Below, one piece after another: positions 1-33,448 of a stretch of 33,448 nt of DNA. The DNA is from Chthoniobacteraceae bacterium. GTDB taxonomy: Bacteria; Verrucomicrobiota; Verrucomicrobiia; Chthoniobacterales; Chthoniobacteraceae. The stretch lies in NCBI GenBank assembly GCA_028714515.1, contig JAQTMF010000008.1, forward strand, positions 1 to 33,448, in the 5' to 3' direction. Positions within the stretch are counted from its first letter, which is position 1. Each line of letters begins with the position of its first letter. Made by a program: the position numbers and the translations under genes. A model generated the notes under the pieces. The model was not told the origin of the DNA, searched no databases, and was given only the letters and a program-made list of their open reading frames with translations.

Positions 1-492
1 TGAGCCGCATGTTGTTTGCTCCCGGCACTTCCAGATCGACGAGGGTTTTGGCCGAGAGGATGTTTTGGGAGAGGTTCAATAGTTCGATCCGCCGGCGGTT
101 GATGATTTCTTTCAGCGCGGGGTTGGAGCTGAACATGGTGAAGCTCGCTTTGAGGTAGCGCGTGCCTTTGGTTCCGGAGACGTTGACGACGATGTTCTCG
201 AAGGCGCAGTCGAAGGTCGTCGGTTTTTCCTCGCCTTTTTTCCCGGGGGAGGCTGCGGCCTGTGCGCCTTGCGCCGTTTGCCCGTTGCCGGGGAGGGCTA
301 CGCCTTGGACGGCCGATTTGATGAGCGATTCCCGCATTTTGGGAATCAGCACATATTGGGTCATCGCATAGGATATCAGCGGCGTGAGGATGATCGCGAC
401 GAGGACGGGCCCCCAGGAACCGGATTGCTTCACCGGCGCGGGGGCGGCGCTGATTTCGATCTCTTCTTCGGATATTTCGGGGCCAGCCATGA
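1..492 (-). CDS. fliL: FliL-like flagellar basal body-associated protein (3' end runs off the window)
   Basis: Reverse-strand translation MAGPEISEEEIEISAAPAPVKQSGSWGPVLVAIILTPLISYAMTQYVLIPKM...FENIVVNVSGTKGTRYLKASFTMFS...: one N-terminal TM helix followed by a FliL-type 'NVxGTxGxRYLKxxxxxE/S' segment; located directly downstream of flgE. Confidence 0.75.
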
Positions 493-496
493 TCGG

Positions 497-1459
497 TTAG
501 GAGCGTTTCAGGTTGATGATTTCTTCCAGGACGGAGTCGGTGACGGTGATGATGCGCGAGCCGGCTTGGAATGCCCGCTGGGTGCTGATCATGTTGGCGA
601 ACTCGGAGCTGAGATCGACGTTGGAAAGTTCCAGGGCCTTGGATTGGATCTTGCCGAGGCCGTTGGTTCCCGCCGCGTTGTTTTCGTCGCTGAGGGTGTT
701 GCCGCCTTGCGGACCGGCGGCGTCGAGGTTGCTGTAGAGGTTGCCGCCTTCCCGCACGAGCGAGCCCGGGTCGCGGAAGCTCTGCAGGAGGACTTTGCCG
801 CGGACGTAGGTGTCGCCGTTGCTGAGGCTGATGTTGATGTTGCCGGATTGGTCGATGGAGTAGGAGTTCATCGTCGGCGCGCTGACGGGGACGGACGGGC
901 TGGTGTTGTCCACGACCGGGCCGATGTTGTAGTCGATCTTTACGTCGCCGACGCTCTTGGGGGCGGTGGCCGTCTGGGCGTAGGTGAGGACGCCGCCGGG
1001 GTTGGTCGCTTCGTAGCTGGCGGAGCCGTCGCTGAGTCCCTGCACGCGCATGCCGTCCTGGGTTACGAGGTAGCCGTTGTCGTCCACGCGAAAGTTCCCG
1101 GCGCGGGTGACGAAGAGGTTGCCGCTGGCGGGGTCGCGCACGACGAAAAAGCCGTTGCCCGAGATGCCGAGGTCGGATTCCGAACCGGCGGGGGAGAGGG
1201 TTCCCTGCTGGAAGTTGGTGGTGATGGCGTCGAGCTTCACGCCTGTCCCGACCTGCATGGCGGCGGAGTTTGATGTGTTGCCGTCGGACGAGGCTGGGGA
1301 GGAGTTTCTCAACATTGTGCTGAAGCTGTCGCCGTATTCCGCCGTGGAACCTTTGTAGCCGGTGGTGTTGACGTTCGCGACGTTGTTCCCGATGACTTCG
1401 AGGCCTTTTTCGAAGCTGGTGAGCGCGCTCACGCCTGCATCTAGTGATCCAAGTGCCAT
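497..1459 (-). CDS. flgE: Flagellar hook protein FlgE (FlgE/F/G family)
   Basis: N-term MALGSLDAGVSALTSFEKGLEVIGNNVANVNTTGYKGSTAEYGDSFS and C-term ALELSNVDLSSEFANMISTQRAFQAGSRIITVTDSVLEEIINLKR are classic rod/hook termini; follows flgD. Confidence 0.9.
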   Translation of the reverse strand: MALGSLDAGVSALTSFEKGLEVIGNNVANVNTTGYKGSTAEYGDSFSTMLRNSSPASSDGNTSNSAAMQVGTGVKLDAITTNFQQGTLSPAGSESDLGISGNGFFVVRDPASGNLFVTRAGNFRVDDNGYLVTQDGMRVQGLSDGSASYEATNPGGVLTYAQTATAPKSVGDVKIDYNIGPVVDNTSPSVPVSAPTMNSYSIDQSGNINISLSNGDTYVRGKVLLQSFRDPGSLVREGGNLYSNLDAAGPQGGNTLSDENNAAGTNGLGKIQSKALELSNVDLSSEFANMISTQRAFQAGSRIITVTDSVLEEIINLKRS

Positions 1460-1486
1460 GTCAGTATCCTTTCAGTGTTTGGTTGC

Positions 1487-1957
1487 CTACTGCGCGCCGG
1501 TGCCCGGGGTGCTGTCGGCCGTTGGTTGGTTGATTGCCACGTTTGTCACGGCGTCGATGCCGTAGGCGGCTCCGTTGACGATCAGTTTCGGCGTTCCCGA
1601 ATCGACGCTGACGGCGGAGACGACGCCGGTGATGTTGTTGCCGTCTTCGTCCAGCACGGTGACGGTTTTCCCCAGATAGTTGCTGGCGTTCGCCACTCCC
1701 TGTTGCTGGGTGAAGGCCGCCATGTTTTCCGAGAGCGCCTGCATCTGCTGGAGCGAGCTGAAGCTGGCCATCTGCGAGATGAAGGAGGTGTCGTCCATGG
1801 GGTTGAGGGGGTCCTGGGCCGCGAGCTGGGCGGTGAGGAGTTTGAAGAAGTCGTTTTCATCCAGCGCCGGTTTTCCCGCGGCGTCGGTTTGCTGGTTGAG
1901 GAGGTCGAGCGCCGAGGCGTTGGAAGCCGTGGAGGAGTTGGTGCTGGTGACGGACAT
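1487..1957 (-). CDS. flgD: Flagellar hook capping protein FlgD
   Basis: DENDFFKLLTAQLAAQDPLNPMDDTSFISQMASFSSLQQMQALSENM is the FlgD N-terminal signature. Confidence 0.93.
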   Translation of the reverse strand: MSVTSTNSSTASNASALDLLNQQTDAAGKPALDENDFFKLLTAQLAAQDPLNPMDDTSFISQMASFSSLQQMQALSENMAAFTQQQGVANASNYLGKTVTVLDEDGNNITGVVSAVSVDSGTPKLIVNGAAYGIDAVTNVAINQPTADSTPGTGAQ

Positions 1958-1969
1958 GGGCGGATGGGG

Positions 1970-3424
1970 TTAGGCGAATAGGGCGATGGCTCCGCGTTCT
2001 TCCGGCAGGCTCGCGCCCGGATGCCGGGATGCGGCGGCGGCGGTTTTGGGCCGGGCGGGGCGCGGGAGGCCGTCGCCGGGCAGGAAGGAGGAGGGCGGCT
2101 GGTGCTGCTGGCGTTGCTGGAAGTCGCCCAGGCCGCTTTGCGGGGTTTCGAAGACGGGGGCGGCGATCCGCAGCCCGCGATCGGCCGAGGTGCTGGTGAA
2201 CTGGCTCCAGTGATGTTCCAGGGCGGCGCGCAGGTCGGCGGACTCGGTTTTGAAGACGGGCTGGCATTCTCCGGCGTTCATGCGCAACTGGATGGTCAGT
2301 TCCTGCCCGTCGTGCAGGCGCACCTGGATCTCCACGTTGCCGCGCCCGTCGGAACGCATGCGCTCGGCCGTCTCCAGGGTGTGATGGAGGATCGCGGCGG
2401 TGTCCTGCGGGCTCCCGGCTTTCGCGGCCGCTTCCGGCTGGGGATTGCCCGCGCCGGGCGTTTCCCGCGCCACGGGGAGGAAGGTTCCAAAGGCTTCCGA
2501 GCCGCCGGAGGGGGTGCCGTTGCCGTCGCGGGTTTGCTCGCGCGCCGCCGGTTCGGCCGCTTGCGGCGCGCCGACCGGTGCCGGGGAGACGCCCGGCGCC
2601 GTGGCGGGGGGAGCTGCCGGGGGCGGGGTGTCTTTCACTGGCTGGGGGCGCGGGGTGGGCATGGGTGCATGCTCCACAGCAACAGACATGCCACTAGCAC
2701 TCTGAATAATACCCGGAGCCGTAGTTTTCCCGCTGTCCGCGGGAGTGGCTTCCGCGATGGGGAGAGGAGGCGCGGGGTCCTCGGCAATTTTTGCCGAGCC
2801 GCTGGGCTTTGGCTGTACCGCGGACGGCGGACCGGGGAGGGCGGGAGGCGGGATTTTGCCGCTCCACGGCTCCTCGCTGGGAACGGGGGCCCGGCCATCG
2901 GGATCGCGCCTCTGGCCGAGAGGGATCGCGGGGGGCTTCGCCGGGGCGGAAGGGGGGGCTTCCACGGGGCTTGGGTGCGCGGAGGAGACGGCCGCTTGGG
3001 ACAAGACGCCGGGGCTGTTTTCCCCGGCAAAGGGGATCGCGGCGGGAAGGAGGCTGCCTCTTTGGGCCGCGATTTCCGGGGTCCCCTCCCCTTCCGTGTT
3101 CTCCGCGACGGGCGCGGAGGCGGCCGGGACGGTCTCGGGAACGGTTGCCGCCACGGGAAGGGGCGGAGGCAGGTAGGTCACGGCGGGGGGCGTATCCGCC
3201 GATACGTCCGCAGGGTTGGCGTCTTTGCGCTTTTGCGGGGGACGCGGCTCTTCGTTCGTCTCGCCAGGCGCGACGGGCGTTTCCGCGACGGCGGGATTTT
3301 CGCCGGGCCGCTGGGGGAGGAGTTCGTCGAATTTCCCGGCCTCGTCTCCGGGGAGCTTTTTCGGCGCCGCTCCGGGGGCGTCCACGGGGAGCGCTTGGAC
3401 TGGGGACACACCGGCGGGGCTCAT
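1970..3424 (-). CDS. fliK: Flagellar hook-length control protein FliK
   Basis: Pro/Ala-rich N-terminal ruler plus C-terminal Flg_hook-like domain (GNVEIQVRLHDGQELTIQLRMNAGECQPVFKTESADLRAALEHHW); located between the motE-like gene and flgD. Confidence 0.8.
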   Translation of the reverse strand: MSPAGVSPVQALPVDAPGAAPKKLPGDEAGKFDELLPQRPGENPAVAETPVAPGETNEEPRPPQKRKDANPADVSADTPPAVTYLPPPLPVAATVPETVPAASAPVAENTEGEGTPEIAAQRGSLLPAAIPFAGENSPGVLSQAAVSSAHPSPVEAPPSAPAKPPAIPLGQRRDPDGRAPVPSEEPWSGKIPPPALPGPPSAVQPKPSGSAKIAEDPAPPLPIAEATPADSGKTTAPGIIQSASGMSVAVEHAPMPTPRPQPVKDTPPPAAPPATAPGVSPAPVGAPQAAEPAAREQTRDGNGTPSGGSEAFGTFLPVARETPGAGNPQPEAAAKAGSPQDTAAILHHTLETAERMRSDGRGNVEIQVRLHDGQELTIQLRMNAGECQPVFKTESADLRAALEHHWSQFTSTSADRGLRIAAPVFETPQSGLGDFQQRQQHQPPSSFLPGDGLPRPARPKTAAAASRHPGASLPEERGAIALFA

Positions 3425-4014
3425 GGTTGATCTTTCCTGGCTTTCAGGAGGCGGAGTTTGTCCGATAGGAGCGCGGCGCGTTTGGCCATGCCGATGTCGG
3501 GCGTGCGGGGGCGCGCCATTTCCTGGAAGATCGCGCCGACTTTATCGGCTTTCATCAAGGAGAGAATTTTGACGACCATTGTCTCGTCCATCTCGGCGAA
3601 GATGTTGACGACGGCGGGGGCCGCCATGGTGGAATAGGTTGTGGAGAGCGATTTCAGGTTTGCCGCCTCGGTCTCTTGCATTTCGACGATGGAGGCGGTC
3701 AGTTGATCCCGCGATGCCTGGATATCGTTCTGTACTTTGACCAGTTCCTCGCGCTCTGTCGCGAGCCGCGCGCGCATTTTCTCCAGGTCGAGTTCCCGCG
3801 CGTCGAGCTTCTTGCGCTCCGCCCGGAGTTCGGCGACGAATTTCTCGATCTCCGCGTCTTTGAAGCTCCACATGAGCGGGGGCGTCTCGATGTTGACCTT
3901 CGGCAGGTTGGCGAAGAGGGCCGCCTGCTGGGACATGATGAGCCATGCGGTGATGCCGAGGTTGGCGAGGACGGCCAGGATGGCGGCGGTCCACGGGGAC
4001 TTGAGGAAGTTCAT
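3421..4014 (-). CDS. MotE-like / MgtE-N domain flagellar protein (TM helix + coiled coil)
   Basis: MNFLKSPWTAAILAVLANLGITAWLIMSQ... coiled coil ...VNIFAEMDETMVVKILSLMKADKVGAIFQEMA; ATGA overlaps with both neighbours support the start at 4014 rather than the longer ORF start. Confidence 0.75.
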   Translation of the reverse strand: MNFLKSPWTAAILAVLANLGITAWLIMSQQAALFANLPKVNIETPPLMWSFKDAEIEKFVAELRAERKKLDARELDLEKMRARLATEREELVKVQNDIQASRDQLTASIVEMQETEAANLKSLSTTYSTMAAPAVVNIFAEMDETMVVKILSLMKADKVGAIFQEMARPRTPDIGMAKRAALLSDKLRLLKARKDQP

Positions 4015-4463
4015 CGGCCGGCCCTCCGCGTGCCGTAACGCACGATGATCAGGTCGTCCACGGCGGCTTCTTCCATGGCCTGGATGGCGCTCTGGTATTC
4101 CTTCATCTTTTTTTGTTTTAACCGCGCGAGCACTTCCCGCTTCATCCTTGCTTGCAGGAGGGCGGTATGCCGCGCTTGGGTGACTTGCGCCGCTGCCCGC
4201 AGGGCGTCCGCGAGCTGGCCGCACGCGGCTTGCTGGTTGGCGATGGCGTGCAGATACAATGTTTGATCGCCCGGGCGGATGCGTTCGCGGCGCGTCTGGC
4301 CGAGGGCGGTTTGCGCGGCGTCCAAGGCTTGTTTCGCGGCCTCCAGGGTTTGTCCGGCGCGGGTTTGCTCCCGCACGGCCCGGGCCCACGCCTCGGCGGC
4401 GGCTTGCTCTTCGCGGGCGCGCACGATCAGGACGGCTTCGAGGCTGAAGGCAAAGGCTTTCAT
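4011..4463 (-). CDS. fliJ: Flagellar export protein FliJ
   Basis: MKAFAFSLEAVLIVRAREEQAAAEAWARAVREQ...: coiled-coil FliJ-like protein immediately downstream of fliI, 4-nt overlap. Confidence 0.75.
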   Translation of the reverse strand: MKAFAFSLEAVLIVRAREEQAAAEAWARAVREQTRAGQTLEAAKQALDAAQTALGQTRRERIRPGDQTLYLHAIANQQAACGQLADALRAAAQVTQARHTALLQARMKREVLARLKQKKMKEYQSAIQAMEEAAVDDLIIVRYGTRRAGR

Positions 4464-5803
4464 TGGAGCAGGGCGGCGATTTGAGCGAAGCTCTGGGCGC
4501 GCGCGATTTTTTCTTCCGGTTTCTGGCGCAGGAAGCGGTTGAGGGCTTCGTGTTTTTCGATGGCGAGGTCGATCCGCGCGTTGGTGCCCTTGGTGTAGGC
4601 GCCGATGTTGACGAGGTCTTCGTTTTTGCGGTAGAGGGCGAGGAGGTCGCGGGCGTTGCTGACTCTGTCCACTTCCCCGGGGGCGCTGACTTCGCGCACG
4701 AGACGGCTGACGCTTTCCAGGACGTCGATGGCGGGGAAGTGGTTGGCGGTGGCGAGCGCGCGCGATAGCACGATGTGCCCGTCGAGGATGCCGCGCACGG
4801 CGTCGGCGATGGGCTCGTTCATGTCGTCGCCTTCGACGAGGACGGTGTAGAAGGCGGTGATGGAGCCGGTTTCGCCCGCTCCGGTGCGCTCCAGCAGGCG
4901 CGGCAGGAGGGCGAAGACGGAGGGGGTGTAGCCCCGGCTGCTGGGCGGTTCGCCGATCGCCAGGCCGATTTCGCGCTGGGCCATGGCGAAGCGGGTGACG
5001 GAGTCCATCATGAAGAGGACTTTGCGGCCTTGTTCGCGGAAGTGCTCGGCGATGGTGGTGGCCAGCAGGGCCGCGCGGAGGCGCACCAGGGCGGGGGCTT
5101 CGGAGGTGGAACAGACGACGACGGAGCGCGCCATGCCTTCTTCGCCGAGGTCTTTTTCCAGGAATTCCCGGAGTTCGCGCCCCCGCTCGCCCACGAGCGC
5201 GATGACGTTGACTTCGGACTCCGCGCCGCGGGCCATCATGCCCAGGAGGGTCGATTTGCCCACGCCGCTGCCGGCGAAGATGCCCATGCGCTGGCCGCAG
5301 CCCATGGGGGTGAAGACGTCGATGGCTTTGATGCCGGTCTGGAAGGCCTGGTTGATGCGCTGCCGCCGCAGCGGGTTGGGCGCGCTGTTGTCGAGGTGGG
5401 CGGTCCATTCCGCGTCGAGCGGGCCGTGCCCGTCGAGCGGACGCCCCAGGCCGTCGATGACGCGCCCGATGAGCCCCTCGCCCACCGGCATGGCCGAGGC
5501 GGTGGCGGAGACGAAGACTTTGGCCCCGGCGTGCAGATGCCGCAGGTCGCCGAGCGGCATGAGGAGGATGCGGTGGTCGCGGAAGCCGACGACTTCGGCG
5601 TAAAGCTCCGCGCCGCCTCGGGGCGACTCGATGCGGCAGACGTCGCCCAGGGCGGCGGCGGGGCCGTCCGATTCGATCACGAGGCCGTTGACTTGGGCGA
5701 CGCGGCCGATTCGTTCGATGAGGGAGACGCTTTTCAACCGGCGCAGGAAGCGCTCGCCGAGTTCGGCGAGCCGGGGGCTGGCGAAGTCCGCCTGGGCGCT
5801 CAC
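4460..5803 (-). CDS. fliI: Flagellum-specific ATP synthase FliI
   Basis: Walker A GIFAGSGVGKSTLLGMMARG, ALVGERGREL, LFMMDSVTRFAMAQREIGLAIGEPPSSRGYTPSVFALLPRLLERTG. Confidence 0.97.
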   Translation of the reverse strand: MSAQADFASPRLAELGERFLRRLKSVSLIERIGRVAQVNGLVIESDGPAAALGDVCRIESPRGGAELYAEVVGFRDHRILLMPLGDLRHLHAGAKVFVSATASAMPVGEGLIGRVIDGLGRPLDGHGPLDAEWTAHLDNSAPNPLRRQRINQAFQTGIKAIDVFTPMGCGQRMGIFAGSGVGKSTLLGMMARGAESEVNVIALVGERGRELREFLEKDLGEEGMARSVVVCSTSEAPALVRLRAALLATTIAEHFREQGRKVLFMMDSVTRFAMAQREIGLAIGEPPSSRGYTPSVFALLPRLLERTGAGETGSITAFYTVLVEGDDMNEPIADAVRGILDGHIVLSRALATANHFPAIDVLESVSRLVREVSAPGEVDRVSNARDLLALYRKNEDLVNIGAYTKGTNARIDLAIEKHEALNRFLRQKPEEKIARAQSFAQIAALLQ

Positions 5804-6366
5804 AGCAGTTCCTCCAGGTTTTCGATCTTGGCGTCGAGGCTGCCGTCGAAGGTTCCAAAGCGGCTGTGCACGCGGCTGTCGCCGGGGCGCAGTTCGGGGT
5901 CGGCGACGAAGCGGATGCCGGGGTATTTCTGGTCGTACACGGCTTCGACGCCTTCGAAGATTTCCAGGTCGCGCTCGTTGAGGAAGACTTCCAGCCCGGC
6001 GGTGCCGGGATGCACTTCGGCGATCAGTTCGGAGAGGATGTTTTTGGTGATCTTTTCGTCGAGGTCCACGGTGGAGAGGACGCGCCGGACGGCTTCCATG
6101 ACCATGCGCGGGAGCATTCCGCAGAATTGTTCGATCAACGCGTCGTGCCGGGCGGCCAGCCCTTCCAGGGTTCGCCGGTGCAACTCGACCATTTCGGCCT
6201 GGTGGCGCGCGAATTGCGCCGCGCGCTCGGCCGCCGCCGCGTTGTGCCCCCGCTGGTAGGATTCTTCGCGCGCCGCCTGGAGGTCGGCCTCGGTATACTT
6301 GGCGACGGGCGCGCTGCCCGCCAGCGCGATGGCGCGCGGACGCTTGGGGAATTTACACGAAAGCAC
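5800..6366 (-). CDS. fliH: Flagellar assembly protein FliH
   Basis: FliH/HrpE-like (YTEADLQAAREESYQRGHNAA..., C-term VLSTVDLDEKITKNILSELIAEVHPGTAGLEVFLNERDLE), located between fliG and fliI. Confidence 0.85.
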   Translation of the reverse strand: MLSCKFPKRPRAIALAGSAPVAKYTEADLQAAREESYQRGHNAAAAERAAQFARHQAEMVELHRRTLEGLAARHDALIEQFCGMLPRMVMEAVRRVLSTVDLDEKITKNILSELIAEVHPGTAGLEVFLNERDLEIFEGVEAVYDQKYPGIRFVADPELRPGDSRVHSRFGTFDGSLDAKIENLEELL

Positions 6367-7372
6367 GGTCGTCGCCTCCCGAGTCGAGGGTGATTTCTTC
6401 CGCCTCCTCCAGCTTGCGCACGACCTGGATGATCTTGTCTTGCGCGGCTTCCACGTCCTTCATCTTGACGGGGCCGAGCATTTCGATGTCTTCCTTGAGG
6501 CCTTCGGCGGCGCGTTTGGAGATCGAGGCCATGACGGCGGCGATGAGCGATGGCTTGGCCGGTTTCAGGGCGACGGCGAGGTCGCCCATGTCGACTTCGC
6601 GCATGACGCGCTGCAAGTCGACCCGTTCCAGGCGCGCGAGGTCTTCGAAGCTGAAGACTTTCTTGCGGATGGCCGCGCCCAGGGGGGCGTTGCGCTCTTC
6701 GATGCGCGTCATGAGGGTTTTGCGCGTGTCTTTGTCGAGGGCGTTGAGGATGTCGGCGACGCTCTTGACGCCGCCGCTGTGGTGCAGCCCTTGTTTGAGT
6801 GATTTTTTGTCGAAGTGGCGGTTCAGGTTTTTGGCGATTTTCAGGAGCACGTCGTGCGAGGTGGGCTCCATGGCTCCCAGGCGCTCCACGACTTCTTCGC
6901 GCAGTTCGGGGGCGAGCATCATGACGATTTCCGCGGCTTTGGCGGTGTCGAGGTAGGAGAGGATGAAGGCCACGGTTTGCGGCTGCTCGGCTTTGACGAG
7001 GTTGAGGATCTGCCGCCCGTCCATTTGGCGGATGTCTTCGCCCGCTTCGGAGGGGATGGTGGAGGGGGCGACGCGGTTGAGGATGGTCGCGGCGGTGAAG
7101 TCGCCTTTGGCTTTGGCCAGGGCGCTCTGCGCGTAGCCGACGCCGCCCAGTTTGGAGCGCACGCCGGTGAGGATCAGCTGGCCGAATTCGCCGATCAGCT
7201 CTTTTTGCACGGGTTCTTCGATGACGTGCAGGTTGGCCATTTCACGGCAGATCAATTCGAGCTGGGCCGTGTCGAATTCTTTCATGACTTCGGCGGCGGC
7301 GTCCGCGCCGATGAAGATGAAGAAGGCCGCGATTTTCTGGATCTTGGTGAGTTGGCTGTAGTCGATCGCCAT
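6353..7372 (-). CDS. fliG: Flagellar motor switch protein FliG
   Basis: LTKIQKIAAFFIFIGADAAAEVMKEFD, EHPQT-like region (AEQPQTVAFILSYLD), VFSFEDLARLERVDLQRVMREVD. Confidence 0.97.
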   Translation of the reverse strand: MAIDYSQLTKIQKIAAFFIFIGADAAAEVMKEFDTAQLELICREMANLHVIEEPVQKELIGEFGQLILTGVRSKLGGVGYAQSALAKAKGDFTAATILNRVAPSTIPSEAGEDIRQMDGRQILNLVKAEQPQTVAFILSYLDTAKAAEIVMMLAPELREEVVERLGAMEPTSHDVLLKIAKNLNRHFDKKSLKQGLHHSGGVKSVADILNALDKDTRKTLMTRIEERNAPLGAAIRKKVFSFEDLARLERVDLQRVMREVDMGDLAVALKPAKPSLIAAVMASISKRAAEGLKEDIEMLGPVKMKDVEAAQDKIIQVVRKLEEAEEITLDSGGDDRAFV

Positions 7373-8913
7373 CAGTTTTTGTTATTGGGCGCCGCCATCC
7401 ATCCGCGCAGGGCCGCGCCGACGTTTTCGGGTTTCTGGCGGATCATTTCGTTGAGCATCTCGGGGGAAATGACGGGGGTGCCGGAGGCTTGCAGTTCCCC
7501 GGCGTTGGGCTCCAGGATCTCGATGGGGATTTCGTAGGGTTTGGTGCGCTTGAGGAGGCGCAGGAAGATGAGGATGACGAAGGCGGCGATGCCCAGCCCG
7601 ACGGCGCTGCGCAGGAGATCCTGGTTGTTGTAGAGCACGTCGGTGAATTCGGGTTTTCTGACGGCCGGGGCCTCGAAGGCGACTTCTTGCAGGGAGATGG
7701 CCTGGGAGGAGTCCTGCCCCCCTGTGGCTTTGATGCCGAGGGCGTTGGCGACCATTTTCCGCAGGGCGTCGAGTTCCTGCTGGCTGCGGGGTTTCTCTTT
7801 TGCCGCGATGAATACCGCCGCGGAGAGGTGGGTGATGCTGCCGGGGTTTTTCACCGCGTTGACGGTGGTCCGGTTGATCTCGTAGGTGTTGGTTTTGTTT
7901 TTCCGCGTTTCCTCGCTGTTTTTGCCGGTCGATTTCGCGTTGCCTTCGCCGTTGGCGTTGGGCGGGGTGTTGGAGGTGACGCCGACGGCGGGCCGCTGGT
8001 TGGTGCCGTCGGTTTCGGTGGTGACGACGCTGTCTTCGGTGACGACTTCGTTGCGGACGACTTGTTTTTCGGGGTCGAATTCTTCTTTGACGGTGGTGGA
8101 GCTGTCGGTATCGACGTCGGCGGAGACGCGCACGACGGCGTTGTTGAGGCCGAGGACCTTGGAGAGCATGGTCTCGACTTTCCCCGCGAAGTAGTCTTCG
8201 ACGCTTTTGCGGTATTTCATCTGGGCGGTGGCGACGCCGAGGGAGGGGTCGTCCTTGAGGTTCTCCGTGAGTACGTTGCCGTGGCTGTCGATGACGGCGA
8301 CGTCGTTGACGCCGAGCCCTTCGACGGAGTTGGCGACGAGGAAGCGGATGGAGTTGACGGCTTCCTGGGTGAGCGCGCCCGCGCCTTGCTCGACGAAGAC
8401 GGAGGCGGTCGGCTTGGACTTGGCGTCGGAGAAGAGCAGCCGGTTTTCGGGCATGACGATGAGGACGCGCGCGGAGTGGACGCCGTTGATTTGCGCGATG
8501 GTGCGGGAGAGTTCTCCCTGGACGGCCCGGACGTAGTTGGTGCGCTGGACGAAGTCGCTGATGCCGAAGTTGGACCGGTCGAAGATTTCGAACCCGACGC
8601 CGCCCCCGGAGGGGACGCCTTTGGCGGCGAGTTGCGCCCGCAGTTGGTGCACTTTTTCGCCCGGGACGTAGACGGAGCCGCCACCCGCGCCGATCTCGTA
8701 TTTGACGCCTTGTTCCTGGACGAGGCTGAGCACTTCGGCGATGTCCTTTTCGCCAAGCCGCCCGTAGAGGAGCTGCATTTGCGAACGGCCGGACCAGAGG
8801 ACGACTCCGACCATGCCGGCGATGACGGCGGCGATGGCGAGCCCGAGGGTGATCCGCTGGCTGATGGCGAGCTGGCTCCAGAGCCGGCCCATCTGTTTGA
8901 TGAAATCGTTCAT
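7372..8913 (-). CDS. fliF: Flagellar MS-ring protein FliF
   Basis: QMQLLYGRLGEKDIAEVLSLVQEQGVKYEIG..., NFGISDFVQRTNYVRAVQGELSRTIAQINGVHSARVLIVMPE; two TM helices. Confidence 0.97.
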   Translation of the reverse strand: MNDFIKQMGRLWSQLAISQRITLGLAIAAVIAGMVGVVLWSGRSQMQLLYGRLGEKDIAEVLSLVQEQGVKYEIGAGGGSVYVPGEKVHQLRAQLAAKGVPSGGGVGFEIFDRSNFGISDFVQRTNYVRAVQGELSRTIAQINGVHSARVLIVMPENRLLFSDAKSKPTASVFVEQGAGALTQEAVNSIRFLVANSVEGLGVNDVAVIDSHGNVLTENLKDDPSLGVATAQMKYRKSVEDYFAGKVETMLSKVLGLNNAVVRVSADVDTDSSTTVKEEFDPEKQVVRNEVVTEDSVVTTETDGTNQRPAVGVTSNTPPNANGEGNAKSTGKNSEETRKNKTNTYEINRTTVNAVKNPGSITHLSAAVFIAAKEKPRSQQELDALRKMVANALGIKATGGQDSSQAISLQEVAFEAPAVRKPEFTDVLYNNQDLLRSAVGLGIAAFVILIFLRLLKRTKPYEIPIEILEPNAGELQASGTPVISPEMLNEMIRQKPENVGAALRGWMAAPNNKN

Positions 8914-8929
8914 AGGGGGGCGCCCGGCT

Positions 8930-9307
8930 TCAGACCTGCATCCGCATGAGTTCCTGGTAGGAGTCCACCAGTTTGTTGCGCACTTCGACCATGAGCGAGA
9001 AGGCGACGCTGGACTCCTGCATGGAGATCATCGCCTGGTGGAGGTTGTTGGTCTCGCCGCTGAGCAGTTTGTTCTGGTCGGCGCTGGCGATCTTCATTTT
9101 GTCGTCCACTTCGTGGACGGCTTGTTCCAGGACTTTGGAGAAGGAGGCGCCGGTGGCGGGCGCGCCCGCCGATTCGGTGGAGCGCAGGGATGCCGGTTTG
9201 GAGATTCCCTCGATGCCTTCCACACCCGACGGGCCGGCGGCGCGCGCGATGTCGCTGGATTTTCCCCACATGCCGGGGATGGCGTTGGAACCGATGGAGC
9301 CGATCAT
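8930..9307 (-). CDS. fliE: Flagellar hook-basal body complex protein FliE
   Basis: C-term LSGETNNLHQAMISMQESSVAFSLMVEVRNKLVDSYQELMRMQV. Confidence 0.93.
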   Translation of the reverse strand: MIGSIGSNAIPGMWGKSSDIARAAGPSGVEGIEGISKPASLRSTESAGAPATGASFSKVLEQAVHEVDDKMKIASADQNKLLSGETNNLHQAMISMQESSVAFSLMVEVRNKLVDSYQELMRMQV

Positions 9308-9319
9308 GGGTGCGGAGGG

Positions 9320-9718
9320 TTATTTCCCGATGGAGAGGGCTTTGGAGGCCAGTTGCTTGGCGTTGCGGACGACGGAGAGGTTCGCCTCGTAGGCCCGGGA
9401 CGAGTTCATGAGATCGACCATTTCGGTGGCGATGTTGACGTTGGGCATCTGGACCATGCCTTCTTTGTTGGCGTCGGGGTGGGAGGGGTTGTAGACGGTT
9501 TCGCCGGGGGTGGGGTCGGTGGAGACGCGGCCGACTTGGACGCCTTTGCCGTTGGCGCGGAGGACGGACTCGAAGGAGACGACTTTGCGCTGGTAGGCCT
9601 GGCCGTCCACGTCGTGCGTGGTGTAGGCGTTGGCGATGTTTTCGGCCACGACTTCCATGCGGATTTTTTCCGCGTTGAGGGCGCTGCCTGTGAGGTTGAT
9701 TCCAGAGATCACGTTCAT
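9320..9718 (-). CDS. flgC: Flagellar basal-body rod protein FlgC
   Basis: ISGINLTGSALNAEKIRMEVVAENIANAYTTHD ... PNVNIATEMVDLMNSSRAYEANLSVVRNAKQLASKALSIGK. Confidence 0.95.
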   Translation of the reverse strand: MNVISGINLTGSALNAEKIRMEVVAENIANAYTTHDVDGQAYQRKVVSFESVLRANGKGVQVGRVSTDPTPGETVYNPSHPDANKEGMVQMPNVNIATEMVDLMNSSRAYEANLSVVRNAKQLASKALSIGK

Positions 9719-9738
9719 GGGGGGAAAGGGATCCTCGG

Positions 9739-10113
9739 TTAGCTGCGCCCGGTGATGGCTACTTTGAGCTGCCGGAGGGAGTTGCTGACGAATTCCGTGA
9801 GGGTGTCGTATTGCGTGGTATTGGCGCTCATTTCGAGCAGTTCTTTGTCGATCTCGACGTTGTTCCCGTCGTGGCGCTGGCTGGTCGTTTTGGTGTCTTC
9901 CACCAGGGAGGGGGTGCGGAGCCGATCCAGTGTCCCCGAGCGAAGCCGCGCCGCGAATTCTTTGCTGAAGTCTTTGGGCAGATCGACCCGCTTGTAGCCC
10001 GGGGTCTCGACGTTGGCGATGTTCGACGCGATGGCTTCGTGACGAAGCTGCGTCATATCCAGCAGTCGCTTGGAGGCGACGTAGTTGGTGTTGGAAAATA
10101 GCCCGTCGATCAT
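9739..10113 (-). CDS. flgB: Flagellar basal-body rod protein FlgB
   Basis: LLDMTQLRHEAIASNIANVETPGYKRVDLPKDF ... NNVEIDKELLEMSANTTQYDTLTEFV. Confidence 0.95.
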   Translation of the reverse strand: MIDGLFSNTNYVASKRLLDMTQLRHEAIASNIANVETPGYKRVDLPKDFSKEFAARLRSGTLDRLRTPSLVEDTKTTSQRHDGNNVEIDKELLEMSANTTQYDTLTEFVSNSLRQLKVAITGRS

Positions 10114-10128
10114 GGCGGCGATCCCCTA

Positions 10129-10144
10129 AGCAACCGGTATGCCA
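10129..10144 (-). promoter_or_regulatory. Sigma-54 (RpoN)-type promoter upstream of flgB
   Basis: Minus-strand TGGCATACCGGTTGCT matches TGGCAyr-N4-TTGCw with exact GG/GC -24/-12 spacing. Confidence 0.75.
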
Positions 10145-10300
10145 GCGAAATGCCGATTCGCGTTCTCTTTTGATTTTCAGGGGCTTATGTCACCTCCCCT
10201 TCCGCGTTCCCCTCGCCTTCCGCCTCAAATTTCCCGGAGGGGGCAATTTTTGCCGGGAGGAAGATTCGGTATGCGGCGCTCTTCCCGAGGAGGGGCGGGC

Positions 10301-10684
10301 CTACAGGGTTAGGGAGATGGATGCGCCGGGGTTCGCGGCCGCGCAGGAGCGGCAATACGCCTGGCTTTCGGCGCTGAGGGAAAGGCTTTGTGTTCCCCCG
10401 TTCGGCAGTACCCGGGAGAGGGTGCCGTCGGGGGCGAGGATGAATGGGGCTCCCGCTTCCGTGCCGCTTGCGGCGAGGGCGGCTTTCACTTCCGGCAAGG
10501 CGCTGAGTTGCCGCTGGATGTCGGCGGTTCCCCGGCCGGCCGTTACGGCTTGGTTGAGCACGGCTTGGAATGCCACGGGCGACGGCGTTTCTTGCGCCGC
10601 TTTCGGTTCGGTGATCCGGTTCCAGGTGGCGAGGGCGGATTGGGCCAGCGAGCTGATTCCTGAGACGGCGAAGGGGGTCATCAT
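10301..10684 (-). CDS. Hypothetical small protein between chemotaxis and flagellar gene sets (start uncertain; ORF stays open to 10762)
   Basis: MMTPFAVSGISSLAQSALATWNRI...VAFQAVLNQAV...SLSLSAESQAYCRSCAAANPGASISLTL; no recognised family. Confidence 0.55.
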   Translation of the reverse strand: MMTPFAVSGISSLAQSALATWNRITEPKAAQETPSPVAFQAVLNQAVTAGRGTADIQRQLSALPEVKAALAASGTEAGAPFILAPDGTLSRVLPNGGTQSLSLSAESQAYCRSCAAANPGASISLTL

Positions 10685-10727
10685 GGCCGGATGCAAAGCA
10701 TGCCATATGCCACCCCGGCGGCTTTGG

Positions 10728-11549
10728 TCAGCGCCGCTGTTTGTAACAGACGACCCGGCCAAACAGGGCCCGCTCGTAGTTGTCGTCCAGGTTCATGGTG
10801 GTCTCGGCGTTGCCCAGGAAGAGGTAGCCTTCGGGCGACAGGACGGTGCGCACTTTGCCAAGGATGGAGCGCTTGGTGGCTACGTCAAAGTAGATCATGA
10901 CGTTGCGCAGGAGCACGAGATCGCACTTGGGCAGGAACGGCCACGGCTGGACGAGGTTCATTTCGCGGAAGTCGACCATGTTGCGGATGTCTTCGCGGAC
11001 TTCCCACATGGCGGCGCGTTCCCGGAAGTATTTGACGAGCAGGGGCGCGGCCAGCCCCCGGTTGACTTCCATCTGGCGGTAGCGGCCCGCCCGCGCCCGT
11101 TCGAGCACTTCTTCGTTGATGTCGGTGGCGATGATCCGCACGTTCCAGTTTGCCACGGCCGGGAAGCATTCGCGCAGGAGGATGGCGACGCTGTAGGGCT
11201 CCTGCCCGGTGGAGGCCGCGCAGCACCAGATGGTCAACTGCCGCTGGGGAGCGCGCAATGCGATCAGCTCCGGGAGAACCGAGTCGCGGAGGACTTCGAA
11301 GGGGTAGATGTCGCGGAAGAAGGACGTTTCGTTGGTCGTCATGGCGTCGACGATCTTCCAGTGGATGTTGTTGACGGGCTGGAATCGCACGGCGTCGATC
11401 ATCCTGGCGATGGTGTCGAAGCCTTCGGCGCGGGCGACGGGTTCCAGGCGCGAGTCCACGAGGTATTCCTTCCCGGTTTCCAATACCAGCCCGGCCAGTG
11501 AATGGAGCAATGTCTGCAAGTATTGGAAATCCGAGAGGGTTATGGCCAT
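10728..11549 (-). CDS. cheR: Chemotaxis protein methyltransferase CheR
   Basis: NETSFFRDIYPFEVLRD, LTIWCCAASTGQEPYSVAILLRE, RIIATDINEEVLERARAGRY, FDLVLLRNV-like CDLVLLRNVMIYFD. Confidence 0.96.
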   Translation of the reverse strand: MAITLSDFQYLQTLLHSLAGLVLETGKEYLVDSRLEPVARAEGFDTIARMIDAVRFQPVNNIHWKIVDAMTTNETSFFRDIYPFEVLRDSVLPELIALRAPQRQLTIWCCAASTGQEPYSVAILLRECFPAVANWNVRIIATDINEEVLERARAGRYRQMEVNRGLAAPLLVKYFRERAAMWEVREDIRNMVDFREMNLVQPWPFLPKCDLVLLRNVMIYFDVATKRSILGKVRTVLSPEGYLFLGNAETTMNLDDNYERALFGRVVCYKQRR

Positions 11550-12661
11550 AGATTGGGCTCCTTGTCGCGTTGGGGAAAATGCCGGGAGGGCGTTGGGGTG
11601 CGTCCCAGGTGAACGCGTTTGACGATTTCGGCGGGAATCTGCTGGAGCGGGAGCACGGCGTTGGCAAGGCCTCCGCGCGCCACGAAGCCGGGCATGCCCC
11701 AGATGACGCTGGTGGCTTCGTCCTGGGCGAATACGTCGCCTCCGGCGTTTCGGATCAGTTCGCTGCCGCGGAATCCGTCGCGCCCCATGCCGGTGAGGAC
11801 GACGCCCAGCACGTGGCCGCCGAAGGCTTCGACGGCCGACCGGAAGAGGACATCGACCGAGGGGCGGCAGGAGTTCTCGGGCGGGCCCTTGGTGGTTCTG
11901 ACGATGGCGTGCCCTTCCTGGCGGCAGACGGTGAGGTGAAAGTCGCCCGGCGCGATCCATACGCCGCCGGGGCTGAGGTGCTCGCCGGGCTCGGCCTCTT
12001 TCACCCAAATGCCGGACATGGCGCTGAGGCGGTCGGCAAGGAGTTTGGTGAAGACGGGCGGCATGTGCTGCACGACGAGGATGGGCACGGGAAGGTCCGC
12101 CGGAAGCGCGGGCATCAGTTTGACCAGGGCGTCGGGGCCGCCGGTGGAGACGCCGATGACCACGACGTCGATCCGGCTGGGCTCGCGAAGCGGCTTTGGA
12201 AGAGGAGCGGGCGCCGCGGGCGGGCGGGCGGGCTCGTGGAGGACGGACGGTTTGACGCCGCAGAAGTGCTTGATCTTGGGGATCAGTTCGCGGCGGAGCC
12301 GGTCGAGGGCTTCGCCGACTCCGCCGACGTTCGCCGGTTTGGTGACATAGTCGGTCGCCCCGGCGGCGAGCGCGTCGAGGGTGGCCAGAAACCCGCGCGC
12401 GGTGACGGTGCTGAACATGATCACCGGCAGGCGGAAGTGGGTTTTGCGTATTTGCCTCAATGTCTCCAGGCCGTCCATTTCCGGCATTTCGACATCGAGT
12501 ACGACGGCGTCGGGCTTTAGTTGCCCGAGTTTTTCGAGGGCGATGCGGCCGTTCGCGGCCACTCCAATGACTTCCAGGTCGGGATCCGCATTCAGCGTAT
12601 CCGTGACAAGCCGCCGGATGACGACGGAATCATCCACTACGAGAACGCGGGCTTTCGGCAT
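11540..12661 (-). CDS. cheB: Chemotaxis response regulator protein-glutamate methylesterase CheB
   Basis: REC domain (VLVVDDSVVIRRLV) plus methylesterase (VVVIGVSTGGPDALVKLMPALPADLPVPILVVQHMPPVFTKLLADRL; VVLTGMGRDG). Confidence 0.97.
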   Translation of the reverse strand: MPKARVLVVDDSVVIRRLVTDTLNADPDLEVIGVAANGRIALEKLGQLKPDAVVLDVEMPEMDGLETLRQIRKTHFRLPVIMFSTVTARGFLATLDALAAGATDYVTKPANVGGVGEALDRLRRELIPKIKHFCGVKPSVLHEPARPPAAPAPLPKPLREPSRIDVVVIGVSTGGPDALVKLMPALPADLPVPILVVQHMPPVFTKLLADRLSAMSGIWVKEAEPGEHLSPGGVWIAPGDFHLTVCRQEGHAIVRTTKGPPENSCRPSVDVLFRSAVEAFGGHVLGVVLTGMGRDGFRGSELIRNAGGDVFAQDEATSVIWGMPGFVARGGLANAVLPLQQIPAEIVKRVHLGRTPTPSRHFPQRDKEPNLWP

Positions 12662-12669
12662 TCAGAAAA

Positions 12670-13038
12670 CTATACGCTGATGCCGAGGATCGCGAGTTTG
12701 TCCCGGATGATGTCGGCGGTGAACGGTTTCATCACGTATTCGTTCGCTCCGGCATCCAGGGCCTTGGTGATCTGCCCCACTTCGGACTCCGTGGTGACCA
12801 TGACGATCTGCACTTTGTCGTAGGCGGTATTGGCGCGCACGGCTTGCACGAATTCGTAGCCGTTCATGTTGGGCATGTTCCAGTCGGCCAGAATCAGGTC
12901 GGGGGCGCCGTGTTCTTCCAGCCGGGCCAGCCCTTCCTGGCCATCGCCCGCTTCAAAGGTTTCAAAGCCGATTTCGCGAATGATCCTTCCGATGATCATC
13001 CGCATGCTTCTGGAGTCGTCTATTATAAGTGCGCGCAT
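12670..13038 (-). CDS. cheY: CheY-type single-domain response regulator
   Basis: MRALIIDDSRSMRMIIGRIIREIGFE...LILADWNMPNMNGYEFVQAVR...MVTTES...ANEYVMKPFT. Confidence 0.93.
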   Translation of the reverse strand: MRALIIDDSRSMRMIIGRIIREIGFETFEAGDGQEGLARLEEHGAPDLILADWNMPNMNGYEFVQAVRANTAYDKVQIVMVTTESEVGQITKALDAGANEYVMKPFTADIIRDKLAILGISV

Positions 13039-13046
13039 AGGGTGGG

Positions 13047-15338
13047 TTAGTTACGTGAATATTCAGGGTTCGAAAGGGAGGGCATTTCCAGGGCGGCCGC
13101 CGGGCTCGCGTGGTGGCTCCGCGTTCCGGGCTGGGCTCCGCTCTGTTCGAAGTTGAACTCGCCGAGGAGGTGGTTGAGTTCCGCGGAGAGCCGCGAGAGT
13201 TCCTCGGCGGCGCGCAGGGTTTCGTTGGCCACGGCGGTGGTCCCCGCCGCTTCCCGCGCGACGCCCGTGATGTTTTGCGCGATTTCCGAGCTGCCTTTCG
13301 ACGCTTCGGCCAGGTTGCGGCTCATCTCGTTGGTGGTGGCGCTTTGCTCTTCCACGGAGCTGGCGTTGCACGTCTGGATGTCGTTGATCTGGTTGATGGT
13401 CGCGCTGATCTTGGTGATCGCCGCGACGGCTTTTTTCGTGGCCTCCTGGATGGTGCCGACCTTCTCGCCGATGTGTTCGGTGGCTTTGGCTGTTTCTTTG
13501 GCCAGTTCCTTGACTTCGTTGGCGACGACGGCGAACCCTTTGCCCGCTTCCCCGGCGCGCGCCGCCTCGATGGTGGCGTTGAGGGCGAGGAGGTTGGTCT
13601 GCTGCGCGATGGAGGTGATGACTTTGATGACTTCGCCGATTTCTCCGCTGCTCTGCCCGAGTTCGGCGATGGTGTCGTTCGCCGCCGTGGCGATCCGCAC
13701 CGCGCCTGCCGCCACGGCGACGGCTTCGTTGGTGTTTTTGGCGATTTCGCGGAAGCTCGCGGTCATTTCTTCCGCGCCGGTGGCGACGGTCTGGACGTTC
13801 GCGCTGACTTCCTCGCAGGCGGCGGCGACGACGTTGGCTTGGGCGGCGGTTTCCTCGGCGTTGGTGCCGAGTTTCTGGCTGACGGTGGTCAGCTCTTCGG
13901 AGGAGATCGTCAAGGCCATGGCGTTTTGCGCGATTTGCCGCATGGCCGCGCTGAGTTTCTCCAGCATTTGGTTGAAGGCGGCGGCCATCTGGCCGACTTC
14001 GTCGTGCGTGTGGGCGGGGAGGCGCATCCGCAGGTCGCTTGTCTCAAGCATTTTCACGGTCTGCGCCAGCGGGCGGCAGATGCTCTGGGCGACGCCGTGC
14101 CCCACGAGCGCGGAGATGCCGGCCATGCACAGGGAGGTCACGATGACCCACCAGACGGTGTTTCGGAGGCCGTCGGAGGTTTTGCCCACCGAGGCGATCA
14201 TTTTGCCGGTGGAGGTCTCCAGCAGCTTTTGCGCTTCGATCAGTTCGTCTTCGTAGCAGCTCACGCCCACCACCCAGCCGCGCTCTTTGTAGTAGGAGAC
14301 CATGGAGAGCTTGGCGCGGTCGCGGGCGTCGCCGGGCTCGCGCCAGTTGTAGCGGACGAGGACGGGGGCGCCGTCTTTGGCGGCCATGGCTTTTTGCGCG
14401 AGGTCCTGGATTACCAACCGGCCTTCGCCGTCTTTGGTGTTCCAGATGTCTTCGCCGTTGCGTTTGTTGCCCCGCGATAGGAGGTAAAGGCCGCGCTCCT
14501 GCCCTTGCGTTCCGATGATGTAAAGGTTGCCCGTTTTCGCGACGTTGATTTTGCCCAGCGATTCGCGGATTTGATCGTCCTTTTCCGCGACGTTGCTGCC
14601 GACGAAGAGCATCCCGATGATCTTCGCGCGCGCGCTGTCCCAGACGGGTTCGTAATACCCAAGGTGCCATTTGCCGACGAGGAAGCTCGGGCCGAAATAG
14701 GTTTCGCCTTTGAGCACTTCTTCCAGGATGGGATCTCCCGTGCCGTCGGGATGGCGGCGCGGAATGTACGTTCCCGTGGCGCGCTGGCCTTCGCTGTTGG
14801 TCAGCGAGGTGCAGATCCGCACCATGTCGCCCTCTTCGTTCATCCGCTGGAAGAGGGTGCAGTGATCCCGGGTGGCGTGCCAGACGTAATCGACCACCGG
14901 CGACGGCGCTTTCGGATCGCCGTTGGGCTCGATCCAGGTGGCTCCGGCGAACATCTTGGGCAAGGAGAGGGTGACGGCGGACCGGGTCATCTGGTTGACG
15001 CACCTCCATTCCTGCTTCTCGTTGCCCAGCGAAAGCGGCCCGAGCGCGGCGATCTGCTCTTTGGCGATGCCGACGTTGTATTGCACCCGCTTGTAGGTGT
15101 TCAGGTCGGTCGTCGCGATGAGGTCCATCGCGATCTGGCTTACTTTTTCCAGCTCGACGGTGGTCGTTTCGCGGAGTTTGGCCGCCACCGTTTCGTTGGT
15201 GCCGCGAATCTCTCCTCCCAGGGATTTGATGTCGCGGTTCATCTCCGCCTGACGGAGAGCCAGGAGCCCGACGATCACGGCGGCGGTTGCCGCGGTAAAC
15301 AGGACGCCCAGCGCGGTGATCTTGGTCTGGATGCGCAT
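13047..15338 (-). CDS. Methyl-accepting chemotaxis protein with Cache-type periplasmic sensor
   Basis: TM ([22 protein letters not shown]), Cache_3/Cache_2-like ectodomain, HAMP, signalling tip [41 protein letters not shown]; start placed at MRIQTK rather than upstream ORF start 15521, which overlaps the neighbouring MCP. Confidence 0.92.
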
Positions 15339-15369
15339 AGGATGAAACGCTGCGGACAAGACCGGTTTC

Positions 15370-18171
15370 TTAGCGGTGCTGCGTGCGGTCGGCGTGGAAT
15401 ACCATCGCGGGCTCTTTGGCGGCGGCGAGGTTTCCACGGCCGTTGCCGCCATGGAATCCCGCGCCGTTTGCGGAGCCGTTGGATGCGGCCTCGGGACGGG
15501 CGCTTGCCGGGCCGCCCGCATCGAGTTTGAACTGCTGCACGACGCGCATCAGTTCCGAGGCCAAACGCGCCAGTTCGCTGGCCGCGGAGGAGGTGCTCGT
15601 GGCGGCCTCCGTGGAGTTTCTCGCGACTTCGGAAACGCTGAGGATGTTCTTGGCGATCTCGCCGCTGCCCGCGGCCGCTTCGTTGACGTTGCGCGACATC
15701 TCCCCCGTCGTCGCGGCCTGTTCCTGCACGGCGCTGGAGATGGCGGTCTGGATTTCGTCGATCTGGCCGATGATCCGCCCGATTTCCGCGATGGCTTTTA
15801 CGGCGGCGGCGGAGTCTTTCTGGATCGTACCGATTTTATCGGCGATGTCGTTGCTGGCCAGCGCGGTCTGACGGGCCAGTTCCTTGACTTCGTTGGCGAC
15901 GACGGCGAAGCCTTTGCCCGATTCCCCGGCGCGCGCCGCCTCGATGGTGGCGTTGAGCGCGAGGAGGTTGGTCTGCCCGGCGATGGTGGTGATGACTTTG
16001 ATGATGTTGCCGACCTCGGCGCTGCTCTTGCCCAGTTGCCCGATGGTTTCGTTGGTCTTGTTGGCGAGCGTGACGGCGTCGCCCGCCACTTTGGAGGCGT
16101 TGTTGGTCTGCTCGGCGATTTCCTTGACGCTGGAGCTGAGTTCCTCCGCGGCGGTGGCGACGGTGGCGATGTTCCGCGAGACTTGCTCCGCCGCCGCGGC
16201 GACGGCGTTCGCCTGGGCCGAGGTTTCCTCCGCGTTGGAGCTGACTTGCGAGCTGACGGCGCTGAGTTCATGCGAGGAGCCGCTCAACGAGTCGGCATGG
16301 GCCCGGACGCCGAGGAACATTTTGCGCAGGTTCGCGCCCATGCCGTCCATCGCTTCGGCCAGTTCGCCCAGTTCGTCGCGGCGGTTGAGTTCCAGCCGCC
16401 CGGTGAGGTCGCCTTCGGCCATCCGTTTGGCGAAGGCCATCCCCATGCTGGTCGGCTTGACGATGGAGCGCGTCATGGAAATGGAGAGGACGGCGCTGAC
16501 GATGGAGCCGATCAACAGGGCCAGGACGGTGATGAACTTGGAGCTGGAGATGACGCTCGTGACGGCGGAGACTTTGTCGTCGGAGCCTTTCCACGCGTCG
16601 CTGGCCGCCGATTGGGCGGTTGCGATGACGGCCTGGCTCAAGCGCGTGACTTCGGGGAGGATGGTCTTGCGGACGCGCTCGCTGTTTTCCGCCCACGATT
16701 TGACGGCCGTCTCAAAGGCTTCCACGCCGTTGGCAGCTTCCTCGATGTGCGCCTGGTCTTCGCTGGCTGTCGCGATTTTCCGCAGTTCGTTTATTCCCTT
16801 TTTCACCCGGTCCAGGCTGGCCGCGTATTTGTCCCAGTTTTCCTGGGAGAAGTTGGCGGTATACAAACGGATGTAGTATTTTACGTAGAGAACGTCCTCG
16901 GCGATGGTGCTGACCATCCGCAGTTGTTTCAAGGAGTCGCCGGAAAGCCGTGCCTCTTCGGCGAGATATTCCGCGGTGCTTTGGGCCACGGCGTCGCCGT
17001 CGCGCATCATCGCGTCGTTGACGCTCTTTTTTTGCTGATCGAGCGCGACCCATGTTTTGACGGCTTCCAGGTAGCTGTTGGCCGCGGTTTCGACGGTGTC
17101 GATTCCTTTCCGGTCGTGGTCTTCGCCGACTCGTTTTTTCAGCTCTTTGCAGTATTTGAGGAGCTGTTCGGCGTTCTCTGTGACGCCGTTGAAGTTGGCG
17201 TCCGTCGCGTCCAGCTTGCACTTCGCGGCGTAGGTGTTGGCGGCGTTGATGGACTCGGCGATTCCTCTCCCGGCGGTTATCAGATCAAAGCTGTTTTTGC
17301 GGGCGGCGTCGTTCGCGGCGGAGCGGTAGTCGCCTTCCTTGTCTTTCACAAATTCGCCGTAAACGCTGAGGATCGCGGCGTATTGTTTTTCCATGATGGC
17401 GTCTTGCGCGGCGGCCTGTTTTTCCAGTTCGCTCCATTTCTTTAGCGATCCGAGAAAGCTCTGGGTGGAGGCGCGCACGTCGCCGACGAGTTTGGTCTCC
17501 GTCGCGGTCGGGGTGATTTTCGTGGCTTCGTCGCAGGCGGCCAGGACGGCCGCGACGCTTTTGCCGGCGGCGTCAAAGTAGCGCGGTTCCTTGTAGGCGA
17601 CGTATTGCTGGGCGTTCAGGCGCGCGTCAAGCGCCAGCATGTCGACGCGGTTCCCGAGGGCCAGGCACTTGGTGTCGTCTCCATAGGCGCTTTCTTTTGC
17701 CGCTTTGTAGTCGTCGGCCACTTTGCCGATGGCGTTGCCTTTCTCATACCTTATGGCGGCGGTATCGCGGAGGACCTTGAGGGATGCCGCTTCTTCCTCG
17801 AATAATTTCTTCCATTTCTCGCAGATGCCGCGCACTTCTTTGGATTTTCCCACCAACTGGGTGTCGTTGGTTTCCGAGGCCAGGGCGTCCATTCTGCCCA
17901 GGTTGCCCATGAGGTCGGCGATGGCTTTGTCCACTCTGTCCCGGGCTTCAAGCCCCTGGTTTTCCTCTGTATACTCCGCTTGCGCCGCCAGGGATGCGAT
18001 GGCCGCCCGCTCCACTGCTGTGCTATGGCGTACGGCGGGAAGGGACTGGTTGCTTTGTGTGTGCACTTCTCTCGCAAGGAGGCCGAACATGAAGTAGGCG
18101 GTGACGCCAAGCACTGCGGTGACGAGCATGACGCCGCCAAAGCCGAGACCGATTTTTTTGCCGAGTTTCAT
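15370..18171 (-). CDS. Methyl-accepting chemotaxis protein with very long all-helical (HBM-like) ectodomain
   Basis: 933 aa; TM1 [25 protein letters not shown], ~520 aa helical region, TM2 [25 protein letters not shown], tip [41 protein letters not shown]. Confidence 0.92.
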
Positions 18172-18210
18172 AGAGAGGTTGTTTTTGGAGCCAAGGGAGA
18201 GGGGGAAATT

Positions 18211-18660
18211 TCAGCGGCCGGTGGTGGCGCTTTTCGCTTTTTCGAAATGCAAGACGGCTTCGGTGTTGAGAACCAGGAGCAGGCGGTCTTCCAGTTTGTA
18301 GACGCCCTGGATCAGATCGCGGGTGCGGCCGTGGACGGTGTCGGGCGGTTCTTCGAAGGCGCTGTCGTCCACTTCGATGACGTTGTCGATGTCGTCTACG
18401 AGGAGGCTCACGGAGCCGTCCGTGGTGTGGAGGACGACGTTCATGGGGAGGCGCCCTTCGGGGAGGGGGGCTAGGTTCAGCAGCCGCCGGACGTCGATGG
18501 CCGTGACGAGTTGCCCCCGCAGGTTGATCAAGCCGCCGATCACGGGGGGCGCGAGCGGGACGCGGGTCATCGCCTGGTGGCGCACGACTTCCTGGACGAG
18601 GGAGACCTCGACGCCGAAGAGTTGGCCGTCCAATAGAAAGACGCAGAACTGGCGGGTCAT
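18211..18660 (-). CDS. cheW: Chemotaxis coupling protein CheW
   Basis: FCVFLLDGQLFGVEVSLVQEVVRHQAMTRVPLAPPVIGGLINLRGQLVTAIDVRRLL; ATGA overlap with cheA. Confidence 0.93.
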   Translation of the reverse strand: MTRQFCVFLLDGQLFGVEVSLVQEVVRHQAMTRVPLAPPVIGGLINLRGQLVTAIDVRRLLNLAPLPEGRLPMNVVLHTTDGSVSLLVDDIDNVIEVDDSAFEEPPDTVHGRTRDLIQGVYKLEDRLLLVLNTEAVLHFEKAKSATTGR

Positions 18661-20753
18661 CGGGGGGCCTCCGGCGAAAGGGTTTTCTCCGAGGCGCGGA
18701 TGATGGCGGGCACGTCGAGGAGGTCGGTGACGCGGTCTTGGATGACGGCGGAGCCGAGAGTCCAGGTGTGCCTGGCGGAGGTTTGCATGACGACGTGCTC
18801 GCTGGTGATGTCGCGGATGCGGCCGACAACCAGGCCGACGTTGCGCCCGTTTTCGTTGTAGACGACGGCCTGGAGCGTGCCGTCGTGCGGCGCGGCGCTT
18901 TCGTCGGCGCTGGAGAAGAAGGAGGAGGCGCGGATGAGGGGAAGGATTTTCCCGCGGTACTGGATGACTTCCCGCCCGCCGGCCCATTCGATGTCTTTGC
19001 TCTGGAATTCCTCCAGCCGCGCGACGGTGGAGAGCGCGATGGCCATGCGCTGCGATTCGCTGAGGTCGAAGAGGAGAAGCGTTTGCCGGCCGCCGTCCGC
19101 CTCGTGGTGCTGGGCGGGGTTGGCGGCGGGCAGGCTGGCGTGGCCGGCTCCGATCAAGCCGCCGCGCTGGGCCAGCCCGAAGACGTCGAGGATGAGCGCG
19201 ACCGCGCCGTCGCCCATGATGGTCGCGCCCGCGAAGCAGGCGGTGCCTTTCAGATGGCTGCCGAGCGCTTTGACGACGATTTCCTCCGTGTCGCACACTT
19301 CGTCCACGACGAGGCCGAACCGCCGTTCGCCGGTTTGGAGGACGACGACGTCCACCGCGCCCGCGTCGCCCGCTTGCACTTGCAGTTCGCTGCCGAGGTA
19401 GACCAGCGGGAGCAGTTCGCCGCGCAGCCGGTGCACGGGCGCGCCCTGGATGTGCTCGATGGATTTCGCTTCGTCCAGCCGCACGAGTTCCGTTACGCTG
19501 ACTTGCGGGATGGCATACCGGTCGCCGCCGCACCGGACGATCAAGGCGGGGATGATCGCGAGGGTGAGCGGGATTTTGATTTTGAAGGTGGTGCCGGCGC
19601 CGGGCTGGCTTTCGCATTCGACGGAGCCGCCGATGCGCTCGATGTTCGTTTTGACGACGTCCATGCCGACGCCGCGCCCGGAGATGTTGCTGACGGTTTC
19701 GGCGGTGGAGAAGCCGGGGGCGAAGATCAGGGAGATGGCGTCGCGGCTGGAGAGATGCGCGGCGGCCTCGGCCGTCAGCATGCCCCGCTCGATGGCTTTG
19801 GCTTTTACGCGCTTGATATCGACGCCCGCGCCGTCGTCGGCGATCTCGATGTTGACCTGGCCGTTTTCGTGGAAGGCCCGCAAGGAGAGGCGGCCTTCCG
19901 GCGGTTTTCCGCTTTTCGCGCGCTCCGCCGGGGCGCCGATACCGTGGTCGACGGCGTTGCGCAGGAGATGGGTGAGCGGGTCTTTGATCGCCTCGATGAT
20001 GGTGCGGTCCAGCTCGGTTTCCTCGCCCGACATTTCCAGCCGCACTTGTTTGTGGCAGGTCTGCGCCAGGTCGCGAACGATGCGGGGGAATTTGCCCCAG
20101 ACGTTGGAGATTGGCTGCATCCGCGCTTTCATGACACCCGCCTGCAGCTCGGTGGTGATGAGATTCAGACGCTGCGCGGCCGCCAAGAAGGACGGGTCCG
20201 CGCAGGGGGCCTGCAGGATCTGGTTGCGCGCGAGGACCAATTCGCCCGCCAGATTCATCAGCCGGTCCAAAAGAGATACGTCTACCCGGACGCTGGTCTC
20301 GGAGACGTTTTGCGTGCGCGCGTCGGGGGCTTCGGCCGCCTCGGGCGCTTCCGCCGGGGCGGGGGCTTCCGGCACGGCGGTTCCCTCCCGCAGCCGCGAG
20401 AGGGCCGCGATGAGGTCCGCGTCGTCGGCGTCGCCTTCCGTGCCTGCCGTCTCCATGCTGCCGAGTATCCGGCGGACGGCGTCGACGGTTTGCAGGAGGC
20501 TGGTGGTGAGCTGCGGGATGACGGTGAGTTTGCCGTCGCGCAGGTCGCTCAAGAGGCTTTCCGCGGCGTGGGTCACGGCCTCCAGCTTGGGCATGGCGAG
20601 GAAGCCGCTTCCTCCCTTGATGGTGTGGACGGCACGGAAGATCGCCGCCAGGGTCTCCGGGGAGGGGGCGCTCTCCAGGCTCACCAGTTCCCGGTCGAGG
20701 AGATCAAGGTTCTCGTGTGTTTCGATGATGAATTCTCTGAGGATGTCGTCCAC
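18657..20753 (-). CDS. cheA: Chemotaxis histidine kinase CheA (P1-P3-P4-P5 plus a second CheW-like domain)
   Basis: HPt AIFRAVHTIKGGSGFL; VSLLDRLMNLAGELVLARNQ; DPLTHLLRNAVDHGI; ISGRGVGMDVVKTNIERIGGSVECESQPGAGTTFKIKIPLTLAIIPALIV. Confidence 0.96.
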   Translation of the reverse strand: MDDILREFIIETHENLDLLDRELVSLESAPSPETLAAIFRAVHTIKGGSGFLAMPKLEAVTHAAESLLSDLRDGKLTVIPQLTTSLLQTVDAVRRILGSMETAGTEGDADDADLIAALSRLREGTAVPEAPAPAEAPEAAEAPDARTQNVSETSVRVDVSLLDRLMNLAGELVLARNQILQAPCADPSFLAAAQRLNLITTELQAGVMKARMQPISNVWGKFPRIVRDLAQTCHKQVRLEMSGEETELDRTIIEAIKDPLTHLLRNAVDHGIGAPAERAKSGKPPEGRLSLRAFHENGQVNIEIADDGAGVDIKRVKAKAIERGMLTAEAAAHLSSRDAISLIFAPGFSTAETVSNISGRGVGMDVVKTNIERIGGSVECESQPGAGTTFKIKIPLTLAIIPALIVRCGGDRYAIPQVSVTELVRLDEAKSIEHIQGAPVHRLRGELLPLVYLGSELQVQAGDAGAVDVVVLQTGERRFGLVVDEVCDTEEIVVKALGSHLKGTACFAGATIMGDGAVALILDVFGLAQRGGLIGAGHASLPAANPAQHHEADGGRQTLLLFDLSESQRMAIALSTVARLEEFQSKDIEWAGGREVIQYRGKILPLIRASSFFSSADESAAPHDGTLQAVVYNENGRNVGLVVGRIRDITSEHVVMQTSARHTWTLGSAVIQDRVTDLLDVPAIIRASEKTLSPEAPR

Positions 20754-20780
20754 GGTTGTCGAGGGAAGGGGCTAGATCTT

Positions 20781-20807
20781 CCATCGGCAAGGGGGGCGGA
20801 AACTTTA
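20781..20807 (-). promoter_or_regulatory. Sigma-28 (FliA)-type promoter for the cheA operon
   Basis: Minus strand TAAAGTTT-N11(CCGCCCCCCTT)-GCCGATGG; consensus TAAAGTTT-N11-GCCGATAA. Confidence 0.85.
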
Positions 20808-20830
20808 GAAAAAAAATCGGAATTTTTTCC

Positions 20831-20857
20831 TAAAGAAACATCCAATCCCGCCGATTT
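20831..20857 (+). promoter_or_regulatory. Sigma-28 (FliA)-type promoter for the REC-CheX gene
   Basis: Plus strand TAAAGAAA-N11(CATCCAATCCC)-GCCGATTT. Confidence 0.75.
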
Positions 20858-20910
20858 AGAAGAAGGCGGCGGATGGCTCTGTGTATATAGCTATCCGCCA
20901 TTTTTTCGGC

Positions 20911-22098
20911 ATGAGAGTCCTGATCACAAATTACAGTTCCGCTTCGCAAACCGTCCTAAAGGCCGTGATGATTAAGCTCGGGCACAAGGTCGAGGTGGTC
21001 GGCGACGGCAAAGCCGCCCTCGCCAGCCTCGAGCTTCCCGCCGGGCCCAAATTGGCGATTTTGGATTCCTACCTGCCCGGCATGGACGGCTTTGAGGTCT
21101 GCCGCAAGATCAAGGCGGCGCCCGACTCGAAGGTTTCCGTCATCCTAATGACGCGGGAGAACGACCGCACCGAGGTGCTCAAGGCGCTCGACGCGGGCGC
21201 GGATGATTACCTGCAAAAACCGTTCGACGCCACGGAGTTGACCGCGCGCCTGCGGATCCTGGACCGCGAATCCGCCAAACGCCAGCAGTTGGCGGAGCAG
21301 GCTGCCGGCGGCGGGGCGGCGGCTCCCGAGGCGGACGGCTCGTCCGAGGCCCCGGGCTCCCCGCGCGCGAAGGAGAAAACGCGGAAGCTCTTTACGGACA
21401 ATATGCAGGATCTCAATACGCTGGGGGCTTTCTCCCACTTTGAAAACCTGATGACCAAGGTCTTTGCCGACATGGGCCTGGGCGAGGCCTCGGTGCTGGA
21501 CGCGGACAACACCGCCATCGACGCGGAGTTCAGTATCCTCTCGGTGCTGGTCCTGCCGGAGAAAACGGCGTGGCTGGACATCGTCCTCGAAATGGACCGC
21601 GCCTCGGCGCACGCGCTTTTCAAGACGATGACGGGCTCCCCGGAGGAATCCCGCGATGAGCTGGTGGATATGGCGGGCGAGGCGTTGAACATGATTATGG
21701 GGGCCATCAAGTCGGCGCTCCAGGAGGGCTACATCGACGTGCTGACGCCGGTGATCCCGTTCAAGGTTCCGCCGGAGAAGCGGGAGAAGTTCTCGTTCAT
21801 CTCCACGGAATGCAGCCAGCATGCCTTCTCGCTGCCCGGCATTACGATGCGCGTCACGATTTTCCCGCACATTACTTCCGTCGTTACCAAGACGCTCGAC
21901 GACATCAAGGTTCGCGATGTGACGATCTCGCCGGTGAAGCTGCCGGGAAGCCCGAAGTTGCTGTTGCTTAACAAAGGAACGATGGTGAACGACAACCATC
22001 TGCGGCGGTTGCGGGAAATGACGGGATGCGGTTTTATCAAAGTAAAATTCGACATGATCTCCCCCTCCCAGATCAGCGCATGCACAGTAAAGGTATAG
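20911..22098 (+). CDS. Response regulator receiver + CheX-like phosphatase domain fusion, with extra C-terminal segment
   Basis: REC: MRVLITNYSSASQTVLKAVMIKLGHKVEVVGDGKAALASLE...LAILDSYLPGMDGFEVCRKIK...ADDYLQKPFDATEL; CheX-like: ELVDMAGEALNMIMGAIKSAL (E-x-x-N-x-x-x-G catalytic motif); an alternative GTG start lies at 20881. Confidence 0.85.
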   Translation: MRVLITNYSSASQTVLKAVMIKLGHKVEVVGDGKAALASLELPAGPKLAILDSYLPGMDGFEVCRKIKAAPDSKVSVILMTRENDRTEVLKALDAGADDYLQKPFDATELTARLRILDRESAKRQQLAEQAAGGGAAAPEADGSSEAPGSPRAKEKTRKLFTDNMQDLNTLGAFSHFENLMTKVFADMGLGEASVLDADNTAIDAEFSILSVLVLPEKTAWLDIVLEMDRASAHALFKTMTGSPEESRDELVDMAGEALNMIMGAIKSALQEGYIDVLTPVIPFKVPPEKREKFSFISTECSQHAFSLPGITMRVTIFPHITSVVTKTLDDIKVRDVTISPVKLPGSPKLLLLNKGTMVNDNHLRRLREMTGCGFIKVKFDMISPSQISACTVKV

Positions 22099-22130
22099 AG
22101 AACACCGTCCGGCTATTTTTCCACACCCGG

Positions 22131-22159
22131 TTGCATGACGCCGGGCTGGCCGCTATAAA
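22131..22159 (+). promoter_or_regulatory. Possible sigma-70-type promoter for the stand-alone REC gene
   Basis: TTGCAT-N17-TATAAA; good -10, weak -35; overlaps the upstream in-frame ATG at 22159, favouring the start at 22189. Confidence 0.4.
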
Positions 22160-22188
22160 TGCCGGGGTTCCAAACGCGGGTTGAGACA

Positions 22189-22608
22189 ATGAATGCTCCA
22201 AGAGACGCCAAACCATCCTCCGGAAATGGCGAGTTGATCCTCATGGTGGACGATGAAAAATCCGTCCTCGACATGGCTTCGATCGTCTTTGAGTTGAGCG
22301 GCTACCGGGTGATTGCCGCCGACAACGCCATGCTGGCTTTCGAGATTTACGAGAAGCGGCGTAAGGATATCGACGTGGTGTTGCTGGATCTCGCGATGCC
22401 GATCATGGATGGCATTCAGCTCAGCCACATTCTCGTGGAGATCGACCCCGGGGTGAAGATCATTGTCTCCAGCGGTCAGGCCACGCCGATGAAGGAGTTG
22501 GAACTCCGGAGGCTCGGCATCCAATATTTCCTGCCCAAGCCTTACAATGTCACGCAGCTCCTCACGGTGGTCCACAATGTGATCCACCCGGGGGAAACGG
22601 CGGCGTAG
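22189..22608 (+). CDS. Single-domain response regulator (REC)
   Basis: LILMVDDEKSVLDMASIVFELSGYRVIAADNAMLAFEIYEKRRKDIDVVLLDLAMPIMDGIQLSHIL...IIVSSGQ...QYFLPKPYNVTQLL. Confidence 0.9.
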   Translation: MNAPRDAKPSSGNGELILMVDDEKSVLDMASIVFELSGYRVIAADNAMLAFEIYEKRRKDIDVVLLDLAMPIMDGIQLSHILVEIDPGVKIIVSSGQATPMKELELRRLGIQYFLPKPYNVTQLLTVVHNVIHPGETAA

Positions 22609-22631
22609 CGCGGCGGTGCTCTATCCGCGCT
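22607..22631. terminator. Inverted repeat spanning both stop codons of a convergent gene pair (possible shared terminator)
   Basis: AGCGCGG-N11-CCGCGCT, 7-bp perfect arms; no T-tract. Confidence 0.35.
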
Positions 22632-23154
22632 GGATGATGACCGGCGTGCCCGGTTTCACGGTGTTGTAGAATTGCCGCGCCTTCCAATACGGCATGCGCA
22701 CGCAGCCGTGGGAGGCCGGGTAGCCGGGCAGGTACCCGGCGTGAAGGCCGTAGCCGGGGCTGAATTCGATGAAAAAGGGCATCGGGGCTCCCACAAAATG
22801 GGCGCGGGGGGGACGGGCCGTTTTTCTTGTATCGACATTGGCGGTGACGACGCGGCCCCGGCGGTCGGCGTAGTCGCCGTAGACGGAGGAACGGTGGTCT
22901 TCGTCTTTGCGAAGGACGTGGAACCGCCCCACCGGCGTATCGTGCCCTTCGCGCCCGGCCGAGATTCTCGATTCCGCGATTTGCGCCTTGCCTTTGAAGA
23001 GGGTGGCCGTCTGTTTGCGCAGGTTGACGACGATTTTCGGTTTGCCCTGGTGCCCGTCGGGGATGTTGGTGACGACGAGGTCGGAGACGGTGCTGCAGCC
23101 GGTGAGGATCGAGAGGAGGCCGATGGCGAGGGCGGGGCGAAGCAGGCGTATCAT
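22621..23154 (-). CDS. L,D-transpeptidase (YkuD domain) lipoprotein
   Basis: Lipobox LLSILTGC; KIVVNLRKQTATLFKGKAQIAESRISAGREGHDTPVGRFHVL; catalytic motif YPASHGCVRMPYWKA. Confidence 0.93.
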   Translation of the reverse strand: MIRLLRPALAIGLLSILTGCSTVSDLVVTNIPDGHQGKPKIVVNLRKQTATLFKGKAQIAESRISAGREGHDTPVGRFHVLRKDEDHRSSVYGDYADRRGRVVTANVDTRKTARPPRAHFVGAPMPFFIEFSPGYGLHAGYLPGYPASHGCVRMPYWKARQFYNTVKPGTPVIIQRG

Positions 23155-23210
23155 GTCGAGGGGAAGGCGGAAATGCGGGGGTGTTAAAAACTGCAGCGCC
23201 CCAGGGCGTT

Positions 23211-24104
23211 TCATTGGCTGAACCGCTCCTGGGGGCGCATGAGATCCGTAGAAGAGCAGGCCGCGTTCCAGGCGCGCGCCTTTCGCGCATGATGAAAGAG
23301 ATATTGTTGGGCGTAGCCTCCGTAGGGCCCAAAGGTGCGGGCCGCGAATTCCTGGAGCCGGCGGGCGGTCACGTTGCGCTTCCCCTTGAAGTAAAGCTGC
23401 CGCAAGACGCGCTCGATCCAGACGTCGATGGGAAAGGCTCCGAGGCGCTCGTAGGCAAAGAGCAGCGCGCAGTTGGCGATCTTTGGCCCGACGCCCGGCA
23501 GGCGGCAGAGTTCGGCCAGGGCCGCCGCGTCGTCCATGGTCCGAATCGCTTCGAGATCGACCGCGCCCTCCGCGACGAGCCGCGCGGTTTGGAGCAGGTT
23601 TTTCGCGCGGAACCCCAGGCCGCATGCGCGCAAGTCGGCTTCCGTGGCGCGCGCCAGGATCTCCGGCGCGGGATAGACGGCCGGATCTTCCCCTCCCCGC
23701 GTGGGACGGCCAAAGCGCCGCCGGAGGGCCAGCGACATCTGGCGGATGTGGGCGACCTGCTTCATGGAGGAGGTCAAAAAGGTGGCCACGCATTCCCAAA
23801 GCGGCTGGCGGATGATGCGCAGCCCCCGGCAAAAGGCCAGGGCGTCGGTCATGGCGGGATCGGTGGGGAAGCTGGCGTAGATGGCTTCCAGGTCGTGGTC
23901 GAGGGCGAAGTAGCGGGCCGCCGCGGCTTCCGCGCCGGGCGTGACCCAGAGTTCGCCGCCCTGCTGCCGGACGCGCACGGGCCGTGCGCCGATGAGCCCG
24001 CGATAGCCGCCCGCGCCGTCGTCGAGCCAATGGAAGACTTGGCCGGATTCGAGGGTCTGCCGAAGATTGAACTGCGGGGCCGGGAGTGGCGCGAGGCGGG
24101 GCAT
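23211..24104 (-). CDS. 8-oxoguanine DNA glycosylase-like (OGG/AlkA HhH-GPD family)
   Basis: FNLRQTLESGQVFHW...; WECVATFLTSSMKQVAHIRQMSLAL; LCRLPGVGPKIANCALLFAYERLGAFPIDVWIERVL (HhH-GPD). Confidence 0.92.
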   Translation of the reverse strand: MPRLAPLPAPQFNLRQTLESGQVFHWLDDGAGGYRGLIGARPVRVRQQGGELWVTPGAEAAAARYFALDHDLEAIYASFPTDPAMTDALAFCRGLRIIRQPLWECVATFLTSSMKQVAHIRQMSLALRRRFGRPTRGGEDPAVYPAPEILARATEADLRACGLGFRAKNLLQTARLVAEGAVDLEAIRTMDDAAALAELCRLPGVGPKIANCALLFAYERLGAFPIDVWIERVLRQLYFKGKRNVTARRLQEFAARTFGPYGGYAQQYLFHHARKARAWNAACSSTDLMRPQERFSQ

Positions 24105-24134
24105 CCGCGACGATAGCCCAACCGCCGCCTTTCT

Positions 24135-24500
24135 TCAAAGGCTCTTGATGACTTCGCGCATCAGTTCGAAAAAGCGCGGATGCCGCCCGATGGGCTCCAG
24201 GAGTTCAAAGTCCAGCGCGGGATACGCGGCTTTTGCCTCCGCGATTTGCGTGGGGATGTCGGTGTTGAAGTGGTTGCCCCGGGCCATGAAGAGCGGGAGG
24301 ATCCGCGCTTTGCGGACCTGCGTTTGCATCATTTGGGCGGCCGCGTCCGTCAGGTTGGGCGAGGCGATTTCCATGAAGGCGAGGTAGACCGCGTCTTGCC
24401 CCAGGTCCTGGCGGAGGTCTTCGGCCAGCTTGCGGAAGGGGGCCGTCCATTCCGGGTTTTTGCTTCCGTGGGGCATGAGGATGAGGGCGGTCTTGTTCAT
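24135..24500 (-). CDS. cbiX: Short-form sirohydrochlorin cobaltochelatase CbiX
   Basis: ALILMPHGSKNPEWTAPFRKLAEDLR...AFMEIASPNLTDAAAQM...ARILPLFMARGNHFNTDIPTQI. Confidence 0.9.
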   Translation of the reverse strand: MNKTALILMPHGSKNPEWTAPFRKLAEDLRQDLGQDAVYLAFMEIASPNLTDAAAQMMQTQVRKARILPLFMARGNHFNTDIPTQIAEAKAAYPALDFELLEPIGRHPRFFELMREVIKSL

Positions 24501-25864
24501 AGGAGAGGCTGGAGGGAGGTTTGCAGTTGATCAAAGTTCCAAACGGCGGGAAAGGCAACCCCCGCCTCCAGGACGCGCCCGGCGGGCCGGAGGAGGAAGG
24601 GGGCGTCGGCGGCTTGAAGCATCGCCACGTCGTTGAAGGAATCGCCGACGGCGGCGACGCGCGCCCCGAGCCGCTGGAAATGCGCGACGGCTCCGGCTTT
24701 CCCGGCGGGATCGCGCAAGGTGTAGCCCGCGAGGTAGCCCGCGGCGTCCAGGCTCAGGGCGTTGCAGAGCATCAAGGGGGAGCCGAGCTTGGCCAGGAGC
24801 GGCCCGGCGAGTTCGTGGTAGGTGTCCGAAAGGATCACGACCAGCGCGCGTTGCCGCGCCCAGGCGAGGAATTCCGCCGCGCCGGGGAGGGGCTCCATCG
24901 CGCCGACGATTTCCCGCAGGCGCATGAGGGTAAGGCCGTGCTGGCGGCAAAGCGCGATGCGCCGCCGCATCAGTTCGCCGTAGTCGGGGATGTCGCGCGT
25001 GGTGAGCGCCAGTTGCGGCTCGCACGCCGCCTCCGCGACGGTTTCCCAGATTTCCGGGACGAGTACGCTTTCCAGGTCCATGGCCAGGACGCCGCACGGG
25101 GGCGGCGGAACGGCGGACCGGAGCGCGGCGACGAGTTCCGCCATGCTGGAATAACCGTCCGCGTCCGTTTGCCCGGGGCGGCCGACGACAATCACCGTGC
25201 AGCCTTCCCGCCGCGCGGCTTCGAGTTTCTCCGGCACGCCGCCCGCGTTTCCGCTGTCTTTTGTGACGAGTACGCCGATGGCGTGTTCCCGCAGGACGCG
25301 CCGGTTTTCCTCGACGCTGAAGGGGCCGCGCCCCGCCAGGACGCGGTCCGCCGGGATGCCCGCGTCGCGGCACGACTGGTAAGACTCGGGATGATCCAGG
25401 ACGCGCGCGAAAAGGGGAAGTCCCGCGCGGCGCGCTGCTTCGGCATAGGGCGCGACGTTGCGCGAGCCGATGGTGAGCAGGATCGGCTTTCCCGTTCCGG
25501 CGGCGAGGCGCGCGGCTTCCGCGTGGCCGGGGGCGGGAAGCACGCCGCTCCCCTCCCCCGCGCCGCCGGGCCGGATGTAGCTCAGATACGGCACGCCGCA
25601 TTGTGCGGCGGCGGCGGATGCCGTGGCGCGCACGGCCTGGGCGTAGGGATGGGTGGCGTCGACGACGGCGCGGATGCGGCGCTCGCGGAGGAGCGCGGCC
25701 ATTTGCGCAACGTCGAGCCGCCCGCTCCGGTGCTCGATGCGCGGGTGGCTGCCGGTGGCGAGCGCGATGCCGGTGGCGGTGGATACCAGCACGCGGTAGC
25801 CCGCCCGGGCCAATGCCTCGGCAAAGGGGGCGGTTTCGCTGGTGCCACCGAGCAGGAGGATCAT
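24497..25864 (-). CDS. Fusion: precorrin-6A/cobalt-precorrin-6A reductase (CobK/CbiJ) + ThrH-like HAD phosphatase/phosphotransferase
   Basis: N-term MILLLGGTSETAPFAEALARAGYRVLVSTATG...VVDATHPYAQAV...ENRRVLREHAIGVLVTKDSGNAGGVPEKLEAARREG (CobK); C-term LAMDLESVLVPEIWETVAEAACEPQLALTTRDIPDYGELMRRRI...VVILSDTYHELAGPLLAKLG...VAAVGDSFNDVAMLQAA (ThrH); single frame with no internal stop. Confidence 0.92.
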   Translation of the reverse strand: MILLLGGTSETAPFAEALARAGYRVLVSTATGIALATGSHPRIEHRSGRLDVAQMAALLRERRIRAVVDATHPYAQAVRATASAAAAQCGVPYLSYIRPGGAGEGSGVLPAPGHAEAARLAAGTGKPILLTIGSRNVAPYAEAARRAGLPLFARVLDHPESYQSCRDAGIPADRVLAGRGPFSVEENRRVLREHAIGVLVTKDSGNAGGVPEKLEAARREGCTVIVVGRPGQTDADGYSSMAELVAALRSAVPPPPCGVLAMDLESVLVPEIWETVAEAACEPQLALTTRDIPDYGELMRRRIALCRQHGLTLMRLREIVGAMEPLPGAAEFLAWARQRALVVILSDTYHELAGPLLAKLGSPLMLCNALSLDAAGYLAGYTLRDPAGKAGAVAHFQRLGARVAAVGDSFNDVAMLQAADAPFLLRPAGRVLEAGVAFPAVWNFDQLQTSLQPLL

Positions 25865-26640
25865 ACTTTGTAGCCGCGCGGGGTCACGAACCAGCCGTCG
25901 AGGATTTTCGAGGAGCTGTTGCCGATGATGACGATGCTTTTCATGGTGATCTCTTCGCCCAGGAAATGGTCGAGGTCCGATAGCACGAGGCGCTCGTCTT
26001 CCGCGCCGACGGCCGTGGCGATGCCGACGGGCGTGTTGCCGGGCCGGTGCTGGCGGAAGAGGGCGGCGGCTTCCTCGATCTGGCAGACGCGCTTGGTGCT
26101 CTTCGGGTTGTAGAGGGCCACGACCATGTCGGCCCCGGCGAGCGCTTCGAGCCGCCGCCGGATGGTTTCCCATGGCATGAGGAGGTCGCTGAGGCTCACG
26201 CAGGCGTAGTCGAGCATGAGGGGCGCGCCGAACCGCGCGGCGGCGGAGTTGGCGGCGGAGATGCCGGGGACGATCTCGATGGGGACGTCGATCCCGTGCG
26301 CCGCCGCCATTTCGATGGCGAGGCCCGCCATGCCGTAGACGCCCGCGTCGCCGGAGGAGACGAACGCGACGGTGTCGCCCTGGCTCGCCCGGTCAAGGGC
26401 GGCGCGGCAACGGTCCACTTCCTGCCGCATGCCGGTGGAGAGGAGTTCTTTGCCTTCGATGAGGTCGGCGATGTGGTTGAGGTAGTGTTTGTAGCCGACG
26501 ACGACGTTGCTGGCGCGGATGGCTTCCTCGGCGCGGTGGGTGCGGTCGAGCACGCTGCCCGGCCCGATGCCGATTACAAACAGTTTTCCCGGGCGACGGC
26601 CACTGTCACCCCGTTGATGATGGTCTTGGGTAGTATTAAT
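25861..26640 (-). CDS. cobJ: Precorrin-3B/cobalt-factor III C17-methyltransferase (CobJ/CbiH); start inferred as non-canonical ATT
   Basis: KLFVIGIGPGSVLDRTHRAEEAIRASNVVVGYKHYL...FVSSGDAGVYGMAGLAIE...EIVPGISAANSAAARFGAPL...VVALYNPKSTKR...GIATAVG...MKSIVIIGNSSS; AAGGAGG precedes ATT at 26640. Confidence 0.9.
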   Translation of the reverse strand: MNTTQDHHQRGDSGRRPGKLFVIGIGPGSVLDRTHRAEEAIRASNVVVGYKHYLNHIADLIEGKELLSTGMRQEVDRCRAALDRASQGDTVAFVSSGDAGVYGMAGLAIEMAAAHGIDVPIEIVPGISAANSAAARFGAPLMLDYACVSLSDLLMPWETIRRRLEALAGADMVVALYNPKSTKRVCQIEEAAALFRQHRPGNTPVGIATAVGAEDERLVLSDLDHFLGEEITMKSIVIIGNSSSKILDGWFVTPRGYKV

Positions 26641-27347
26641 TGCGTCCTCCTTCCGGCCAGCAGGGCCGAGGGCTCGGCGACTGCGGGCAGTTTCACTTTT
26701 TCCGCCACAAACGCGGAGGGGCGGAAATGTTTTGCTGTCGAAAGTATTTCGTCGGCGGGGATGAAGCGGAGGCTCAGGCCCAGGCCGCGCGCCGCTTGCA
26801 GGAGCCCGGCTTCGTCGGCTTTCAGTCCCGCCGAGGCGAGCAGGCGCACGTCTTCCAGCGCCGCGCCCACTTTTTCCACTGCCCCGCGGATGGCTCCCTC
26901 GATGCTCTCGGTTTTCGCGCCCCGGCGGCAGCCGATGCCGATGATGAGCGTCTTCACGGCCTCGGTGGTGGTGGAGATGACGGGCTCGGCTCCCAGGGCG
27001 TTGCCGACTTCCAGGGCGAGCTGGTTCGCGCCGCCTTCGTGGCCGCTCAAGAGGCTGACGGCGTGCCGCCCGCCGACGTCCACGACGACGACCGCGGGAT
27101 CGGTGAGTTTGCTGCGGACGCACGGGGCGATGGCGCGCACGACGACGCCGCACGGGGCGATGTAGACGAGGCGCTTGTATCGGCCGAAGATTTTCTCCGT
27201 CAGCGGGAGAACGGCGGGGAAACGCTCGGCGTCGATCGGCTCCGCCACCGCGTCATGCACGTAGACGCGGCAGTCGCCGAGCTTGGCGGCGAGCCGCCGG
27301 GCGATGCGCGCGCCCTGGCCGCAGAGGGTGATGATCGCCGTGTTCAT
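26574..27347 (-). CDS. cbiG: Cobalt-precorrin-5A hydrolase CbiG (N- and C-terminal domains, no obvious central domain)
   Basis: LVYIAPCGVVVRAIAPCVRSKLTDPAVVVVDVGGRHAVSLLSGHEGGANQLALEVGNALGAEPVISTTTEA then TLIIGIGCRRGAKTESIEGAI...AGLLQAARGLGLSLRFIPADEI. Confidence 0.92.
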   Translation of the reverse strand: MNTAIITLCGQGARIARRLAAKLGDCRVYVHDAVAEPIDAERFPAVLPLTEKIFGRYKRLVYIAPCGVVVRAIAPCVRSKLTDPAVVVVDVGGRHAVSLLSGHEGGANQLALEVGNALGAEPVISTTTEAVKTLIIGIGCRRGAKTESIEGAIRGAVEKVGAALEDVRLLASAGLKADEAGLLQAARGLGLSLRFIPADEILSTAKHFRPSAFVAEKVKLPAVAEPSALLAGRRTQLILPKTIINGVTVAVARENCL

Positions 27348-27349
27348 GG

Positions 27350-28105
27350 TTACGAGGTGGCTTTGCGGTAGCCGTGGGAAAACTCGGCGGCGTAGAGCCG
27401 CGAGACCGCGCCGTGGCGTTCCAGGGCGCGCCCGACGACGATCATCGCGGTTTTGCCGATCCCGGCTTGCGTGACTTGGGCGGCGATGCCGGCGAGGGTG
27501 CCTTGCACGATTTGCTGATCCGGCCACGAGGCGCGGTAGACGACGGCGATGGGGCAGTCCGCGCCGTACTGGGCCGCGAGGGTTTGCGCGACGGCGGCGA
27601 TGTTGTGGACGGAGAGGAAGATGCACAATGTCGCGCGCGTTTGCGCCATGCGCTCCAGTTCCTGCCCGGCGGGCATCGGCGTGCGGCCGCCGGTGCGGGT
27701 GAGCACGATGGCTTGCGAGACTTCGGGCGCGGTCAGCTCGGTTTTCAACGCGGCGGCGGCGGCCTGGAAGGAGCTGACGCCGGGGACGACTTCGTAGGCG
27801 ATGCCGAGTTTGTCCAGCTCGATCATCTGCTCGCGGATGGCTCCGTAGATGGACGGGTCGCCGGTGTGCAGGCGGATGACGTCGATGCCCCGCTCTTGCG
27901 CGCGGCGGCAGACGGCGGTGGTTTCCTCCAGGGTCATCGCGGCGGAATCGTGTTTTTCGGCGGTCGCCGGGACGAGCCCCACGACTTCGGGGCTGACCAG
28001 CGAACCGGCGTAGATGCAGCATGCGCAGTTTTGCAGCAGCCGCGCGGCTTTCACGGTCAATAGTTCGGGGTCGCCGGGACCCGCGCCGACAAAGATCACT
28101 TTCAT
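27350..28105 (-). CDS. cobM: Precorrin-4/cobalt-precorrin-4 C11-methyltransferase (CobM/CbiF)
   Basis: KVIFVGAGPGDPELLTVKAARLLQNCACCIYAGSLVSPEVVG...RLHTGDPSIYGAIREQM...YEVVPGVSSFQAAAAALKTELTAPEVSQAIVLTR. Confidence 0.95.
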   Translation of the reverse strand: MKVIFVGAGPGDPELLTVKAARLLQNCACCIYAGSLVSPEVVGLVPATAEKHDSAAMTLEETTAVCRRAQERGIDVIRLHTGDPSIYGAIREQMIELDKLGIAYEVVPGVSSFQAAAAALKTELTAPEVSQAIVLTRTGGRTPMPAGQELERMAQTRATLCIFLSVHNIAAVAQTLAAQYGADCPIAVVYRASWPDQQIVQGTLAGIAAQVTQAGIGKTAMIVVGRALERHGAVSRLYAAEFSHGYRKATS

Positions 28106-28127
28106 GGTATTGGAAAAGAGGTATATC

Positions 28128-28153
28128 CGCAGATTTCGCAGATGGACGCAGAT
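28128..28153. repeat. Triple CGCAGAT-type short interspersed repeat
   Basis: cgcagatttcgcagatggacgcagat: CGCAGAT at 28128, 28137 and 28147. Confidence 0.7.
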
Positions 28154-28157
28154 TTGC

Positions 28158-28877
28158 TTATTTTTTAGCGGTGTGAACCAAGATGACTGAGAGGTATCCG
28201 GCTTCGGCGTCCTGGCCGCGCAGTTTGCGCAGGTCGGTCTCGATGCGCTGTGTGGGCTGGCCCGCCCGTTGCACGAAGACGGCGTCGCCGATCACGCCAA
28301 GCTCGTCGAGCACGCCGAGGATGTCGCCGAGGCGTTTGCCGATTTTCATGAGCACGATGGTTCCGCCGGTTTCCACCGCTTGCCGGATGGCCGTGAGGTC
28401 GTCGGCGGCGGGGACGATGGTGATGGGCTCTTTGCCTTCGCCGAGCGGGAAGGCGGTCAATGCCGCCACGGCGGAAAAGGAGGTGATGCCGGGGACGGTG
28501 ACGACGTTGACTTCGGGCGCGAGGGCTTTCAATTCGCGCAGGAGGTAGATGTAGGTGGAGTAGACCAGGGCGTCGCCCAGCGTGAGGAAGCAGACGTCCT
28601 CGCCGGTTTGCAGGAGGGCCAGGATGGTTTGGGCGGACTCTTTCCACCGGCGCGAGAGTTCCGCTTTGTCGGTGGTCATGGGGAAGACCAGTTCGTGAAT
28701 CGTCGCGGCCGCGTGCACGTGGCGGCCCGCGATTTCCAGCGCGACGCTCCCGCCTTCGGCTTTCGCCTTGGGGACGACGATGTGCGGGCAGCGGCCCAGG
28801 AGGGACGCGGCTTTGACCGTGAGAAGCTCGGGATCTCCGGGGCCGACGCCGATGCCGTAGAAGGTTCCAAGGCTCAT
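28158..28877 (-). CDS. cobI: Precorrin-2/cobalt-factor II C20-methyltransferase (CobI/CbiL)
   Basis: GTFYGIGVGPGDPELLTVKAASLLGRCPHIVVPKAK...VCFLTLGDALVYSTYIYLLREL...VVTVPGITSFSAVAALTAFPLGEGKEPITIVPA. Confidence 0.94.
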   Translation of the reverse strand: MSLGTFYGIGVGPGDPELLTVKAASLLGRCPHIVVPKAKAEGGSVALEIAGRHVHAAATIHELVFPMTTDKAELSRRWKESAQTILALLQTGEDVCFLTLGDALVYSTYIYLLRELKALAPEVNVVTVPGITSFSAVAALTAFPLGEGKEPITIVPAADDLTAIRQAVETGGTIVLMKIGKRLGDILGVLDELGVIGDAVFVQRAGQPTQRIETDLRKLRGQDAEAGYLSVILVHTAKK

Positions 28878-29509
28878 CGGGTTGCCTCCTTTTTCACGAA
28901 GACGAGGATGCTGCGGGATGCGAGGTTCATAGGCAGGAGAAGCGGATCGGCCCGGCGGACGGATTCGTCCGGGAGCGTGAGGTTTTCACAAACGTAGATG
29001 GCGTGCGTGGGCAGAAGCGCGGCGGCCAGGGCGTCCACCCAGGCGGCGTTGGCGGGGTTCCCGGCGAGGACGGCGAGCCTTTCTTCGCCGCGAAGCGAGG
29101 CGGGGTCGAGGTCGGGCGCGTGGTCGTGCGCGGAGAGGATGCGGGCTCCGAACCATTCCACGCCGACGCTGGCAAACGCGGCCTGCACGGAGCTGATGCC
29201 GGGGATGACGCGGCAGGCGTCCGCGCCGAAGCGCCGGATGACGGGCCGCGCGAGGCTGCACAAGCCGGGGTCGCCCGTGACCAGGACGACGATGCGCCGC
29301 TTGCCGACGTGCCCGGCCATTGCGTCGAGCGCCGCGGGCACGTCCGCGCCCACGGGGATGCGCGTGGCCGCGCTTTGCGGAAAATTTTCCAGGAGACGCC
29401 GCGCGCCGACGAGCACTTCGGCCGCTTCGATGGCGCGCAAGGCCGCCGGGGTGACGTATTCCAGCGCGCCCGGGCCGCATCCGGCGATGGTGATCGGTTT
29501 TATTTCCAT
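28874..29509 (-). CDS. cbiE: Cobalt-precorrin-7 C5-methyltransferase CbiE
   Basis: PITIAGCGPGALEYVTPAALRAIEAAEVLVGARRLLENFP...VVLVTGDPGLCSLARPVIRRFG...CRVIPGISSVQAAFASVGVEWFGARILSAHDH. Confidence 0.93.
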   Translation of the reverse strand: MEIKPITIAGCGPGALEYVTPAALRAIEAAEVLVGARRLLENFPQSAATRIPVGADVPAALDAMAGHVGKRRIVVLVTGDPGLCSLARPVIRRFGADACRVIPGISSVQAAFASVGVEWFGARILSAHDHAPDLDPASLRGEERLAVLAGNPANAAWVDALAAALLPTHAIYVCENLTLPDESVRRADPLLLPMNLASRSILVFVKKEATR

Positions 29510-30552
29510 GGCGACAGGTCTCCCTCCGCGCCGAGCGGTTCCCCGGCCATGTTGACGAGCAGCACGGCGAGGGGCTGCTTTCCGCCGATGCGTTCCACGA
29601 TCGCCCGCCGGACGGCCGCGGCCAGCGCGTTGCCGACGCGGCTTTTTTCCCCGGGCGCGAGAGCTTCGAAGATGCCTTCGACGGTGGCGCTTTCCGGCAC
29701 GGGGTGGCCGAGGGCTTTTTCCGCGATACGGGAGACGACGCCCACGGCGCTGGGCGAGTTGGAGGAGTGGGTGTCCCATTCGCCGTCCGCGAGTTTCGCC
29801 AGTTTGCCGGGATGGCCCAGCGCGAGGAGGCGCTGGAAGGGCATGCGGGACGCCGCGTCGAGCATGAAGCCCCAATGGTTGCTGACCTGGACGATCCGGG
29901 CCGCGTCCAAGCGCAGGTTTTTGAGGGCCGCCCGCTCGCCGATGTTCCCCGGCACGAGCACGGGGGCGCGCACGCCGCAGGCCGCCGCGACGTCGAGCGC
30001 GCACTGGAGCGAGGCGGTGAGGGCGGGGACGCTGAAGGGCTTGACGATGCCGGTGGTCCCGAGGATCGAGAGGCCGCCCTCGATGCCGAGGCGGGGGTTG
30101 AAGGTGCGCGCCGCGAGTTCGCGGCCGCCGGGGATGGAGACGGTGACGCGGACGCCGCGCGGGGTGACTTCGCGGATCGCCTCGCGGATCATCCGGCGGG
30201 GGACGGGGTTGATGGCCGGTTCGCCGGGCGGGATGGAGAGGCCGGGCTTGGTGACGATGCCCACGCCTTCGCCCGCCGCGAATTGCACGCCGCCGTCTTG
30301 CGCGAAGGCGACGGCGACGGTGACGGCCGCCTGGTTGGTGACGTCGGGGTCGTCGCCCGCGTCTTTGCGGACGGAGGCTTGCGCGCTCGCGCCGTCGCGG
30401 CTCGGGGCGAGGACGGGGAAGCGCGCGCGGTTGCCTTCGGGCAGGGCGATTTCGACCGCTTCGGGGATTTCTCCGCCGCAGAGCAGCGTCACGGCGGCTT
30501 TGGCGGCGGCGGCGGCGCAAGCGCCGGTGGTGTAGCCGGTGCGCAGTTTCAT
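29500..30552 (-). CDS. cbiD: Cobalt-precorrin-5B C1-methyltransferase CbiD
   Basis: MKLRTGYTTGACAAAAAKAAVTLL...DDPDVTNQAAVTVAV...GVGIVTKPGLSIPPGEPAINPVPRRMI...LGIEGGLSILGTTGIVKPFS. Confidence 0.97.
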   Translation of the reverse strand: MKLRTGYTTGACAAAAAKAAVTLLCGGEIPEAVEIALPEGNRARFPVLAPSRDGASAQASVRKDAGDDPDVTNQAAVTVAVAFAQDGGVQFAAGEGVGIVTKPGLSIPPGEPAINPVPRRMIREAIREVTPRGVRVTVSIPGGRELAARTFNPRLGIEGGLSILGTTGIVKPFSVPALTASLQCALDVAAACGVRAPVLVPGNIGERAALKNLRLDAARIVQVSNHWGFMLDAASRMPFQRLLALGHPGKLAKLADGEWDTHSSNSPSAVGVVSRIAEKALGHPVPESATVEGIFEALAPGEKSRVGNALAAAVRRAIVERIGGKQPLAVLLVNMAGEPLGAEGDLSPWK

Positions 30553-31424
30553 GGCTTTTCCTCCGCGATCACCGGGAGGATCATTTCGTCGGGGATCAGT
30601 TTGAGGAGTTGCTGACGCGCTTCGCCCAGCGTGAGGGGGAGGCCGTCGATGGGGACGCCGTCGAGGTTTTTGAGTTCGTCCAGGAGCCGCGAGACGTAGG
30701 GCAGGCGCAGGCTGGCGCTCTCGATCAATTCGTGGTCGCGGAAGACTTCCTCCGAGGGCCCTTCCTTGAGGACGCGGCCCCGGTTGAGCAGGTAGATGCG
30801 GTCGGCGAAGAGCGGCAGGGTATCGACGGAGTGGGTGGCGAGGATGATGGTGATCCCCTGCTCTTTGTTGAGCCGCCCGAGGAGGCGCAACATGCCGTGT
30901 TCCCCGGCGGGATCGAGCCCGGCGGTCGGTTCGTCGAGGATCAGGATGGAGGGCTTCATGGCGAGCACGCCCGCGATGGCGGCGCGCTTTTGCTGGCCGA
31001 AGCTGAGGTGGTGGATGGCCCGCTCGCCCAGTTCCCCGGCTCCCACGGCTTCCAGGGCGGCGGCCACGCGCCGCTGCACTTCGTCTTCCGGCAGGCCGAG
31101 GTTGCGCGGGCCGAAGGCGGCGTCTTCGGCGACGGTGGGGCCGAAGAGCTGGTCGTTGGGGTTCTGGAAAACGAGGCCGATGCGCTGGTAAAGCTCGGCC
31201 TGCGCGTAGCGGCGGATGTCGCGCCCTTCGACGCGCACGGTGCCTTTCTGCGGGTTGAGGAGGCCCGCGATGACTTTGATGAGGGTGGTTTTGCCGGAGC
31301 CGTTGGAGGCGAGCATGGCGACGAATTCTCCGCGCCGGACGCGGAATGCCACGTCTTCCAGGGCCACGTAGCCGTCCGGGTAGGAGAAGCCGACGGCTTC
31401 GGTCTCAATGGCGAAGGGGTTCAT
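30549..31424 (-). CDS. cbiO: Cobalt ECF transporter ATP-binding protein CbiO
   Basis: ASNGSGKTTLIKVIAGLLNPQKGTVRVEG, GLVFQNPNDQLFGPTVAEDAAFGPRNLGLP, LSFGQQKRAAIAGVLAMKPSILILDEPTAGLDPAGE. Confidence 0.95.
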   Translation of the reverse strand: MNPFAIETEAVGFSYPDGYVALEDVAFRVRRGEFVAMLASNGSGKTTLIKVIAGLLNPQKGTVRVEGRDIRRYAQAELYQRIGLVFQNPNDQLFGPTVAEDAAFGPRNLGLPEDEVQRRVAAALEAVGAGELGERAIHHLSFGQQKRAAIAGVLAMKPSILILDEPTAGLDPAGEHGMLRLLGRLNKEQGITIILATHSVDTLPLFADRIYLLNRGRVLKEGPSEEVFRDHELIESASLRLPYVSRLLDELKNLDGVPIDGLPLTLGEARQQLLKLIPDEMILPVIAEEKP

Positions 31425-32206
31425 GGGCAAAGCGCCTCCGCCGCGTAGAAGAGGGTTCCCAGGGCGAGCGCCGCGACCGCGACGATCCAGCCGTCGCGCC
31501 GCGCGAGTTTCGGCATGGGGCCGAAGGGGATTTCGCCGCTGTAGCCGCGCACGCGCATGGCTTCGTGGGTGCGGACGGCCTGGTCCATGGAGCGCAGGAG
31601 GACGGTTCCGCCCAGGGTCCCCGCCGAGGCGAGCCCCCGGCGCATCCCGGCGTATCCGAGCCGCACTTTCTGCGCGGAGGTGACGTCGCCGGTCAGCTCC
31701 AGCAGGACGAAGGTGTAGCGATACATCAGCATGGCGATCTCCACCCACCCTTGCGGCGCGCCGAGCGCCCGCATGGCGCCAAAGATGCGGTGCGCCGGGG
31801 TGACGGAGCTGAGCAAGAGCATGACGCTGACGCCGCCCAGGACGCGCGAGGCGATTAACAAGCCGTTGTGCAGGCCCTCGCGCGTGACGGTGATCTTGAC
31901 GCCAAGGAGCGCCGCGCTCCAAAGGGGCGTGGAGCCCGCCATCACGGATTGCAGCACGAGGAGCATGCCCGCGATGCCCAGCGGAGCGGCCAGCCGCAGG
32001 GCGAGCAGCCGCGCGGGGACGCCGAGGGCCGCCGCCGCGGTGACGCATACGAGCAGGATGCCCAGCGGGAATACGGGGGTTGTCGAGAAGATCACGGCCG
32101 CCAGCATGGCGAGCGCGACGATCAATTTCGTACGCGCGTCGAGGCGCGCCAGGGTGTTGTCCTGGCGCGCGAAGAGGTCCGAGAAGATTCCCGACAAGAG
32201 GCTCAT
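31421..32206 (-). CDS. cbiQ: Cobalt ECF transporter T component CbiQ
   Basis: NTLARLDARTKLIVALAMLAAVIFST..., RYTFVLLELTGDVTSAQKVRLGYAG, SMDQAVRTHEAMRVRGYSGEI; multiple TM helices. Confidence 0.93.
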   Translation of the reverse strand: MSLLSGIFSDLFARQDNTLARLDARTKLIVALAMLAAVIFSTTPVFPLGILLVCVTAAAALGVPARLLALRLAAPLGIAGMLLVLQSVMAGSTPLWSAALLGVKITVTREGLHNGLLIASRVLGGVSVMLLLSSVTPAHRIFGAMRALGAPQGWVEIAMLMYRYTFVLLELTGDVTSAQKVRLGYAGMRRGLASAGTLGGTVLLRSMDQAVRTHEAMRVRGYSGEIPFGPMPKLARRDGWIVAVAALALGTLFYAAEALCP

Positions 32207-32210
32207 GGCG

Positions 32211-32483
32211 TTAACTCTTCTTTTGTGGAGGAAAGAGCTCGCGAAAGCAATATCCTCCCACGAAGCCGCCCGCAACTCCGGCGATGAGGAAGAAGAAGAG
32301 GAGCAGATCGCCCTGGTCGGTGTTGATATACGGCTTGCGGGGCGGGCGTCCGGCTTCTTCGGCATATTTTTCGACGACGGTTTCGTCCACTCCCGACCAT
32401 TTGGCGGGCACGTGCCCGAGGAAGTAGACGCCTACGGCCGCGAGAACCACGGCGAGCGCCGCGAGGAGGAATACCTTTTTCAT
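32211..32483 (-). CDS. Small membrane protein, CbiN/PDGLE-like auxiliary component of cobalt transporter
   Basis: 91 aa with two TM helices (VFLLAALAVVLAAVGVYFLG; LLLFFFLIAGVAGGFVGGYCF), located between cbiM and cbiQ. Confidence 0.6.
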   Translation of the reverse strand: MKKVFLLAALAVVLAAVGVYFLGHVPAKWSGVDETVVEKYAEEAGRPPRKPYINTDQGDLLLFFFLIAGVAGGFVGGYCFRELFPPQKKS

Positions 32484-33229
32484 CGCGCGCCTCCCGCGGT
32501 TGCGACGCCGAGGCATTCCAGCAGGGACGGACGGCGCACGGAGATGAACCGGTAGACCCCGGCGGTGATGACGCCTTCGAGGATGCCCAGCGGGAGTTGC
32601 GTGGGCATAAACGATAGGCCGATGGCGGCGGCCATGTGCAGGAACGAGCCGCTGCCGGGCAGGGCGCTGGCCAGTTCCACGGAGGTGGTGGCGTAGGTGG
32701 CCCAATCCGAAAACAGCCCCGCGAGGAAGGCCGCGCCCCAGAGCGGGAGCCCCGCGCGGCGCGTCACGTGAAAGACCGCCCAACCGGTGTACGCGCCCAC
32801 GATGCCCATGGAGACGATGTTGCCGCCGAGGGTCGTCAGGCCGCCGTGGGAGAGGAAGAGCGCCTGCAAGAGGAGCGCCACGCTGCTCACGACGACGGTC
32901 AACGCCGGGCCGATGAGGATGGCCGCCATGCCGGTGCCGCACGGGTGCGAGCAGGTCCCGGCCGTGAGCACGGGGATGGGCATGCACGAGATGACGAACA
33001 CCGCCGCGCCGATCAGGCCGACCATCGGCTTGAAGAACGGCTCGCGCGCGCTCCGGATTTTCATTTCCCGCAGCCCCCAGGCCACGAAGGGGATCGCCAC
33101 GGCGAACCAGAGCGCCGCCCATTGCGGGGGCAGGATGCCCTCCGAGATGTGCATGGCCCCCGCCGTGGAGGGAAGCGCGGCCACCGCCAGCAAGAGCAGC
33201 AGCGCGCCCGTTAGTTTCCGCGTTTTCAT
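32480..33229 (-). CDS. cbiM: Cobalt ECF transporter S component CbiM
   Basis: Signal peptide ending ..AGAMHISEGILPPQWAALWFAVAIPFVAWGLR...; TCSHPCGTGMAAILIGPALTVVVSSVALLLQALFLSHGGLTTLGGNIVSMGIVGAYTGWAVF. Confidence 0.96.
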   Translation of the reverse strand: MKTRKLTGALLLLLAVAALPSTAGAMHISEGILPPQWAALWFAVAIPFVAWGLREMKIRSAREPFFKPMVGLIGAAVFVISCMPIPVLTAGTCSHPCGTGMAAILIGPALTVVVSSVALLLQALFLSHGGLTTLGGNIVSMGIVGAYTGWAVFHVTRRAGLPLWGAAFLAGLFSDWATYATTSVELASALPGSGSFLHMAAAIGLSFMPTQLPLGILEGVITAGVYRFISVRRPSLLECLGVATAGGAR

Positions 33230-33448
33230 AGAGAGAACATTTCCATGGTGGTCTGCGTGTCTTTGTCCCAGTTGTCCCAGAGGAAGGCGTCGTGGCGCTC
33301 GTCGGCGATGAGCCGGAAGGCGTAGCGCACTTGCTCTTCGTACAGCTCGCAGAACGCGCCGGGCTGTTTCATGCCGCCGTTCATTTCGTGGGCTTCGGCC
33401 GGGCAGGGCGAGCCGCAGAAGTGCCGCACGGCGCAGCGGTTGCACGGG
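33226..33448 (-). CDS. C-terminal fragment of a radical SAM/SPASM protein (CbpB-like peptide-modifying enzyme?)
   Basis: PCNRCAVRHFCGSPCPAEAHEMNGGMKQPGAFCELYEEQVRYAFRLIADERHDAFLWDNWDKDTQTTMEMFSL: C-x2-C-x5-C-x3-C...C SPASM-type cysteine pattern; ATGA overlap with cbiM. Confidence 0.7.
   Translation of the reverse strand, partial: PCNRCAVRHFCGSPCPAEAHEMNGGMKQPGAFCELYEEQVRYAFRLIADERHDAFLWDNWDKDTQTTMEMFSL

Follow-up and report, generated by a model that had tools for sequence, protein, structure and literature searches.

Back-to-back sigma-28-type promoters between cheA and a REC-CheX gene in a Chthoniobacteraceae bacterium

We analysed a stretch of 33,448 nucleotides (hereafter the window) from a flagellar/chemotaxis contig of a Chthoniobacteraceae bacterium. 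The window has a GC content of 65%, and the genome it comes from spans 3.24 Mb in 340 contigs and is approximately 93% complete. On the minus strand, cheA opens a same-strand run that continues with cheW, two chemoreceptor (MCP) genes, cheY, cheB and cheR. A gene whose product combines a receiver-like and a CheX domain (REC-CheX) is divergent from cheA, across a gap of 157 bp. Both sigma-28-type boxes lie inside this gap, and the two flanking genes stand at distances that match the two promoters. The features are as follows.

10127..10144, minus strand: sigma-54-type -24/-12 site TGGCATACCGGTTGCTTA, directly before flgB (start 10113)
10728..11540, minus strand: cheR, start approximate; Pfam CheR_N and CheR in frame 10728-12008
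11540..12661, minus strand: cheB; Pfam Response_reg and CheB_methylest
12670..13038, minus strand: cheY; Pfam Response_reg
13047..15521, minus strand: chemoreceptor (Cache_3-Cache_2, HAMP, MCPsignal); true start possibly internal to the frame
15370..18171, minus strand: chemoreceptor (HBM, HAMP, MCPsignal; Pfam)
18211..18666, minus strand: cheW, start approximate; Pfam CheW at residues 323-457 of the longer frame 18211-19617
18657..20753, minus strand: cheA, GTG start at 20753; Pfam Hpt, H-kinase_dim, HATPase_c and CheW
20781..20807, minus strand: sigma-28-type promoter for cheA, 11/11 core match
20808..20830, no strand: A/T-rich block between the two TAAAG boxes, common to both promoters; candidate UP-element/alpha-CTD site
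20831..20857, plus strand: sigma-28-type promoter for REC-CheX, 11/11 core match
20868..20906, plus strand: terminator-like hairpin, past the plus promoter and ahead of the REC-CheX ATG
20911..22098, plus strand: REC-CheX gene, 395 aa, ATG start at 20911; receiver-like domain, then CheX domain with ExxN (GEALN)

The promoter on the cheA side consists of the -35 box TAAAGTTT (20807-20800), the 11-nt spacer CCGCCCCCCTT and the -10 box GCCGATGG (20788-20781). Its counterpart on the REC-CheX side has the -35 box TAAAGAAA, the spacer CATCCAATCCC and the -10 box GCCGATTT (20850-20857). The two -35 boxes face each other, 23 bp apart. An earlier reading made from the DNA letters alone (the sequence-only reading) had described these paired boxes with exact 11-nt spacing, and re-reading both strands bore this out. 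The boxes are not simple copies of those of E. coli: the -10 boxes, GCCGATGG and GCCGATTT, agree with GCCGATAA at only 6/8 bases. The -35 box of the minus site is of the E. coli type, whereas that of the plus site differs from the E. coli TAAAGTTT and recurs in two flagellin promoters of this genome.

We defined a local consensus core of 11 bases, TAAAG-N14-GCCGAT, and asked how often it occurs. The window contains it only at these two sites, and none of 100 dinucleotide shuffles gave as many matches (shuffle maximum 0). There are five perfect cores in the whole genome (3.24 Mb), against two for a reversed-pattern control: the present pair, two before flagellin genes, and one within a reading frame on contig C53. 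The E. coli consensus is less suited to this genome. In its strict form with three mismatches it yields 7 matches against 21 in the control, which is uninformative except that the cheA site ranks best. This site is also the best match in the genome to the full 16-base E. coli consensus, which misses the plus site because of its TAAAGAAA -35 box.

The sequence-only reading had made a fliA gene in the genome a check on its promoter assignment, and this gene is present. It encodes a protein of 265 aa (L003) that matches the FliA/WhiG model TIGR02479 with 222.7 bits (cut-off 189.6), in the neighbourhood flhF-fliA-motA, where the flhF-like and motA-like frames were recognised by eye. Two perfect cores on contig C15 (G000:C15:8025 and 9052) lie 145 bp upstream of flagellin domains. 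The cluster includes a third flagellin, whose core agrees at 10/11 bases and lies equally far upstream, and another 10/11 site (C15:3503, minus strand) precedes a small open reading frame followed by fliS. Flagellin genes in genomes across the order (G035, G021, G147, G002, G003, G016, G014 and G007) carry 9-11 of the 11 core bases, positioned 119-152 bp before the flagellin match, whereas the reversed control mostly reaches 6-8. Since the motif is shared with flagellin promoters throughout the order, it is validated independently of the cheA/REC-CheX spacer. The gene for FliA and the recurrence of the motif at flagellin promoters, in this genome and in its relatives, thus uphold the assignment of the boxes to sigma-28, and the pair very probably represents real sigma-28 promoters.

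The flagellin genes have two further features of their own. A block, GGTGAGGYCAGxCACC ... TGGCCCG ... GCGAC-CGGA-GTCGC, recurs between the promoter and the start codon in nine distinct leaders of flagellin genes, drawn from six genomes. The leader (G000:C15 L157, L158 and L159; L247, L261, L262, L251, L253, L255 and L265; alignment A1) is approximately 90 nt long, and its first helix is variable and covarying, with both sides changed in 6/7 pairs. A hand-drawn structure pairs in 86.6% of the cells, and in at most 49% when slid, in a small set of sequences on which the structure was also drawn; the shuffle control does not amount to a probability. A pseudoknot GGYCA:UGGCC is possible. The leader has no match in Rfam at E values up to 1; it appears conserved and structured, and is a candidate for a new regulatory RNA. 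Behind the first flagellin gene (L151:7327-7895) there are three tandem copies of 189 bp, 98% identical, each with a strong intrinsic terminator.

Between the two promoters of the chemotaxis spacer, positions 20803-20835 form an imperfect palindrome (CTTTAGAAAAAAA / TTTTTTCCTAAAG). The sequence-only reading had reported it, and it is real, with one mismatch; it is accounted for by the -35 boxes, which point towards each other, together with the T-tract on the 5' side of either box. Read from 5' to 3', each promoter has a T-tract and a C before its -35 box, i.e. CGATTTTTTTTC-TAAAG and CGGAATTTTTTCC-TAAAG. The palindrome is therefore best read as two modules of T-tract and TAAAG placed head to head. 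An A/T run of at least five bases occurs within 25 bp upstream of the -35 box in 14/16 flagellin promoters, against 4.4% of random 25-mers, although the random 25-mers come only from this genome, which is GC-rich, perhaps more so than some of the relatives. Such a run is usual in the clade, which fits the earlier suggestion that the A/T tracts act as shared UP elements. The A/T block would probably be contacted by the C-terminal domains of the alpha subunits, whichever of the two polymerases they belong to.

The leader of REC-CheX contains the terminator-like hairpin. Its stem, GGCGGATGGCT (20868-20878) with AGCTATCCGCC (20889-20899), has 11 pairs including one G-U, and encloses a loop of 10 nt. 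An A and then T6 (20901-20906) follow the stem, which leaves four bases up to the ATG at 20911. Its fold z-score is modest (-1.8), and neither the spacer nor the hairpin has a match in Rfam. The terminator scanner misses it because of the 10-nt loop, but our own hairpin scan detects it. A total of 10 such hairpins occur across 89 kb of the genome, and those on the flagellin contig are mostly just behind flagellin genes, whereas this one stands in front of REC-CheX and not behind a gene. The stretch from the hairpin to the ATG has no Shine-Dalgarno sequence and no room for a further promoter; a Shine-Dalgarno sequence is also missing from several genes of the window. The hairpin may either attenuate REC-CheX or protect its 5' end, the U-run then aiding initiation. 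This hairpin is the main obstacle to assuming that the two units are co-expressed equally. The sequence-only reading had proposed that one compact node co-expresses the cheA operon and REC-CheX: both units do have sigma-28-type boxes, but equal expression of the two is doubtful.

The same reading had called REC-CheX a putative phosphatase. Its CheX domain scores 35.0 bits with Pfam CheX (gathering score 27), and Response_reg is also above its cut-off. The catalytic ExxN motif is retained, as GEALN aligned with GELTN / GEITN of solved CheX/CheC-like members, in keeping with the earlier proposal; the REC-CheX proteins encoded beside cheA in relatives have it as GEIVN / GEVVN. The receiver part keeps the phospho-Asp, the Thr and the Lys, but its Mg-binding acidic pair is lost, replaced by N-Y (ITNYS), and the domain does not qualify as a functional receiver. 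The receiver domains of the relatives are degenerate at other positions. Hence, the motifs suggest that REC-CheX is probably a pseudo-receiver-CheX phosphatase. The contigs G012:C2 and G010:C11 encode second REC-CheX-like paralogues, L210 and L213, in which ExxN is lost (QLVKTLKE), and these are probably non-catalytic.

The sequence-only reading had named conservation of the boxes in relatives with the same gene order among its checks, and three such relatives lack them. These genomes, G006, G007 and G010, represent a different genus of this family. Their cheA and REC-CheX genes are likewise divergent, separated by 315, 392 and 131 bp, and none of the three has a core of at least 9 bases upstream of cheA. 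They carry instead TGGCACCGGAACTGCTTA, TGGCACTGGATCTGCTGA and TGGCACCAGACCTGCTGA before cheA, whose pattern, TGGCAC-N5-CTGCT, has the -24/-12 layout of sigma-54. RpoN is present in all three and in the genome studied here. Because the relatives show a sigma-54-type site in their place, we take the missing boxes as a sign of lineage-specific control rather than as a refutation. The control of cheA and REC-CheX apparently differs between lineages, and the simplest reading is that the promoter class of the che operon changed between the two genera. The site directly before flgB in the window suggests that hook-basal-body genes such as flgB are under sigma-54 class II control. The spacers L207, L211 and L212 of the three relatives combine the sigma-54-type site before cheA with repeated TTGTCAC(CCGAAA) elements, which are possible enhancer-binding sites. 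A genome of the same genus (G035) has a FliA that is 82% identical and flagellin promoters of the type described here. We found neither REC-CheX nor a close cheA in this assembly (90% complete, 30 contigs), and the organism is possibly flagellated without this chemotaxis system.

Back-to-back sigma-28 promoters are already known. The fliC and fliD promoters of E. coli depend on FliA. In the spacer between these genes (strain K-12, NC_000913.3), the boxes TAAAGGTTGTTTTACGACAGACGATAA on the fliC side and TAAACTTTGCGCAATTCAGACCGATAA on the fliD side also face each other. Both loci place a pair of FliA-type boxes in a single spacer, between two units that are late in E. coli and predicted to be late here. 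They differ in the distance between the -35 boxes, 92 bp in E. coli and 23 bp here, and in the genes served, filament genes there and chemotaxis genes here. The motAB-cheAW operon of E. coli is a FliA-dependent class III chemotaxis operon. It resembles the present locus in the late transcription of cheA by sigma-28, which is a prediction here, but lacks the coupling to a divergent phosphatase gene. REC-CheX shares the aligned ExxN motif with the CheX family (PF13690; solved members 3iic, 3h2d and 6vpw) and, unlike the solved members, has a receiver-like domain without the acidic pair in front of its CheX domain. We found no description of this promoter arrangement in the open-access literature. 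The pair is thus a compact example, at chemotaxis genes, of a known arrangement.

We give a probability of roughly 0.85 to the reading in which the gap holds two divergent FliA promoters and a shared A/T block, both transcription units are late, and the hairpin tunes REC-CheX. Active FliA holoenzyme would start transcription leftward at about 20773, into the run headed by cheA, and rightward at about 20864, into REC-CheX. The A/T block would probably be bound by the alpha C-terminal domains of whichever polymerase is engaged. Both units would then be late (class III) genes, expressed alongside the flagellins, while flgB-type genes look sigma-54-controlled. The rightward transcript would meet the hairpin about 4 to 42 nt past its start, and the level of REC-CheX would probably be lower than that of the kinase operon, or tuned separately from it.

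The two promoters are not equally well matched. When sites are scored with a matrix built from flagellin promoter sites, the plus site reaches 26.5, on a par with the genome's own flagellin promoters (25.0-27.2), whereas the minus site reaches only 14.8, because its spacer CCGCCCCCCTT is GC-rich. At a threshold of 14, simulated sequence scores higher approximately five times per 2 Mb and strand. There is thus more doubt about the cheA promoter than about its partner. These scores would suit a situation in which only the plus site is a strong sigma-28 promoter and the cheA side is weak, the operon being driven mainly from elsewhere. We regard this as quite unlikely, since the minus site combines a perfect core with an E. 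coli-type -35 box, is preceded by a T8 tract, is separated from cheA by only a short leader, is the genome's best match to the full E. coli consensus, and lies in a spacer in which we looked for a sigma-54 or sigma-70 site and found none. The palindrome, an inverted repeat with 13-bp arms at the centre of the spacer, could alternatively be the operator of a dimeric regulator of both genes, its likeness to -35 boxes being secondary. This is very improbable: the arms consist of -35 boxes and T-tracts that also precede palindrome-free flagellin promoters, the relatives have no copy of the palindrome, and an operator leaves the -10 boxes at exact spacing unexplained. We dropped it as unnecessary.

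The hairpin itself admits another reading, namely that it is a true intrinsic terminator, that most transcripts end as an RNA of approximately 42 nt, and that REC-CheX is expressed by read-through or antitermination only. The 11-pair stem with its T6 tail and the membership in a class found mostly behind flagellins on the flagellin contig speak for this. Yet the fold score is modest, and a gene with neither a promoter nor a Shine-Dalgarno sequence after the terminator would be nearly silent; the hairpin could instead protect the 5' end while its U-run helps initiation without a Shine-Dalgarno sequence. We therefore find termination possible but, on balance, rather doubtful. The reading with two FliA promoters and a hairpin that tunes REC-CheX can be extended, speculatively and with low confidence, to a divergent asymmetric node with a shared A/T block and an attenuated phosphatase side, which took the place of a sigma-54 promoter, or vice versa. 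If this were true, the ratio of kinase to phosphatase would be set after initiation, and chemotaxis would have moved from the middle to the late flagellar genes in this lineage.

These results show that the recognition sequence of FliA can be read from a draft genome, and that it points to a late regulon of flagellins, the fliS region, the cheA operon and REC-CheX. They also provide a candidate case of promoter replacement: cheA and REC-CheX are divergent in both genera, and the pair appears to depend on sigma-54 in one genus of the family but on sigma-28 in the bacterium studied here. Should the hairpin attenuate REC-CheX, a single node would set the dosage of kinase and phosphatase.
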